NCBI GenBank assembly: GCA_028869255.1
Contig: CP110972.1
Location: forward strand, 2,733,001 to 2,797,000
DNA: 64,000 nucleotides
Direction of reading: 5' to 3'
Source: Pseudomonas poae
GTDB lineage: Bacteria > Pseudomonadota > Gammaproteobacteria > Pseudomonadales > Pseudomonadaceae
How positions within the stretch are numbered: the stretch's first letter is position 1; the number at the start of each line of letters is the position of its first letter. The notes beneath the pieces were generated by a model that was given only the letters and a program-made list of their open reading frames with translations, made no database searches and was not told the origin of the DNA. The translations under genes and the position numbers were made by a program. Below are positions 1 to 64,000 of the stretch, one piece after another.

Positions 1-2
1 GG

Positions 3-269
3 GACGCCCACAACCCGGCCGCCAGGGACTTTCGCTTCAATTGCAACATTCGTTATGTGCCAACCCAACTGCCTGCCTCGCAAACAGTCGCGCCAACCGG
101 CACCGCGCCCAAGGCAGGCTGGCACGCATCGTTCGTCGAAGCGACATTTGAGGATGGCATGATCGCCACCAGCCAGGTGCAGATAACGCCCGACACATAC
201 CCCTCCCAACCACCCGCACCGGGCGGGCCTTTTTGCCAAACGTTGCAGGAGCGAGTGCCCTCTGAGTGA
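3..269 (+). CDS. PhoPQ-activated pathogenicity-related protein (PqaA-like), C-terminal end, partial
   Basis: Only the last 88 codons lie in the window; the frame is open from base 3 with no start, so the gene begins upstream. The visible peptide has the motif pair ARDFRFN and GWHASFVEATF, which resemble the C-terminal beta-rich end of PqaA-type proteins (PF10142; alpha/beta hydrolase-like, usually exported). This is recognised from memory of the family, not from a search. The last 20 or so residues are Pro-rich and run through a terminator-like hairpin (213-234), which suggests that the natural stop may lie earlier and that this tail is read-through after a small change. Family confidence is moderate. 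Confidence 0.6.
   Translation, partial: DAHNPAARDFRFNCNIRYVPTQLPASQTVAPTGTAPKAGWHASFVEATFEDGMIATSQVQITPDTYPSQPPAPGGPFCQTLQERVPSE
213..234 (+). terminator. Rho-independent terminator-like hairpin inside the end of the PqaA-like frame
   Basis: A CCCGC stem (213-217) pairs with GCGGG (223-227) and is followed by CC and five T. It lies about 35 bases before the stop of the open frame, so it would terminate transcription just inside the annotated end. Confidence 0.45.
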
Positions 270-355
270 GGCGCGGTTTGCCGGGGCTGGTATCTGGATT
301 TTATCGGGTTAGAATCATCGGCATTTCCTGCCTGCTTCATTGATACGAGCCCCCC

Positions 356-1501
356 ATGAGCTTTGATTTCGACACGATCCACCCACGCCTCGGCACCGGC
401 AGCACCAAGTGGAACCGTTACCCGCAGGACGTTCTGCCAATGTGGATCGCCGACATGGATATCGCCGCGCCGCCCGCCGTGTTGCAAGCTCTGCACCAGC
501 GCCTCGACCAGCAGATTCTCGGCTACAGCGTGGCCGGCCCGGATGTGCGCGAAGCCATCATCGACGACCTGTGGGCCAAGTACGCCTGGCGCGTGCAGCC
601 TGAAGACCTGCTGTTTCTGCCGGGTGTCGAACCCGGCTTCAATATGGCGCTGCACGGGTTTGTGCAGCCCGGCCAACCGGTGGTGTTGCAAACGCCCAAC
701 TATCGGCCGATCCGCCTGGCGCCCGGCCACTGGAACCTGCCGCGTATCGAAGTGCCGTTCGAGCTGATCAACGGTGAATACCTCACGCCGCTGCCGGCCC
801 TGCACCAGGCCTTGACCGGCGCCGGTGCGCTGCTGTTGAGCAACCCGCACAACCCGATGGGCAAAGTCTTCCCACGCGAAGAATTGCTGGCCGTGGCCAA
901 CGCCTGCCTGGAACACGGCGCGCTGATCATCAGCGACGAAATCCACGCCGAACTGTGCTTCGACGGCCGCCGCCACATCCCCACCGCCAGCCTCAGCCCC
1001 GCCATCGCCCAGCGCACCATCACGCTGATGTCGGCCAGCAAGGCTTACAACGTAGCAGGCCTCAAGACCTGTTTTGCGGTGGTGCAGAACGCCGAGGTCC
1101 GCGAGCGCTTCAACCAGGCCCGCTGCGGCATGGTCGACAGCGTGAGCCCCCTGGGCCTGGAGGCCACTCGCGCGGCCTACAGCCAGTGCGGCGAATGGCT
1201 GGAGGCGCTGGTGCAGTACCTGCAAGCCAACCGCGACTACCTGCTTGACGCCGTGCAAACGCGCTTGCCTGGCGTGGTGATGCACGTGCCGCAGGGCACC
1301 TACCTAGCCTGGCTGGACTGCAGCGCTTTGGGCCTGGACGACCCGCAGCAGTTCTTCCTGGAGCAGGCCAAGGTCGGTTTGAGCGCGGGGATCGAATTCG
1401 GCGACGACAGCCAGCAGTTCGTACGTCTGAACTTCGGCTGCCCACGGGCCATGCTGGAAGAAGGTTTGCAGCGTATGGAGCGCAGCCTGCAAAACCGCTG
1501 A
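356..1501 (+). CDS. PLP-dependent cystathionine beta-lyase / C-S lyase, PatB (MalY) family
   Basis: A 381-residue fold-type I PLP enzyme of normal length for PatB/MalY C-S lyases, which split cystathionine and other cysteine S-conjugates to pyruvate, ammonia and a thiol in the cytoplasm. The N-terminal LPMWIADMD segment is typical of the PatB group. SNPHNPMGK (about 162-170) and SDEIHAEL (about 193-200) are the aminotransferase-fold active-site segments, and SASK (Lys229) should carry the PLP. The start ATG at 356 has no strong Shine-Dalgarno. The gene stands alone and converges on the toxin gene, with a hairpin between them. Substrate is not readable from sequence; several genes nearby concern sulfur. 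Confidence 0.85.
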   Translation: MSFDFDTIHPRLGTGSTKWNRYPQDVLPMWIADMDIAAPPAVLQALHQRLDQQILGYSVAGPDVREAIIDDLWAKYAWRVQPEDLLFLPGVEPGFNMALHGFVQPGQPVVLQTPNYRPIRLAPGHWNLPRIEVPFELINGEYLTPLPALHQALTGAGALLLSNPHNPMGKVFPREELLAVANACLEHGALIISDEIHAELCFDGRRHIPTASLSPAIAQRTITLMSASKAYNVAGLKTCFAVVQNAEVRERFNQARCGMVDSVSPLGLEATRAAYSQCGEWLEALVQYLQANRDYLLDAVQTRLPGVVMHVPQGTYLAWLDCSALGLDDPQQFFLEQAKVGLSAGIEFGDDSQQFVRLNFGCPRAMLEEGLQRMERSLQNR

Positions 1502-1506
1502 AAAGA

Positions 1507-1529
1507 ACTGGCACCTTCGCGGTGCCAGT
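1507..1529. terminator. Perfect hairpin between convergent genes
   Basis: A 9-bp perfect stem (1507-1515 with 1521-1529) has the stable loop TTCGC. It sits between the stop of the PatB-like gene and the end of the convergent toxin frame, so it can serve either strand. There is no clear T-run. Confidence 0.6.
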
Positions 1530-1544
1530 CAACTTGCTCTGGGG

Positions 1545-4172
1545 TTAGTTTGGTGGTTTCTGAACGTCAACTTTCATGCTGCTCACCTGCGGAAAACGAC
1601 TGAAGTTCCCGCCTTGGTGTGAAGCGCTGACCGTCAGCAACGTACCGTCGCTGGTGATGAAAGTTGGCAGTGCTTGCTCGCCGTTCACGCCCTTGGGAAA
1701 CGCATGTTTGATCACCAGTTTCTGTAGTTCCCGCCCCGTTTCACCCATCAGGTTCACCGACAGATCCCCCGAGGGCGAAACCCTCCAGCCCTCCAGTTGA
1801 TCGGCGCGATAGTCCAGCCTGACGATACTTTTAACAGGATCCGTGATGGTCACCCCCTGATCGCCCTTGTTGATCACGTAGGTGTTGAAGCCGCCTTCGC
1901 CGTATAGATCGGCGCCGCCATTGACCACGACAATGTTCGCGCCTTTGCCGGTGTAAGCCACATCGTTATCACCATTGAGGGTGATCAGATTGTTTTCGTC
2001 ATTGCCCTGGACGAAGCTTTCCCCCTTGGCAACGGTGGTCACATTAGAGAATGACTGAAAGTGTGCGATTTTTTTCAAACCGTCGGTATTCGATTCTGCG
2101 GTTTTTATTGAGACTGTATGGGTCTTTAAGTTAATAACGTGCCCCAAGTAATTGGCAGTTTTATGGCTCCCGTCCTCCTCGAAGGAGGTGTTGAGCGCAC
2201 CCGAAAAAATCAACGTATTGCGCCCGTCTCCACCATTGAGTGAAGTTTGCCGCGGGCTGAAACCGTCTTTTTCGGTTTCCGAGACTTGCTCGGCCTGTTC
2301 CAGGGTCTGGCGTGCATCGGCATTGATCACAACCGTATCGTCCGCATCGCCACCTCTGATGCCTTTTTTGCCACCGCCCAGTAAAAAATAATTGGGTTTG
2401 TTCTCCACGCCTGATGCCCAGTCATCGCCGTCACCCAAATCCCAAAGCGTGGCCTTCGTTGCGCCCTGCTCGCCTTCTACTGCGTGTACGGGCTTACCGT
2501 TCAATGAGTTGAAAGGGCCTAAAAGATTATCGCCGGCGCCTTTGACACTCACCGTCGGAACATGGCCTGGCACTTTGATCTGATGCAGCAACCAGGAAGC
2601 AGGTGAATACCAAAGTGCCGGGGTAAGCCGGACTTTCCCGGAAACTTGTTTGGCCTCGACCTCGGCTGAACCGAATACAACGCGCTCAAAATATTCTTTG
2701 CCATCGCCTTGCAAAAAGGCCGTGTGGCGGGCTTGGTTCTGCTCCAGGTACTCCTCGGCGTATTTCTTTTCCAAATACGGCTTCATGACACTGAATCCCG
2801 GCTCAAACCCCAGGAACGACTTCACACCGACACTGAATTTTTGCCCACCCGAAAGCGGCGTATAACGATCAATCTCTTCTACGGTACGTACGGCTGAATA
2901 AATGGCTTGCGCGGCCATCAAGGCACCCGCCACGATCAGGCCCGCCGGGCCGGCAGCACTGGCACCTGCCATGAATGCCACGCCCAACGCTATTGATGTC
3001 ACAGCATTGGTGACGGCAAAAGCGCCATTGACGTAGTGGTCCTGTGCCTCTTTGCCTGTGCTGCGACCGGCTTTCTTGAATGAATCGACGGCGTTGTAGG
3101 TATCAAACGGCACGCTGAACACCAGCCCGATCCCGCCTGCGGCCTTGCCAACCATTTTTCCAAGGCTGCCGGTCTTGAAGGCTATGATGGACGAAGCCTG
3201 ACCAGTGATGGTTTTTTGCGCCATCTTGTTCAAGGCAACTTCTACGCCCAGGCCCGCATAATCCGCACCCACGGCGCCAAAACCAATAGCCGCCGCCGTA
3301 GTATCACCCTGTCTCAGGTTCTCGACGGCACTGCGCAGCCCCTGGAAAGTGCTGAACGCCCGAAACCCCAAGCCCGCGACCTGGTTGGATCGCGCTATTT
3401 TCGTGTCGCCGGCAGAGAAAAAGTCTGGCGGTACCGGTTTATTGCTGATTCGAAAATCGCGCATCTCAGCAGAAACCGTCGACATCGCCTTGACGGCTTT
3501 CGACAGCTCTTCCGGCACCTGGCCACCCTCCCGGCGGTTGATCATGGGTGGCGCGTCAAGGCTACGATTCGCCGCCAACTCACCAAGCACGCTATCCATA
3601 CGATCAGCAACCTCGCTGGGTGCCGACTTGAGGTTGGCCGCAAAGCGCGCGTAGTCGATCTCTACAGTGGCTGCCAGTTTGCTGCCATTCGGATCATTGA
3701 CCAGCGCATCTTCAATCGGCTTGCCGTTGACAGTGGCACCCAATTGGTAAAGTTCGGCACGACTGACCTCCACTTCACCGATGCGAATCGCAGGGCGCGT
3801 CTTGTCGAGTTCTTGCATGCGCTGCAATTGCGCCGCGTCAACCTGCGATGCCCCTGCGTTGAATGGCCTTGTCGTGAGGGCCACCGGTTGGTACGCGTCT
3901 GTACGAAGGCGCAGTTTTGCGTTTTCCGCAACCAGAAATACCGTGGGATCCGTCATGTACCGATGTACTTCTTGCAGCCGACCGGCGACCAAATCGGCGC
4001 GTGCCTGGCCGGGAGGTGCGTTGAAAAAGTCGTCGCCGATAATCAGGGTTGGCGGGGTGCTCAAACGCAGCTGTGTCTGCGGATGCTCGCCGGCGTTCGC
4101 AATAACTACCGAAACAACAGAGCCAACCGATTGCACGGCGGCCGGATTAACCTTTGAAAGGTTTTGCAGCAC
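1545..4172 (-). pseudogene. Large toxin, C-terminal part: TcdA/TcdB-type pore-forming region plus RTX-like tail (downstream half of a frameshifted gene)
   Basis: This 875-codon frame continues the frame at 4106-5722 after a one-base shift near 4188-4190. An in-frame TAG precedes residue I of the downstream frame by only a few codons and the listed start is a GTG without Shine-Dalgarno, so it is not an independent gene. Around residues 330-430 there are alternating hydrophobic helices (for example the Ala/Gly-rich stretch with AVTNAVTSIALGVAF), like the pore-forming/translocation region of TcdA/TcdB and Mcf-type toxins (PF12920 family, from memory). The last 250 residues are rich in GGD/GND motifs (GDGDDW, GGDADDTVV, GNDENNLITL) like degenerate RTX calcium-binding repeats. 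Adding one A in the AAA run restores a protein of about 1,400 residues. Confidence 0.65.
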
Positions 4173-5722
4173 GGAGTCGATCGTCGCTTTGACCTATGGT
4201 CGACTCTATGCGGGTCGATGCCAGCCGCTGCAGATACTTCTACTGACTTGCCCTGGATAGGTTCTGTTTTGAAATACGACGGTGAGCCAAGACGGTCCTC
4301 AGCCAGATGGGCACGATCTTTCTCCATACGTTCAAAGATGTACGGATACGCCTCTGGCGCGGCAGCTTGATTGATCGCATTGAGCAACTGTTGCCCCAGC
4401 ACTTTCATGGCCGGCACTTGCGAGGCATTTGGATGATCGGCAATAAACTGTTCGACCGTTTTGAAAACGTCCAATGCCTTGTGGAATTGATTCATGCCTT
4501 TAAGCTCATGGACTTCTTTCAACCCTTGCGACACGCGTTCGTAGGCTGTCGCAGCGGCGTCGCCGGCAGGCGGTGCATTAAACCGAAGCTCTGCTGACGT
4601 CGGCAGCTTTGAAGCACTCAGCACGTTAACCTGATCAAGACCGGCCAAGGGCGCGTCATACAAAAATTTGACGTTGTGGGAGGCACCGGATATCAGGGGA
4701 AGGTGATCGCGATTGAACACACTGATTTTGTACCTGGGCCTGCCGAGATCAGTCTGCAAAGGCTTGACCAAGTACTTGAGTTTGGGGTGAGTAAATATCT
4801 TTTTTAACCCGGCTTCAAAAGCTTCAGCGGAATCAAACCTGGTCAGGCCGATATTCGGGTCGAAGTAGTAATACGTTCGATGACCTGAGGGTTCAACGAC
4901 AACGCCTGCGGTCAGTCGATGTTTATGAGCGCTGATCAATAACGTTTTCGTGTCGGGTGAGCTGGTCAGTTGCGCTGTTATTTCGGAATAGGCGCCGATC
5001 TTGGTGGTGGCGGGGTCGTGTGCAACGTCGGGGTCGTCTACTTGTTTATGAACCCTCGCCAGGTTATGGAAGAACGTTTGGGATTCAGGTGAGTCAGGAT
5101 TGACGAGGGCTTGATGGATGTTACCGAGTAAAATGTGTTCCTTACCTTGCGCAATCGCCAACGACAGAAGATGCACTAACCCTGCGCATTCTCCCTTGGA
5201 CAATTGGTTGACGATGGAAAGGTAATAGCTTTGCGGGATGGGCGTAGTTCTTACGCCCGGGGCTGTCATGATCGCCGTGAAGTTTTTAACATCGTTTTGA
5301 GCGCCCGAGATCTGGCTCCGCTCTGTAAACCGCTGTTCAATGTAGTACTGCAGCGCGCCGAGTTGCGTAGGGCTCAGCCCACCTCCCACTGCAAGCCTCA
5401 TCAGTGCCTGATCGCTCATGGTCTTGTAATAGCCAGGAATTTCTACGGCCGCGGGAATAAAATACCCACGCTCGTAAGCGTGATGGTCGCTTTGTTTGGC
5501 CTTGACCACTTCCGATCGAAAAAGCGCAGGTACCTCATCATCCGGCACAACGCTGGGGGGCGGCCCGCCTGCAATAGAGGTGTGGCGACGAACGCGCTCA
5601 GACGCACCTTCGCGGTGTTGTTCATTGGGCGGTGTGGACGTGTCACGGGGATATAGGTCTAGGTCGGAAAAGAACGGCGCGGTACGGGTAGCGGGCAGAT
5701 GCATGAATACGCTCGTAATCAA
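4106..5722 (-). pseudogene. Large toxin, N-terminal part with papain-like (C58/YopT-like) Cys-His-Asp triad (upstream half of a frameshifted gene)
   Basis: A 538-codon frame whose first about 515 residues belong to the toxin and whose last about 24 (basic, Cys/Pro/Arg-rich) are out-of-frame readthrough after the shift near 4188. The TTG at 5722 follows directly on an in-frame TAA; the ATG at 5704 is the likelier start. With TTG numbering, GECAGL (Cys179), HKHRLTAG (His268) and YYYFDPN (Asp288) are in the order and setting of the C58 (YopT/AvrPphB) cysteine-protease triad: the Asp lies in a segment resembling the FDPN-type strand of those enzymes. The domain is fused to pore-forming and RTX-like regions, suggesting an exported toxin that delivers its own protease-like domain. 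No secretion gene or immunity gene is adjacent. Protease assignment is by motif only. Confidence 0.6.
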
Positions 5723-5883
5723 TTATTCGTTCTACATCCCTTTCATGGCGTGGCTCCTGACGAGTGCAACACTATCAACGGCACCAACAGCTCACCTATC
5801 AGACCTTTCTGAACAGCGCCAACAACCAGAAGCCAAGCGCCCGTTCAACAGCACCTGGCGCGAGTTCGATAACCAGCAGACCA

Positions 5884-5979
5884 AAATGTGGGAGGGGGCT
5901 TGCTCCCGATGGCGGCGTATCAGTCGACTTATTCAGAGACTGGCACACTGCGATCGGGAGCAAGCCCCCTCCCACATTT
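5884..5979. repeat. REPIN: two inverted REP copies (GGGAGGGGGCTTGCTCCC type)
   Basis: Two 27-base arms (5884-5910 and 5953-5979) are exact reverse complements separated by 42 bases. The core GGAGGGGGCTTGCTCCC is one of the common Pseudomonas fluorescens REP sequences. It lies between the toxin promoter region and the TOBE gene. Confidence 0.9.
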
Positions 5980-5989
5980 GCTAGCACAT

Positions 5990-6205
5990 TTACAGTTTGG
6001 CAATCGACACTTCGGTGGATTTCACAAAGGCAATCACTTCGCTGCCCACTTTCAATTCCAGGTCCCGCACCGAGCGGGTGGTGATCACCGACGTCACGAT
6101 GCCGGACGCGGTTTGCACGTCGATTTCGGACACCACTTCGCCCAGCAGAATTTCCTTGATCACGCCTTTGAACTGGTTGCGCACGTTGATCGCTTTAATA
6201 GTCAT
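5990..6205 (-). CDS. Molybdopterin-binding (Mop/TOBE domain) protein, SsuF-like
   Basis: A 71-residue protein that is a single TOBE/Mop domain (MTIKAINVRNQFKG at the start, LKVGSEVIAFVKSTEVSIAK at the end), the fold of molbindins that bind molybdate or similar oxyanions in the cytoplasm. The ATG at 6205 follows AAAGGAAAC, so the longer frame to 6259 is not needed. In P. putida a protein of this kind (SsuF) is encoded at the end of the ssu sulfonate operon; here it is divergent from a sulfonate-type ABC operon, which supports a link with organosulfur growth. Its exact role there is unknown. Confidence 0.85.
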   Translation of the reverse strand: MTIKAINVRNQFKGVIKEILLGEVVSEIDVQTASGIVTSVITTRSVRDLELKVGSEVIAFVKSTEVSIAKL

Positions 6206-6522
6206 GTCGGGTTTCCTTTTGGCTGTTGGGTCAATCCGCACGAATGCGCAGGCCCTCAAAATGCGCCATCAGCGAGAACATTAAAAGGAATATATAACTC
6301 TTTATTTATTCGATATAGATATATAAGAACTGTTGCCCAGCCAACAGTGGTTCAACAATCTGCTGCTTCCAGCAACAGCGTTAAACACCCTCCCCGCGTA
6401 AATCCGGCTCCTGGCCAGATGGCACAGAGACTGCATATTCCTATAAAGCATGATGAAACATGCCAACTCAGTTTTCTGAATATAAGAAAAGCCTTCTCTC
6501 AACGCCTTGCCGGAGCTGTTCC
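6206..6522. promoter_or_regulatory. Divergent promoter region between the TOBE gene and the ABC transporter operon
   Basis: A 317-base intergenic stretch with an AT-rich centre (about 6283-6330, TATATAACTCTTTATTTATTC and neighbours) unlike the flanking genes. No gene is evident. Both flanking units are of the kind controlled by sulfate starvation through CysB, so the AT-rich part is a plausible regulator and RNA polymerase site; no CysB consensus can be assigned by eye. Confidence 0.4.
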
Positions 6523-7479
6523 ATGAAACCCTTCACCCTACGCTTACTCGGCGCCTGCGCCCTCGCCCTGTGCCTACAGCCCCAGGCCTTTGCCGCCGAA
6601 ACCGATCCCGCCGAAGTCAACCTCGACTACGCCTACTATTCGCCCGTGAGCCTGGTACTCAAGCACTTCGGCTGGCTGGAACAGGCCCTGCCCCAGAGCA
6701 AGGTCGGTTGGGTGCTGAGCCAGGGCAGCAACCGCTCCCTGGAATACCTCAACAGCGGCGGCGTGGACTTCGCCTCCTCGGCGAGTTTGTCCGCCGTGTT
6801 GAGCCGCGCCAACGGCAGCCCGATCAAGTCGGTGTACGTCTACAGCCGCGCCGAATGGACCGCGCTGGTGGTGCGCAAAGACTCGCCTTACAAGAGCGTC
6901 TCCGACCTCAAAGGCAAAAAAATCGCCGCCACCAAAGGCACCGACCCGTACCTGTTCACCCTGCGCAGCCTGCAATTGGCCGGGCTGAAAAAGGACGATG
7001 TGGAACTGGTGCACCTGCAACACCCGGACGGCCGTACCGCGCTGGAAAAAGGTGATGTGGACGCTTGGGCCGGTCTCGACCCGCACATGGCGGCCAGCGA
7101 AATCCAGGCCGGCTCGCGCCTGTTGTACCGCAACAAGGACTTCAACAGCTACGGCGTGGTCAGCGTCACCGAGAAGTTCGCCAAGGAACACCCGCAAACC
7201 ATCACCAAGGTGCTCGGCGCCTATGAGAAAGCCCGCGACTGGGCGGTAAAACACCCGGACGAGTTTGCCAAGCTGCTCGCTGATGAATCTGGCTTGCCGC
7301 TGGAGGTGGCCAAGCTGCAATTGTCGCGTACCGACCTGAGCACGCCATTTCTCAGCAGCAAGGATGTGGCGTCGTCCAAGGCCGCCGCACCGATCCTGGT
7401 GTCCGAAGAACTGGTGCGCAAAGGTGTGAATGTGGACCAGGTGATCGACCAGTTGATCGACACCTCGTACGGCCACTAA
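6523..7479 (+). CDS. ABC transporter periplasmic substrate-binding protein, aliphatic sulfonate (SsuA) type
   Basis: A 318-residue exported binding protein. The start ATG at 6523 is preceded by GGAG at 8 bases. Residues 1-25 form a signal peptide (MKPFTLRLLGACALALCLQ, cleavage likely after AFA-AE). The mature part has the nitrate/sulfonate/taurine-binding fold: DYAYYSPVSLVLKHFGWLE near the N-terminus, SGGVDFASSASLSAV around 70-84, and DLKGKKIAATKGTDP. It is the first gene of a three-gene operon (binding protein, permease, ATPase). Family membership is firm, but the precise ligand (alkanesulfonate, sulfate ester or other) cannot be told; no SsuD or SsuE is adjacent. Confidence 0.85.
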   Translation: MKPFTLRLLGACALALCLQPQAFAAETDPAEVNLDYAYYSPVSLVLKHFGWLEQALPQSKVGWVLSQGSNRSLEYLNSGGVDFASSASLSAVLSRANGSPIKSVYVYSRAEWTALVVRKDSPYKSVSDLKGKKIAATKGTDPYLFTLRSLQLAGLKKDDVELVHLQHPDGRTALEKGDVDAWAGLDPHMAASEIQAGSRLLYRNKDFNSYGVVSVTEKFAKEHPQTITKVLGAYEKARDWAVKHPDEFAKLLADESGLPLEVAKLQLSRTDLSTPFLSSKDVASSKAAAPILVSEELVRKGVNVDQVIDQLIDTSYGH

Positions 7480-7489
7480 GGAGCGCGTG

Positions 7490-8317
7490 ATGACCAGCAA
7501 AACCCAAGCATTGCCCCTGGCCGCGCCGGCGGCGATCAACCGCAGTGCCTGGCCGAGGCGGCTCAAGGGCCTGGTGTTGCCGGTGCTGATCCTGCTGGTG
7601 TTGGAGGTGGTGGTGCGGGTGGGCTGGCTGCCGTCGTATCAGATGCCGGCGCCCAGCGAGATCGCCGTGACCCTTGCGGACCTGGCAGAAGGCGCCTTGT
7701 GGAAGCACATCAGCGCCAGCCTCGGCCGGGTGCTGCTGGGCTTTGCCATTGGTGCCAGCCTGGCGTTGGTGTTTGCCGCCTGGGTCGGCTTGAGCCGGGA
7801 AGCTGAAGCCTACCTGGAACCAACCTTCGCCGGGCTGCGCTCGATCCCAAGCCTGGCCTGGGTGCCGCTGTTGCTGCTGTGGCTGGGCATCGACGAGACC
7901 TCGAAAATCGCACTGATTGCAATTGGCGCGTTCTTCCCGGTGTACCTCAATGGCGTCGCGGCGATCCGCGATATCGACCGCAAGCTGGTGGAAGTCGGGC
8001 AAATGTACGGCTTCAGCCGACGGCGCCTGGTGCGGCGCATCCTGTTGCCCGCCGCCCTGCCCGGCCTGTTCACCGGCTTGCGCAGCGGCTTGAGCCTGGC
8101 GTGGATGTTTCTGGTGGCGGCCGAGCTGATCGCGGCCACCAAGGGTTTGGGTTACCTGCTCAGCGATGGGCGGGAAACCTCGCGGCCGGACATCGTGCTG
8201 GCGGCAATCATCGTACTGGCGCTGTTGGGCAAGGTCAGCGACGGCCTGCTGGCGGCGCTGGAGAAACGCTGCCTGGCCTGGCGTGACACCTTCAATGGCC
8301 AAGGTGGGGAGCAATGA
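7490..8317 (+). CDS. ABC transporter permease, SsuC/TauC type
   Basis: A 275-residue inner-membrane permease with about six transmembrane segments. The EAA loop is visible as VEVGQMYGFSRRRLVRRILL followed by PAALPGLFTGLRSGL, which contacts the ATPase. RBS AAGGAG (from 7480) is 7 bases before ATG 7490, so this ATG is preferred to the GTG at 7487. It lies 10 bases after the binding-protein gene and overlaps the ATPase gene by four bases (ATGA), showing one transcript and coupled translation. Confidence 0.88.
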   Translation: MTSKTQALPLAAPAAINRSAWPRRLKGLVLPVLILLVLEVVVRVGWLPSYQMPAPSEIAVTLADLAEGALWKHISASLGRVLLGFAIGASLALVFAAWVGLSREAEAYLEPTFAGLRSIPSLAWVPLLLLWLGIDETSKIALIAIGAFFPVYLNGVAAIRDIDRKLVEVGQMYGFSRRRLVRRILLPAALPGLFTGLRSGLSLAWMFLVAAELIAATKGLGYLLSDGRETSRPDIVLAAIIVLALLGKVSDGLLAALEKRCLAWRDTFNGQGGEQ

Positions 8318-9030
8318 GCATGCAGCCATTACTGGACATCCATGTGGTACGCAAAAGCTTCGCCAGCACCACCGTATTGAAAGACGTGCGCCTGGCCTTG
8401 CAACCACGCGAAGCCGTGAGCCTGCTGGGCCCCAGCGGTTGTGGCAAAAGCACCTTGCTGCGGATCGTCGCCGGGCTGGAAACGGACTTCCGGGGCGAAC
8501 TGCGCAGCCCCGACGGCGAGGTCGCGTTTGTGTTCCAGGAGCCTCGCTTGATGCCCTGGCTCACCGTGGAGCAGAACATCGGCTTCAGCGATGACAACCG
8601 CTACGACAAGGCCTGGGTCACGCAATTGATCGAGGAAGTCGGCCTCAAGGGCTTTGCCCAGGCATTGCCCAAAGCGCTGTCCGGTGGCATGGCGCAGCGC
8701 GTGGCCATCGCCCGTGGCCTGTATTCAAGGCCGCAGGTGTTGTTGCTGGATGAGCCGTTCAGCGCAGTGGATGCGTTTACCCGGATGAAGCTGCAGGATT
8801 TGCTGCTGCAACTGGCCGCGCACCATGCCATCGCCCTGCTGCTGGTCACCCATGATGTGGATGAAGCGCTGTACCTGAGTGATCGGGTGCTGGTGATGGA
8901 CAACCGGCCGAGCAGCATTCGCCAGGAGCTGGCGGTGGACTTGCCGCACCCAAGGGACCGCCGCGACCCGCTGCTGGCGCAGCTCAAGGCACTGTCCTTG
9001 ACTGAGCTGCAGCGGGCGCATGTGATCTAG
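8314..9030 (+). CDS. ABC transporter ATP-binding protein, SsuB/TauB type
   Basis: A 238-residue cytoplasmic ATPase powering the importer. Walker A GPSGCGKST (about 39-47), Q-loop FVFQEPRLMPW, signature LSGGMAQRVAIARG, Walker B VLLLDEPFSAVD and switch LLVTHDVDEAL are all intact. The EPRLMPW Q-loop segment is typical of the nitrate/sulfonate/taurine subfamily. Last gene of the operon; a REPIN follows after about 40 bases. Confidence 0.9.
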   Translation: MSMQPLLDIHVVRKSFASTTVLKDVRLALQPREAVSLLGPSGCGKSTLLRIVAGLETDFRGELRSPDGEVAFVFQEPRLMPWLTVEQNIGFSDDNRYDKAWVTQLIEEVGLKGFAQALPKALSGGMAQRVAIARGLYSRPQVLLLDEPFSAVDAFTRMKLQDLLLQLAAHHAIALLLVTHDVDEALYLSDRVLVMDNRPSSIRQELAVDLPHPRDRRDPLLAQLKALSLTELQRAHVI

Positions 9031-9071
9031 GGCAACGGATGCAGGCTCTTGTAGCAAATTAGCAAGCCCGC

Positions 9072-9223
9072 CTGTTGTGGCGAGCGGGCTGTTGTGGCGA
9101 GCGGGCTTGCCCGCGTTGGGCTGCGTAGCGGCCCCAAAAAAAGCGGGAGCGCTGCGCACTCCAACGCGGGCAAGCCCGCTCGCCACAACAGCCCGCTCGC
9201 CACAGCAAGCCCGCTCGCCACAA
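9072..9223. repeat. Nested REPIN with two REP units in the left arm and three in the right
   Basis: The left side (9072-9117) carries two copies of TGTGGCGAGCGGGCT in tandem. The right side starting at 9163 is its exact reverse complement for about 43 bases and then has one more REP unit ending near 9223. The centre contains further partly self-complementary sequence. Tandem duplication of REP units within a REPIN is less common than the simple two-arm form seen elsewhere in the window. Confidence 0.85.
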
Positions 9224-9237
9224 GGACGGGAGTTATG

Positions 9238-10159
9238 TCAGACAACCGCTTTGCGCAGCGTCACCCAATACCGCGTCCGCGCCTGCACTTCGAGCCCCAG
9301 GGTTGAGGCCAGCAGGTTGAGGATGCGGTCGGTGTCGTCCAGGCGGAAACTGCCGGTGACTCGCAGTGCTTCCAGGCTTGAATCCCAGCGCAACACCCCC
9401 CGGGCGATAACGCTCCAGTTCACGCAGGAAATCCCCCAGCGCTTGGTTCTGCGCGGTCAGCACCCCGTCGCGCCAACCCAGTTGCAGCACATCGAATGGC
9501 ACCCAGGCACCCAGCCCGGCGGTTTTCAGCGAGGCTTGCCGACCGCTCTGCAAGGTCGACGATTGCCCCTTCAGGTCGCGCACCTGCACCACGCCCTTGA
9601 GCACCGACACCAGGCAGCCGGACGCCAATTGCCGCACGCACACCTCGGCCTGGCTGACCTTCAGCTCGCCGTAACGCGTGTGCACCGTGATCGCCTGCGG
9701 GCCCGGTACGTTTAGTGCCAGCTCACCGTCTACCAGACTGATGCGTTGCTGCGCCAGGTCCACATCCACCGCCGTGGCCGTGTTGAGTTGCAGGCTGGCG
9801 CCGTCGGCCAAGGGCAAGCGTTTGCGCTCGCCGGTGGCGGTGTGCACGTCAGCGCGCCAGGCCTCAATAGGCAATTGGCGGCTGATCAGCCAGGCGGTCG
9901 GCACTAGCGCCGCCACGCCCAGTGCGCGTTTGAGCACGGCGCGCCGACCCGGTTGCGGGCGATCAAGGCTGGCCATCGCCAACGCCTGGGGCAAGTCGCT
10001 GAAACGCTGACGCAAGCTCTGGGCGCGTTGCCAGGTCTGCTCATGCTGGGGATGGCTGTCGCGCCAGTGCTGCAAGGCGGCGTGATCGCGCTCGGTGGCC
10101 GCGCCGGACTCCAGCAGCGCCAGCCATTGAGCGGCGGCGCGTGCGACGTCGCGGTTCAC
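9238..10159 (-). pseudogene. FecR-family anti-sigma regulator, frameshifted at a run of six C (plus strand)
   Basis: FecR proteins are single-pass inner-membrane regulators that pass a TonB-receptor signal to a FecI-type sigma factor. The N-terminal cytoplasmic region (AAAQWLALLESG, WRDSHPQHEQTWQRA), one TM near residues 78-96 and the periplasmic FecR domain are visible. At RYRPG the frame breaks: the rest of the family C-terminus (LRVTGSFRLDDTDRI) is in another frame ending at 9238. Removing one base from the six C at 9396-9401 gives a continuous protein RYRPGVLRWDSSLEAL of normal length. The start is a GTG overlapping the sigma gene stop (GTGA). Read as is, translation ends at 9233 with about 40 wrong residues. 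Confidence 0.85.
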
Positions 10160-10674
10160 AGTTCCACCAGCAGGCAGTGCTCGTAGGCCTGGGCCATATA
10201 GCGCTTCACCGTGCGTTCGGACACCTCAAGGCGCTCGGCAATCTCGCGATACCCCAAACCTTCCAGCTGGCTCCACAAGAACGCGCGGCGTACCACCGCT
10301 GGCAAGCCATCGAGCAATTCATCCAGGGCCTGCAGGGTTTCCAGCAGCAGCCAACGCTGCTCAGGCGACGGCACGCTGGATTCGGGCAAGGTGGCCAAGG
10401 CCGTCAGGTAGGCTTGTTCGAGGCTGCGCCGTTGATGGAAATTAACCAACAGGCGCTTGCCGACCGTGACCAGGTACGCCCGGGGTTCCTGCATCTGCGC
10501 AATCGGCTGCGCACTGGCCAGCACGCGCAGGAACGTATCCTGGCTGAGGTCGGCCGCATCCCAGGCATTGCCCAGGCGCCGGCGCAGCCAGTTTTCCAGC
10601 CAGCTGCGGTGGTCGCGGTACAGGCTCGACAGCGTCAGTTCGGGGGCGTGCGTAGGAACAACAGCATCATTCAT
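10156..10674 (-). CDS. ECF RNA polymerase sigma factor, FecI (iron-starvation) family
   Basis: A 172-residue ECF sigma factor starting at ATG 10674 (a TTG at 10683 is possible). Region 2 is seen in WLRRRLGNAWDAADLSQDTF and LASAQPIAQMQEPRAYLVTV; region 4 helix-turn-helix in LEGLGYREIAERLEVSERTV near residues 135-155. These proteins direct transcription of a siderophore receptor gene after release by FecR. A Fur-box-like site lies upstream. No TonB receptor gene follows, unlike the usual fecI-fecR-fecA order; the nearest receptor is at 24.1 kb and is next to a two-component system instead. Confidence 0.9.
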   Translation of the reverse strand: MNDAVVPTHAPELTLSSLYRDHRSWLENWLRRRLGNAWDAADLSQDTFLRVLASAQPIAQMQEPRAYLVTVGKRLLVNFHQRRSLEQAYLTALATLPESSVPSPEQRWLLLETLQALDELLDGLPAVVRRAFLWSQLEGLGYREIAERLEVSERTVKRYMAQAYEHCLLVEL

Positions 10675-10705
10675 GGCGAGCAACCTGCACGGGCGCGATT
10701 TAGTC

Positions 10706-10724
10706 TCAAATGAGATTCATTCTA
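10706..10724 (-). promoter_or_regulatory. Probable Fur box upstream of the FecI-like sigma gene
   Basis: The sequence CAAATGAGATTCATTCTAT region matches the Fur consensus GATAATGATAATCATTATC at roughly two thirds of positions and keeps the central ATGA/TCAT symmetry. It is 30-50 bases upstream of the sigma gene start, where iron repression is expected. Confidence 0.6.
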
Positions 10725-10767
10725 TTTAATATCGTGCCGGGACACCATGATCTTTTCAACGTCGCGT

Positions 10768-11390
10768 TTATTTCGTCGCCTCTGCGTCGAACACTTGCCC
10801 GCGCCCTACCACACTGGCCGGTGCCAATATTGCGCCTGGCGCCAGCACCGCATTCGCGCCGATCCGGCATTGATCGCCGAGCAACGCGCCAAACTTGTCG
10901 CAACCGGTGCGCTGCAACACGCCATCGACCCGCACCTGCACTTCCTTGTCGTCACGTTCATTGCGGTAGTTGGCGACAATGCTGCCCGCCTCCAGGTTGA
11001 TCCCGTGGCCCAGCACCGAATCGCCGACAAAGTTGAAGTGCGCCAGCTTGCTGGCGCTGAACACGAAAGCCGTTTTCAACTCGGAACCGGGGCCGATGAT
11101 GCAGTGCTCGTCCAGCCAGCAACCGCCACGCAGCAGCGAACCACTGGCGATAAAGCAATGGGCGCCGATGATCAGGGAGGCTTGAGCAAGGCGCCAGCCT
11201 CGACGGTGGCGGTACGGTGGATGGCGATTTCATCCTGCACGGTGTATTCATCGGCCGGCAGTTCGGCCAGCAGTTGGCGAACAATCGCGGGGGCTTGGGT
11301 GGCGAGGGCCCAGGGCGCCAGGTCAGCCCAGGGTGCCAGCGGGGATTGGGAAAAGTTGGCGATGTAATCGCTGAGTCGGATCAACGTCAA
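10768..11390 (-). pseudogene. Left-handed beta-helix (hexapeptide-repeat) acetyltransferase-like protein, frameshifted
   Basis: Two frames join to one protein of about 205 residues. The N-terminal part (to 11172) is helical and ends AIHRTATVEAGALLK; the next frame continues SLIIGAHCFIASGSLLRGG and then the hexapeptide repeats DSVLGHGINLEAGSIVANY and GDQCRIGANAVLAPGAILAP. The break is near 11175-11181 (CCTCCC on the coding strand), where one base is missing. The restored architecture resembles nucleotidyl/acyltransferase beta-helix enzymes (GlmU C-terminal, LpxA or DapD-like fold). The start is probably a TTG at 11384, with GGAGG 7-8 bases upstream. The substrate is unknown. It lies between the sigma factor gene and a divergent PLP gene. 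Confidence 0.65.
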
Positions 11391-11505
11391 ACCCTCCAGG
11401 GTGTCGGGGAAGTTCGAAACGCTAGCATGTCGGAGCGGACAAACGAATCTTTACTAATTGTCTTGTTATGGATATTTTATCCACAAACACAAACGAGGCC
11501 CGCCC

Positions 11506-12471
11506 ATGCAATTGCCTGACTACTCCGATGTCATCGCCGCCGCCCAGCGCCTGCAAGGTGTCGCCCACCTGACGCCGGTGTTCACCTCACGCACCCTCGA
11601 TGCCGAGACCGGCGCGCAGGTCTTCATCAAATGCGAAAACCTGCAACGCACCGGTTCGTTCAAGTTTCGCGGCGCGTTCAATGCCCTCTCGCAGTTTGAT
11701 GCGCAGCAGCGCAAGGCTGGGGTGGTGGCGTTCTCTTCGGGCAACCATGCCCAGGGCATTGCCCTGGCGGCGCAATTGCTGGGGATACCGGCGACCATTG
11801 TGATGCCCACCGATGCGCCCGCGGCCAAGGTCGCGGCCACCCGCGAATACGGGGCCAGCGTGGTGCTGTATGACCGCTTCAACGAAGACCGCGAGCAGAT
11901 CGGCCGCGCCCTGGCCACTGAACACGGCCTGACCCTGATCCCGCCTTATGATCATCCACACATCCTTGCCGGGCAAGGCACCGCCGCCAAGGAGCTGCTG
12001 GAATTCACAGGCCCTCTGGACGCCTTGTTCGTCGGCCTGGGCGGTGGCGGCATGTTGTCCGGTACCGCGTTGTCGACGCGTGCGCTGGCACCGGATTGCC
12101 AGCTGTTTGGGGTCGAACCCGAGGCCGGCAATGACGGCCAGCAGTCGTTGCGCACCGGCAGCATCGTGCATATCGACACCCCGGCCACCATCGCCGACGG
12201 GGCGCAGACCCAGCACCTGGGCAACTACACCTTCCCGATCATCCGCGACCAGGTGAACGACATCCTCACGGTGTCGGATGCCGAATTGGTGACGGCGATG
12301 AAGTTTTTCATGCAACGCATGAAACTGGTGGTGGAACCGACCGGCTGCCTGGGCCTGGCCGCATTGCGGCAACTGGGCAAGCGCTTCAAGGGCCAGCGCG
12401 TAGGGATTATCGTCACCGGCGGCAATGTGGATAGCCAGAAGTACGCCAACCTGCTCAGCGAGGCCCCATGA
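11506..12471 (+). CDS. PLP-dependent threonine/serine dehydratase-type enzyme, likely threo-3-hydroxyaspartate ammonia-lyase or serine racemase-like
   Basis: A 321-residue fold-type II PLP enzyme. Lys53 in SFKFRGAFNAL is the PLP lysine, SSGNHAQGIALAA (about 80-92) binds the substrate carboxylate, and GLGGGGMLSG (about 180-189) binds the PLP phosphate. There is no C-terminal ACT-like regulatory domain, so this is the short class of serine racemase, catabolic dehydratase and threo-3-hydroxyaspartate dehydratase. ATG 11506 has GAGG 8 bases upstream. It overlaps the RidA gene (ATGA), and RidA proteins hydrolyse the enamine/imine products of such dehydratases, a clear functional pairing. The exact substrate is inferred, not seen. 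Confidence 0.85.
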   Translation: MQLPDYSDVIAAAQRLQGVAHLTPVFTSRTLDAETGAQVFIKCENLQRTGSFKFRGAFNALSQFDAQQRKAGVVAFSSGNHAQGIALAAQLLGIPATIVMPTDAPAAKVAATREYGASVVLYDRFNEDREQIGRALATEHGLTLIPPYDHPHILAGQGTAAKELLEFTGPLDALFVGLGGGGMLSGTALSTRALAPDCQLFGVEPEAGNDGQQSLRTGSIVHIDTPATIADGAQTQHLGNYTFPIIRDQVNDILTVSDAELVTAMKFFMQRMKLVVEPTGCLGLAALRQLGKRFKGQRVGIIVTGGNVDSQKYANLLSEAP

Positions 12472-12848
12472 AGATCATCCATACCCCCGATGCGTCAGCA
12501 CCCGCCGGCCATTATTCCCAAGCCATCGCCCATGCCGGCGCGTTGTATATCTCCGGGCAACTGCCGGTGAGCGCGGATGGGCGTCATAACCTGTCGGCGT
12601 CGTTTGCCGAACAGGCGCGTGTGGCGCTGGGCAATCTGCTGGCGATATTAAAGGCGGCCGGTGGCGCGCCGGAGGATCTGGTGAAGGTCACGGTGTATGT
12701 GGCCGGCGTCGGCCACTGGCCGGAATTCGACCGCGTGTATGCCGCCGCACTGGGCGACCACCGCCCTGCCCGCGCGGTGGTGCCGGTGCCCGAATTGCAC
12801 CACGGCTACTTGGTGGAGATTGAAGCCATCGCACGCTATTTGGCGTAG
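12468..12848 (+). CDS. RidA family enamine/imine deaminase
   Basis: A 126-residue YjgF/YER057c/UK114-type protein: HYSQAIAHAGALYISGQLPV at the N-terminus and an active-site arginine in RPARAVVPVPELHHGYLVEIEAIA. It hydrolyses 2-aminoacrylate-type intermediates to keto acids. It is translationally coupled to the upstream PLP dehydratase through a four-base overlap and converges on the regulator gene, with 13 bases shared at the 3' ends. Confidence 0.88.
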   Translation: MKIIHTPDASAPAGHYSQAIAHAGALYISGQLPVSADGRHNLSASFAEQARVALGNLLAILKAAGGAPEDLVKVTVYVAGVGHWPEFDRVYAAALGDHRPARAVVPVPELHHGYLVEIEAIARYLA

Positions 12849-13474
12849 GTGTAGACCGCCGCACGCGACACGCCGAGGTGCGAGGCCACGGTCTCCATGG
12901 CCCGGCGGACGTCCATGCAACCCGAGTCTTTAAGCTCTTGCAGCAGCACCCGTCGATCCGCCGTCTTCAGTGCACGCGGGGTGGTGGCCAGGCGTGCGGC
13001 GAACTGGTCGATGCGCGCCCGGATCGTATCGGCGCCGGAAGGGTCCAGCGACTCGCCGGGCTTGTCGCCACTCACCGAGCCAAATTGCTCCAGCATGCCC
13101 TGCAAGCCCCGGAACAACGAGAGGTCGACGTTCATGCACAGCGCCGCGACGTACTTGCCGCTGGCGTCCTTGATGCCAATCGACGTGCTCTTGACCTGGC
13201 GGCCATCGGCGAACTGATTCTGGTAATTGGCAACGACCTGCGGGTACTCGGGGTCGGCAATCCGCGCCAGGCCCAACTCGGTGGCCGGGTCACCGGGCTG
13301 GCGGCCCGAGAGGTTGTTATGGATGGCCAGGATCGCGTGCTGCGGGTCGCGCAAATCGTGCAGCACCACTTCGCAGAAGGGGCTGAAGGTTTTGCTCAAA
13401 CCTTCGGCGATCTGTTCGAGCTGGCTGATCAGGGTGGTGTCTTCGAGTGAGGTGTTTTTCATGCGAGACAACAT
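12836..13474 (-). CDS. YheO/DauR-like transcriptional regulator (PAS-like YheO domain plus HTH)
   Basis: A 212-residue regulator. Residues about 20-130 form a YheO-type PAS-like sensor (EVVLHDLRDPQHAILAIHNN, STSIGIKDASGKYVAALCMN). The C-terminus is a helix-turn-helix (RRVLLQELKDSGCMDVRRA then VASHLGVSRAAVYTYAK). DauR of P. aeruginosa controls D-arginine use and has this architecture. The start at 13474 is chosen because AGGA sits 7 bases upstream; ATG 13462 is the alternative. It converges with the PLP lyase/RidA operon, so it is a likely local regulator, with an amino acid or hydroxy amino acid as ligand (inference). Confidence 0.82.
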   Translation of the reverse strand: MLSRMKNTSLEDTTLISQLEQIAEGLSKTFSPFCEVVLHDLRDPQHAILAIHNNLSGRQPGDPATELGLARIADPEYPQVVANYQNQFADGRQVKSTSIGIKDASGKYVAALCMNVDLSLFRGLQGMLEQFGSVSGDKPGESLDPSGADTIRARIDQFAARLATTPRALKTADRRVLLQELKDSGCMDVRRAMETVASHLGVSRAAVYTYAK

Positions 13475-13795
13475 ATCCAGTCCTGGACAGGGCGTCAATT
13501 TGTGCACTACTGAAAGATGACGACAGGCTGCCCACCCAAGCTGTAACGCCGGTGAAACAGGCGCGAAGGCTTTATTTCACGCCCTCTGGAAAATCCGTCG
13601 GAATGCCTTGCTTGTTAAGGATTGCCAGCTATATCTACTGCTGTGTAGTAGCTAATAGCTGTTAACCATGACTCGATAGGCAGCGCTTTGGAAAAGTGCC
13701 GTGACAAGGAAGATCAGATCGCTGTCGTTCGCTCCGTCACCTCAATTCTCGCGCTGAGCGTCTGTTAACTCACTTGTCAGATTGAGGAGATGAGC
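13475..13795. other. Intergenic region upstream of the CHAT operon
   Basis: About 320 bases between the divergent regulator gene and the hydrolase gene. It is less GC-rich in the middle (about 13600-13670). No convincing gene is present. It must hold the promoters of both flanking units. GAGGAG at 13784-13789 is the Shine-Dalgarno of the hydrolase gene. Confidence 0.5.
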
Positions 13796-15115
13796 ATGCC
13801 AGCGATGATGCCCGTTGGACCGTTCAAGCACTGCGTCTCTGCCGAGGGCAAGACGTTTCCCTACTACATTGTGCCGTTTGACAAAGACGGCCAGTGCGAA
13901 GCGCCGCTGACGCGCGAGCATTTGCTGGACAACCTCGGTGGTCACAGCGACATCTTTTTCTTTTCTCATGGCTGGAACAACGACTGGGAAGTGGCCAGTG
14001 CCCGATACGCGGATTTTATCGACGGCTACATCCGCCAACGCAGCACCCTGGGGCTCAAGGTTGCGGATAAGTACAACCCGCTGCTGGTCGGCATCTTCTG
14101 GCCAAGCCAGGCCCTGGCCTGGTTTGACAACGAGACCGGGCCGCGCTTTGCCGGCTCCGTTGAAGAGGGCCGCAAGCAAGTGGCCGAAATTGCCCAGTCA
14201 CTGCCGCAGACAAAACGCGAGGCCTTTCTGACCTTGGCCCAGACGCCACGGCTTACACCACAACAGGCCGGTGAACTGGCGCAAATACTGGCGGATGCAC
14301 TCAAGGACCAGCAGGACGATGAGGGCCTGCAACGCAGTCCGCCCAGTGCACAGGACTTGCTCGTTTGCGCGATTGTCAGTGCAGAGCCGGAGCCTGACTA
14401 CGATAAGTTCGGTGCCGTGCGGGAAGCCCCGCAAACGCCGCCGACGCCGGCGGGCGTTATTGATGCCCTGAAGTCGCTTGACCCGCGCCAACTGATCAAA
14501 CCGTTCACGGTATGGCAAATGAAAGACCGCGCCGGCAAGGTGGGCAGCGCGGGCGTGTCGCGGTTGCTGGCAGATATCCTGACCACCAGTGCGAACGCCA
14601 AGGTGCATCTGCTGGGGCATTCCTATGGCTGCAAAGTGGTGATGTCCGCCACGGCTGCGCTGCCCGACGGTGTGCGCCCCATCCATTCGGCATTGCTGCT
14701 GCAGCCCGCCATCTCCCAATACGCCTTCGCTGCGAAAATCCCCGACAGTACGCTGCAAGGCGGTTACCGACCCAACCTTGCCCGCATCACCCGCCCGGTT
14801 GTAGCGACATTCAGCAGCCATGACAGCGCCTTGAGCCAAGCCTTCCACCTGGCACTACGTCGCGATCAGGACCTGGGCGAGCAGCCCTCGCCCGCCGGTT
14901 CACCGAGCAAGTACGGCGCATTGGGCGGCTTCGGCCCCCAGCCTGTGGAGGTGCAGCCGATCTACATCAAGGACCCGCTGGACCCGTATGACTTCGGTAA
15001 AGGTGGGCGTGTGCTGGGCATCCAGGGCAGCCGTACGATCAGCGGCCATGGCGATATCAGCAATCCGTCGACCTGGTGGCTGGCTTACAGCCTGACCTCG
15101 AGCAACGACGTGTGA
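13796..15115 (+). CDS. Alpha/beta hydrolase (lipase-like), first gene of the CHAT operon
   Basis: A 439-residue cytoplasmic protein (no signal peptide or TM). It has the oxyanion-hole segment FFFSHGWNND (His58) and the nucleophile elbow LLGHSYGCKV with Ser276. Asp in TFSSHDSALS and His in SGHGDISNPSTWW are plausible remaining triad members. A long acidic/polar insertion (about 130-235) separates the first half from the elbow. ATG 13796 is preferred to ATG 13790 because GAGGAG would abut the latter. It is followed after 15 bases by the CHAT genes, all on one strand. Its substrate, whether lipid, ester or peptide, is unknown; an effector role is an inference from context. Confidence 0.75.
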   Translation: MPAMMPVGPFKHCVSAEGKTFPYYIVPFDKDGQCEAPLTREHLLDNLGGHSDIFFFSHGWNNDWEVASARYADFIDGYIRQRSTLGLKVADKYNPLLVGIFWPSQALAWFDNETGPRFAGSVEEGRKQVAEIAQSLPQTKREAFLTLAQTPRLTPQQAGELAQILADALKDQQDDEGLQRSPPSAQDLLVCAIVSAEPEPDYDKFGAVREAPQTPPTPAGVIDALKSLDPRQLIKPFTVWQMKDRAGKVGSAGVSRLLADILTTSANAKVHLLGHSYGCKVVMSATAALPDGVRPIHSALLLQPAISQYAFAAKIPDSTLQGGYRPNLARITRPVVATFSSHDSALSQAFHLALRRDQDLGEQPSPAGSPSKYGALGGFGPQPVEVQPIYIKDPLDPYDFGKGGRVLGIQGSRTISGHGDISNPSTWWLAYSLTSSNDV

Positions 15116-15130
15116 GATGAGGGGTTTGTC

Positions 15131-16604
15131 ATGGCCGAGATGCTGAAACGCCAGAACGATATTGTGACCCTCAAGGTTGAGCTGAAGGCCAGGGGAGAAG
15201 TCATCTTTACACTGCAATGGCATGAAGATCATGCACTTTTAGGCGTCACGTTCTGGCAGGATAATCAGGCGTCGTTCGGTTTGTCGTCTGAATTCCCCGT
15301 CAAGCGGCCGGACGAGTCAAACCTGCATTTTCCTGCCGCGTTTATCGAGGCATTGCACGCACACTGGCACATCAATGGCATCGGACATCAGTGCTTGTGG
15401 GTGCCACCTGGTCCAACCCTGCGGCACGCTGAGTTTCCTGCCGTGGGAACAACTGCTCGTGGATCTCCAGATACCCGTATTGATGTTGCCCGATTTTATT
15501 TTCCCGCCGCCTCAGGAAAGTTTTGAGCAGCTGGATGTCGTTGTCTGTGGCAGTGCGCCGTTGCAGAGGGAAAAAATCGACGCCGGCAATGATCTGATCG
15601 ATACGCTGCAGGCCATCGCCAGCGGCGTTGATCGCCCACTGCGCCTGCACGTATTCACCGACACCGATCTGTCGCCGCTGCTCAACTCGATAGACTTGGG
15701 CTGCGAGGTGATCGCCTATTCGATTGACAGCACCCCATTGCTTACAGCCAACGGGATGACCTCAATCGGGCAACCTGGCAGAAGCCTGCAATCACCCTGG
15801 CTTGTGTGGATGCGGGATGCGCTCAAAACTTTCAGTGTCGACGCCGTACATTTCATATGCCACGGGCACTTGTCCGGTCTCCGAGGCTCGCTGCTCTTTG
15901 CGCAGTCACCAACGCAGCGTAGCGACGACTTCCTCGCAGGTTCTGTGGGGGCGGTCGAGCTGGCCAACTTTCTGATCCAGATTGGTGCCTGGGCCACTGC
16001 GTTCAGCGCGCCCACCGACAACCACAGTCTACTGGGACTGCGGGTACTGGCTGATGAAATTGCCCAGACATTGCCTGGACCGATGATGATGTTTGATCAC
16101 AACAAGGCGCCTTATGGGGTGCTGGAGGCAGGCTATCGCTTTGTGCATTCTCCCTATCCGCAACGCCCCCCTTACCATGAGGGCGGCTTGTATTTGTATT
16201 GCCAGCCCTATCTGCTCACCCGGTCCTTTCAGGCGCCGACCTACGCCCAGCGCAATCTGGAGCTACAGGATCTCGGCAGGCGCTACGCTCGAAATAGAGC
16301 ACAGATCAAAACCGTACTGAACACCTATGCGCTGAGTGACGATGTGCAGTCATCGCAACCACTGACCAGGAGCAAGCACTTATCAGCCGTAACCGCAGCA
16401 ACGGAACGCGCTGCCGAACAAATCCAATTGCATTATCAGAAACTGATACGCGATGAAGTAGTGCCTCAAAAAACAGCGTTGCGCGACTTATCGATCGCCA
16501 TGGAAACCATCCAGCAATTTCGCCAGGCGCTGGGCGAGGTCGAGCGAGAACGAGTGGGTGACGAGGCCGGTAATCCCCTTGCCGATAAGGGGGACGCGTC
16601 ATGA
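15131..16604 (+). pseudogene. CHAT-domain protein 1 (frameshifted; catalytic Cys position occupied by Pro)
   Basis: Two frames (15131-15526 and 15375-16604) join to a protein of about 490 residues if one C is removed near 15403-15405, giving a continuous LWVHLVQPCGTLSFLPWEQL. FLPWEQLLVDLQIPV is the conserved start of a CHAT (caspase-like) domain. His of the dyad is present in VHFICHGHLSG. At the strand that normally ends in the catalytic Cys (SAC in most CHAT proteins) the sequence is ATAFSAPTDN, so Pro replaces Cys. The domain is therefore probably an inactive pseudo-protease, perhaps a regulator or partner of the next gene. The C-terminal 120 residues are helical. RBS GATGAGGGG precedes ATG 15131. 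Confidence 0.7.
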
Positions 16605-17968
16605 TCTACCCACGCACCGTACTGACCATTGATGCCTGGGGCGACACCCTCTACGCCCAAGTCATGCACAGTTCCCTTCCGCTAACCGGCCAATTCCCAC
16701 CCTGCCCTTTAAATCTGCCAGAGCATGTACCAGGGTTTGCCCAGCAAAACGCCGTGCTGGACCGAGGTGTCATGGTGAGAACAGCATTACGCGCACATCA
16801 AGGCATTTGTCAGGTGCTGGATGGCATCAAAGGCACGGCCGCGCATGAAATACGACCGCTGTTCATGTTACTGGATGGCGAGTTTTCCCAGCGAATCAAT
16901 TGGGAAATGCTCTGCGACACCAGCAGTGCTTTCGTTGCCCTCGACCGGCGCTCACCCATTGGGCGCATAGTCAAGCAGACCAACCCCAACCCACTGCCTC
17001 CCAGTGAACTGGAGGTGCCGGTGAGGTTGATGGTAGTCATTTCGGCATTGGGTATTGGCGACCAGAAAAATGAGTGGAAAGCCCTGCGTGATGCGGTCAT
17101 TCAAGCCAGGAAAAACGGTCTGGCGATCAGCGTAAAGGTTCTGGTGGGGCTCGAGAGCCTGTACGACAGCATCGAAGTCGAAATAGCTGGCGGCCTTGAC
17201 GATGTGGAGCTTGGATCGATCGCTTCGAGTTCCAGCGACCTGACGCAGGCCATCAGTAACTGGGCGCCGCATATCCTGCATTTTTTTTGCCACGGCTTCA
17301 GTGACAGCAACGGCCAACAACTGGAACTGGCAACCACCGCAGACCACGCGCTGCATGATACCAACCCTCATGCGTTATCCCATGGTTCGGTGACCGTCAC
17401 CGGGCTCAACTTGAGAGACTTGGGCTATACGCTGAAGAACACTTGGCTGGTGGTACTCAACTGTTGCTCAATCGGCAACGCGACCTCGACCTTGCCCTCC
17501 ATGGCTGCACAAGTGTGCACTGCCGGAATACCTGCGGTTGTCGCAATGATGGAGCCCGTCACCTCGGCGGACGCCTATCGGTTCACCAAGGCACTCTACC
17601 CAGGTGCACTGGCATTGATCCTGGATGCATGGACCGATCTCAAGGCCCACGCCAGCACCACACTGGAGTTGACGACTGTCATGTACTCCGTGCGCAACGC
17701 CATCGCTCAAGGTCTTAAAAGCAACCCGCAAAGCTCACCGCATTGGTCGCTGCCGGTGCTGTATGTACGCAGTATCGACCCCCAACTGTTCGTACGACCT
17801 GCTGGCGGCGACAACCATGTCCGCCTCAAGACAACCGCCCAGTTGTTGACTGCCACAGCGGCAAAAATGAACGCCGAGCAAGCCAACGAAATACTCAAGA
17901 AAATGCTCGGCGACATCCCCGAGGACCAATGGCCAACCGCCGAAGGAGACTTCCACCATGGCGATTAA
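16601..17968 (+). CDS. CHAT-domain (caspase-like) protease, intact His-Cys dyad
   Basis: A 455-residue protein, start overlapping the previous stop (ATGA). An N-terminal alpha/beta region contains DGEFSQRINWEMLCD (about 92-106), the INWE motif being usual at the start of CHAT domains. His231 in LHFFCHGFSD and Cys289 in WLVVLNCCSIGNA form the expected caspase-fold dyad. GIPAVVAMMEPVTSADAYRF matches the following CHAT helix. CHAT proteases such as separase relatives, the bacterial gasdermin activators and the Craspase Csx29 cut a partner protein upon a trigger. Here the likely partners are encoded in the same operon. Family is firm; substrate and trigger are unknown. Confidence 0.82.
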   Translation: MIYPRTVLTIDAWGDTLYAQVMHSSLPLTGQFPPCPLNLPEHVPGFAQQNAVLDRGVMVRTALRAHQGICQVLDGIKGTAAHEIRPLFMLLDGEFSQRINWEMLCDTSSAFVALDRRSPIGRIVKQTNPNPLPPSELEVPVRLMVVISALGIGDQKNEWKALRDAVIQARKNGLAISVKVLVGLESLYDSIEVEIAGGLDDVELGSIASSSSDLTQAISNWAPHILHFFCHGFSDSNGQQLELATTADHALHDTNPHALSHGSVTVTGLNLRDLGYTLKNTWLVVLNCCSIGNATSTLPSMAAQVCTAGIPAVVAMMEPVTSADAYRFTKALYPGALALILDAWTDLKAHASTTLELTTVMYSVRNAIAQGLKSNPQSSPHWSLPVLYVRSIDPQLFVRPAGGDNHVRLKTTAQLLTATAAKMNAEQANEILKKMLGDIPEDQWPTAEGDFHHGD

Positions 17969-19349
17969 CCCCTTCCACCTGTCAAGTAATGCCTGGTGCG
18001 GAAACACAACGGCCAGCGGAGACATATCCCTGGCCAGCACTTGGTCATTATTAGTGAGTGTCGAGTCTGAAGACATGCATGCACTGGTGGGCCATGTCCC
18101 TCCGGCTGCCAACCTCGAAGACTGGCGAGACCCGGCAATCGGTTGGGGCCTTGTGTTACCTGACTGCAACGGTAGGACCGACGCGGATAAAGCCCAGGCG
18201 GTTGATGCCCCAGAATGCGTGCGGACGCTGCTCAAAGAACGCGGGAATGCACCGGTATTCCGCTATCGTCCAGAGCTGGCCATGGGGGGAAGGCTTCGAC
18301 GGTATTTTCCCGATAAAGGCCCGGTAGACCCCCATCTCGCCGGAGAACGCGGTATCGGCGACTACAGAATCCCCCGTTACCTGCTGATCATCGGTTCTCC
18401 CACTGACATTCCGTGGAGTTTTCAATACCGCTTGCAGACCGACGCCTTTGTAGGCCGCCTGGACCTGGATGAGACGGGCCTGAAAAACTACATCAACGCC
18501 CTACTGGAAAACTGGTCTGGCAGCACGCGTGATTTCGACACGCCAGTTATCTGGGCAGTCAACCATGGCACCAGGGATATCAGCCATCTGATGGCTAATA
18601 CCATCGCCAAACGCGTGTCTGAAACGCTTTCAGGCTATGGGTTCACCCCATCGTTTCTGACGGGGCAAGAAGCGCGTTTGCACAATTTCTACCAGGCATT
18701 GCATGCGCAACAACCGGCCTTCGTGCTGACCACCAGCCATGGCGCCACGTTTCCGTTGGATTCACCCACCCAGCTTGCGGCGCAATTGGGCCTGATGGTC
18801 GACCTTGACGAAAGCCTGCTTAATGTAGAAACGCTGCAACAGTTCTGGAACCCCAGTGGGGCGATCTGGTACGCCCATGCCTGTTGCTCTGCAGGCGCAG
18901 ACAAACCCTCGGAATTCCAGGGTTTGGTCGACCGGGAGTCGTCGCTGGGCAACATGTTGCACAAGGTCGCCAGTATCGGCCCCTGCACCGCCCCATTACC
19001 CCGCCAACTGCTGGGCGCCGAACACCCGCTGGGCGCATTCGTTGGCCATGTCGAACCTACCTTCGACTGGACGTTAAGGGATCCTGACACGGGGCAGGTG
19101 ATGGTCCAGCAGATGATCGTCAATCCGTTGACCCGGTGCCTGCATAGCGCAGCGCGTCAACCAATAGGCATGGCGATCGAGGGCTACTATACGGCGGTGG
19201 CAGGTTACCTGTTGGAGCACTCCAATAGTTTGATCGACTACAACGATCGCGTACCCGATGCCAAAACCAGGATGATCAAAGCCAAACTCCTGGCCATGGA
19301 CCGTCTCGCCATGGTGACCCTCGGCGACCCAACCGTGTGCCTGCCGTAG
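17958..19349 (+). CDS. Caspase/gingipain-like (clan CD) cysteine peptidase-like protein, last gene of the CHAT operon
   Basis: A 463-residue protein with AAGGAG before ATG 17958, overlapping the previous gene by 11 bases. It lacks a clear CHAT start motif, but has a caspase-like order: a beta strand ending in YLLIIGSPTDIPW, a strand with VLTTSHGATF (His261), and IWYAHACCSAG (Cys309/Cys310). This His-then-Cys arrangement is that of clan CD peptidases, with resemblance to C25 (gingipain-type) domains. The family cannot be named with certainty. It ends five bases before the convergent channel gene. Confidence 0.6.
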   Translation: MAINPFHLSSNAWCGNTTASGDISLASTWSLLVSVESEDMHALVGHVPPAANLEDWRDPAIGWGLVLPDCNGRTDADKAQAVDAPECVRTLLKERGNAPVFRYRPELAMGGRLRRYFPDKGPVDPHLAGERGIGDYRIPRYLLIIGSPTDIPWSFQYRLQTDAFVGRLDLDETGLKNYINALLENWSGSTRDFDTPVIWAVNHGTRDISHLMANTIAKRVSETLSGYGFTPSFLTGQEARLHNFYQALHAQQPAFVLTTSHGATFPLDSPTQLAAQLGLMVDLDESLLNVETLQQFWNPSGAIWYAHACCSAGADKPSEFQGLVDRESSLGNMLHKVASIGPCTAPLPRQLLGAEHPLGAFVGHVEPTFDWTLRDPDTGQVMVQQMIVNPLTRCLHSAARQPIGMAIEGYYTAVAGYLLEHSNSLIDYNDRVPDAKTRMIKAKLLAMDRLAMVTLGDPTVCLP

Positions 19350-19353
19350 CCCG

Positions 19354-20799
19354 TCACAGCCCGCGCTTGCGCAGCCACTGCAGAAAGCCCTTCTTGACCG
19401 GCACCACTGGTGCGTCCTGGGTCAGGGCCTGCGCGGCGTGCAGGCGGAAATCCAGCAGGGTTTTCATGGCTTCGCTGATGTCGTGCCGCGCATCCAGGCA
19501 CGGCTTCAGATATTCCTTCTCGATGCGGTACAGCGTACAAAAGGTCTTGGCGGAAAAATCCGCCAGCGTCGCCTCATCCGACAAGATCCCCGCCTCGCCG
19601 ATCACCTCACCCGGCCCCATGCGCCCGGCTTCGAACTTATGCCCGCCCTTGGTCAGCATCACCGAGACCACGCCCGACTCGACGATAAACAAGTGGTCGC
19701 TGACCTCCCCCGCCGGCAGGATCATCTCGCCGGCGCGATAGGTGTGCAGGGTCATGTTCTGGCTGAAGGTGTCTTTCTCTTCCTGGCGCAGGGTGGAGAA
19801 AATCGACGAACGCTCCAGCAACGCCCGTGCGGCGGACATGGCAGGCGGCGCGCCGCTTTCGGTGGCCGACAGCAAACCCACGCCCGCCGCCTGCAAGTGG
19901 CGGAATGCGAGGTCGTACAGCTGGTTACGCACCTCGCGCTTGAGGGGCATGGCGGGCACAAACCCGCTGATTTCATACTCCACCCCGCCACTGGCCGAGG
20001 TTTTGAACGCGACGCTGGGCGCCGGCTTGGCCAGCAGCGGGCGGCAACCCTGCATCGCCCGCTCCAGCGCCTCGATCACGGTTTGCGGGCGCGCATGGGG
20101 GCTGACCTGCACGCTGACCGCCAGGCCGAACATATCCGCCGGGCGCGAGAAGTTGATGATCTTGGCCTTGGCCGCAAGGGAATTGGGAATCACCGCCATG
20201 CTGCCCTGGGAGGTTTGCAGGCGAGTGGCGCGCCAGTCGATGTCCGTGACCCGGCCTTCGGTGCCGTCGATGGAGATCCAGTCGTCCAGTTGATACGGCT
20301 TGGTGGTATTGAGCACGATCCCGGAAAATACATCGCTCAGGGTGCTTTGCAGCGCCAGGCCGACGATGATCGCCACCGCGCCGGAGGTGGCCAGCACGCC
20401 CTTGACCGGCAGGTCGAGCACGTAGGCCATGGCGGCGATGATCGCGATCAGGAAAATCACCGCGCCCATCAAGTCCTGCAACAGCCGCCCGGTGTGGCCG
20501 ACCCGCTGCATCATCAACGCGCCGAGCAATACCGTGAGGGTACGCGCAGCGAACAGCCACCAGCCGATCTGCAAGGCCGTGGCGGCCATGTGCAAGGCGG
20601 TGTTGTCGGCATACGGCGCGAGCTGCATGGGGTTCATGCCGTCGTTGAACAGCACGGCACTGAACACCGCAAAGATCACCAAGCGCGCCGCGAGCTTCCA
20701 GTTGGCAAGGTTGGCGGAAATAAGACGCCACACGGCGATGTCGATAAAGATCAGCGCCAAGGCGCACAGCATCGGGTGATCAGCGATAAATGAGGGCAT
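19354..20799 (-). CDS. MscS-family channel with C-terminal cyclic-nucleotide-binding domain
   Basis: A 481-residue inner-membrane protein. Four or so TM segments in residues 1-150 precede the MscS pore/beta domain: SGAVAIIVGLALQSTLSDVF, then LDDWISIDGTEGRVTDIDWR. Residues about 340-450 form a cNMP-binding fold (YRAGEMILPAGEVSDHLFIV, GPGEVIGEAGILSDEATLAD). The phosphate-binding arginine usual after GE..L in cAMP/cGMP sites is not obvious here (DEATLADFSAKT), so the ligand is uncertain. Members of this architecture are cNMP-gated relatives of mechanosensitive channels. ATG 20799 follows GGAG at 8 bases; the longer open frame upstream runs through a REPIN and is not coding. Confidence 0.85.
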   Translation of the reverse strand: MPSFIADHPMLCALALIFIDIAVWRLISANLANWKLAARLVIFAVFSAVLFNDGMNPMQLAPYADNTALHMAATALQIGWWLFAARTLTVLLGALMMQRVGHTGRLLQDLMGAVIFLIAIIAAMAYVLDLPVKGVLATSGAVAIIVGLALQSTLSDVFSGIVLNTTKPYQLDDWISIDGTEGRVTDIDWRATRLQTSQGSMAVIPNSLAAKAKIINFSRPADMFGLAVSVQVSPHARPQTVIEALERAMQGCRPLLAKPAPSVAFKTSASGGVEYEISGFVPAMPLKREVRNQLYDLAFRHLQAAGVGLLSATESGAPPAMSAARALLERSSIFSTLRQEEKDTFSQNMTLHTYRAGEMILPAGEVSDHLFIVESGVVSVMLTKGGHKFEAGRMGPGEVIGEAGILSDEATLADFSAKTFCTLYRIEKEYLKPCLDARHDISEAMKTLLDFRLHAAQALTQDAPVVPVKKGFLQWLRKRGL

Positions 20800-20860
20800 C
20801 CAGGCGACTCCAGGGCGAATGACCGGAAGATCGCATGAAATGGGCACGCTGGAAACAAAA

Positions 20861-20947
20861 TGTGGGAGCTGGCTTGCCGGCGATGCAGACGCCTCGGTGT
20901 ATTGGTTACACCGCGCCGATGCTATCGCAGGCAAGCCAGCTCCCGCA
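20861..20947. repeat. REPIN (TGTGGGAGCTGGCTTGCC type)
   Basis: Left arm TGTGGGAGCTGGCTTGCCGG (20861-20880, extending to 20884) and right arm 20924-20947 are near-perfect reverse complements, one mismatch in each arm region. It lies between the channel and pirin genes. Confidence 0.88.
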
Positions 20948-20965
20948 GGGTTTTGCGGCGAGTCG

Positions 20966-21831
20966 TCAGGCGTGCATTTGCCCGAACTGCCCCGAGTGGA
21001 AGTCGGCAAATGCCTGATGGATTTCCTGCTCGGTGTTCATCACAAACGGACCATGGCCGACGATGGGCTCATCGATCGGTTCGCCGCTGAGCAGCAGCAC
21101 CTTGGCGTCGTCGCTGGCCTCCAGGGTCAGTTGCTCGCCATCGCGCTCGAACAGCGCCAGTTGGCCTGGGCGCGCCACTTCTTCGCCGTTGACCCGCACC
21201 GTGCCACGCAGGATCACCAGCGCGGTATTGCGACCCGCGCGCAGGTCCAGCGTCACCGGGTTGCCGGCATTAAGGCGCAGGTCCCACACGTCAATCGGCG
21301 TAAAGGTGCGTGCAGGCCCACGGGTACCGGCGAACTCACCGGCGATAAGCCGCAGGTGCCCGGCATCGTTGGCCAATGGCAGCACAGGGATATCGTCGTC
21401 GACGATCGTCTGGTAGCCCGCTTCGGCCATTTTGTCCTTGGCCGGCAGGTTGACCCACAGTTGCACCATTTCCATCACCCCGCCGTTGCGGGCGAAAGCT
21501 TCGGAATGGAACTCTTCGTGGATGATGCCCTTGGCTGCGGTCATCCATTGCACGTCGCCGGGGCCGATCTTGCCGCCCGCGCCGGTGGAGTCGCGGTGTT
21601 CGACTTCGCCGTCGTACACAATCGTCACGGTTTCAAAGCCGCGATGCGGGTGCTGGCCGACGCCGCGGCGTTGCTCGGTGGGGGTGAAATCCGCTGGGCC
21701 CGCGTGGTCCAGCAGCAAGAATGGGCTGATGTGCTTGCCCATCGAGTCGTAGGAAAACAGCGTGCGCACCGGAAGCCGTCGCCAACCCAATGGGCGCGGG
21801 GGCTGGTGTAAATGCCGATGAGTTTTTTCAT
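20966..21831 (-). pseudogene. Pirin family protein, apparently frameshifted near its start
   Basis: Pirins are bicupin metalloproteins, some with quercetinase activity. HPHRGFETVTIVYDGEVEHR and DVQWMTAAKGIIHEEF are the conserved N-cupin metal-binding segments. The correct start is ATG 21831 with a strong GGAGG; it reads MKKLIGIYTSPRAHWVGDGF, then loses frame near 21771 (TTCCGG where TTCCCGG is expected). The continuing frame gives PVRTLFSYDSMGKHISPFL to the end at 20966. One added C gives a normal protein of about 288 residues. The alternative start of the long frame lacks the family N-terminus. Confidence 0.8.
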
Positions 21832-21950
21832 GGTGGTCCTCCAAAGTGCATACACCTTAAATCTCGCAACAATTTGGCGCTAGACCGCAAAAACAGCCTT
21901 GAGCGTTCCACTGACAGGACGGTATACCGCAGCATCACCACAAAAACAGC

Positions 21951-21969
21951 GTTAATGATAATGACTCGT
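21951..21969 (+). promoter_or_regulatory. Fur-box-like site upstream of the two-component operon
   Basis: GTTAATGATAATGACTCGT keeps the left two hexamers of the Fur consensus (TTAATGATAATGA) but the right part is weak. It is 43-61 bases before the response-regulator start. It fits with iron control of the TCS and of the facing TonB receptor. Confidence 0.5.
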
Positions 21970-22011
21970 AGTAATATCCGCCCTCTCCTGCTCAACCTTC
22001 CGAGGGCTGCA

Positions 22012-22755
22012 ATGCCGTTTGCCCCTGCGCCTGTCGCACCGCGTGTACTGGTGGTGGATGACCACCGCAAAATCCGCGAACCCTTGGCCACTTATCTGCG
22101 GCGCCACACCTTTGAAGTGCGCACCGCCGAAGACGCGGCCGGCATGTGGCAACTGCTCAAGGCCCAGGCGTTTGATGTGGTGGTGCTCGACGTGCTGCTG
22201 CCGGACGGCGATGGCTTTGAGTTATGCAACCAGTTGCACCGACGCAGCAACACCCCGGTGATCCTGCTGACTGCCCGCGACACCGCCGCCGACCGCGTGC
22301 GTGGCCTGGACCTGGGCGCGGACGACTACATTACCAAGCCCTTCGAACCCCGCGAGCTGGTGGCGCGCATCCACAGCGTGCTGCGCCGCCAGGGCCGCGC
22401 TGCCGGCCCCGCAGCCACTGACAGCGGCGCACGCGCCTATCAATTTGCCGGCTGGCATTTCAGCGTCAGCCGCGCCATTTTGCGCCGCGACGCGGGCGCG
22501 CCGATCCAGCTCAGCACTGCCGAAAGCCGCCTGCTGCAAGTGTTCCTCACTCACCCCAACACACTGCTGCCCCGTGAGCGGCTGATCGACCTGACCGCGG
22601 CTGCCGACAGCGACGTCAGCGACCGCGCCATCGACCGCCAGGTCAGCCGGCTGCGGCGCAAGCTGGCCCAGGACGATGCGGCGCCGGACCTGCTGCGCAC
22701 CATCTGGGGCGGCGGATACCTGCTGGCGGCCGAGGTCAATGAATGCACGCCCTGA
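22012..22755 (+). CDS. OmpR-family response regulator
   Basis: A 247-residue two-domain regulator. The receiver (about 10-122) has acidic pocket VVDD, phospho-acceptor Asp in VVVLDVLLPDG, Thr in ILLTARD and Lys in YITKPFEPREL. The winged helix (about 150-245) includes ESRLLQVFLTHPN, DRAIDRQVSRLRRKL and LLRTIWGGGYLL. ATG 22012 with GAGGG upstream is the best start. It is coupled by a 13-base overlap to the kinase. With the TonB receptor opposite and the Fur-like site, it resembles receptor-linked systems such as PfeRS/PirRS of P. aeruginosa (context inference). Confidence 0.87.
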   Translation: MPFAPAPVAPRVLVVDDHRKIREPLATYLRRHTFEVRTAEDAAGMWQLLKAQAFDVVVLDVLLPDGDGFELCNQLHRRSNTPVILLTARDTAADRVRGLDLGADDYITKPFEPRELVARIHSVLRRQGRAAGPAATDSGARAYQFAGWHFSVSRAILRRDAGAPIQLSTAESRLLQVFLTHPNTLLPRERLIDLTAAADSDVSDRAIDRQVSRLRRKLAQDDAAPDLLRTIWGGGYLLAAEVNECTP

Positions 22756-24095
22756 GCCGACTGTGGCCGCGCACGCTCGCACGCCAACTGAGCCTGTTGT
22801 TGCTGCTGGCGCTGTTGGCGTCGAATGCCATTGCGATGTTGGTTCTGCAACGCACCGGTAGCCTGATCCATCCGTTGTCCCGCAGCTTCAGCCTGGAACG
22901 CTTGAACACCGCTCATCACACAGCGATGGACCTGACCCCGGCGGAAACCGAGCACCTGTTGGCCGCCATGAGCACCGATGACACGCGCTTCTGGATTGCC
23001 TCGACGCCGGAAGTGGCACCGTTTGAGCTGCGCCCGGAGGAGCAGCGGCTGGCCAACGAGCTGCGCCACCAGTTGCAACTGGAAAACGCCGCCACGGTCG
23101 GCATGCAACTGGAGCGCATCAGCGGCGCCGACGCCCGCGCCCATGTGTTCAGCCCCGCCGGCTGGGCACCGTTGCGCCTGCGCAGCAGCGTCGCACTGCC
23201 GGGAGGCCGGTTCCTGAACGCGGTGCAATACCCCGCCGGCGCGTATGAATGGAGCCGCGTACTCGCCTACAGCCTGCCGGTAACCACGCTGCCGGTGCTG
23301 CTGATCGTGATGTTTTTTATTGCCCGCGTGGTACGTCCGGTCAAAACCCTGGCCCAGGCCACCGAGCGCGTGAGCCGCGGTGAATGGATCGCCCCGCTGC
23401 CCGAACGCGGCCCCCAAGAAGCACGCGACCTGACTGCCGCCTTCAACACCATGCAGGCCAGCCTGGCCCGGCATGTCGAAGGGCGCACACGGATGCTCGC
23501 AGCGGTCAGCCATGACCTGAATACACCGATCACCGAACTGCGCCTGCAAGTGGAATTGCTGGAGCCCGGCACGGCCCGCGATGACATGCTCGAAAGCCTC
23601 GCGGAACTGAGTGCAATGGTGCGCGAAACCCTGAGCTTCGTGCGCGATGACGCCGTGCAGGAGCCCACCGCCACAGTCTCGCTGAGCGGCCTGCTGGATG
23701 ACCTGGCCAAACGTTACCAGCGCCTGCAGCAGCCCGTGACCTGGCACGCCGCGCCGTCGCTGCTGCTGACCTGTCGCCCGCTGGCCCTCAAACGCGCGTT
23801 GACCAACCTGGTCGACAACGCCCTGCACCATGCCGGCGATGCCAGCCTGCGCCTGACGCGCCAAGAGGATGGCTGGCTGCGCATCGAAATTCTCGACCAC
23901 GGCCAGGGCCTGCCCGAAGACTGGCTGAGCAAAGTCTTCGAGCCGTTCGTGCAACGCGGCGTCAGCGACGGCGGCGTGGGGCTGGGGCTGGCGATTGCAC
24001 GTTCGTGCATCCAGGCCCATGGCGGCGAGCTGGTACTGGAGAATCGCCCACCGGCCGGCCTGTGCGCGGTGGTGCGATTGCCGGCGGCGCTTTAG
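22743..24095 (+). CDS. Sensor histidine kinase (EnvZ/OmpR type) paired with the regulator at 22012
   Basis: A 450-residue membrane kinase: TM1 near 17-36, a periplasmic loop of about 140 residues, TM2 near 176-196, HAMP (FIARVVRPVKTLAQATERVS), H-box AAVSHDLNTPITELRLQ, N-box NLVDNALHHAG, G1 DHGQGLPED and G2 GGVGLGLAIA. All catalytic boxes are intact. The ligand is not known. The gene ends by overlapping the convergent TonB receptor gene by four bases. Confidence 0.87.
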   Translation: MHALSRLWPRTLARQLSLLLLLALLASNAIAMLVLQRTGSLIHPLSRSFSLERLNTAHHTAMDLTPAETEHLLAAMSTDDTRFWIASTPEVAPFELRPEEQRLANELRHQLQLENAATVGMQLERISGADARAHVFSPAGWAPLRLRSSVALPGGRFLNAVQYPAGAYEWSRVLAYSLPVTTLPVLLIVMFFIARVVRPVKTLAQATERVSRGEWIAPLPERGPQEARDLTAAFNTMQASLARHVEGRTRMLAAVSHDLNTPITELRLQVELLEPGTARDDMLESLAELSAMVRETLSFVRDDAVQEPTATVSLSGLLDDLAKRYQRLQQPVTWHAAPSLLLTCRPLALKRALTNLVDNALHHAGDASLRLTRQEDGWLRIEILDHGQGLPEDWLSKVFEPFVQRGVSDGGVGLGLAIARSCIQAHGGELVLENRPPAGLCAVVRLPAAL

Positions 24096-26023
24096 AAGTT
24101 GAGTGTGGCGCCCATCCACAGCGTGCGGCCGTAGTTCACCGTGCCGTAAGTTTCATCGTCCAGGCGCTTGTCGGTGAGGTTATTGAGGGAGGCGTTGAGG
24201 GTCAGCGAATCGCTCACATCATAGGAGCCACCGAGGTCGGCCGTGGTGTAGCCCGGGGCGGGTTCGTCGGTGAGGGTGTTGCCGGTTTCTTCACCGTAGT
24301 AACTCAGCGACGCCCAGGCCTGGGTGCGGTCGTTGATCGCCCATTCGGTACGCAGATTGGCCTTTTGTTCTGGGGTAAGCGCCAGCGGCGCGCCTTTGTT
24401 GGCGCCGCTTTTCTGCTCGGAGTCGGTGTAGGTGTAGTTGGCCTTGAGCAGCACGCTGGGGTTGATGTCCCATTGCCCAGTGAGCTCCACGCCCTGGATG
24501 ATCGCCTGGTCGACGTTGACCCGCTCCATGATGGTGTAGCCGTTCCAGCGCCGGTCGGTGGTAACGGTGGAGAGTTTGTCCTGGAAGTCGTTGTAGAACA
24601 GCGTCACGCCGCCGGACAGGTTGTCGCGGTTGCTCCACAACGCCGAGACTTCATAGTTGGTGCTGGTTTCGGGCTTGAGGTCGGGGTTGCCGAACATCAC
24701 AAAACGGTTGCGGCGCAGGTAGGCGTAGTCCTCGACCACGGCGCGTAGTTCCGGTGCCTTGAAGCCACGGGCGATACCGCCTTTGAGAGTCCACTGTTCG
24801 GTGGCGCGCCATACCCCGTAGACCCGCGGGCTGAGGTGGGCGCCGTATTCTTCGTGCTCATCCAGGCGCAGGCCGGTGGTCAGGGCGAAGCGGTCGGTGA
24901 CCGACCACTCGTTTTCGGCGAACAAGGCTTTTTGCACCACCGAAAAGGTGTAGTCGACGCGGTCACCCAGGCCCTGGTTCCAGTCGGTCAGCTCGCTTTT
25001 GTTCCATTGCAGGCCCACGGTGCTGACGTTATAGGCGGTGGGCACCACCAGTTTGGCGTCGAATACCGTGTTCTTGATTTCGGGTTTGCGCCCGTAGATA
25101 TCGGTTTGCGCCGGGGTGGCCTTGCCTTCGCGGCTGGAGGTCTCCTGGGACAGGGCGACGTCCGAGGTGGCCCAACCCCAGCGGCCTTGGTGGGACAGCG
25201 ACCAGTGATCGCGATTGTTTTCCTGCTCGCGGGTGGCCCAGTTGGCGCTGATGCCGTCACCGTTTTTCAGGCGCGTGGCGCCCGCTTCCAGCAGGATGTC
25301 GTGGTCAATGGTCGGGGTGAAGGCCAGGCGTGCGGTGAGGTCGCGATGGTCGGCCTGGCTGAAACCGTTGGTCTGTTCGATATCGTCATCGGCCTGGCGA
25401 TCCAGGTAACGGCCCCACACCTGCAAACCGAGCCAATCTTCCTTGAGCGGGCCGCTGAGGTAGAACTGGGTCTGGCGCGCATTGCCCTGGTCACTGTGCT
25501 GGCGAGCCGAATAGTCGTAGCCGATCGAACCGCCCCAGGTCGGCGAGACCTTGCGCGTGATCACGTTGATCACCCCGCCGATGGCATCCGAGCCGTACAG
25601 CGAGGACATCGGCCCGCGCACCACCTCAATCCGTTCGATGGCGGCGGCCGGCGGCACGAAACTCTGTTCGTAGCCACTGTTGCCGTTGACCCGCGATTCC
25701 CGAGCGCTCTGGCGTTTACCGTCAACCATGATCAGCGTGTAATCGGCCGGCATGCCACGGATGGAAATATCGGTTTCATTCGCCCCGCCGTTGACGGTCA
25801 CGCCTTCCACATCACGCACCGCGTCACCAAGATCACGGTAGGATTTGCGGCGCAATGCTTCGCCATCGATCACCGTGACGGAGGCCGGCGCGTCTTCCAC
25901 GCTTTGGGCGAAGCCGGAGGCCGTCACCACGACATCATTGAGCGCCAACGGCTCGTCGGCGTGCGCGCTGAAGCTGCCGGCAACCAGCAGGGCCAAGGGT
26001 GTGAAGCGAAAAGCAGGAAGCAT
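24092..26023 (-). CDS. TonB-dependent siderophore receptor (catecholate, CirA/FepA-like)
   Basis: A 643-residue outer-membrane receptor. Signal peptide at 1-22 (ends FSAHA-DE), TonB-box-like ALNDVVVTA, plug with RDVEGVTVNGGANETDISIR and VRGPMSSLYGSDAIGGVIN, then a 22-strand barrel ending GRTLWMGATLNF with the terminal Phe needed for BAM. The IRGMPADYTLIMVDGKRQ segment is typical of CirA/FepA-type receptors. ATG 26023 has AAGG at 9 bases. A Fur-box-like site is just upstream. The exact siderophore cannot be read from sequence. Confidence 0.87.
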   Translation of the reverse strand: MLPAFRFTPLALLVAGSFSAHADEPLALNDVVVTASGFAQSVEDAPASVTVIDGEALRRKSYRDLGDAVRDVEGVTVNGGANETDISIRGMPADYTLIMVDGKRQSARESRVNGNSGYEQSFVPPAAAIERIEVVRGPMSSLYGSDAIGGVINVITRKVSPTWGGSIGYDYSARQHSDQGNARQTQFYLSGPLKEDWLGLQVWGRYLDRQADDDIEQTNGFSQADHRDLTARLAFTPTIDHDILLEAGATRLKNGDGISANWATREQENNRDHWSLSHQGRWGWATSDVALSQETSSREGKATPAQTDIYGRKPEIKNTVFDAKLVVPTAYNVSTVGLQWNKSELTDWNQGLGDRVDYTFSVVQKALFAENEWSVTDRFALTTGLRLDEHEEYGAHLSPRVYGVWRATEQWTLKGGIARGFKAPELRAVVEDYAYLRRNRFVMFGNPDLKPETSTNYEVSALWSNRDNLSGGVTLFYNDFQDKLSTVTTDRRWNGYTIMERVNVDQAIIQGVELTGQWDINPSVLLKANYTYTDSEQKSGANKGAPLALTPEQKANLRTEWAINDRTQAWASLSYYGEETGNTLTDEPAPGYTTADLGGSYDVSDSLTLNASLNNLTDKRLDDETYGTVNYGRTLWMGATLNF

Positions 26024-26053
26024 GGGCGTGGACCTTAGGATTAGACTCAAAAG

Positions 26054-26068
26054 AGAATCGTAATCATC
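26054..26068 (-). promoter_or_regulatory. Fur-box-like site upstream of the TonB receptor
   Basis: On the minus strand ATGATTACGATTCTC matches 11 of 15 positions of the Fur core ATGATAATCATTATC. It lies about 30-45 bases before the receptor start, where Fur would repress under iron sufficiency. Confidence 0.5.
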
Positions 26069-26101
26069 TAGCCCTGAATAACTTGGACAAAGTGTGACAA
26101 C

Positions 26102-27307
26102 TCAAGCCGTGGGCACCAGGGCCACGCGCCGCTCACGCAGCAGATGAAACGCGACGAACGCCGTCACTGCAAAACACGCCTGAATGATGATCATCGGCGT
26201 CGCACTGCCATCGCGCAGCTGGCTTAACAACAGGCCGCTGCAGGTGGCACCGAACATCTGCGCAAAGCCCATCAACCCCGCCGCCAGGCCGGCGCGATGT
26301 GCATTGGGCATGACCCCGCCCGTGACCGAACCGGGCAGCACCAGGCCGCCGCCCAGGGTCGCCAGGGCAATCGGAATATCCAGCCCCAGCACCGACAGGC
26401 CGAAAAGCGCATAAATGACCAGCGCCGAAACCCCACCAACCGCCACCAGCGTCACGCCCATCGCCACTATCCGCTGCGGGCCCAGGCGCAGGATGTTGCG
26501 TCGGGTGTAGGTGGAGCCGACGATCAGCATCGACACGATCACACCAAAATTGATGCCGTACTCAAGGCTGCTGAAGCCCAGCAGGTTGATAAACACCGCC
26601 GATGAACCCGCGATCACCGCAAACATGGCGCCATAGGTGCACGCCAGGGCCACCGCGAACGCACGGTATTGGCGGCCCTTGAGCAGGTCCAGGTATTGCC
26701 CGCCGAGGGTGCGCCAGTGGCCGGCCTTGGGGTCGAGGTAATGGTTGCTCTCGCGAAAAAACAGCAGTGCCAGCAACAACACCACGCTGCCAATGGCCAA
26801 TGCCAGGATGATCGGCGCATGCCAGCCGAACAGTTTGATCAGCAACCCACCGATCATCGGCGCGACGACAATCGCGTAGAGCATGCCGATCATGGTCAGC
26901 GCCAGTGCCGGCCCCGCTTCGGCCTTCCACACATCGCGCACCACGGTGCGCGCCAGTACCAGTGCGGCGCAGGCGCCCAAGCCTTGCATCACGCGGGCGG
27001 CGATAAATTGCTGAATATCGCTGACCAGCAGCATCGACAGGGTCGCCAGCACATACAGCACCAGGCCGCCAATCAGCACCGGGCGCCGGCCGATACGATC
27101 CGACAGCGGCCCGAACACCAACTGGCCCAGGCCGAATGCAGCGACAAACGCTGACAACGCCAGCAATGCCGACCCCGGTGGCGCCACCAGCGCCTGCTCG
27201 ATGGCGCCGAGGCCGGGGATCAGCAATTGGGTTGAGACCTCACCCAAGGCGGTCAGGGCAACCAGTAACAACAGCAAGCTGCGCGAAGGTGACGGGGCGT
27301 TTGCCAT
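26102..27307 (-). CDS. MFS drug-resistance transporter, Bcr/CflA family
   Basis: A 401-residue, 12-TM proton antiporter. FGLGQLVFGPLSDRIGRRPV is the MFS signature A, and RVMQGLGACAALVLARTVVR in TM4-5 is the drug-exporter motif typical of Bcr/CflA. It is divergent from an RND pump operon across a 104-base region with a palindromic operator, so both exporters may answer the same regulator. The substrate is unknown. Confidence 0.87.
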   Translation of the reverse strand: MANAPSPSRSLLLLLVALTALGEVSTQLLIPGLGAIEQALVAPPGSALLALSAFVAAFGLGQLVFGPLSDRIGRRPVLIGGLVLYVLATLSMLLVSDIQQFIAARVMQGLGACAALVLARTVVRDVWKAEAGPALALTMIGMLYAIVVAPMIGGLLIKLFGWHAPIILALAIGSVVLLLALLFFRESNHYLDPKAGHWRTLGGQYLDLLKGRQYRAFAVALACTYGAMFAVIAGSSAVFINLLGFSSLEYGINFGVIVSMLIVGSTYTRRNILRLGPQRIVAMGVTLVAVGGVSALVIYALFGLSVLGLDIPIALATLGGGLVLPGSVTGGVMPNAHRAGLAAGLMGFAQMFGATCSGLLLSQLRDGSATPMIIIQACFAVTAFVAFHLLRERRVALVPTA

Positions 27308-27345
27308 GGGGATTATCCGGGGGCTGGATTAATTTATATTTCGAC

Positions 27346-27368
27346 CATAATATGAGTTAAATATTATG
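27346..27368. promoter_or_regulatory. Palindromic operator candidate between divergent exporter genes
   Basis: CATAATAT (27346-27353) and ATATTATG (27361-27368) are perfect inverted 8-mers separated by 7 bases, in an AT-rich stretch within GC-rich DNA. Such a site suits a dimeric TetR- or MarR-type repressor. No regulator gene is adjacent. Confidence 0.55.
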
Positions 27369-27411
27369 TCCATAATTTTCCACCCGATGGTAACCCCCTC
27401 TGGAGCCCGCC

Positions 27412-28518
27412 ATGCCCCCTCTCCCCCTGCGTCTTCTCACGCCCCTGGCCCTGTTGATCATCCTCAGCGGCTGCAACAGCAAGGCCGATACTGCCGCCGA
27501 CGTCCCGCAACCGCGCCCGGTGCTCGCCGCCAACGTCGAAGCCGCCGGCACCCAGCAAAGCGCCTATACCGGCGTGGTGGCTGCACGCACCGAAAGCGAT
27601 TTGGGCTTTCGGGTCAGTGGCAAGGTCATCGAGCGCAAGGTCGACCCCGGCCAGCACGTCTCCCGTGGCGACACCCTGCTGGTGCTGGATATCGGCGACT
27701 TCGAACTGGCCCTGCGTTCGGCAAAAAACCGGGTTAACGCGGCCCAGGCGCAACTGCGTCAACGCCGTGATGACGAAAACCGCTACCAGCGCCTGGCGAG
27801 CACCGGCGCGGTGTCACGGCAGATCTTCGACCAGTCGGCGACCAACCTGCGTGTCGCCGAAGCCGAACTGGCCTCGGCGCAGTCCGACGCCAGCCAGATT
27901 GAAAACCGCCGCACCTACTCGGTGCTCAAGGCCGATGGCGACGGCATCATCACCGATGTAAGGGTGGATCGCGGCCAAGTGGTCGCCGAAGGGCAAATCG
28001 TCGCCCGCCTGGCCCATGACGGCGCCCGCGAAGCCATCGTCAACCTGCCGGAAAACCAGCGCGATCAAGCCGCGCAAAAAGCCCTGGCCTTTCCTTTTGG
28101 CGCACCAGACCAGGCGGTGACTGCGACCCTGCGCGAACTGTCGGCCAGTGCCGACCCCACCACCCGTACCTACCGCGCCCGCTATGTGTTGCATGGCGCC
28201 GTCGACCGTTTCGCCCTCGGCTCGACCATCACCGTACGCCTGCAAGGCAAGGGCCAGGCCCAGCAGACCCGCGTGCCGATCGGCGCGTTGCAGGACGCCG
28301 GGCAAGGCACCGGCGTGTGGGTGATCGGCGCCGATGACAAGGTCAGCTTTGCCCCCGTCAAGGTCGCCAGCCTGGGCCAGGAAGATGCCCTGCTTGACAG
28401 CGGAGTAAGCCCCGGCCAAACCATCGTTGCCCTCGGCGCGCACCTGCTGCACAACGGTGACGCGGTACGCCTGCTGCCTGCCCAAGTGCTGGCCCTCAAC
28501 CGCAAACAGGACCACTGA
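27412..28518 (+). CDS. RND efflux periplasmic adaptor (membrane fusion protein)
   Basis: A 368-residue lipoprotein: signal sequence with lipobox LSGC (Cys21). Barrel/lipoyl segment TGVVAARTESDLGFRVSGKV and PGQHVSRGDTLLVLD, a coiled-coil hairpin (about 100-160), second lipoyl half DGIITDVRVDRGQVVAEGQ, then beta-barrel and membrane-proximal domains. GGAG is 7 bases before ATG 27412. It is separated by two bases from the RND pump gene and supplies the link from pump to outer-membrane channel. No outer-membrane factor is encoded here. Confidence 0.87.
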   Translation: MPPLPLRLLTPLALLIILSGCNSKADTAADVPQPRPVLAANVEAAGTQQSAYTGVVAARTESDLGFRVSGKVIERKVDPGQHVSRGDTLLVLDIGDFELALRSAKNRVNAAQAQLRQRRDDENRYQRLASTGAVSRQIFDQSATNLRVAEAELASAQSDASQIENRRTYSVLKADGDGIITDVRVDRGQVVAEGQIVARLAHDGAREAIVNLPENQRDQAAQKALAFPFGAPDQAVTATLRELSASADPTTRTYRARYVLHGAVDRFALGSTITVRLQGKGQAQQTRVPIGALQDAGQGTGVWVIGADDKVSFAPVKVASLGQEDALLDSGVSPGQTIVALGAHLLHNGDAVRLLPAQVLALNRKQDH

Positions 28519-28520
28519 GC

Positions 28521-31500
28521 ATGCGCGGGATCAACCTCTCCGAACTGGCCGTGAAACACCGTGCGGTCACACTGTTTCTGATCATTGCGATCCTCGCCGC
28601 CGGGATCTTCTCGTTCGGCAAACTGGGGCGCGCCGAAGACCCCTCGTTTACCGTCAAGGTCATGACCATCACGGCCGCCTGGCCCGGCGCCACCGCCCAG
28701 GAAATGCAGGAACAAGTCGCCGACCGCCTGGAAAAGCGCTTGCAGGAACTGGACTACTACGACCGCGTCGAGACCATCGCCCAGCCGGGCTTTGTGTCGA
28801 TGCGCATGACCTACAAGGAGTCCACGCGCCCCAGCGAAATCCAGGACCTGTTCTACCAGACCCGCAAAAAACTCAGCGACGAAGCCGCGAAACTGCCCAA
28901 GGGTGTGATCGGGCCATTCTTCAACGATGAATATTCCGATGTGTACTTTGCCCTGTACGCCCTGGAAGCCGAGCATCTGCCCCATCGGCAACAGGTGCAG
29001 ATGGCCGAAGAATTGCGCCAGGGTTTGCTCAACCTGCCGGGGGTGAAGAAGGTCAATATCCTCGGCGAGCAGGCGCAGCGGATCTTTGTCGAGTTCTCGT
29101 ACGAACGCCTCGCCACCCTGGGCATCAAGCCGGACCAGATCTTCGCCGCCCTCGCCGCACAAAATGCCGTGGCACCCTCGGGCTTTGTGGAAACGGCCGG
29201 TGCGCGTGCCTATATCCGGGTCGACGGCGCTTTCGACAGCCTGTCGCTGATTGAAAACGTGCCCCTGGAAGCCAATGGCCGGGTGCTGCGCATCGCCGAT
29301 GTGGCCAGCGTCAGCCGGGGTTATGAAGACCCGCCCAGCTACCGCATCCGCCACCAGGGTGACCCGGCGCTGATGCTCGGCGTGATCATGGAGAAGCACT
29401 GGAACGGCCTGGAACTGGACAAGAGCCTCAAGGCTCAGGAGGCCAGAATCCAGGCGGACCTGCCGCTGGGCGTGAACTTCGCCAAGGTCTCCGACCAGGC
29501 GAAAAACATTAGCCTCGCGGTGAATGAATTCATGCTGAAATTCTTCGTCGCCCTGGCGGTGGTGATGCTCATCAGCCTGTTGGCCCTGGGCTTTCGCGTC
29601 GGGCTGGTGGTGGCTGCGGCAGTGCCGCTGACCCTGTCCGTGGTGTTTGTGATCATGCTGCTCACCGGGCGTGAGTTCGACCGCATCACCCTTGGCGCAC
29701 TGATCATTTCCCTGGGCCTGCTGGTGGATGACGCGATCATCGCCATCGAAATGATGGTGGTCAAACTGGAGGAAGGTTTTGATCGGATCCACGCCGCCAC
29801 CTTCGCCTGGAGCTCCACCGCCGCGCCAATGCTGACCGGTACGCTGGTGACCATCATCGGTTTTCTGCCGGTGGGGTTTGCACGCTCGGGGGCCGGGGAA
29901 TATGCCGGCAATATTTTCTGGATCGTCGGCTTTGCGCTGATCTCATCCTGGCTGGTGGCGGTGGTGTTTACGCCGTACCTCGGCGTCAAGCTGCTGCCGC
30001 AGATCAAACCGGTGCCCGGTGGCCACGATGCCATCTACGCCGGGCGCTATTACCAGAAACTGCGCAACCTGGTGCAAGCCTGCGTGCGCAGGCGCTGGCT
30101 GGTGACCGGGCTGGTGGTCACGGCATTTGTGGTGTGTGTGCTGGGCATGGGCGTGGTGAAGAAGCAGTTTTTCCCCAACTCTGACCGTTCCGAGCTGATT
30201 CTTGAGGTGTATATGCCGCCCGGCAGCGCCTTCAAAAGCACCGAGGCGGTCGCGGCGCAGCTGGAAAAGGCGCTGCTGCAAGAGCCGCAGACCAGCATGG
30301 TCGACACCTATGTGGGCGGCGGTGCGCCACGCTTTTTCCTGTCGCTGAACCCCGAGTTGCCGGACCCGGCGTTTGCCAAGTTGATCGTGCAGACACCTGA
30401 CTCCCATGCTCGCGACGCGCTCAAACTGCGCATGCGTGAGCGGATTGCTGCGGGTGAATTCCCGGCGGCGCGGGTGCGGGTTACGCAGTTGCTGTTCGGC
30501 CCGCCAGTGCCGTTCCCGGTAGTGTTCCGTGTTTCCGGGCCGAATCTGGATGTGTTGCGTAGCGTGTCCGAAGACGTACGCCGCGTAGTGGCCGCCAACC
30601 GCCTGACCAAGGATGCTTTCCTGGATTGGGGCGAGCGCACCAGCGGCTATCGCCTGGTGCTGGATCAGGACCGCCTGCGCCTGCTGGGTTTCACCCCCAA
30701 CGAGGTCAAATCCCAGCTCAATGCCTTGCTCAGCGGCAACCCGATCACCGAAGTGCGCGAAGGCAACCGCACCGTGTCCGTGGTGGCCCGCGCCCAGGGC
30801 GACCAGCGTGAAAACCTTGGCAACCTTAATAATATGACCCTCACCAACAGCGCCGGCACCTCGGTGCCGCTGGCCCAGGTCGGGCATTTCCAGGCGGTGA
30901 TGGAGGAGCCGATTCTCAAGCGTCGCAACCGCGCAACTACCGTGGAAGTACGCGCCGACATCATCGACGGCGTACAACCGCCCGACGTGGAAATGGCCGT
31001 TTACAAAGACCTGCAACCGCTGATCGCCAAACTGCCGGCGGGTTACCAGATCGAAATCGGCGGCCCGGTGGAAGAAAGCGCCAAGGCCAACGTGGCCCTG
31101 GCGGCGCTGTTCCCGATCATGATCCTGCTGACCCTCACGGTGATCATGTTCCAGGTGCGCTCGTTCGGCGTGATGTTCATGGTCTTCGCCACCGCGCCCC
31201 TGGGCTTGATCGGCGCGGTGCCGACCTTATTGCTGTTCAACCAGCCATTCGGGTTTAACGCGATTTTGGGCTTGATCGGGATTGGCGGCATTCTGATGCG
31301 CAACACGCTGATCTTTACCGACCAGATTCGCCAGAACCAAGACCACGGCATGGCCATCCACGAGGCAATCATCGAAGCCACCGTGCGCCGCGCACGGCCG
31401 GTGATATTGACCGCACTCGCGGCGGCGCTGGCATTTATTCCGCTGACGCTGTCGGTGTTCTGGTCGTCCCTGGCCTATGTGCTGATTGGCGGGGTGCTGG

Positions 31501-31604
31501 TGGGTACGGTGTTGACGCTGCTGTTCCTGCCGGCGCTGTGCAGCTTGGTGCTTGGACGGGAGCGCACAAAAACTGCCGAAACCTCCCACATCACTGCCGG
31601 ATAA
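28521..31604 (+). CDS. RND efflux transporter, AcrB/HAE1-like inner-membrane pump
   Basis: A 1027-residue RND permease of standard length with TM1 at the N-terminus (RAVTLFLIIAILAAGIFSFG), large periplasmic loop, TM2-6 (about 340-490), second loop and TM8-12. LGLLVDDAIIAIEMMV holds the conserved Asp pair of TM4 used for proton translocation. The PSFTVKVMTITAAWPGAT segment is typical of the MdtB/VexF-like or CzcA-distant branch of HAE pumps. It is the second gene of the operon. The substrate is unknown. An Rhs gene follows 50-70 bases on. Confidence 0.9.
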   Translation: MRGINLSELAVKHRAVTLFLIIAILAAGIFSFGKLGRAEDPSFTVKVMTITAAWPGATAQEMQEQVADRLEKRLQELDYYDRVETIAQPGFVSMRMTYKESTRPSEIQDLFYQTRKKLSDEAAKLPKGVIGPFFNDEYSDVYFALYALEAEHLPHRQQVQMAEELRQGLLNLPGVKKVNILGEQAQRIFVEFSYERLATLGIKPDQIFAALAAQNAVAPSGFVETAGARAYIRVDGAFDSLSLIENVPLEANGRVLRIADVASVSRGYEDPPSYRIRHQGDPALMLGVIMEKHWNGLELDKSLKAQEARIQADLPLGVNFAKVSDQAKNISLAVNEFMLKFFVALAVVMLISLLALGFRVGLVVAAAVPLTLSVVFVIMLLTGREFDRITLGALIISLGLLVDDAIIAIEMMVVKLEEGFDRIHAATFAWSSTAAPMLTGTLVTIIGFLPVGFARSGAGEYAGNIFWIVGFALISSWLVAVVFTPYLGVKLLPQIKPVPGGHDAIYAGRYYQKLRNLVQACVRRRWLVTGLVVTAFVVCVLGMGVVKKQFFPNSDRSELILEVYMPPGSAFKSTEAVAAQLEKALLQEPQTSMVDTYVGGGAPRFFLSLNPELPDPAFAKLIVQTPDSHARDALKLRMRERIAAGEFPAARVRVTQLLFGPPVPFPVVFRVSGPNLDVLRSVSEDVRRVVAANRLTKDAFLDWGERTSGYRLVLDQDRLRLLGFTPNEVKSQLNALLSGNPITEVREGNRTVSVVARAQGDQRENLGNLNNMTLTNSAGTSVPLAQVGHFQAVMEEPILKRRNRATTVEVRADIIDGVQPPDVEMAVYKDLQPLIAKLPAGYQIEIGGPVEESAKANVALAALFPIMILLTLTVIMFQVRSFGVMFMVFATAPLGLIGAVPTLLLFNQPFGFNAILGLIGIGGILMRNTLIFTDQIRQNQDHGMAIHEAIIEATVRRARPVILTALAAALAFIPLTLSVFWSSLAYVLIGGVLVGTVLTLLFLPALCSLVLGRERTKTAETSHITAG

Positions 31605-31656
31605 GCACTACAGATAACCCTTAAAAACCTCTGCAAAGTCCTCGCCTGATCACACA

Positions 31657-34600
31657 GTGCGAGGGATTGCAGATGGCGTTATTTGTAGGGGCCAAGTCTT
31701 GAACCCGGCCATTGGCAGGCTGGCCCTGACCCCAATGGACGTAGACACGGTCGACGTTGAAGGCGTCTTCCGTGATTTCCGAGAGTGCCTGAACACCTTT
31801 GACGCGTGGGCGGAAAGCTTCTGGCGCTTTTCGGCGCTGGAAGTTGAGCAGGTGTTCAAGGTGGGGGATGAGGTGGCGCTGGTCGCGCCTGTCTCTGCCA
31901 AAAAGCCCAGTAGCACCGTGGCGGTGTGCAAAGCCCAGGGCTCGCTGACCCTGGTGCATATGTTCGAAAGCACGCAGTTCGTGCCGATCGGCAACACGCC
32001 GGTGATGTTGCAAGCCATTGCAGCGGATGGCAGCCCACAGGGTGCGCCGATCCATCACACCATCGGCCCCAGCGGCATTCTTGAAGTCACGGAATGCACC
32101 CGCGACCAGCAGTACCAAGTCACCTTCTATCCCACTGTTTCCAAGGATCACGTCAAGGCGCTGTACGCGTCTTATCAGTCAGTGATTTCTGACGTGGAAG
32201 CGCGCCTGCGCCAGGAGTGGACCAATAGCTTCAAAGACCAGTGGAAAGACTACACCGACGCTACCCCGCTTGATCGTCGCAGAGTGCTGGAAACGGCGTT
32301 TCTCAGCGGCATGGGCAAGGCGCTTTACAACCTGTGGGACAACCTTGCGCAGCTGTATGAGCTGCTGGCGGACATCAAGCCCAACAGCGAGAAGTTGCTG
32401 CAATACATCTCCCAAACCGAACTTGATGAGCTGCTGAAGCTGGGCAACGACAAGATAGCTCACGGCTTGCTGATGCTCAGCGATGAACCGTTGTTGTTTA
32501 TCTATGTGTCGGCGGTGGTCAGCTGGATACGGTTGCTGCCGCCGCCACAGATGAATGAGCTGATGGGGGAAATCACCGGCGAAGTATTGATCAATCTGCT
32601 GCTGATTTGGGCGACGGCAGGTATGGGGGTGGCGGTGCGCCTGGGTACTCAGGTGCTGGACCATAACAAATCCGGACGTGCGCGGGACCTGCTCGAGATG
32701 CTGGCCAAACAGCTTGCAGGGCCTGGGTTGGAGCCGCATGTGACGGCGGTTAAACCCTTACTGCTCGGCAGTGCGGCCACACCGATCAAAGCAGTGTCGA
32801 TGACGCCGTTGAAGGCTGGGGAGCAGTTGGTTTCGAACCCGGTGCCGGCGGTTCGCAGCAAGACGCAGCAGACAGTGCTGGTTCGCCAGGAGCTGGTCGA
32901 CGATGTGCCGGCTTCGGGTAAAAACCTCAACGGGGATGCGGCGGCGGCGGCGGATAAGACGGCCACCAACGGCTGCCCGGTGTCGATGGTCACCGGCGAA
33001 GAATTGCTGACCCTGACCGATGGGACGCTGGACGGGATTTTTCCGTTTGAGTGGACACGGTTGTATCGCACCAGTGCGGTGGACGTGGATTGTGGGTTGG
33101 GGTTTGGGTGGAGTCATTCGCTGGCGCAGCGGCTTTCTGTCGTGGGCGATTCGGTGGTGTGGGTCGACCACGAAAACCGTAGTACTCAGTTTCCTCTACC
33201 AACTGCCTCCCGACCGGCGATCACCAATAGCTTGGCTGAAGCCGCGATTTACCTGGGCTCGTTGCCAGATGAGCTGGTGCTGGCCCAGGCCTCACGTTTC
33301 TATCATTTTCGCGATGGCGTGCTGGTCTCGATCAGCGATGCGTATGACAACCGGCTGCGAATTTCCCGAGATTATTCGGGGCGGATTTCGCGGCTGGATA
33401 ACGGCGTGGGGCGCTCGCTGTTCCTGCGTTATGAGTCTGGCCGCATCGTGGCGGTGGACTACCAGATCCAGCGCGCCAAGGGCCGCGAACCTTTCGAATG
33501 GGTGACCGAGTTTTGCATTGTTTCCTACGCCTATGACGAACTTGGCCGACTGGTCTCAGCGACCAATGCCGTCGGCGAAAGCGAGGTTTACCGGTACGAC
33601 GAGCAGCACGTCATTTTGGAACGTGGACTGGCCGGTGGCGCGAGCTTCTTCTGGGAGTGGGAACGCTCTGGCAAAGCGGCGCGTTGTGTCCGGCACTGGG
33701 CCAGCTTTTCGCAGATGGACACGCGTTATGCCTGGGACGACAACGGCCGCGTCACGGTTTTTAACGCCGATGGCAGCCAGGAAGTGTATGTCCACGATGA
33801 TCGGGCGCGGCTGGTGCAGCGCATTGATCCTGACGGCGCCGAGCATTTCAAATCCTACGACGATAAAGGCCGGCTGACGGTCGAGCAGGACCCTCTGGGG
33901 GCGGTGACGGCGTATCAGTACGACGACGCCGGACGCTTGGTGGCGTTGTTTCCGGGGGATGACGAGCCGACTTCCTACGAGCATGACAATGGTTTCGTAC
34001 GGGTGGTGCGGCGCGGTGAGGCGGTTTGGAAGTATGAGCGGAACGACCAAGGCGACGTCATCCGCAAGACCGATCCTGAAGGCCACGTCACCGATTACAG
34101 CTACGACAAATATGGGCAACTGATTGGGGTTTGGTACCCGGATCACAGCTGTCTGCGGCTAGTGTGGAATGAGCGGGGGCAACTGCTTGAGGAACACTTG
34201 CCGAACGGCGGGATCAAGCGTTATCGCTATGACGATCTTGGGCGGCAGATAGCGCGTGAGGAGGCGCATGGGGCGCTGACCGAGTATCAGTGGGACAGCG
34301 TGGGCCGGCTGACTCGCGTGGTGCTACCCGGTGGGGCAACGCGGGAATACAGCTACAACCCTTACGGAAAAATCACCGCCGAACGTGACGAGCTGGGGCA
34401 GACCACTCGCTACGAATATGCCGACGGCCTGCACCTGATCAGCCGTCGCATCAATGCCGACGGCACCCAGGTCCAATACCGTTACGACAACGTGCGGTTA
34501 TTGCTGACTGAAATCGAAAACGAAGTCGGCGAAACGTATGGGTTGCAGTACCACCCCAATGGCCTGATCCAGCAGGAGACCGGGTTTGACGGCCAGCGTA

Positions 34601-36393
34601 CGGCGTATGCCTACGACCTCAACGGCAACCTGCTGGAAAAGACCGAATTTGGCGACGATGGCAGTCAGCTAGTCACCCGTTACGAGCGCGATCCTGCCGG
34701 CCGACTCGTACGAAAAACCCTGCCCGATGGCAGTCTTGTGGACTATGCCTACGACCGCCAGGGCAATCTCCTCAGCGTCGACGACGGCCACTGGGCGCTG
34801 GCCTACGAGTACGACGCGCAAAACCGCCTCACCGCCGAGCATCAAGGCTGGGGCACCCTGCGCTACGGCTACGACGCCTGCGGCCAGCTGAAAAACTTGC
34901 GCCTGCCTGACAACAACCGCCTGGTGTTCAATCACGGTAAGGGTGGGCACCTATCGACCGTGGAACTGAATGGCGCCGTACTGACCTCGCACCTGTTCAA
35001 CGCCGGCCAGGAACACCAACGCCAACAAGGCCAGCTCCTCAGCCACTACCACTACGACGACCAGCAGCGCCTGCACGCCCACGCCGTCACCCAACAGCAA
35101 CACACCCTCTACCAACGCCAATACGACTACGACAACACCGGCAACCTCACCCGTCTGCTCGACACCCGCAAAGGCGAACACCACTACCACTACGACCCCC
35201 TCGCCCGCCTGACCCGCGCCGACCACTCGCAAGACGTCCAGGAACGCTTCGCCCACGACCCGGCCGGCAACCTGCTGATGCAAGACCGACCCGGCCCCGA
35301 CATCGTCGCGGGTAATCGTCTGATGATCCAGGGCGACCGGCAGTACGACTACGACGCCTTCGGCAACCTGATCCGCGAACGACGTGGCAAGGGCCATCAA
35401 CTCGTTACCGAGTATCGCTACGACAGCCAACACCGGCTGATCGGAGTCACCCAACCCAATGGCCAAACCGCCAGCTATCGCTATGACCCGTTTGGGCGGC
35501 GCATCAGCAAAACCGTGGATGGCAAAACCAGCGAGTTTTTCTGGCAAGGCGACAAGCTGATTGCCGAGCACCATGCGCAGAGCCATCGCAGTTATATCTA
35601 CGAGCCGGATAGCTTCCGCCCACTGGCACTCCTAGAAGGCTACGGCCCAAAGGAAACCAAACCCTACCACTACCAACTCGACCACCTCGGCACGCCCCAG
35701 GAACTCACCACTCCCGACGGCGAAATCGTCTGGTCCGCGCACTACCGCGCCTACGGCGAAATCACCCGCCTCGACGTGGGCAAAGTCGACAACCCGCTAC
35801 GCTTTCAGGGCCAGTACTTCGACCCGGAAAGCGGGCTGCACTACAACCGCCATCGATACTACAATCCGGATATTGGTCGCTATCTCACGCCGGACCCGGT
35901 GAAGCTGGCGGGTGGGATTAACGCGTACCAGTACGTACCTAACCCTACAGGGTGGGTGGATCCTCTGGGGTTGAGTTCTTGCCCAGGCGTTGAAGGATGT
36001 AAGCCAACAACTGGACTCGCAAACCCGATTGGGAATGCAAGGATTGATGAGCGACAGCCAGTACTACCACAACCGTCGCGAGAACAGCGAAGGGAACGAA
36101 TAGAGGAACTAAGCGAAGCAAATGCCAAACGGCGCGTTCTGGAATACGAGGAAAAGTACGATATGCATATGGTCGGCAAGCACGGCCCAGAAGTAGAGGA
36201 CATGAAAATGAGGCAGCGCTCAATTGATGGACGGGACCCAATAACAGGCAACACCCCTAAAAACAAAAGGGAGTGCCAAGCTCTAAATTTAATAGTTGGA
36301 AATTTCAACTTCAGGCATGGACAAAGGCGACATCAAGGGTTGAAAGGGGGTTGCCGAGCTACACGGGCATTGATGAAAAAAAGAACGATATAG
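31657..36393 (+). CDS. Rhs-repeat polymorphic toxin, with probable shifts near both ends
   Basis: A 1578-codon frame. Residues about 1-430 are an Rhs N-terminal region with two hydrophobic patches (LFIYVSAVVSWIRLL, INLLLIWATAGMGVAV); CPVSMVTGEELLTLTDG starts a DUF6531-type segment, and from about 460 to 1410 there are many YD repeats (YRYDDLGRQIAREE, YDYDAFGNLIRERR). The core ends with the standard motif RYLTPDPVKLAGGINAYQ...DPLGL. After DPLGL comes a linker (RERIEELSEANAKRR) and the toxin. The listed GTG start has no Shine-Dalgarno; ATG 31673 has GAGGG but reads MALFVGAKS then stops, so one base may be missing near 31690-31702. At the 3' end the toxin shifts frame near 36265-36273. No PAAR or VgrG is seen. 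Confidence 0.85.
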   Translation: MRGIADGVICRGQVLNPAIGRLALTPMDVDTVDVEGVFRDFRECLNTFDAWAESFWRFSALEVEQVFKVGDEVALVAPVSAKKPSSTVAVCKAQGSLTLVHMFESTQFVPIGNTPVMLQAIAADGSPQGAPIHHTIGPSGILEVTECTRDQQYQVTFYPTVSKDHVKALYASYQSVISDVEARLRQEWTNSFKDQWKDYTDATPLDRRRVLETAFLSGMGKALYNLWDNLAQLYELLADIKPNSEKLLQYISQTELDELLKLGNDKIAHGLLMLSDEPLLFIYVSAVVSWIRLLPPPQMNELMGEITGEVLINLLLIWATAGMGVAVRLGTQVLDHNKSGRARDLLEMLAKQLAGPGLEPHVTAVKPLLLGSAATPIKAVSMTPLKAGEQLVSNPVPAVRSKTQQTVLVRQELVDDVPASGKNLNGDAAAAADKTATNGCPVSMVTGEELLTLTDGTLDGIFPFEWTRLYRTSAVDVDCGLGFGWSHSLAQRLSVVGDSVVWVDHENRSTQFPLPTASRPAITNSLAEAAIYLGSLPDELVLAQASRFYHFRDGVLVSISDAYDNRLRISRDYSGRISRLDNGVGRSLFLRYESGRIVAVDYQIQRAKGREPFEWVTEFCIVSYAYDELGRLVSATNAVGESEVYRYDEQHVILERGLAGGASFFWEWERSGKAARCVRHWASFSQMDTRYAWDDNGRVTVFNADGSQEVYVHDDRARLVQRIDPDGAEHFKSYDDKGRLTVEQDPLGAVTAYQYDDAGRLVALFPGDDEPTSYEHDNGFVRVVRRGEAVWKYERNDQGDVIRKTDPEGHVTDYSYDKYGQLIGVWYPDHSCLRLVWNERGQLLEEHLPNGGIKRYRYDDLGRQIAREEAHGALTEYQWDSVGRLTRVVLPGGATREYSYNPYGKITAERDELGQTTRYEYADGLHLISRRINADGTQVQYRYDNVRLLLTEIENEVGETYGLQYHPNGLIQQETGFDGQRTAYAYDLNGNLLEKTEFGDDGSQLVTRYERDPAGRLVRKTLPDGSLVDYAYDRQGNLLSVDDGHWALAYEYDAQNRLTAEHQGWGTLRYGYDACGQLKNLRLPDNNRLVFNHGKGGHLSTVELNGAVLTSHLFNAGQEHQRQQGQLLSHYHYDDQQRLHAHAVTQQQHTLYQRQYDYDNTGNLTRLLDTRKGEHHYHYDPLARLTRADHSQDVQERFAHDPAGNLLMQDRPGPDIVAGNRLMIQGDRQYDYDAFGNLIRERRGKGHQLVTEYRYDSQHRLIGVTQPNGQTASYRYDPFGRRISKTVDGKTSEFFWQGDKLIAEHHAQSHRSYIYEPDSFRPLALLEGYGPKETKPYHYQLDHLGTPQELTTPDGEIVWSAHYRAYGEITRLDVGKVDNPLRFQGQYFDPESGLHYNRHRYYNPDIGRYLTPDPVKLAGGINAYQYVPNPTGWVDPLGLSSCPGVEGCKPTTGLANPIGNARIDERQPVLPQPSREQRRERIEELSEANAKRRVLEYEEKYDMHMVGKHGPEVEDMKMRQRSIDGRDPITGNTPKNKRECQALNLIVGNFNFRHGQRRHQGLKGGCRATRALMKKRTI

Positions 36394-36545
36394 TACGCTT
36401 AGAACTACCAGGAGCCGGCCGCGGCTACAGACCCAACAAACATGACAAAAACAACCCGACTCTTAATGAATCCATGAGCGGCGCAGAAATGAAATTCCGT
36501 GAAGATGGCACACCCTTCACCTTATTTCCGACAAAGGAAAGATAG
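36273..36545 (+). pseudogene. Toxin A: remainder of the Rhs C-terminal toxin in the shifted frame
   Basis: This frame continues the Rhs toxin: VPSSKFNSWKFQLQAW, then KATSRVERGLPSYTG, IVRLELPGAGRGYRPN and LNESMSGAEMKF. The same order of motifs recurs in toxin A' (38555-38957): PSSQFKTWKMQMAVI, EATSREIRKMAPFTG, IVRIELQGCGRGYTPN, LNENMNGAVVKF. The comparison shows that the real toxin runs from DPLGL of the Rhs core to 36545 with one base missing near AAAAGGGAGTGCC (36265-36276). Toxin activity is not recognised. The stop TAG abuts the start of immunity gene A. Confidence 0.7.
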
Positions 36546-36965
36546 ATGTTATTCCATCCCTCTTCCGAACATATACCTTTTGACGCCAGCCTATACTACT
36601 TCGTAGGTATCTTTGACATCTACGATAGAGAAGAAACCAAAGGTGTGGAACTATCACATTATGACCCTAACAATAAAAATGACAGAGAGCGCCTCATAAT
36701 CAAGTACTGCCTGGACCCTTACGAAAAGCTTTCGTACAGGCACAGATACAAATTAATGAAAAACCTGTCTTTTGCACTTAGCGACGAAAGTTTCGACTTT
36801 CAATCGTATTTTAAAGACGATCCAGATGAATATTCAACTATGGCCTGGGACGAAACAGAAATAGCCGATCCCCGAGGTTTTTTCGCCGACATCTATCGTC
36901 TAGCCAACGAGGTTTGGAAAGACGACCTCCAAAAAGCCAGCCTCGAAGATCAATCAACGTGGTAA
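36546..36965 (+). CDS. Immunity A: putative immunity protein for the Rhs toxin
   Basis: A 139-residue acidic protein directly after the toxin stop, RBS AAAGGAAAG. It shares the framework YF.G.FDIYDRE, DDP..., PR.FF..IY.LA and the end KASLEDQSTW with immunity A' at 38957 (HEASLEDQSTW). Immunity genes of polymorphic toxins lie immediately downstream of the toxin, and both copies do. I do not recognise the family. GC content is clearly lower than in the Rhs core, as usual for exchangeable toxin/immunity tips. Confidence 0.75.
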   Translation: MLFHPSSEHIPFDASLYYFVGIFDIYDREETKGVELSHYDPNNKNDRERLIIKYCLDPYEKLSYRHRYKLMKNLSFALSDESFDFQSYFKDDPDEYSTMAWDETEIADPRGFFADIYRLANEVWKDDLQKASLEDQSTW

Positions 36966-37028
36966 GGCCGCCATTTACCACACTGACAACTGAGCAAATC
37001 CCTTTTTATCTTGAGACAGAAAGCATGA

Positions 37029-37543
37029 TCGCAACATAGAGAGAGCGTTGATCACGGAGATCCAGAGTTACCGCAGCTGACACGTGCGGAACGGCAGGAA
37101 AAAATTGATGAGCTAGCTGAGCCAAACATCCATCCGCGTTTAACGGAACTTCAGACGTCAATTCCAGGAGCACGCTTTTTGGAGAAACATGGTGCTCAAA
37201 CATCACTAGAGTCTCAACTTGAGCGGGTAACGACTGCTAAAAACCCTACAACCGGCGAGATCGAGACCTTCGATAGAGGGAGAGGAGCAGGAGAACCCAT
37301 ACCGCCTACTGCTGCTACGAATTCTCTTAGCCATAGAGACCAATTTAATGCGATTGAACGAGCACTTTTAATATTCAAACTCAATGGCCTAGCGGAAGCC
37401 ACAAAACCAATGGATATGGGGGGGGAAATTATTGGCGAAGGATATAAAAAAGATGGGCTAAAATATGGAAACCAGACTAAGGAGTCGTACACTTTAATAG
37501 TGACGGAAAGCCAATTACAGCCTATACAGAGTTCGAAAAATGA
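37029..37543 (+). pseudogene. Toxin B: orphan Rhs C-terminal toxin tip, no core and no start, frameshifted
   Basis: The frame opens after a TGA at 37026-37028 with no plausible start. It reads a linker LPQLTRAERQEKIDELAE, like the linker of the intact Rhs protein, then FLEKHGAQTSLESQLERV, NPTTGEIETF, LSHRDQFNAIERALLIFK and GEIIGEGYKKDGLKYG. Near 37493-37495 (TTT) a missing base shifts the end; the correct end is NSDGKPITAYTEFEK, whose TGA overlaps the ATG of immunity B. Toxin B' (39367-39789) is homologous. It is a displaced toxin module that can only be expressed after recombination onto an Rhs core. Its activity is unknown; the final GKP.TAYTE element is common in Rhs/CDI nuclease-type tips (weak memory). 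Confidence 0.65.
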
Positions 37544-37905
37544 AAAAGACGCCAAACCTCGCGATATTGCAACGTCTATTATTCACTTACAGCATAGAAA
37601 ACACCAGAAACTTAGAGCGAGAAGAAATTATAGCTTCAAAAAACATAAACAACGAAACTGAACTTTCAGAGCTTTTCGACACTTTAACCAAGTCGGAGTT
37701 TTTATCATACGGAGAAGATGAGCAAATATGGCTTATAGAAACCATCGAATACTACCTATCAATAGACGATGATTTTAAATCCGTTTTCAATCTATTCAAC
37801 ACATACTTTGAAGCCGACATAATTGACAAGAAAATATTTATGAAAGTACTGCTCAGGCGCCTCAAAAATTATAGACCCAAAGTAATGGTCAAAAACTCAA
37901 AATAA
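37540..37905 (+). CDS. Immunity B: putative immunity protein for orphan toxin B
   Basis: A 121-residue, Lys/Glu-rich protein whose ATG overlaps the corrected toxin B stop (ATGA). It is about 50 percent identical by eye to immunity B' (39797): LLFTYSIENTRNLERE versus LLFTYDIENTDDLERE, and ASKNINNETELSELFDTL versus ASKDINNEIELIELFDEL. The family is not recognised. Orphan immunity genes are often kept because they still protect against siblings carrying the toxin. Confidence 0.75.
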   Translation: MKKTPNLAILQRLLFTYSIENTRNLEREEIIASKNINNETELSELFDTLTKSEFLSYGEDEQIWLIETIEYYLSIDDDFKSVFNLFNTYFEADIIDKKIFMKVLLRRLKNYRPKVMVKNSK

Positions 37906-37959
37906 GCCATAGAAGCATTAGTACTTTCAAAAAACGCTAGGTCAACGCCGCCGAGTTTA

Positions 37960-37976
37960 GGGCTGCTGTGCAGCCC
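37960..37976. terminator. Short perfect hairpin after immunity B
   Basis: GGGCTGC (37960-37966) and GCAGCCC (37970-37976) pair around a TGT loop, in a 187-base gap without other genes. There is no T-run; it may be a terminator or the remnant of a REP-type repeat. Confidence 0.4.
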
Positions 37977-38092
37977 AGGGCACGGCAAGCCTGTTCACTA
38001 AAAAACCAGCTCACCCATCATTAATAGGTGAGTCCACATCGTAAAAATAACATGCACAATGGCTGCCATATTCATAATGGATTCCCAAACAG

Positions 38093-38395
38093 ATGAACCC
38101 TAACTATCCAGAATTACAGCAATTTCTTGCCGGATATTTCAATCAGGACTGGGTCGACGACCACAAGAGCGCAAACGAAGTAATTGACCTATTCATTTCC
38201 GAGACTTCTGCCGAAACGATGATAAAAGTACAGCTGGAACTAAACAAACTAATGTCGACCGAAAGAAACGAACAAGAACTTCAAGACTATTTATTCACCA
38301 ACATCGGATGCTATTACTATTACCCCAACGAATGGAAGTACGGCAAAACGTGGTTGAAGCATGTCGCCCTATCTTTAAAAAATGGCAAAACTTAA
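38093..38395 (+). CDS. CdiI-like contact-dependent growth inhibition immunity protein (orphan)
   Basis: A 100-residue protein starting MNPNYPELQQFLAGYFNQDW, a typical beginning of CdiI_2-family immunity proteins (PF18593, from memory), then SANEVIDLFI and a C-terminal YYYYPNEWKYGKTWLKHV. No toxin of its own lies upstream; it separates the two copies of the A/B cassette. It is probably a relic of a further toxin tip. Confidence 0.75.
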   Translation: MNPNYPELQQFLAGYFNQDWVDDHKSANEVIDLFISETSAETMIKVQLELNKLMSTERNEQELQDYLFTNIGCYYYYPNEWKYGKTWLKHVALSLKNGKT

Positions 38396-38554
38396 TATGA
38401 AAAATTTATTCGCACTGCTTCAGTGATTGCGCAAAGACAAAGCCTCAAATAAAACCCGAAGAAATTAATAAGTTCCGTGTGGTTTCGATACATCCTCGAA
38501 AGCATAATAGAAGTTAGTACCACCGGCAATTATTCCAGAAAAAATTAGACGTAA

Positions 38555-38957
38555 CTCTATACGCCCATGAGGAAAATTATGAGCCTTATTCACAATCACA
38601 GCCTTGAAGTAACCGACGCAGCACTCAAACAGCGAGCTATCGACGGCACTCACCCTGTTACCGGAGAACCCGGTCTGGTAAAGCCAAGTTCTCAATTCAA
38701 AACGTGGAAAATGCAAATGGCTGTTATTGAAGAAGCCCACCTCTAGGGAAATACGCAAGATGGCGCCTTTCACTGGAGAAGATGAATTTGGAAATCCGAT
38801 CGTCAGGATTGAACTGCAGGGATGCGGGCGCGGCTACACCCCCAATGAAAAGTTTCCGGAACAACCAAAGCTCAACGAAAACATGAATGGTGCGGTTGTG
38901 AAATTTGATCGCGAGACCAAACAATCTTACACCGCAATCCCCGTGAGCAAACGCTAA
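38555..38957 (+). pseudogene. Toxin A': second, orphan copy of toxin A, frameshifted
   Basis: The frame opens after TAA (38552-38554) and reads MRKIMSLIHNHSLEVTD, LKQRAIDGTHPVTGEPG and KPSSQFKTWKMQMAVIEEA, then stops at TAG because of one extra C at 38735-38737. In the next frame it continues TSREIRKMAPFTGEDEFG to the stop at 38957. Every block aligns with toxin A of the Rhs protein (RQRSIDGRDPITG, SSKFNSWK, KATSRVERGLPSYTG). There is no Rhs core or linker. The stop overlaps the ATG of immunity A' (TAATG). Confidence 0.65.
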
Positions 38958-39373
38958 TGTTAAAGCACCCTTTTTTAGATATACCCTACGCACCAAAGCT
39001 TCAGTACTTCCTCGGCGGATTCGATATTTACGATCGTGAAAATTCCTTGGGGGCTGCCATTGCGACGTACAATATAAATATATCAGCCGACCGAGCCCAC
39101 TTAATAAATAAATTAGTTATCGAGAGGAGCGGGGACTTAAATTACAAACACAAGAAGAGTCTGATAGACGTCTTGAGGGCTGCGTTAGATGACCACCAAT
39201 ATGACTTTTCCGAGGTACTGAGGCAGGACCCGAACTCACACTGTGCGTTACCTTGCGGATGGGAAAGCATGGATAACCCTAGAAAATTCTTCGAAGAAAT
39301 TTACACCCTTGCTAGCCTAGGATGGCGAGATGATCTGCACGAGGCCAGCCTCGAAGACCAATCAACTTGGTAA
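38957..39373 (+). CDS. Immunity A': paralogue of immunity A
   Basis: A 138-residue protein homologous to immunity A: YFLGGFDIYDRENSLG versus YFVGIFDIYDREETKG, and nearly the same C-terminus EASLEDQSTW, which is also conserved at the DNA level. It is the second member of the repeated A/B cassette. The family is not recognised. Confidence 0.75.
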   Translation: MLKHPFLDIPYAPKLQYFLGGFDIYDRENSLGAAIATYNINISADRAHLINKLVIERSGDLNYKHKKSLIDVLRAALDDHQYDFSEVLRQDPNSHCALPCGWESMDNPRKFFEEIYTLASLGWRDDLHEASLEDQSTW

Positions 39374-39789
39374 ACCAACACCGCTCCCGAAGGCGGCACT
39401 GCTTTTGTGGCGCGCGAGTTTGCTCGCATTTCTTGGAGAAACACGGTGCACAAACGACACTCGAGTCGCAGCTCGAACGATTGAATACCGCAAAGAATCC
39501 GACAACCGGAATTATTGAACGTTACACATCTGGTCCAAATACAGGGAAACCTAAATACCCGCCCGCTGCTACTCGTTATCTTACCCACAGGGATCAATTA
39601 AACTCGATATACCGGGCCCAGCTCATCTTCAGAAGAAACGGACTCGCTGCCTCATTAAAACCAATGGACACGGGAAAAGTTATTGGTGAAGGATATTCAA
39701 AAAATGAGATGAGATATAGCCAGCAACGTAAAGCAAGGGTGATATTAAACAACCAGGCTAATCCCAAAACCGCTTACACGGAGCAATGA
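39367..39789 (+). pseudogene. Toxin B': second, orphan copy of toxin B
   Basis: Homology to toxin B starts at FLEKHGAQTTLESQLERL (from 39430) and covers KNPTTGIIERY, LTHRDQLNSIYRAQLIF, MDTGKVIGEGYSKNEMRY and NPKTAYTEQ to a stop at 39789. The frame is intact here. The 60 bases before the homology overlap the immunity A' end and have no Shine-Dalgarno or linker, so it is a silent toxin tip rather than an expressed gene. Confidence 0.65.
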
Positions 39790-39796
39790 CTAAAAA

Positions 39797-40156
39797 ATGA
39801 AAAACAAACCTAGCATGTCAATAATCCGTGGACTACTGTTCACTTACGACATTGAAAATACTGACGACTTAGAGCGAGAGAGACTCATCGCATCTAAAGA
39901 CATAAACAACGAGATAGAACTTATAGAACTTTTTGACGAACTGACCAGACCAGAATTTCTATCTTACACAAAGACTGAGCAAGAGTGGTTCATCGCCTCG
40001 ATCGCACACTTCCTAGATAAAAATGATAGTTTCGATGCGATTTTCAAAACCATGGCAACTTATTTCAGCGCACCTGTAAATAATCAAAGAAAGTTCATGC
40101 AGGTACTTTTGACCAGCTTAAAGCTCTATTTCAACACGCCGAGGTCAGAAAATTAA
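39797..40156 (+). CDS. Immunity B': paralogue of immunity B
   Basis: A 119-residue protein, seven bases after toxin B', homologous to immunity B over its full length (LERERLIASKDINNEIELIE, FMQVLLTSLKLYF). It closes the second copy of the cassette. GC content is low, as in the other array genes. Confidence 0.75.
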   Translation: MKNKPSMSIIRGLLFTYDIENTDDLERERLIASKDINNEIELIELFDELTRPEFLSYTKTEQEWFIASIAHFLDKNDSFDAIFKTMATYFSAPVNNQRKFMQVLLTSLKLYFNTPRSEN

Positions 40157-40212
40157 AGAACAAACAGAGCAAACTCTATTCTCAGATAACATCAACACCT
40201 CTCTCCACCCCG

Positions 40213-40236
40213 GTGGCGAGCGGGCTTGCTCGCCAC
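40213..40236. repeat. Single REP element
   Basis: GTGGCGAGCGGGCTTGCTCG plus CCAC forms one imperfect palindrome, the GCGAGCGGGCTTGC type that also builds the REPIN at 9072. It lies between the toxin array and the convergent peptidase gene. Confidence 0.8.
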
Positions 40237-40273
40237 AAGAAGCGCACTCACAAGCTCACTCGCGCCAATCAAA

Positions 40274-41503
40274 TCACCGCGTCGAAAGCTCCATGATCAT
40301 CCGGCTCAGCAAATAAATCCGCGGCGCCACACTCTCCACCTCCGCATACTCCTCTGGCGTATGAATATTCCCGCCCACTATCCCAAACCCATCCAACGTC
40401 GGCGTGCCCACCCCGGCCGACAAGCTGGCATCCGCCGCCCCGCCGCTGCCTTCAATGGTCAGCTTTTTACCCAATTCCCCATAGATTCCCTGGGCGATTG
40501 CGACCAACTTGTCCGACTCCGGCGTCTGCGGCATCGGCGGCAGCCCACGCTGCAAGCTGGTTTTTACTTCGGTGTCTGGGATCAGTTTGTTGGCCGATAC
40601 CCGCGCCAGGTCTTTTTCGATGCGATCAAACTCTTCCGGCAACGCTGCGCGCACGTCTGCCTTGGCGGTGGCCTGGTCGGGGATGACGTTGGTGCGGTCG
40701 CCAGACTTGATCACCGTAAAGTTGATGGTGGTTTTCTTTTCTTCATCGCCCAGTTTGCCCAGTTGCAGGATCTGGTGCGCGGCTTCCATCGCGGCGTTGC
40801 GCCCCAGTTCCGGGGCGACGCCGGCGTGGGCGGCTTTGCCTTTGACTTCGACCACGGCGGTGGCGCTGCCTTTACGCCAGACCACCAGGCCATCAGCTGG
40901 ACGGCCAGGTTCGAGGTTCAGGGTCACGTCGTGGGCCTTGGCGGTTTTGCGGATCAGTTCGGAGGCGGTATCGGAGCCGGTTTCTTCGCTGGCGTCGAGC
41001 AGGAAGGTGATTTGCGCGTAGTCCTTGAAACCCTGGTTTTTCAGGACTTTGAGCGCGTAGATGCCGGCGACGATGCCGCCCTTGTCATCCATCACGCCGG
41101 GGCCATAGGCGCGGCCATCCTTGATGTGAAACGGACGTTCGGCGGCCGAGCCTTCCTTGAATACAGTGTCCATGTGGGCCATCAGCAGGATCTTGGCCTT
41201 GCCAGTGCCCTTGAGGGTGGCGATCACGTGGCTGCTGTTGGCTGCCGCATCCGCAAACCGCTCAATCGTGAAGCCAAGCTGTTTGAGTTCGTCGACGGCA
41301 ATGTCGCTGACCTGGGTCAGACCCGGCCCGTAGCCGGAGCCCGAGTCGATATTCACCAGGCGTTCGAGCAGTTTCAAAGCGTCGGCCTTGTACTGTTCGG
41401 CGTCCGCCTGAATCTGTTTATGGGGTTCGGCGCTGTAGGCCGGCATGGCGAAGGACAAGGCCAGGGTCGCGGCCAGGAGGGTACGTGGAAAGTTGAAGAG
41501 CAT
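40274..41503 (-). CDS. M20-family zinc carboxypeptidase (glutamate carboxypeptidase / CPG2-like), exported
   Basis: A 409-residue enzyme with a signal peptide (MLFNFPRTLLAATLALSFA, cleavage near YSA-EP). Metal ligands: His in LLMAHMDTVF, Asp in YGPGVMDDKGG, Glu pair in DASEETGSD and His in NIHTPEEYAEVES near the C-terminus. The dimerisation domain is KAAHAGVAPELGRNAA. ATG 41503 follows AAGGA at 7 bases. CPG2-type enzymes remove C-terminal glutamate from folates and similar conjugates; the real substrate here is unknown. Confidence 0.87.
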   Translation of the reverse strand: MLFNFPRTLLAATLALSFAMPAYSAEPHKQIQADAEQYKADALKLLERLVNIDSGSGYGPGLTQVSDIAVDELKQLGFTIERFADAAANSSHVIATLKGTGKAKILLMAHMDTVFKEGSAAERPFHIKDGRAYGPGVMDDKGGIVAGIYALKVLKNQGFKDYAQITFLLDASEETGSDTASELIRKTAKAHDVTLNLEPGRPADGLVVWRKGSATAVVEVKGKAAHAGVAPELGRNAAMEAAHQILQLGKLGDEEKKTTINFTVIKSGDRTNVIPDQATAKADVRAALPEEFDRIEKDLARVSANKLIPDTEVKTSLQRGLPPMPQTPESDKLVAIAQGIYGELGKKLTIEGSGGAADASLSAGVGTPTLDGFGIVGGNIHTPEEYAEVESVAPRIYLLSRMIMELSTR

Positions 41504-41551
41504 GAACCGATCCTTGTTTTTTGTTGAGAGGCGCCGCCACACCCTACTCCA

Positions 41552-42610
41552 CTACAGCGATCTCAACCAACTCCCCTGGACTGAACTGACCCGGTTGCGC
41601 CCGCTGCTCTTGGCCTCGTACAACGCCAGGTCAGCGTCGTTCAACCAGCTGGTGGAGTCAGCATGCCCCGCTTGATAGGGCGCCAAGCCAATGCTCAAGC
41701 TGGCACGCAATGTCGGGTCCTGGGCATAGGCCAAAGCGTTGAACCGATCGCGCAAGGCATCCATCACTTCGGTCGCACGGTTGAGCGGCATGCCCGGCAG
41801 GATCACGCAAAACTCGTCGCCGCCGTAGCGCCCGGCCAGGTCGGTGGCGCGCAGGTTCTGGCGCAGCACCTTGCTGAGCTGACGCAGGACGATATCGCCG
41901 GTGACATGCCCATAGGTGTCGTTGATGATCTTGAAGTGGTCGATATCGATCAACGCAATCGCCGCGCCCTGCTGTTCCCTACGGCAGCGCTGGAACTCGA
42001 TCTCCAGATGGTCTTTCCAGGCCCCATGGTTAAGCAGGCCGGAGAGACTGTCGGTGCGACTCAAGGCCAGCAACTCGCGTTTGTGACGGGCCAGCGTCAC
42101 CGCCTGACGGTAGCAGATCCAGCCAAGCGCAAGCGGGTACAGCATCAGGATCGGCAGACACGCGTACAGCTGGGCCTGGGTAGTGACGGCAATAAACGCG
42201 GGGGTGAATACCAGCAGCGCGGCGCCGATGCCCAGCGCCTGCGCCGCGCACCCCGCCAGCATGAATCGCGGCCCGCCGATGGCCACGTTGTTCATGGTCA
42301 TCATCGACAGCGTGGTCACGGCGGGCAGTGGATTGAAATGCATGGCACCAACCCAGAACCCGCCGCAAAACGAATCGAACAGCAGGTTGCGACGCTCGCT
42401 GCGCAGTGCGTGGGCGCTGCGCAACGAGAGTTGAAAGGCCAGGTGCGGCCAGACAAAGGCATTGATCAGCATCCAGGCCCATACCCACCAGGACGGGTTC
42501 AAGGGATACATGCCGAACACCACGCACACAAAGCCTAGCGTCAGCCCCAAGGCACGGGATTTGTACAACCGTGAAGCGAGCGGAAGTCCCTTTCCTTCTG
42601 CTGCTGACAT
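41552..42610 (-). CDS. Diguanylate cyclase with N-terminal MASE2-like membrane domain
   Basis: A 352-residue protein. Residues 15-165 contain about five hydrophobic segments resembling MASE2 (as in AdrA/DgcC). The GGDEF domain (about 185-345) has RTDSLSGLLNHGAW, the intact active site GGDEF at 263-267 and the inhibitory I-site RATD at 254-257, five residues before it. An active, product-inhibited c-di-GMP synthase is expected. It stands alone, 49 bases from the peptidase gene. Confidence 0.9.
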   Translation of the reverse strand: MSAAEGKGLPLASRLYKSRALGLTLGFVCVVFGMYPLNPSWWVWAWMLINAFVWPHLAFQLSLRSAHALRSERRNLLFDSFCGGFWVGAMHFNPLPAVTTLSMMTMNNVAIGGPRFMLAGCAAQALGIGAALLVFTPAFIAVTTQAQLYACLPILMLYPLALGWICYRQAVTLARHKRELLALSRTDSLSGLLNHGAWKDHLEIEFQRCRREQQGAAIALIDIDHFKIINDTYGHVTGDIVLRQLSKVLRQNLRATDLAGRYGGDEFCVILPGMPLNRATEVMDALRDRFNALAYAQDPTLRASLSIGLAPYQAGHADSTSWLNDADLALYEAKSSGRNRVSSVQGSWLRSL

Positions 42611-42690
42611 GGTGTGGTGAAATCCTGAGGGAATGCCTGGAGTCTATCAGGGCAGCGGCTATTCGCCACTACCGGTCATAAGCCCCCGCC

Positions 42691-43323
42691 TCAGTGCGAG
42701 AACCCTCGAGCCAGCATCAATGCTACGCCCAGCAGCAACACTGCAGTGATCCGCTGCAACCATACGCGGCGCTCAGGGTTCTCCAGCAGGTGCTTGATGC
42801 GCTGGCCGAAATAGCAATACAAGCAGCCGCTGGCAAATTGCAGCAGCAGAAAAGTCAGCCCCAGGATGGCGATATCCGCCAGCGAGCTGTGGCCCCCGGC
42901 CCCGGCAAACTGCGGGAATACGGCGCTGAACATAATGATGGTCTTGGGGTTGGAGAACCCGGTCAACAAACCCTTGCCGAACAGGCTGCGCGCGCCCTCG
43001 ACGGTAGCAACCTGATCTATCGACAGGCCGCTGCTGGTCCACTGCTTGTAGGCCAGATAAAGGATGTAGGCCACGCCGACAATCTGAATCGACTGGGTAA
43101 TCGCCTGATTACCTTTGATCAATTCCGAAAATCCCACGGCAAACACCAGGATTGAAATCAGGTAAGACACACTGGCGCCGAGCTGCGCCGGGATCGAACT
43201 GCGCAGGCCGGCCTTCAGGCCCAGGCCCAACAGCAACAGGGTCATGGGGCCGGGACTGAAGGTCATGGTGGCGCAAAACAGCAGGAAAGAAGCAAAAGAG
43301 GAGAGCGTCAATGCGCTGGTCAT
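42691..43323 (-). CDS. LysE/RhtB-family amino acid exporter
   Basis: A 210-residue, six-TM exporter: TFSPGPMTLLLLGLGLKAG is the LysE signature in TM1, and GFSNPKTIIMFSAVFPQF the conserved TM4 motif. It is divergent from a MocR-type regulator gene across 125 bases, a common arrangement in which the regulator senses an amine or amino acid and controls the exporter. Confidence 0.88.
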   Translation of the reverse strand: MTSALTLSSFASFLLFCATMTFSPGPMTLLLLGLGLKAGLRSSIPAQLGASVSYLISILVFAVGFSELIKGNQAITQSIQIVGVAYILYLAYKQWTSSGLSIDQVATVEGARSLFGKGLLTGFSNPKTIIMFSAVFPQFAGAGGHSSLADIAILGLTFLLLQFASGCLYCYFGQRIKHLLENPERRVWLQRITAVLLLGVALMLARGFSH

Positions 43324-43448
43324 GGCCTTGGACCCTGGGCTGAGAAGGCCCGCAGTCTAGGCCAGCGGCATTGCACAAGGCAGGTAAAGTCGGGCCTAAT
43401 TCGACCTGACTTTACCGGTAAAACAACCGGAAAACACAGGGAAGGTTT

Positions 43449-44870
43449 ATGTTTGTATCCGCGATTGCCTTTGTACCGGGTATGCCCAAGGTGCAGCAGA
43501 TCGTCGAGGCGTTCAGCCAGGCCATTGAAAACGGGGAATGGGCGCCCGGCAGCAAATTGCCGTCGGTACGCGAGCTGACCCAAGTGCTGGGCGTCAGCAA
43601 GTTCACCCTCAATGAAGCGCTGGACCGCCTGCGCGGGCGTCACCTGCTCACCTCCAGCCAGGGCCGCGGCTATTTCGTCGCGGTGGATATCACGCGACCG
43701 GCCTCGGCGGCGTGGGTCGACCTGCTGCCCCAGGACCTGCTCAGCGTACTGCGCCGCCCGTTGGCCACCGCCGGCGGCGACCTGCGCCCCGGCGGCGGAC
43801 ACTTGCCCGAGCACTGGCTGGACAACGAGGCGATCCGCCAAACCATGCGCAGTGTGGTGCGTGCGCCCTCATTACGGATTGCCGGGCTGGGTACGCCGGC
43901 CGGGCTGTTGCCATTGCGCCAGGCCCTGCAGCAGAAACTGCGTGCCGAAGGCCTGTCGGTCTCGGTCGAGCAGATCATCACCACCCCCAACACGGTGCAG
44001 GGCCTGGACATGCTGATGCGCCTGCTCGCAAGGCCCGGCGACACGGTCCTGCTGGACACGCCGTGTTACTTCAACTTCCACGCCAACCTGGCCTTGCACG
44101 GGGTCAAGGTGGTGACCATCGAGCGTCGCCCCGACGGTTTCGACTTCAGCGCCCTCGAACAGCTGCTGGCCGAACACCGCCCCAGCCTGTACCTGACCAC
44201 CGGCGTGCTGCACAACCCTACCGGCCACTCCTTCAGCCCCGGCCAGGCGTTTCGCCTGCTGCAACTGACCCGGCAATACCACTGCCATATCGTCGAGGAT
44301 GACCTCTACGCCGACCTGCACCCCAACCCGCCACCGCGTCTGGCCGCCCTCGCCGGACTGGACCAGGTCACCTACCTGTCGGGCTTCTCCAAAGTGCTCA
44401 GCGCCAACGCCCGCGTCAGCTACGTGGTGGCCGCACCACAACTGGCGGCCAACCTGACCAATATGAAGTTGATGAGCGGCGGCGTGACCTCGGAACTATT
44501 CGAGCAGATCGTGTACCGCATGCTCAGCGAGGGAAGCTATGCCAAACACCGCAAGCGCATGGTCCAGCGTTTGCTGGAGGCCGGTGGGCGCGTCGAGCAG
44601 TGGCTCAGGGGTTGCGGCTGTGAGCTGCCGATGGGCTTTGAAGGCGGGATGTTTATCTGGGCGCATCTGCCGGCAGGCGTCAATGGCGAACAACTGGCGC
44701 AGGCTGCGCTCAAGCAAGGCATGGTGCTGGCACCGAGCGCGCTGTTCGGCTACCACCCGGCGCACCGCGATTCGATGCGCTTCAATGTTGCCCACAGTGA
44801 TGATCCCCAGCTGCAGCAGATGTTCGAGACACTATTGCTGCAGGCCGCGGGTCAGACACGTCGCGCCTGA
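43449..44870 (+). CDS. MocR-type transcriptional regulator (GntR HTH fused to aminotransferase fold)
   Basis: A 473-residue regulator. Residues 1-75 form the GntR winged helix (ENGEWAPGSKLPSVRELTQV, LGVSKFTLNEALDRLRGRH). Residues about 110-465 form a fold-type I domain with TPNTVQGLDMLMRLLARPGD, LHNPTGHSFSP, VEDDLYADL and SGFSKVLSANARVSYV, whose Lys should hold PLP. ATG 43449 follows GGAAGG. PLP-ligand adducts act as effectors in MocR proteins. The likely target is the divergent LysE gene. Confidence 0.88.
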   Translation: MFVSAIAFVPGMPKVQQIVEAFSQAIENGEWAPGSKLPSVRELTQVLGVSKFTLNEALDRLRGRHLLTSSQGRGYFVAVDITRPASAAWVDLLPQDLLSVLRRPLATAGGDLRPGGGHLPEHWLDNEAIRQTMRSVVRAPSLRIAGLGTPAGLLPLRQALQQKLRAEGLSVSVEQIITTPNTVQGLDMLMRLLARPGDTVLLDTPCYFNFHANLALHGVKVVTIERRPDGFDFSALEQLLAEHRPSLYLTTGVLHNPTGHSFSPGQAFRLLQLTRQYHCHIVEDDLYADLHPNPPPRLAALAGLDQVTYLSGFSKVLSANARVSYVVAAPQLAANLTNMKLMSGGVTSELFEQIVYRMLSEGSYAKHRKRMVQRLLEAGGRVEQWLRGCGCELPMGFEGGMFIWAHLPAGVNGEQLAQAALKQGMVLAPSALFGYHPAHRDSMRFNVAHSDDPQLQQMFETLLLQAAGQTRRA

Positions 44871-44876
44871 CCCGCG
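44846..44876. terminator. Bidirectional hairpin between the MocR and serralysin genes
   Basis: CGCGGGTCAG (44846-44855) and CTGACCCGCG (44867-44876) form a perfect 10-bp stem with an 11-base loop. It includes the MocR stop codon and sits 12 bases from the convergent serralysin stop. Confidence 0.6.
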
Positions 44877-44887
44877 ACCGCCAGCGG

Positions 44888-46306
44888 TCAACTCACGATG
44901 TCGCTGCGTTGCAGTTGCCCATGCACGACGACCAGGAAGTTCGGCTCGCCCGATTTGCCGGAAATCTGCAAGGTACTCATCTGTAATACCGGGTCATAGT
45001 CGATTACCGCTTCGCCGCTGGCGCCGGACAAGGTGCCGACAAACTTCAGCGGCGCCCCCAGCGTGGCGGTAATGCTTGAGACATCCACCTGGTCCGTACC
45101 ACTGACAAAGTCCATGATCTGGTCCGGGCCGGCCTGGGTCGAATCATTGATACTGCCGTAAACGAACACATCGTTGCCCTTGCCGCCCCACAGTTCATCC
45201 GCGCCACCCGCCCCGTATAACCGGTCATTGCCCTCTGCGCCCTTGAGCTGGTTGGCAACCTCGTTGCCCACCAGCAAATCGTTGCCGGAGCCGCCGAGTG
45301 CATTTTCAATGACTGCGCCGTTGGCGATAGAGACATTGCCCTTGAGGCCGCCGACGTCGGAGAAGGTCTCGTCTTTCAGGCTGATTTGCTGATCCTGCGT
45401 GTAGCCGGAAAAGTCCAGCGTGTCATTGCCACCGCCGTCCCAAATCGCAGCCAGCATGTTTTTATTTGGCGAGTCGACACTCAGGAAGTCCCGATTCGTA
45501 TTTGAGTTGAAGCCGTAGGTGGTGTCGTCCTTGCGCGTTTCGCAGTTGGCACCGTATTTCTTCTGGTAGGCACTGATGTCGTCAAGCTGCGGCGCCGAGG
45601 AGTACATGCTGGCGTGGTACATATAGTCGGTGCGCTCGCCCCGGTAACTCATGACAGTGTGGCTTGCCGAGTCTTCGTGATAGCCGGTTTTCGATTCATC
45701 CAGCGTTCCATTGTAATGACCCGGATGGTCGAGCCCCATGGCGTGCCCCAGCTCATGGACAATGATATGACGACCCGCGCTGCCGACTGCTGCATTCGGC
45801 ACAGATGTATAGTCCGGATTATTCACAAACCAGACATCACCGCTCCGGGGTTCGCCAGCGTTAGGCAGTGTCGCGTGGGGATTGCCCTGATAGGGATGGC
45901 CCCGGGTGTCGACCCTCTTGCCGTAATTCCCGAGGGTGATGTGACCTTCACTGTCCGATGTTTTCGGGCCCTCGGTAAAGCTGACGTTTGTTAGGTCTGA
46001 AATCGATTGCAAACCGAGTCGAGTCTGTATCCGCTGGTTGTCGAGCACATGGGTAAACCCGGTCTTTTTGAACACCTGGGAGTCCTTGTCGGCCGGCGGC
46101 TCACGGAACTCATACGTCACCTGATAGCGACCATCACCACTCTTGTCGGGCCAACCGGGGCTACTGCGCCAGAGCTGTTTGGTCGCATCTTCAGACGATA
46201 GGGATCGCAGGCCGTTGTGCTGGATGGCACCACCGCGATCATCTCGGTGCCGAAACTGTTCTATAGACTGGGACACGTCACTCGGGCGCAGGGAAACAGT
46301 CGTCAT
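44888..46306 (-). CDS. Serralysin-type zinc metalloprotease with RTX repeats
   Basis: A 472-residue M10B protease. HELGHAMGLDH (184-194) holds the three Zn ligands, and HTVMSYRGE provides the Met-turn. RTX repeats (GGSGNDLLVG, GAEGNDRLYG, GGKGNDVFVYG, about 340-390) bind calcium outside the cell. The C-terminus ends RSDIVS, like the acidic-hydrophobic type I secretion signal. No signal peptide is present, as expected for type I export. No aprDEF transporter or inhibitor gene is adjacent, so export would rely on a system encoded elsewhere. Confidence 0.9.
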   Translation of the reverse strand: MTTVSLRPSDVSQSIEQFRHRDDRGGAIQHNGLRSLSSEDATKQLWRSSPGWPDKSGDGRYQVTYEFREPPADKDSQVFKKTGFTHVLDNQRIQTRLGLQSISDLTNVSFTEGPKTSDSEGHITLGNYGKRVDTRGHPYQGNPHATLPNAGEPRSGDVWFVNNPDYTSVPNAAVGSAGRHIIVHELGHAMGLDHPGHYNGTLDESKTGYHEDSASHTVMSYRGERTDYMYHASMYSSAPQLDDISAYQKKYGANCETRKDDTTYGFNSNTNRDFLSVDSPNKNMLAAIWDGGGNDTLDFSGYTQDQQISLKDETFSDVGGLKGNVSIANGAVIENALGGSGNDLLVGNEVANQLKGAEGNDRLYGAGGADELWGGKGNDVFVYGSINDSTQAGPDQIMDFVSGTDQVDVSSITATLGAPLKFVGTLSGASGEAVIDYDPVLQMSTLQISGKSGEPNFLVVVHGQLQRSDIVS

Positions 46307-46450
46307 GTTCGTACTCTCATCGGGATGAAAAACTTATCGTCGTTTTTTCGACCCGAGAGGGATGTACGTTTCCTACAAAAACTCGAAGGATTACTACTAA
46401 GTTAGTCTGAGAAATTCGCCATACACAGCGTAGGAATAGTTACAAAAGCA

Positions 46451-47530
46451 TCACTGTTTCACCCGCCCCTTAAGCATCCCGTGATTAACCAGCAACGTGC
46501 GCATGGCATTGCGGGTAACCCCCAGCAAGTCCGCCGTACGCAGCTGGTTGAAGCCGCAAAATGCAAAGGCCTCGCGCACGATCAAGTCTTCGATATCGTG
46601 CAGCAACGTATCTCCCGGCACCTCGAACAGCCTCAACAGCTGCTCGCGTATCACCTCTTGGGGAATACGCGGCGCACCGTTGTTGACGCTGGCATGCATC
46701 GCACTGAGCCCGGCGGAGAACTTCAGGTGGGCGGGCATGATCGGCTTGTCACCGGCCACCAGCAGCGCCAGGTGCACCACGTTTTCCAGCTCGCGGATAT
46801 TGCCCGGCCACGGGTAATCCAGCAGGGCCTGGGTGGCGGACTCCGAGAGCATCGGCTCGGCGATTTTCAGCTTGGCGCTGTACAGCCGGCGAAAGTGCTC
46901 CACCAGCGGAAGGATGTCCAATGGCCGCTCACGCAACGGCAGCACCTGCACCTGCGCGACATTGATGCGGTAGAACAGATCAAGGCGGAAATTACCGGCT
47001 TCCACGGCGTGTTCCAGGTCGATGTTAGTGGCGGTGACCAGGCGGATATTGATCTTGATCGGCTTGCGTGAGCCCACCCGTACCACTTCCTGCTCCTGCA
47101 ATACGCGCAACAGTTTCACCTGCAGAGGCAGCGGCAGGTCGCCGATTTCATCAAGAAACAGCGTGCCGCCATCCGCCTCTTCAAACCAGCCGCCGCGCCG
47201 ACCCGAGGCACCGGAAAACGAACCGGCCTCGTGGCCAAAAAATTCACTTTCCGCGAGGTTCTCGCTAATGGCGCCGCAGTTCACCGGCACAAATGCGCCT
47301 GTGCGTCCGCTGGCACTGTGGATGTAGCGCGCCACGAGCTCCTTGCCGGTGCCGGTCTCGCCATTGATCAACACCGGCGCGTCGCTGGGGCCGACACGTT
47401 TGAGGTAGTCGAGCAATTGCAGCGAGCGCGGGTCGGAAAACACCAGGGCCTTGGCGCGGATCGACAGCGGATCCTTGTCGCCTTGGGGCAAGGTGAGGAT
47501 CGGCGTGGGGTGCCCGTGGGGACGGTTCAT
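46451..47530 (-). CDS. sfnR: Sigma54-dependent activator, SfnR-like (no receiver domain)
   Basis: About 360 residues, made of an AAA+ domain and a Fis-type HTH with a short N-terminus. Walker A GETGTGKE (59-66), Walker [15 protein letters not shown] and R-finger region [11 protein letters not shown] are intact. The sigma54-contacting loop reads GSFSGA instead of GAFTGA. The C-terminal HTH is [20 protein letters not shown]. SfnR controls dimethyl sulfone/methanesulfonate genes in P. putida; the assignment here rests on overall similarity from memory. ATG 47530 has GGGA at 8 bases; ATG 47536 is the alternative. Confidence 0.78.
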
Positions 47531-47536
47531 GAACAT

Positions 47537-47766
47537 TTTCCCGGCGGCAGAATAAACAATTGAGGCGTGACTTTACTTAGCCAGGGTTATAACTAGAAAT
47601 ATTAAAAATTCATTAGTACATAACTATTTATCACCCCCAGGGACCGTTTTTTCGCCTCGCCGGGTATCTCGTTAGCGCCAGATACACTGCAATACAAAGG
47701 GCACAAGGCAAGCGCACCGACAGTGGATAGACTGCGCCTCAATGAGTATTTAACGAGGAAGGCAGC
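47537..47766. promoter_or_regulatory. Divergent promoter region between the SfnR-like gene and the two-component operon
   Basis: A 230-base stretch with an AT-rich part (about 47588-47632). It must contain both promoters. No gene is seen. GAGGAAGGCAGC precedes the response-regulator ATG. Confidence 0.4.
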
Positions 47767-48198
47767 ATGGAGCATGTCGATCACATCCTGATCGTCGATG
47801 ACGAACCGGAGATCCGCGAACGGGCAGGCAATTACCTGAGAAAAAACGGCCTGCGCACCACCGTAGTCGCCGATGGCCGCCAGATACGCAGCTTCCTCGA
47901 CACCACCGCCCGCCATCTGCTCGACGAAGACCACACCCTGGTGGCCCTGAGCGGCGCGCAATACCGCCTGCTGCGGGTGTTCCTCTACCACCCCCAGCAT
48001 GTGCTCAACCGCGACCAATTGCTGAACCTGACCCAGGGCCGCGACGCCGACCTGTTTGACCGCTCCATCGACCTGCTGGTGAGCCGCTTGCGCCAGCGCC
48101 TGCTGGATGACGCGCGCGAACCGGCCTGTATCAAGACCGTGCGCAGCGAAGGTTATGTGTTCTCCCTGGCCATGGAAATCCTCGAGGCCGATCAATGA
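47767..48198 (+). CDS. OmpR-family response regulator lacking most of its receiver domain
   Basis: Only 143 residues against about 230-240 for the family. The N-terminus is a normal receiver start (HILIVDDEPEIRERAGNYLRK... ADGRQIRSFLDT, to about residue 46) and the rest is a complete winged helix (LVALSGAQYRLLRVFLYHP, DRSIDLLVSRLRQRLLDDA, CIKTVRSEGYVF). About 90 residues are missing in frame, including the phospho-acceptor Asp, the Thr/Ser and the Lys switch residues. The gene still has RBS, start and coupled overlap with its kinase (ATGA). It could bind DNA but not be phosphorylated normally. Confidence 0.85.
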   Translation: MEHVDHILIVDDEPEIRERAGNYLRKNGLRTTVVADGRQIRSFLDTTARHLLDEDHTLVALSGAQYRLLRVFLYHPQHVLNRDQLLNLTQGRDADLFDRSIDLLVSRLRQRLLDDAREPACIKTVRSEGYVFSLAMEILEADQ

Positions 48199-49499
48199 CC
48201 GCAAGATTCGGTTGGCCGCGCACCCTCGCGTCACAGTTGTGGTTGATCTTTTTGATCAGCCTGGTCTGCACTAACGGTTTGGCCTTCAGTACGCAGTTTT
48301 ACGAGCGCTATATCAGCGCACGCACAGCCATGCTCGGCCACCTGGAAAACGACGTCGCCACCTCGGTCGCGATCCTCGACCGCCTCCCCGCCAACGAGCG
48401 CGCCAGCTGGCTACCACGCATCGACCGGCAGAATTACCGGTACCTGCTCAATGCCGGCGAGCCCGGTGAACCGATGCGCACGGATGACGTGCCAATGGCT
48501 GCCACATCGATTTCGGACGCACTGGGCGAGCACTATGCCCTGACTTTTCGCGATATTCCCGGCATGCACAAACACTTCCAGGTGCACCTGACCCTGGCCG
48601 ATGGCAACCCGATCACTCTCGACGTGCGCCCCGCCGCCCTCCCCGTCGCCTACTGGCTGCCGGTGGTACTGGTGCTGCAACTCGCGCTGCTGCTGGGCTG
48701 CACCTGGTTCGCCGTGCGTCTGGCCATCCGCCCACTTACCCGCCTTGCCCACGCCGTGGAAACCCTGGACCCGAACGCTCACCCCACGCTTCTCGATGAA
48801 CAAGGCCCGACCGAGGTCGCCCACGCCGCCGCCGCGTTTAACGCCATGCAACAGCGCATCGCCGACTACCTCAAGGAGCGCATGCAGATTCTCGCGGCCA
48901 TTTCCCACGACCTGCAAACCCCGATTACCCGGATGAAACTGCGCGCCGAATTCATGGAGGACTCCGCCGACCGCGACAAACTCTGGAGCGACCTGGGGGA
49001 GATGGAACATCTGGTGCGCGAGGGTGTGGCCTATGCCCGCAGCGTGCACGGCGCCACCGAAACCAGGCACCGTATCAACCTCGACGCCTTCCTCGACGGC
49101 CTGGTGTTCGATTACCAGGACATGCACAAACAGGTCAGCCTGACCGGTAAAAGCGCGGTGGTCCTCGACACTCGCCCCCATGCGCTGCACCGGGTGCTGG
49201 TCAACCTGGTGGACAACGCCCTGAAGTTCGGCGGCTCCGCGCAACTGCAGGTCGGTTCGACGGCCAATGGGGAACTGTCAATCAAGATTCTGGATAATGG
49301 CCCGGGCATTGCCGAAGCCGAACTCGTGCAGGTGATGCAGCCGTTTTACCGCGTGGAAAGCTCACGCAATCGCGGCACCGGCGGCACCGGGCTGGGGTTG
49401 GCGATCGCCCAGCAATTGGCCGTGGCCATCGGCGGTACGCTGACCCTGAGCAACCGCCCGGAAGGCGGGTTGTGTGCTCAGGTTAAAATCCGTCTGTAA
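48195..49499 (+). CDS. Sensor histidine kinase paired with the truncated response regulator
   Basis: A 434-residue kinase: TM1 near 12-32, periplasmic domain to about 150, TM2 about 152-175, HAMP (VRLAIRPLTRLAHAVETLD), H-box AAISHDLQTPITRMKLRAEF, N-box NLVDNALKFGG, G1 LDNGPGIAEAE and G2 GTGGTGLGLAIA. All boxes are intact, so the kinase can probably autophosphorylate although its partner lacks the acceptor Asp. Confidence 0.87.
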   Translation: MTARFGWPRTLASQLWLIFLISLVCTNGLAFSTQFYERYISARTAMLGHLENDVATSVAILDRLPANERASWLPRIDRQNYRYLLNAGEPGEPMRTDDVPMAATSISDALGEHYALTFRDIPGMHKHFQVHLTLADGNPITLDVRPAALPVAYWLPVVLVLQLALLLGCTWFAVRLAIRPLTRLAHAVETLDPNAHPTLLDEQGPTEVAHAAAAFNAMQQRIADYLKERMQILAAISHDLQTPITRMKLRAEFMEDSADRDKLWSDLGEMEHLVREGVAYARSVHGATETRHRINLDAFLDGLVFDYQDMHKQVSLTGKSAVVLDTRPHALHRVLVNLVDNALKFGGSAQLQVGSTANGELSIKILDNGPGIAEAELVQVMQPFYRVESSRNRGTGGTGLGLAIAQQLAVAIGGTLTLSNRPEGGLCAQVKIRL

Positions 49500-49526
49500 C
49501 CCGCTAACTGATGCTGCGCGATCATG

Positions 49527-49553
49527 GGGGGTGTGAGTTTTGCTCACGCCCCC
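49527..49553 (+). terminator. Strong hairpin after the kinase gene
   Basis: GGGGGTGTGAG (49527-49537) pairs with CTCACGCCCCC (49543-49553), 11 base pairs with one G-T wobble, loop TTTTG. It begins 28 bases after the kinase stop and separates that operon from the nrdB promoter. Confidence 0.65.
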
Positions 49554-49595
49554 TGCGACGATTGATGCCTTCTTGTGTCGTTGACCAACCTTGTT

Positions 49596-49643
49596 ACACA
49601 CCATATAGTGTGCCCACAAACAGAACAGACCACTACATAGTGT
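49596..49643 (+). promoter_or_regulatory. Two NrdR boxes upstream of nrdB
   Basis: ACACACCATATAGTGT (49596-49611) matches 14 of 16 positions of the NrdR consensus acaCwAtATaTwGtgt. GACCACTACATAGTGT (49628-49643) matches 11 of 16. Their 32-base spacing is close to three helical turns, as in other Pseudomonas nrd promoters. NrdR represses ribonucleotide reductase genes when dATP/ATP is bound. Confidence 0.8.
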
Positions 49644-49762
49644 GCAGTATCGGTATTTACCGACCACACTACGCGCAGTATTTCAATGCCTAGTAGCCTG
49701 CAAATCGCATATTTATCGACGGGTTCACACGCCGTCGGAACAGACCAGGAAGGAGTATTTCA

Positions 49763-51013
49763 ATGCTGAGTTGGGATGAAGTCGACAACGAAGACACCGG
49801 TGCAGCGGTGATCAAAGGCGCCAACGCCGGGCACGCCAGCGAAGCCAACATGGACCGCCTGGATGGCGCCGGTGCCGCCGCCGCCCTGGAAGCGCGCAAT
49901 GTGACTGCCAACGACTCCGCCGCGATCATCCGCGCCAAGGCCGCCCTCGACAAACTCGACGTCGCCGAAGGCCTCGCCGAACTCGAAGGCTCCGCCGCCC
50001 GCGTCGCCGTTGACGAAAAGCGCATGATCAACTGCCGCGCCGACCTCAACCAACTCGTACCTTTCAAGTACGACTGGGCCTGGCAAAAGTACCTCGACGG
50101 CTGCGCCAACCACTGGATGCCGCAAGAGGTCAACATGACCGCCGACATCGCCCTGTGGAAAAACCCTGAAGGCCTGACCGACGACGAGCGCCGCATCGTC
50201 ATGCGCAACCTCGGCTTCTTCTCCACCGCCGACTCGCTGGTTGCCAACAACCTGGTGCTGGCCGTGTACCGCCTGATCACCAACCCGGAGTGCCGCCAGT
50301 ACATCCTGCGCCAGGCCTTCGAAGAAGCGATCCACACCCACGCCTACCAGTACTGCATCGAATCGCTGGCCATGGATGAAGGCGAAATCTTCAACATGTA
50401 CCACGAGATTCCATCGGTCGCCAAAAAGGCAGCCTGGGGCCTCAAGTACACCCGCTCGATCTCCGATCCAAAGTTCGAAACCGGCACCGTAGAGACTGAT
50501 AAAGAACTGCTGCGCAACCTGGTCGCCTACTACTGCGTATTGGAAGGCATCTTCTTCTACTGCGGCTTCACCCAGATCCTCTCCATGGGCCGCCGCAACA
50601 AAATGACCGGCGTGGCCGAACAGTTCCAGTACATCCTGCGCGACGAGTCGATGCACCTGAACTTCGGTATCGACGTGATCAACCAGATCAAAATCGAAAA
50701 CCCGCATTTGTGGGATGCCGAGATGAAGGAAGAAGCGACCCAGATGATCCTGCAAGGGACTCAGCTGGAGATTGAATATGCGCGCGATACCATGCCGCGT
50801 GGGGTGTTGGGCATGAATGCGGCGATGATGGAGGATTACCTCAAGTTCATCGCTAACCGTCGTTTGTCGCAGATTGGTCTTAAAGAAGAGTATCCAGGGA
50901 CGACTAACCCGTTCCCGTGGATGAGCGAGATCATGGACTTGAAGAAAGAGAAAAACTTCTTCGAAACCCGTGTGATTGAGTATCAGACCGGCGGCGCACT
51001 GAGCTGGGATTAA
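49763..51013 (+). CDS. nrdB: Class Ia ribonucleotide reductase, beta subunit
   Basis: A 416-residue di-iron R2 subunit that provides the tyrosyl radical to NrdA. Iron ligands lie in the segments [32 protein letters not shown] and [15 protein letters not shown], and the C-terminus ([10 protein letters not shown]) is the tail that binds NrdA. GGAAGGAG precedes ATG 49763. NrdR boxes are upstream. In other Pseudomonas nrdA lies directly upstream of nrdB, but here the upstream gene is a histidine kinase and nrdA is not in the window. Confidence 0.95.
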
Positions 51014-51033
51014 TCTTCGACGCAGATCTAAAA

Positions 51034-51124
51034 ATGTGGGAGCGGGCTTGCTCGCGAAAGCGGTGGATCAGTGACAGGTGTACTGACTGACACTCCCTAT
51101 TCGCGAGCAAGCCCGCTCCCACAT
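51034..51124. repeat. REPIN (TGTGGGAGCGGGCTTGCTCGCGAA type)
   Basis: Arms 51034-51058 and 51100-51124 are exact 25-base reverse complements. The loop contains TACTGACTGAC, also present in the loops of the REPINs at 51668 (as TTGACTGAC) and 56447, showing a common origin. Confidence 0.9.
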
Positions 51125-51162
51125 GAGATATCTGTGATCTTTAGACTTGCGTACAAATATTT

Positions 51163-51651
51163 ATGCCCAATCAAACCATCAAGACCCCTTGCGTCGGCCT
51201 GTGCTCCACCGTTTACGGCGACCTGGTCTGCCGGGGCTGCAAGCGTTACCACCATGAAGTGATCCAGTGGAACGGCTACAACGCCGACGAAAAACAGGCG
51301 GTTTGGCTGCGCCTGGAGCAACTGCTGGTGCAGGTAATGGCCAGCAAACTGGAGGTGTTTGATGCGTACCTTCTGCGCCAGCAACTGGAAAATCGCAAGA
51401 TTCGCTTTATGCCGCACCAGTCGCCGTATTGCTGGGCGTACCAATTGATTGCACGGGGTGCGCGGGTGATTTCCAAGCTGGATGCATATGGGTTGGCGTT
51501 GTTGCCCGAGTTTCGCGAACGCAGCCTGGCGGATTTGCGCGATGCGATTGATCGCGAGTTTTTCCTGCTTTCCGAGGCGCATTACGAACGGTATATCGCG
51601 CCGGGTTTCCTGAAGGAAGCATTCGGGCCCGCCCTGATCGCCACGTTCTAA
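51163..51651 (+). CDS. DUF1289 domain protein
   Basis: A 162-residue protein. The N-terminus TPCVGLCSTVYGDLVCRGC has the Cys pattern of DUF1289 (probable metal-binding knuckle), followed by HHEVIQWNGYNADEKQAVW. The remaining 100 residues are helical and unassigned. It is encoded downstream of nrdB with a REPIN between; function unknown. Confidence 0.82.
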   Translation: MPNQTIKTPCVGLCSTVYGDLVCRGCKRYHHEVIQWNGYNADEKQAVWLRLEQLLVQVMASKLEVFDAYLLRQQLENRKIRFMPHQSPYCWAYQLIARGARVISKLDAYGLALLPEFRERSLADLRDAIDREFFLLSEAHYERYIAPGFLKEAFGPALIATF

Positions 51652-51667
51652 CCTGCACCGCAAACCC

Positions 51668-51757
51668 TGTGGGAGCTGGCTAGCCTGCGTTAGCGCAGTG
51701 CCAGCCACGGATTTTATTGACTGACCCACCGTCATCGCCGGCAAGCCAGCTCCCACA
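51668..51757. repeat. Degenerate REPIN (GGGAGCTGGCTTGCC type)
   Basis: The right arm (51734-51757) is a good REP; the left arm TGTGGGAGCTGGCTAGCCTG has drifted. The loop holds TTGACTGAC like related REPINs. It lies between the convergent DUF1289 and E1 genes. Confidence 0.8.
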
Positions 51758-51772
51758 TTGGAACACGGGTGT

Positions 51773-54451
51773 TCAGGAGGCCCAGGATGGGTCCCGCTCA
51801 GCCTGCAAGCCATACCGCTCAATCGCCTGCCGGCACACCTCCCGCGCCAGACTCCCCTGCTCCACCAACGCCGTCAGGGCCGCCAACACGATGTGATGGC
51901 GATCTACCTCAAAGAAATCGCGCAACGCCGCCCGTGTATCGCTGCGCCCGAAACCATCGGTGCCCAGCACGGTGTAGGTGGAATCCAGGTACGAACCAAT
52001 CATCTGCGGCACCGCCCGCACATAGTCGGACACGGCGACCACCGGCGCGCCGCTGGGCAAGCACGCATTTACATGGCTGACGCGCTGGTTCGCCTGAGGA
52101 TGCAGGCGATTCCAGCGCTCCACCTCCCGCGCCTCCCGTGCCAGCTCGCTAAAACTGGTCACGCTGTAGACCTCGCTCGTCACCTGCCAGTCCTCGGCCA
52201 ATAACTGCGCCGCAGCCTGGGCCTCGCGCACCAGCGTGCCGGCACCCAGCAGGCGCACCTGCGCCTCGGCCGCGCCTTGCAGGCGATACATGCCCTTGAT
52301 GATCGCTGCTTCCACGCCTTCCGGCAGACTGGGCTGCGGGTAGTTTTCGTTCATCAGGGTCACGTAGTAGAACTCATCCACATCGTGTTCCAGCATCTGG
52401 CGCATGCCGTGATCGAGGATCACCGCGAATTCCCCGGCAAACGCCGGGTCGTAGGCGCGGCAGTTGGGCACGGTGGCGGCCGTGAGATGGCTGCTGCCGT
52501 CCTGATGCTGCAAGCCTTCGCCACCCAAGGTGGTGCGCCCGGCGGTGGCGCCCAGCAGGAAACCACGGGCGCGCTGGTCGGCCGCGGCCCAGATCAAGTC
52601 GCCCACGCGCTGGAAGCCGAACATCGAGTAATAGATGTAGAACGGCAACATGCGCAGGCCATGCACCGAGTAGCTGGTGGCCGCCGCGACCCAGGAGCTG
52701 ATCGCGCTGGCTTCGCTGATGCCCTCTTCGAGGATTTGCCCATCGGTGGCCTCGCGGTAGCTGAGGATCGAGCCGATATCCTCCGGCTCGTAGCGCTGGC
52801 CGACGCTGGAATATATGCCAATCTGCTTGAACAGGTTGGCCATGCCGAAGGTGCGTGCCTCATCAGCAACGATGGGCACGATGCGCGGGCCCAGGGCCTT
52901 GTCCTTGAGCAGGTTGGTGAGCATGCGCACAAAGGCCATGGTGGTGGACATTTCCTTGCCTTCGGCCGCCGTGGCAAACCCGGCGTAACCTGCCACTGGC
53001 GGCACGTTTACCGGCGCCGCGAGCGGGCTGCGGCTCGGCACATAGCCGCCCAGCGCCTGGCGTTGCTGGTGCAGGTAGCGCATTTCAAGGCTGTCATCCG
53101 CCGGTTTGAAGAAGCTCAGCGCCTCAGTCTGCTCATCGGTGAGCGGCAACTGGAAACGATTGCGAAAGGCAATCAGCGCCTCGCGGTCCAGCTTCTTCTG
53201 TTGGTGGGTGGTCATCTTGCCCTGCCCGGCCTCGCCCATGCCGAAGCCTTTTTTGGTCTGGGCCAGAATCACCGTGGGCTTGCCTTTGACCCGGCGCGCC
53301 GCGTAGTAGGCGGCGTGGATCTTGACCATGTCGTGGCCCCCGCGCTTGAGGCGGTCGATCTGTTCGTCGCTCATGCCCTCGACCAGCTTGGCCAGCGACG
53401 CGCTTTGGCCGAAAAAGTGCTCGCGGTTATAGGCGCCGTCCTTGGCGGCAAAGGTCTGGAATTGCCCGTCCACGGTGTGCGACAGGGTGTCCACCAGCGA
53501 GCCGTCGGCGTCCTTGGCCAGCAACGCGTCCCAATCCGAGCCCCACACCAGCTTGATCACATTCCAGCCGGCCCCGGCAAATAAAGCTTCCAGTTCGTCG
53601 ATGATCCGCCCGTTGCCGCGTACCGGGCCGTCGAGGCGTTGCAGGTTGCAGTTGACCACCCAGGTCAGGTTGTCCAGGCCCTCGCGGGCAGCCAGCGTCA
53701 GGGCGGACATGCTTTCCGGCTCGTCCATTTCGCCGTCGCCGAACACGCCCCACACGTGGCGGTCGGTGGTGTCCAAGAGCCCGCGATGCTGCAGGTAGCG
53801 CATGAAGCGCGCCTGGAAAATCGAGCTGATCGGGCCAATGCCCATGGAGCCGGTGGGGAACTGCCAGAAGTCCGGCATCAGCCAGGGGTGCGGGTAGCTG
53901 GACAGCCCGCGTGCACCGGCTTTTGGCCCGCCGAGTTCCTGGCGATAGTGCGCCAGGTCGCTTTCGGTCAGACGCCCTTCCAGAAAGGCACGCGCATAAA
54001 TGCCAGGCGCGGAATGCGGCTGATAGAACACCAGGTCGCCACCAAAGCCCTCATTGCGGGCGCGGAAAAAGTGGTTGAAGCCGACTTCGAACAAATCCGC
54101 CGCGCTGGCGTAGCTTGCGATATGCCCTCCCAGCTCGCCATACGCCTGGTTGGCGCGCACCACCATGGCCAGCGCGTTCCAGCGCACCAGCGAGGCCAGG
54201 CGCTCTTCGGTGGCCAGGTCGCCGGGAAACGCCGGTTGCTGCAGGGCGCTGATGCTATTGATATAGGGGGTGCCGTGGGCGGGTTTCCAATCGATGTGCG
54301 GCGCGGCGGCTTCACGGGCCAAAAGGTCAAGGATCTGCCGCGCCCGCGCCGGCCCGGCGTTGGCCACCAGCGAGGCCAGGGCGTCGCGCCACTCGTCCTG
54401 CTCCAGCGGGTCCGACGCTGTTTGAGTTACTGCATTCGCGAAACCATTCAT
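51773..54451 (-). CDS. mdeB: Homodimeric pyruvate dehydrogenase E1-like 2-oxoacid dehydrogenase, MdeB-type paralogue
   Basis: An 892-residue ThDP enzyme of the AceE family. The ThDP motif is GDGEMDEPESMSALTLAARE...NCN; QTKKGFGMGEAGQGKMTTH and GIGPISSIFQARFMRY are AceE-type segments. CGGAGG lies 7 bases before ATG 54451. The gene is alone, without aceF, so it is not the main PDH operon; such paralogues (MdeB in P. putida) process 2-ketobutyrate from methionine gamma-lyase. No mdeA is next to it in this window, so the MdeB name is tentative. Both ends are flanked by non-operonic genes. Confidence 0.78.
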   Translation of the reverse strand: MNGFANAVTQTASDPLEQDEWRDALASLVANAGPARARQILDLLAREAAAPHIDWKPAHGTPYINSISALQQPAFPGDLATEERLASLVRWNALAMVVRANQAYGELGGHIASYASAADLFEVGFNHFFRARNEGFGGDLVFYQPHSAPGIYARAFLEGRLTESDLAHYRQELGGPKAGARGLSSYPHPWLMPDFWQFPTGSMGIGPISSIFQARFMRYLQHRGLLDTTDRHVWGVFGDGEMDEPESMSALTLAAREGLDNLTWVVNCNLQRLDGPVRGNGRIIDELEALFAGAGWNVIKLVWGSDWDALLAKDADGSLVDTLSHTVDGQFQTFAAKDGAYNREHFFGQSASLAKLVEGMSDEQIDRLKRGGHDMVKIHAAYYAARRVKGKPTVILAQTKKGFGMGEAGQGKMTTHQQKKLDREALIAFRNRFQLPLTDEQTEALSFFKPADDSLEMRYLHQQRQALGGYVPSRSPLAAPVNVPPVAGYAGFATAAEGKEMSTTMAFVRMLTNLLKDKALGPRIVPIVADEARTFGMANLFKQIGIYSSVGQRYEPEDIGSILSYREATDGQILEEGISEASAISSWVAAATSYSVHGLRMLPFYIYYSMFGFQRVGDLIWAAADQRARGFLLGATAGRTTLGGEGLQHQDGSSHLTAATVPNCRAYDPAFAGEFAVILDHGMRQMLEHDVDEFYYVTLMNENYPQPSLPEGVEAAIIKGMYRLQGAAEAQVRLLGAGTLVREAQAAAQLLAEDWQVTSEVYSVTSFSELAREAREVERWNRLHPQANQRVSHVNACLPSGAPVVAVSDYVRAVPQMIGSYLDSTYTVLGTDGFGRSDTRAALRDFFEVDRHHIVLAALTALVEQGSLAREVCRQAIERYGLQAERDPSWAS

Positions 54452-54641
54452 GGGCACCTCCGGGCTTTTTTCCAGTTTATGTCGGTGCCTGAGGATTTTT
54501 TGCCTGTTATCAGGCGCGCACTTCAGCATTTTGAGCATGAATCTCTGCCAATCCACCTTTTACCAGCACGTTGTGCTCAAGCACCCCGAAACCGTGCAAC
54601 TGTGTTTAAAATGCCGCCCGCTCAATGACCGACGTTTAACG

Positions 54642-55568
54642 ATGACCCCAGACGCCCTCGCCACCCTGCATGCCCACCTGCTCACCGCCCTGGCCGATGC
54701 GCCCAGCGAAACCCGCCGCCTGTTCCACGGCCGTGGACGCTGCTGGCCGGGCCTCGAGCAACTGACCGTGGACTGGCTGCAAGGCGTGGTGCTGGTCGCG
54801 CTGTTCAAAGCGCCTGAAGCCGAGCAGTTGGACGCGTTAAAGCAGCTGCTGAGCGAATTCGACTGGGCTCAGTTCGGCGCTCATACCGTGGCCTTGCAGC
54901 ACCGTTACCTGCCGCAAAGCACCACCGAATGGCTGGTGGGCGAGGCGATTGATGAGCTGACCATCACCGAAGGCGGCCTGCGCTACCTGATCGACCTGGG
55001 TAAAAAACAGAATAGCGGGCTGTTCCTCGACATGCGTTACGGGCGCAATTGGGTGCGCGAACAGGCCAAGGGCCAGCACGTGCTCAACCTGTTCGCCTAC
55101 ACCTGCGGCTTTTCCGTGGCCGCCATCGAAGGCGGCGCCGAGCATGTGGTGAACCTGGACATGGCCCGCGGCGCCCTGAGTCGTGGCCGCGACAACCATC
55201 GGCTGAACGGTCATGACCTGAGCAAGGTCACCTTCCTGGGCCACGACCTGTTCAAGTCCTGGGCCAAGGTCACCAACGGCGGCCCCTACGACCTGGTGAT
55301 TATCGACCCGCCGTCTTTCCAGAAAGGCAGCTTCCTGCTGACCAAGGACTACCAGCGCGTGCTGCGCCGCCTGCCGGATTTGCTCACCGCACAGGGCACG
55401 GTACTGGCGTGCATGAACGATCCGGCGTTCGGCGAAGATTTCCTGATCGACGGCGTAACCCGCGAAGCACCGGGCCTGCGCTTTGTCGAAAGACTACAAA
55501 ACCCGCCGGAATTTCCTGATATTGACCGGCAAAGTGGCTTGAAGGCACTGGTGTTCCGCCAAGGCTGA
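54642..55568 (+). CDS. Class I SAM-dependent methyltransferase (COG1092, RlmI/RlmK-like)
   Basis: A 308-residue cytoplasmic methyltransferase. SAM motif I is VLNLFAYTCGFSVAAIEGGA, motif II VVNLDMARGALSRGRDN, and motif IV IDPPSFQKGSF. LFLDMRYGRNWV precedes motif I as in RlmI/K 23S rRNA methyltransferases, but the PUA domain is lacking and the N-terminal 130 residues are unassigned. Start ATG 54642; the longer frame upstream overlaps the divergent E1 promoter. The target RNA is unknown. Confidence 0.8.
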   Translation: MTPDALATLHAHLLTALADAPSETRRLFHGRGRCWPGLEQLTVDWLQGVVLVALFKAPEAEQLDALKQLLSEFDWAQFGAHTVALQHRYLPQSTTEWLVGEAIDELTITEGGLRYLIDLGKKQNSGLFLDMRYGRNWVREQAKGQHVLNLFAYTCGFSVAAIEGGAEHVVNLDMARGALSRGRDNHRLNGHDLSKVTFLGHDLFKSWAKVTNGGPYDLVIIDPPSFQKGSFLLTKDYQRVLRRLPDLLTAQGTVLACMNDPAFGEDFLIDGVTREAPGLRFVERLQNPPEFPDIDRQSGLKALVFRQG

Positions 55569-55716
55569 TGCCGAAACGTCCTGCACTTGCTACGCTAAGT
55601 GATACACCGGGTGGTGAACCTTCTTACACCCTTCCCGGTCGATACCTGCATTCCCCGGCCAGACTCGACGGTGTCACACCGTCGGCTGCCCCGTTTCACC
55701 CTTTGGAGAACCGCCC

Positions 55717-56436
55717 GTGATATCGACCCTGCATGTAGCCAGAATCAAAGCCTGGGGCGCCCACGGCTTTACCGCCACCGGCGTCGTACTGGCCTTTTTG
55801 GCCACCCTGGCGCTGCTGGAAAACTCCCCCAAAGCCTGCCTGCTCTGGCTGGGTCTGGCCCTGGTGGTGGATGGCGTCGATGGCTCCCTGGCACGCCGGG
55901 TCAATGTCAGCACCGTGCTCCCGAGCTTTGACGGCTCGGTGCTGGACCTGGTGATCGATTACCTGACGTACGTGTTCATTCCGGCATTGTTTATCTACCG
56001 TTACATCGACCTACCGGACTTCACCCACCTGTTTACGGTGTCGGTGATTCTGGTGTCGTCGCTGTTCTGCTTCTGCAACGTGAATATGAAGAGCAAGGAC
56101 AACTACTTCGTCGGCTTCCCAGCCGCATGGAACGTGGTGGCCTTGTGCGTGTACATCATCCAGCCGGATGCCTGGGTCACCCTGCTGACGGTGATCGGCC
56201 TGGCCCTGCTGACCGTGACGCCGATGAAGTTTCTGCACCCGTTCCGGGTGAAGCGGTTTATGCCGATCAACATCGCGGTCACCACCATCTGGTTGCTGTG
56301 CAGCTTTTTGATGGTGGTGGATTACCCGAATACCAACCCGTGGACGTTTGGGCTGTGGTCGCTGATGTCGGCGTACTTCCTGGGGATTTGTATCTGGCGT
56401 ACGGCGCTGGAGTGGCTGGACAAGCGTCACGACTGA
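55717..56436 (+). CDS. pcs: Phosphatidylcholine synthase (CDP-alcohol phosphatidyltransferase)
   Basis: A 239-residue inner-membrane enzyme with about eight TM segments that condenses CDP-diacylglycerol with choline. The CDP-alcohol phosphatidyltransferase motif is seen as DGSLARR (55-61) followed by DGSVLDLVID (72-81) with the required Asp residues. The length and KDNYFVGFPAAWNVVALCVY match Pcs. GTG start at 55717 with GGAG at 8 bases. It stands alone; choline uptake from host tissue would feed it. Confidence 0.9.
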   Translation: MISTLHVARIKAWGAHGFTATGVVLAFLATLALLENSPKACLLWLGLALVVDGVDGSLARRVNVSTVLPSFDGSVLDLVIDYLTYVFIPALFIYRYIDLPDFTHLFTVSVILVSSLFCFCNVNMKSKDNYFVGFPAAWNVVALCVYIIQPDAWVTLLTVIGLALLTVTPMKFLHPFRVKRFMPINIAVTTIWLLCSFLMVVDYPNTNPWTFGLWSLMSAYFLGICIWRTALEWLDKRHD

Positions 56437-56446
56437 TCGCAGTTAA

Positions 56447-56541
56447 AAATGTGGGAGCGGGCTTGCTCGCGAATGCGGTGTATCAGTACCAGATGTACTG
56501 ACTGACGGACCGCATTCGCGAGCAAGCCCGCTCCCACATTT
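56447..56541. repeat. REPIN (TGTGGGAGCGGGCTTGCTCGCGAA type), 32-base arms
   Basis: Arms 56447-56478 and 56510-56541 are exact reverse complements. The core and loop (TGTACTGACTGAC) are shared with the REPIN at 51034. It lies between pcs and the TauE gene. Confidence 0.92.
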
Positions 56542-56621
56542 GGTTATGTGTACTCCTGGCGAGTAAGATAGCGGCTTTCGTGCGGCCCCTCCGCTGCACC
56601 CCGCCCCAGTAAGCCCTGCCC

Positions 56622-57401
56622 ATGCCCTTCGAACTCAGCGTTGACCTCACCACCCTCGCCATCCTCGCGGTGGTTGCCTTTATCGCCGGTTTTATCGACG
56701 CCATCGCCGGCGGCGGCGGGCTACTCACCACCCCGGCGCTGCTCACGGCCGGCATGCCGCCACATTTGGTATTAGGCACCAACAAACTCAGCTCCACCTT
56801 CGGTTCGGCCACCGCCAGTTTTACCTTCTACCGGCGCAAGCTCTTCCACCCCCGCCAGTGGGTGCATGCCATCGTCGGCACGTTGATCGGTGCGCTGACC
56901 GGCGCGGTAGTGGCCCACTACCTGCCCGCCGAAACCCTCAACAAAATGCTCCCGGTAATCGTGTTCGGCTGCGGCCTGTACCTGCTGTTCGGCGGTACGC
57001 CCAAGGCGCCGCTGGATGCCGATGCACCGATCAAGAAGAAATGGCAAGCCACCCAAGGCTTCGGGCTGGGTTTCTACGACGGCGTGGCGGGCCCGGGCAC
57101 CGGGGCGTTCTGGACTGTCAGTACCATGCTGCTGCACCCCATCGACCTGGTGAAGGCCAGCGGCGTGGCGCGCAGCATGAACTTTGTCAGCAATGCGGCG
57201 GCGTTGACGGTGTTTATCATCAACGGCTCGGTGGATTGGATCGTCGGCTTGGCCATGGGTGTATCGGTGATGTGTGGCGCGTTCTTTGGCGCGCGCAGCG
57301 CAATCAGCGGCGGCGCCAAATTCATCCGCCCGGTGTTTATCACCGTAGTCCTCGGTTTGACAGTGCGCCTAGCCTGGCAGCACTGGTTCAGCGTGGCCTA
57401 A
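56622..57401 (+). CDS. TauE/SafE (YfcA-like) membrane transporter
   Basis: A 259-residue protein with about eight TM segments. [22 protein letters not shown] and [22 protein letters not shown] are the repeated TauE/SafE signatures, with [20 protein letters not shown] in the second half. Members are thought to export sulfite, sulfoacetate or similar anions; the substrate is unknown here. The 3' end overlaps the convergent nudC gene by 33 bases. Confidence 0.87.
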
Positions 57402-58202
57402 ACGACGGGCCAGGTAGAGGTCGATCAGGTAACGCGCAATCGAACGTGACGCCGGCAATGGCGGCAAGTCGTGGATATTGAACCACTGCGCGTCTTCTAT
57501 CTCATCAGCCTGGGGCACGATATCGCCACCGGCGTACTCGGCATGGAAGCCCAGCATCATCGAGTGCGGGAACGGCCAGCACTGGCTGCCCATGTACTGG
57601 ATGTTCTTGACCTCCACCTGCACTTCTTCGCGAACCTCGCGGATCAGGCAGTCTTCGGCCGACTCACCCGGCTCGGCAAACCCCGCCAACGTGCTGTACA
57701 CCCCCGTCACAAAGCGTGGCGAGCGCGCCAGCAGGATCTCGTCGCCACGGGTCACCAGCACAATCATGCTGGGTGAAATGCGAGGGTAGCTGCGCAGGTC
57801 GCAGGCCTGGCAATACATCGCCCGCTCCCGCGGCACCTGGACCATGGCCTGGCCGCAACTGCCGCAAAACCGATGCTCGCGCGCCCAGGTGCCGATCTGC
57901 GCGGCGTAGCCCAGCACTGTGTACAGAGTGTGGTCGCCTTGCAGCATAAAGCCGCGCAGGCCCTGCCAGCTGCAACCCGGCACTTCGCCCGCCGAGTCGA
58001 GTTCCAGCAAGTACACCGGTTCACCGTCGAGGTGGCCGATGCCGTGTTCGGCGAACACCGCAAGGTCCTGGCGCTTGAGCCATTCCCGTGGGAACAGCGG
58101 GCCGTTGGCATCGTGTAAAAAGCCGTCGCGGCTGCGGGCGACGGCCCAGCCGCCGGGGGCGTCGTTGTCCAGCAGCGTTGTGGTAATCCAGCCTGGGGTC
58201 AT
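57369..58202 (-). CDS. nudC: NADH/NAD+ pyrophosphatase (RNA decapping)
   Basis: A 277-residue Nudix hydrolase. The zinc site is FCGSCGQ with YCQACDL, the Nudix box is [20 protein letters not shown] and the NADH-specific motif is SQCWPFPHS. It splits NAD(H) to NMN(H) and AMP and removes NAD caps from RNA. ATG 58202 is preferred; the TTG at 58211 lies within the upstream gene. It starts about six bases after the crotonase stop, so the two form an operon. Confidence 0.92.
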
Positions 58203-58207
58203 GTCAG

Positions 58208-59020
58208 TCAATCCACGAATTCGGGTTTCTGCTTGCTCATATGGGCCGCGATGGCCACGCGCAGGTCGTTGGATTGCAACATAGCCGAGTTCCAGGTGGC
58301 AACGTATTCCAGACCATCATTGACTGTATGGTCACGCATGTAGCTGATCATGGCCTTGGTGCCGGTGACGGCAATCGGCGATTTGGCGGCGATTTCATGG
58401 GCGATTTCCATGACGCCGGCCAACAGGCTGTCCTGATCGGCGTACACGCGATTGACCAGGCCGATGCTGCGCGCTTCCTCAGCCCCGAACTGGCGACCGG
58501 TGTACGCCAGCTCACGCAGCATGCCGTCGCCGATGATGCGCGGCAGGCGTTGCAGGGTGCCGACGTCGGCCGCCATGCCGATATCGATTTCCTTGATCGA
58601 GAACTGCGCGCCTTCGGCGGCGTAACGCATGTCGCAGGCGCTGATCAGGTCGATGGCGCCGCCGATGCAGTAACCCTGGATCGCCGCCAATACTGGCTTG
58701 CGGCAGTTGTCGACGGCGTTGAACGAGGCTTGCAGCTCAAGGATTTTGCGCCGCAGCAGGCGTGCATTACGGCCCACATCCTTGCCGAATTCATTGGCCA
58801 CCGAGGCCAGCATCATCAGGTCGATACCGGACGAGAAATGCTTGCCGGCGCCGCTGAGTACTACGGCGCGCACGGCGTCGGTGTCTTCGACCCATTGGAA
58901 AATATCGATGATTTCGCGCCAGAACGCCGCGTTCATCGCGTTGATCTTTTCCGGGCGATTGATCTGCACATGGGCAACGTTGCCGGTGAGTTCGACGACG
59001 AAAGCTTGGTATTCGGACAT
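58208..59020 (-). CDS. Enoyl-CoA hydratase/isomerase family, delta3,5-delta2,4-dienoyl-CoA isomerase-like
   Basis: A 270-residue crotonase. Oxyanion-hole segments are [13 protein letters not shown] and [38 protein letters not shown] is very close to the catalytic region of dienoyl-CoA isomerases (ECH1), with its acidic residues Glu and Asp in place. It would act on unsaturated fatty acids in beta-oxidation. ATG 59020 has GGGA at 8 bases. First gene before nudC. Confidence 0.86.
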
Positions 59021-59212
59021 GGCAGTGATCCCTGACTGGCGAGTGATAAGGCCCGAACTATAACAAGGGTGCGCCACGGCGCATCGGCCAAAAGCGGGAC
59101 TGGCAAAGGTAATGAAATGTTGTGGGCGCAGGGTTCGTGCAGCGCCGATACATTTCACCCAGGCCCGGCGATTTTTCGGCTATACACTCAGGGCCATCGT
59201 TTGGAGCCCGTT

Positions 59213-60460
59213 ATGCCGACCACGTTTCGCTCGTCCCTGATTCTGGCCCTGGTGGTCGTGTTCACCGGTATTGGCGCCGGCCTGGGCGGGATGCTCCTCG
59301 CGTTGCTGCTGCATGGCATCCAGCACCTGGCCTACGGCTACAGCCTCGACAGCCTGGTCAGCCATGAAACCTTCTTATTGGGCGTAACCGCTGCCGCGCC
59401 CGAGCGCCGCTTGCTGGTACTGGTGGTGTGCGGCCTGGTCGCAGGCCTTGGCTGGTGGGCGATTTATCGCTACGGCCGCCCACTGGTGAGCATCAAACAG
59501 GCCGTGTCGGAAAAAATGCCGATCATGCCGCCCAAGACCACCCTCGCCCATGCCGTGCTGCAGATCATCACCGTGGCACTCGGTTCGCCGCTGGGCCGCG
59601 AAGTGGCGCCGCGTGAAGTTGGTGCACTGGCGGCAACCTGGCTATCCCAACGTGCACGCCTGGAACCGCCGATGCATCGTCTGATCGTCGCCTGCGGCGC
59701 GGGAGCCGGCCTGGCGGCGGTGTACAACGTGCCACTGGGCGGCGCGGTGTTTGTGCTGGAAGTGCTGGTGGGTGTGTTCAGCTGGCAGGCCGCGCTGATC
59801 GCGTTGGCGACTTCGGCGATTGGCGCGGCGGTGGCCTGGATCGGGCTGGGCGCTGAGTCGCAATACGTAGTGCCGCATTTTGTATTGAGCCCGGCGTTGA
59901 TCGCCTGGGCGGTGGTCTGTGGCCCGGTATTGGGTGTGGCGGCCTACGGTTTCACTCGCCTGACGGGCGCGGCGCGTGCCAATGCCGCACGCGGCTGGCG
60001 CCTGCCGGTGTTGTCGCTGATCAACTTCACGATCATCGGCGGCCTGGCGATGCTGCTGCCGCAAATCCTCGGCAATGGTAAAGGCCCGGCGCAGCTGGGG
60101 TTCGATAATGAGTTGACGATCGGCCTGGCGGCCCTATTGCTGGTGGTCAAGGTACTGATCACCACCAGCAGCCTGCGCGCCGGCGCCGAGGGCGGCTTGC
60201 TCACACCGGGCCTGGCCAATGGCGCGTTGCTGGCAATCATCCTCGGCGGCGCCTGGAGCCTGGCGTGGCCCGGCGTGCCACTGGGCGCCTTTGCAATCAT
60301 CGGCGCGGCAGCCTTCCTGGCGGCCAGCATGAGCATGCCGCTGACGGCGATTGTGCTGGTCGCGGAATTTACGCGTATTGACCATGACTTCCTGGTGCCG
60401 ATCATCCTCGCGGTAGTGGGTTCGGTCTGCGTGAGCAAGCTGTGCCAGCGGCGCGGGTAA
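59213..60460 (+). CDS. ClC-family chloride channel / H+-Cl- antiporter-like protein
   Basis: A 415-residue membrane protein with about ten TM helices. GSPLGREVAPREVGALAATW corresponds to the selectivity-filter region usually written GREGP; GAGAGLAAVYNVPLGGAVFV and GAAAFLAASMSMPLTAIVLV are the other pore segments. There are no C-terminal CBS domains. ATG 59213 follows GGAG. The gating Glu position is kept as GRE. Physiological role unknown. Confidence 0.85.
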   Translation: MPTTFRSSLILALVVVFTGIGAGLGGMLLALLLHGIQHLAYGYSLDSLVSHETFLLGVTAAAPERRLLVLVVCGLVAGLGWWAIYRYGRPLVSIKQAVSEKMPIMPPKTTLAHAVLQIITVALGSPLGREVAPREVGALAATWLSQRARLEPPMHRLIVACGAGAGLAAVYNVPLGGAVFVLEVLVGVFSWQAALIALATSAIGAAVAWIGLGAESQYVVPHFVLSPALIAWAVVCGPVLGVAAYGFTRLTGAARANAARGWRLPVLSLINFTIIGGLAMLLPQILGNGKGPAQLGFDNELTIGLAALLLVVKVLITTSSLRAGAEGGLLTPGLANGALLAIILGGAWSLAWPGVPLGAFAIIGAAAFLAASMSMPLTAIVLVAEFTRIDHDFLVPIILAVVGSVCVSKLCQRRG

Positions 60461-60557
60461 AAACCCTGCAAAACGCTGGATAAAACCCTGCGCACACGCC
60501 ATCCTTCGCGCTTTAAGCCGCCCACCCTGCGGCGCTCGACGTTTAAAGGATATGCCC

Positions 60558-61112
60558 ATGCACGCCCAACCCCTCGCCCCCGCCGATTTCGAATTCATCG
60601 AAGAAACCCTGCTCAAATACGGCGACGACCATTCGGTGCTGAACCTGGCCGAGCTTGACGGCTACTTCACCGCACTGGTGTCCAGCCCGGCGCAGGTAGA
60701 TGTGGCCGAGTGGTTCCCGGCAATCTGGGGCGGCCAGAACCCGCAATGGGACAATATGGACGAAGCGCAGAGCTTCCTTGAACTGTGCGTGCGCCACCTC
60801 AACACCCTGGCAAGCCAACTGGCAACCGACGCCAAAAGCTTCAAGGCACGCTTCGACGCAACCGAACACCAGGGCCACATTGTGACCCTCGCCGAAGAAT
60901 GGTGCTTTGGCTATATCCGCGGCGCCGCCATCGGCAATTGGCCGGAACTGCCGGCAGAACAGGCCGCCCTGCTGGAAAAGATCTCCTGGTGCGCCGAGCA
61001 GGACAATTTCGAATTACCCGCCGACCTGGATGTACCCGCACATCAACAACGCGCCAGCGCAATCGAACCGGCAGCACGAACGCTGCACGATTACTGGTTG
61101 GCAAAACGGTAA
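60558..61112 (+). CDS. UPF0149 (YecA/YgfB-like) family protein
   Basis: A 184-residue acidic protein beginning with the UPF0149 pattern LNLAELDGYFTALVSSP; EEWCFGYIRGAAIGNWPEL matches the second helical repeat. No SEC-C zinc tail is present. AGGA is 7 bases from ATG 60558, but only 1 base from ATG 60552. Function unknown; it stands alone, followed by a structured repeat. Confidence 0.8.
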   Translation: MHAQPLAPADFEFIEETLLKYGDDHSVLNLAELDGYFTALVSSPAQVDVAEWFPAIWGGQNPQWDNMDEAQSFLELCVRHLNTLASQLATDAKSFKARFDATEHQGHIVTLAEEWCFGYIRGAAIGNWPELPAEQAALLEKISWCAEQDNFELPADLDVPAHQQRASAIEPAARTLHDYWLAKR

Positions 61113-61124
61113 TTTAGCTTTTGA

Positions 61125-61355
61125 TCTTGATCCTAGGCGCCCCGTCAACCACGCTGGCCGCACGCTGGCTTGAATCCGTGGGTAACCCGGCAGGACGCCG
61201 GGTTAGCCGCGCTGGGCCAAGGATGGCCCATCGCGGCGGCCCACGGATTCAAGCCTGCGTGCGGGCACACCGAGCCGCAGGCGAGGTGCCGAGTGGTGGG
61301 GCAAGAGCCCTTTGGTTACTTTGGGGCTCTTTTCCAAAGTGACCCGCCGTAAGGG
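61125..61355. repeat. Highly structured intergenic repeat (branched palindromes)
   Basis: Between the UPF0149 gene and aroA. GGCTTGAATCCGTGGG (61167-61182) pairs perfectly with 61240-61255. Inside it are hairpins AACCCGGC/GCCGGGTT (61184-61204) and CCGCG-TGGGCCA/TGGCCCA-CGCGG (about 61207-61236), giving a cloverleaf-like form. Further 3' (61300-61355) are AAGAGCCC with GGGCTCTT, GGTTACTTTGG with CCAAAGTGACC, and CCGCC with GGGCGG. The tail with GGTTACTTTGGGGCTC and CCGCCGTAAGGGCGG resembles a dispersed intergenic repeat I recall from P. fluorescens genomes. Small open frames on both strands here are not genes. Confidence 0.7.
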
Positions 61356-61530
61356 CGGAACCAATAGCCGCCGTTACCACAAAAACGGATATACCCCCCA
61401 GCTGAACACGACGCACCCCCAATAAATCCAAGCGCCCATGACCCCAAGCTCGACAAGCACCTCATCTATACCCGATTATTCGGATCCGCCCCGTCGGCCA
61501 CTCCCTACCTTGAATCAGGAGCCCTGTACC

Positions 61531-62787
61531 TTGAGTGCGCAGAAAACCGTGACCGTGACACCGCCCAACTTCCCCCTCAATGGCAAGGTCGCGCCCCCCG
61601 GCTCCAAATCCATTACCAACCGTGCCCTGCTGCTGGCGGCGCTGGCCAAGGGCACCAGCCGCCTGAGCGGCGCCCTTAAAAGCGACGACACCCGCCACAT
61701 GTCGGTGGCCCTGCGCCAGATGGGCGTGAGCATCGACGAGCCGGATGACACCACTTTCGTGGTGACCAGCCAAGGCACACTGCAACTGCCGCCCCAACCG
61801 CTGTTCCTCGGCAATGCCGGCACCGCCATGCGCTTTCTCACCGCCGCCGTCGCCACCGTGCACGGCAGCGTGGTGCTGGATGGCGACGACTACATGCAAA
61901 AACGCCCCATCGGCCCGCTGCTCACGACCTTGCGCCAGAACGGCATCGCGGTCGACAGCCCCACCGGTTGCCCTCCGGTCACCGTGCACGGCGTGGGCAA
62001 GGTTGCAGCCAAGCGCTTTGAAATCGATGGTGGCTTGTCCAGCCAATATGTCTCGGCCCTGCTGATGCTGGCGGCCTGCGGCGAAGCACCGATTGAAGTC
62101 GCGCTGACCGGCAAGGACATCGGCGCCCGTGGCTACGTGGACCTGACCCTGGACTGCATGCGGGCGTTCGGCGCGCAGGTCGAGGTGGTCGACGACACCA
62201 CCTGGCGTGTCGCCCCCACCGGCTACACCGCCCATGATTACCTGATCGAACCCGACGCCTCCGCCGCCACCTACCTGTGGGCTGCTGAAGTGCTGACCGG
62301 TGGGCGCATCGACATCGGCGTGGCAGCGCAGGATTTTACCCAGCCGGACGCCAAGGCGCAGGCGGTGATTGCCCAATTCCCGAATATGCAGGCCACGGTG
62401 GTTGGCTCGCAGATGCAGGACGCAATCCCGACCCTGGCGGTACTCGCCGCGTTCAACAACACCCCGGTGCGCTTCACTGAACTGGCCAACCTGCGGGTCA
62501 AGGAATGTGACCGCGTACAGGCCCTGCACGACGGCCTGAATGAAATTCGCCCGGGCCTGGCGACGATTGAAGGCGACGATTTGCTGGTGGCGGCCGACCC
62601 TGCGCTGGCCGGCACGTCGTGCAACGCGCTGATCGACACCCACGCCGACCACCGCATCGCCATGTGCTTTGCGCTGGCGGGGCTGAAAGTCTCGGGCATT
62701 CGCATTCAGGACCCGGACTGCGTGGCCAAGACCTATCCTGAATACTGGAAGGCCCTGGGCAGTCTCGGGGTAGCGCTGAGCTACTGA
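61531..62787 (+). CDS. aroA: 5-enolpyruvylshikimate-3-phosphate synthase (stand-alone)
   Basis: A 418-residue EPSP synthase (shikimate pathway). PPGSKSITNRALLLAALAKG binds shikimate-3-phosphate/PEP, GNAGTAMRFLTAAV is the second signature (GNAGT form), and VKECDRVQAL and HADHRIAMCFALAGL are the C-terminal signatures. The start is probably TTG 61531, with CAGGAG upstream; ATG 61438 would add 31 non-conserved residues. In many Pseudomonas the main aroA is fused to the tyrA region; this unfused form may be a second copy. It is followed after 32 bases by a small gene. Confidence 0.9.
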   Translation: MSAQKTVTVTPPNFPLNGKVAPPGSKSITNRALLLAALAKGTSRLSGALKSDDTRHMSVALRQMGVSIDEPDDTTFVVTSQGTLQLPPQPLFLGNAGTAMRFLTAAVATVHGSVVLDGDDYMQKRPIGPLLTTLRQNGIAVDSPTGCPPVTVHGVGKVAAKRFEIDGGLSSQYVSALLMLAACGEAPIEVALTGKDIGARGYVDLTLDCMRAFGAQVEVVDDTTWRVAPTGYTAHDYLIEPDASAATYLWAAEVLTGGRIDIGVAAQDFTQPDAKAQAVIAQFPNMQATVVGSQMQDAIPTLAVLAAFNNTPVRFTELANLRVKECDRVQALHDGLNEIRPGLATIEGDDLLVAADPALAGTSCNALIDTHADHRIAMCFALAGLKVSGIRIQDPDCVAKTYPEYWKALGSLGVALSY

Positions 62788-62819
62788 CGCGCCGGCGTCG
62801 GAAGGCGGAGGGAAAGCAC

Positions 62820-63209
62820 ATGAGCATTCGCCAACCCTGCCCACCCGGCGCCTGCGTCTGCGACCGCGAGCAACTGCTGCAAGCCCCGGGCGCCGACCTG
62901 CGCATCCTCAACCTCACGCGCCAGGAAGAAAAGAAGCTGCTGGAACGCCTTGAAGACCTCAAGAGCCTGCAAGACCTGGAACACATGCAACAGCGGATGT
63001 ACGCACTCTTGGGCATCCGCGTGCATGTGGCGCCGGGGCACACCGAGGTCAAGAGCATGCGCGGGATACAGATCGTCATCGACGAACTGCCGGGCATGTG
63101 CCGCAAGACCCGCCAATCGATCCCGGCGGCGATTCGCCGGGGCCTGGAAAAACGCCCGGAAATCGCTTACCGCTTGCTGGACGCCCACGACCTGTTTCGC
63201 GAAGGGTGA
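62820..63209 (+). CDS. Conserved hypothetical protein downstream of aroA
   Basis: A 129-residue protein with GGAGGG 7 bases before ATG. Cys-rich N-terminus (CPPGACVCDREQLL), a highly charged helix (TRQEEKKLLERLEDLKSLQD, about 33-52, probably coiled coil), then RVHVAPGHTEVKSMRG. It has no domain I recognise. Probably cotranscribed with aroA; converges on the tautomerase gene. Confidence 0.7.
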   Translation: MSIRQPCPPGACVCDREQLLQAPGADLRILNLTRQEEKKLLERLEDLKSLQDLEHMQQRMYALLGIRVHVAPGHTEVKSMRGIQIVIDELPGMCRKTRQSIPAAIRRGLEKRPEIAYRLLDAHDLFREG

Positions 63210-63215
63210 GCGCCG

Positions 63216-63593
63216 CTACTCATTACCCCTGCCGCCGGCAAACGACCAGTCTTCTGCTGCCGTGGTGCTGATAACCACCATCACATCCTCAGGGTCCAGC
63301 CCGATGGCCGCGTTCAAACGTTGCGCCAATAGCTGATAGAAGCGCCGTTTGGTCGCGGTGTCCCGTGGTTTGCCGCCGGTGATCGCGATCAGCACGTAAT
63401 CAGCGCTGCGGGGGCCACCGAGGTAGTTGGCATCAATGATCAACTCCCCTGCGTCATGCTGATGGATGACATGGAAACGATCGGCGACGGGGATTGCAAA
63501 GGTCTCGACCAGTGCGTCGTGTAGCCCTTGCGAAAGGGCCTGCAAATATTCGGGGGTTTTCCCGCGCTGCAGGGAGATTCTGGCGTAAGGCAT
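63216..63593 (-). CDS. Tautomerase superfamily protein
   Basis: A 125-residue protein starting MPYARISLQRGKTPEYL; Pro2 becomes the N-terminal catalytic proline after Met removal, as in 4-oxalocrotonate tautomerase and MIF-like enzymes. RFHVIHQHDAGELIID and DVMVVISTTAAEDWSFAGG fit the MSAD-like/tautomerase_2 branch, with the C-terminal ASDWSFG-like motif. Encoded two bases after the carboxymuconolactone decarboxylase-like gene. Substrate unknown. Confidence 0.83.
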   Translation of the reverse strand: MPYARISLQRGKTPEYLQALSQGLHDALVETFAIPVADRFHVIHQHDAGELIIDANYLGGPRSADYVLIAITGGKPRDTATKRRFYQLLAQRLNAAIGLDPEDVMVVISTTAAEDWSFAGGRGNE

Positions 63594-63595
63594 GC

Positions 63596-63892
63596 TCAGA
63601 GACTCCCCAGTTCGTCGATCAGGTTCATGGCCGACGCCGCCGTCGGCCAGCCGGCGTAGAACGCCAGGTGGGTCACGACTTCGGCCAATTCTTGCTGGCT
63701 CAAGCCATTCTGTCGCGCACGCTGCAGATGGCCGGGCAGCTGTTCCAGACGGTACAGCGCCACCAGCGCAGCAACGGTAATCAGGCTGCGCTCGCGGGGT
63801 GACAGTTGCGTGCGCGTCCAGATATCGGCAAACAGCACATCACGGGTCAGTTCGGCAAACTTCCGGGCAAAGTCGCCGGTTGGGATAGTCAT
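63596..63892 (-). CDS. Carboxymuconolactone decarboxylase (AhpD-like) family protein
   Basis: A 98-residue helical protein: LSPRERSLITVAALVALYRL is the CMD-family signature, with HLQRARQNGLSQQELAEVVTH following. The AhpD Cys pair (CxxC) is absent, so it is of the decarboxylase rather than the peroxidase-partner type. In an operon with the tautomerase gene. Substrate unknown. Confidence 0.85.
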   Translation of the reverse strand: MTIPTGDFARKFAELTRDVLFADIWTRTQLSPRERSLITVAALVALYRLEQLPGHLQRARQNGLSQQELAEVVTHLAFYAGWPTAASAMNLIDELGSL

Positions 63893-64000
63893 GGGTAGGG
63901 CTCCGACAATTGGGTTGACGGGTAAAAATTAGCAAGCCAGGATCATTCCGAATATCAGATTAAACACCGTCAACAATCCTGTTTTTATGGACTATTCGAT
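63893..64000. promoter_or_regulatory. Promoter region of the tautomerase operon, window end
   Basis: About 108 bases with AT-rich sequence. A divergent gene, often a LysR regulator in such operons, might begin near ATG 63987, but too little is visible to claim it. Confidence 0.3.

Follow-up and report, generated by a model that had tools for sequence, protein, structure and literature searches.

The four-gene cassette of this Pseudomonas poae genome, which encodes an alpha/beta-hydrolase, two CHAT proteins (CHAT1 and CHAT2) and a C25/gingipain-like cysteine peptidase (C25), is probably an undescribed, self-contained and horizontally spread immune or cell-death system. We put the probability that it serves immunity or cell death, with the CHAT proteins acting upstream of the hydrolase-C25 pair, at about 60%. 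The cassette lies on the forward strand of the window, the 64,000-nucleotide stretch analyzed here from a genome of one contig (G000), and comprises the hydrolase gene at positions 13796–15115 (with an alternative in-frame ATG at 13790), CHAT1 at 15131–16604, CHAT2 at 16601–17968 and C25 at 17958–19349. The hydrolase and CHAT1 genes are separated by a 15-nt gap, CHAT1 and CHAT2 overlap by 4 nt (CHAT1 stop at 16604, CHAT2 start at 16601) and CHAT2 and C25 by 11 nt, in agreement with the four genes and spacings of the first-pass annotation of this DNA. A simple scan gave no sigma-70 consensus promoter at the locus, and no RNA family was found there.

The hydrolase was matched by Pfam DUF900 (25.8 bits against a cut-off of 20.5) and contains a GHSYG motif. 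All three residues of its presumed triad, Ser276-Asp343-His418, were present in 48 of 48 alignment rows, and a less conserved insert of about 137 aa (126–160 residues across 47 rows) lies between the WPS and MKxR motifs. In CHAT2, CHAT (PF12770) was the only Pfam family matched (E 4.8e-12, 46.4 bits against a cut-off of 24), placing the protein in this family, and the dyad His231/Cys289 was invariant, with H and C each found in 47 of 47 rows. CHAT1 is homologous to CHAT2 (profile match at E 1.1e-10) and is predicted, from its intact homologue in P. kairouanensis (locus L008), to have a CHAT/separase-type caspase fold; Foldseek alone returned no CHAT1 match under E 0.001, and comparison of the CHAT1 and C25 profiles with PDB sequences gave nothing convincing. 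The catalytic His and Cys of CHAT are not retained in CHAT1, the Cys column showing C in 1 of 44 rows and P in 28 and the His column H in 17 of 44. This gives strong sequence support for CHAT1 as a dead paralogue beside an active-looking CHAT2, and for the pseudo-protease that had been claimed among the CHAT proteins.

The third His-Cys protein, C25, is predicted to have a gingipain fold with a His-Cys dyad (His261/Cys309), which would make it a member of the C25 group; Pfam PF01364 left the window protein unmatched and matched a distant relative (L087) at 1.5e-8. Cys309 is likelier to be the nucleophile than Cys310, since C was kept in 60 of 62 rows at the former position versus 54 of 62 at the latter. 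C25 as a relative of CHAT2 was considered and rejected, the probability in a profile comparison being only 2. With predicted caspase-clan folds for CHAT1 and C25 and a Pfam CHAT match for CHAT2, the assignment of caspase folds to these proteins in the first-pass annotation was borne out, and the catalytic residues that it named (Ser276, His231/Cys289 and His261/Cys309) were all found in the window proteins.

The same annotation overlooked a frameshift in CHAT1: the gene is split in the window over two frames (ORFs 15131–15526 and 15375–16604), while unbroken copies are present at other loci. Homology to the intact P. kairouanensis protein places the frame switch between 15390 and 15403, and the change may be a true frameshift that inactivates the gene or an error of sequencing. 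If real, the loss of CHAT1 would be tolerated in this strain, which argues against CHAT1 as the sole brake; the locus would then be silent, or CHAT1 would act as a sensor more than as a brake. That the system is dead in this genome, with the frame change marking a locus in decay, is quite possible at odds a little short of even; it is opposed by the hydrolase, CHAT2 and C25, which are all unbroken with every catalytic residue, and by the single site of the change, which may be an error of sequencing. This question is independent of the readings of the cassette discussed below, among which an immune or cell-death system is preferred.

The gene order of the cassette was compared across 61 loci. 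A pattern scan derived from the C25 alignment was run on an 84,980-species genome collection and gave 52 loci, and would miss relatives that do not have the two motifs used. To these we added the window, L062/L087, L088 and, of the 8 plasmid records identified, 6. Contig ends truncate L011 and L058; the other 59 loci were assessable and were sorted by hand from tables into arrangement classes. The order hydrolase-CHAT1-CHAT2-C25 on a single strand was found in 39 of the 59, in four phyla, so that the conservation on which the first-pass annotation had staked its proposal is present. At 10 loci the hydrolase and C25 occur with no CHAT pair separating them (in L019 with a gap of about 1.1 kb), five have CHAT1-CHAT2-C25 and no hydrolase (including L040 and L056), in three C25 adjoins VMAP-type genes (L035, L059 and L088) and two have other arrangements (L007 and L051). 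In L013, L053 and L057 a stop or frame change splits one of the genes. In the closely related Bradyrhizobium loci L040 (6067–7113) and L056 (6068–7114), the hydrolase before CHAT1-CHAT2-C25 is replaced by a papain-like gene, matched by Peptidase_C1 at 6e-11 in L040 and with a near-identical product in L056. In the place between the hydrolase and C25, or immediately ahead of C25, CHAT1 and CHAT2 were either both present (44 loci) or both absent (15 loci), other CHAT proteins near C25 that were matched by the CHAT2 profile (L005, L006, L007, L033, L048, L051 and L087) not being counted as the pair. Gaps or overlaps of at most 30 nt were found at the three successive junctions in 36, 35 and 32 of the 39 four-gene loci, and junctions of exactly −4 nt in 3, 20 and 16, values biased toward short gaps by choosing the start codon closest to the preceding stop. 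The distance matrices of the four families were correlated (r 0.67–0.88 over 38 loci, with none of 999 permutations reaching the observed value for any of the six pairs), to which shared species history may contribute.

C25 relatives are sparse. In the genus they were found in 3 of 249 genomes: that of the window, a second whose C25 is identical to that of P. kairouanensis, and one with the distant L062; one of the three has a different arrangement. A sample of the phylum gave 2 of 398 genomes (the window genome and G462, of VMAP type) and the class of G462 gave 1 of 385 (G462 itself). This distribution argues against a housekeeping role, which would have undermined the original proposal and which we reject. 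A blastn comparison of the window with P. kairouanensis showed homology over 13542–19345 (74% over 5851 columns), thus including an upstream region at 13542–13795 on the forward strand that travels with the cassette; outside these limits the 12.1 kb of P. kairouanensis compared gave a match only to a short repeat, suggesting that the cassette moves as a block. A phage-borne gene was also considered and rejected, no C25 relative being found among viral contigs; one phage record had a weak partial match to CHAT2.

The cassette neighbors in the window include PALP, RidA, YheO-like and MscS-cNMP genes and others. In the relative G017, a YheO-like regulator and an MscS-cNMP channel flank L085:5260–12293 as they flank window positions 13501–19351, defining a variable slot; the slot as a defence hotspot was rejected, as about 7 kb of metabolic genes lie between these flanking genes in G017. 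In G004 the positions equivalent to 10755 and 19361 of the window are only 77 bases apart, so that G004 lacks the cassette together with the PALP-RidA-YheO block. Further along the window, residues 16–64 of ORF 19354–21009 (about 20817–20964) match at least four other sites in the genome, each with a stop, and the true start of this ORF may therefore lie downstream of a repeated intergenic element. The region 31657–40000 contains what appears by eye to be an Rhs-repeat polymorphic toxin-like gene; the AT-rich DNA after it holds tip-like fragments and a pair of similar small ORFs (36546–36965 and 38957–39373), as in toxin/immunity arrays.

The suggested enrichment of the cassette in defence islands was not seen. 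The PADLOC sample consisted of 136 ORFs (130–1200 aa, up to two per side) beside 38 four-gene loci, the window excluded, of which 115 smaller and 10 of 21 larger ORFs were scanned; matches at 1e-5 were found for 1 of the 10 large and at most 6 of the 115 smaller ORFs, raw counts from mechanical ORF calls of which some are surely spurious. Among 25 of the 87 Pfam families listed, the neighbors of the four-gene form were varied and many were metabolic. A conserved fifth gene was also rejected: with up to four ORFs of at least 100 aa taken per side, no neighbor family was present in more than three loci that include a four-gene locus, and the most widely shared one was found in three loci, all from Lysobacteraceae (L010, L011 and L013).

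In addition to the four-gene form, the hydrolase and C25 occur in other settings. L087:971–9413, from another genome of the genus, encodes a CHAT-SIR2 fusion, an nSTAND1-WD40 protein, the hydrolase and C25 on one strand and closely packed, and this operon-like array is a candidate immune operon of its own. On the Nostoc plasmid L005, the hydrolase-C25 pair is followed by nSTAND1-WD40 and CHAT-nSTAND1 proteins, and on the Planktothrix plasmid L007, CHAT-nSTAND1 and WD40 genes lie upstream of C25. In Candidatus Viridilinea halotolerans (L048:5774–8596) the hydrolase and C25 are fused in one 941-aa ORF that adjoins a WD40 protein with a P-loop start; the opposite strand encodes a CHAT-VMAP-C protein, a TPR-CHAT protein and a MoxR-like ATPase that has a homologue in L059. 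In L059 itself, C25 is followed by a C14-VMAP-C protein and this ATPase. The third-position proteins of L048 and L059, the two that were scanned, gave no match to a vWA domain. L035 combines C25 with a hydrolase of another type than that of the cassette (LCAT), a VMAP-C protein and a MoxR-like ATPase, and L088 has the same set as judged by eye. The persistence of C25 and hydrolase where other CHAT or caspase proteins with NTPases replace the CHAT pair suggests that they form the effector end. A role in immunity or cell death is favored by these CHAT/nSTAND1/WD40 and VMAP-C/MoxR links of the hydrolase-C25 pair or of C25, which come from a few loci, none of them of the four-gene form.

These settings and the distribution above also bear on a non-immune regulated proteolysis, in which the substrate of the CHAT pair and C25 would be a cellular regulator, a peptide or a protein of the cell surface, the hydrolase would be a co-regulated esterase and CHAT1 would serve as a signaling scaffold in the manner of the part of the anti-sigma factor DdvA that it matches. 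This we consider improbable: with no neighbor family beside the four-gene form in more than three loci, no substrate or sigma factor travels with the cassette, its presence is sparse and spread over several phyla, and the hydrolase/C25 core recurs with SIR2/nSTAND1 and VMAP-C genes.

The 10 loci with hydrolase and C25 but no CHAT pair indicate that the pair is not obligatory. In a C25 tree of 59 rows (SH-aLRT support only), the hydrolase-C25 form required seven changes, at least five of them forced by well-supported branches, so that the CHAT pair was repeatedly lost or gained; the hydrolase-C25 pair is present in three of the four deep outgroup rows. The scatter of these 10 loci over the tree and the outgroup rows would both suit a system in which hydrolase and C25 are the whole effector and CHAT1-CHAT2, instead of being the trigger, are an optional add-on inserted between the two or an independent effector of their own, but this is most doubtful given that even the outgroup loci L005, L006 and L087 have other CHAT proteins close to the pair, that the CHAT pair is kept in 44 loci and that five loci have CHAT1-CHAT2-C25 without the hydrolase.

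Under the preferred reading of an immune or cell-death system, a live CHAT, its dead paralogue, a gingipain-like protease and an esterase read most simply as sensor/initiator, executioner and effector, and we infer the trigger, cleavage order and substrate as follows. CHAT1 and CHAT2 would pair as a heterodimer, with CHAT1 sensing the trigger and restraining CHAT2; CHAT2, once triggered, would act as the initiator protease. It may then activate C25 as executioner, or the hydrolase directly, by cutting an inhibitory region, plausibly the hydrolase insert of 126–160 residues. The freed hydrolase would attack an essential ester, most likely in a membrane lipid, and so stop or kill the infected cell. 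Lipid as the substrate is a tentative assignment with the odds slightly against it, and the exact order CHAT2 to C25 to hydrolase is somewhat more doubtful still. A rather unlikely elaboration is a minimal, NTPase-free initiator-executioner cascade, in which a pseudo-CHAT/CHAT heterodimer senses infection and sets off C25 as executioner, C25 unlocks a lipase that would dissolve the membrane of the cell itself and the hydrolase-gingipain pair is an interchangeable killing module common to STAND and VMAP platforms.

CHAT protease-gasdermin pairs occur in bacteria as well as fungi and resemble the cassette in that a CHAT protease adjoins a presumed membrane-damaging effector; the cassette differs in that its presumed effector is an enzyme rather than a pore and in that a gingipain-like protease and a pseudo-CHAT are added, and none of its four proteins was matched by gasdermin. 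Activation of a fungal gasdermin by a TPR-CHAT protein is described in PMC12881547. Unlike Craspase/Csx29 and SAVED-CHAT systems, the cassette has no matched TPR, SAVED or CRISPR component, the PADLOC SAVED_CHAT match reaching 25.7 bits and covering model positions 131–269 of 498. Nor do its four proteins fit EACC1, in which a caspase of NF047832 type accompanies a transmembrane EACC1 protein: NF047832 scored 19.7 bits against a cut-off of 140, and simple hydropathy scanning gave no transmembrane-like segment in any of the four. The activation of effectors by proteases is well established in immunity, as presented in PMC12799240, and the canu and protease-nuclease pairs described there would resemble the cassette, if our model is right, in that a proenzyme is switched on by its partner protease and the two can move together from one platform to another. 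Those pairs combine a MALT1-like caspase with an MBL-fold nuclease, whereas the cassette combines CHAT/C25 with an alpha/beta-hydrolase; no Pfam match to an MBL-fold nuclease or a C14/MALT1-like caspase was found in its four proteins.

The cassette also resembles VMAP (vWA-MoxR associated protein) ternary systems, in which genes for a caspase-superfamily peptidase and an alpha/beta-hydrolase lie side by side; Kaur et al. 2020 (PMC7159879) report that VMAP systems with a caspase are invariably accompanied by an adjacent alpha/beta-hydrolase gene. C25 relatives adjoin VMAP-C and MoxR-like genes in L035, L059 and L048, and by eye in L088. The cassette itself differs in having two stand-alone CHATs and C25 and no adjoining VMAP or MoxR gene, none being found among the scanned neighbors in the window or recurring in the four-gene loci. 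The terms 'C25', 'gingipain' and 'CHAT' are absent from the main text of PMC7159879, as are 'c25' and 'gingipain' from the main texts of both Kaur papers (PMC7159879, PMC8195603). The second of these names nSTAND1, and CHAT-nSTAND1(-WD40) and CHAT-SIR2 loci resemble the cassette in that the hydrolase-C25 pair of L087 and L005 has CHAT proteins nearby; they differ from it in that an NTPase or beta-propeller sensor is absent from the window cassette. The hydrolase-CHAT-CHAT-C25 cassette was not found among the best-ranked matches in the open-licence PMC literature (titles and starts of abstracts); the statement of the first-pass annotation that no named system combines these genes holds, within this scope, for the four-gene cassette and fails for the pairing of caspase and alpha/beta-hydrolase, already published for VMAP (PMC7159879). 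We place the cassette with the CHAT/caspase-triggered effector systems.

The cassette suggests a gingipain-like partner for the reported pairing of caspase and alpha/beta-hydrolase, and the four-gene unit fits on one plasmid for testing. If the proposed model is right, it would add to bacterial immunity a two-tier protease cascade with an enzymatic effector, and would provide a natural pairing of a dead protease with its live paralogue that follows the same logic as pseudo-caspases such as cFLIP.
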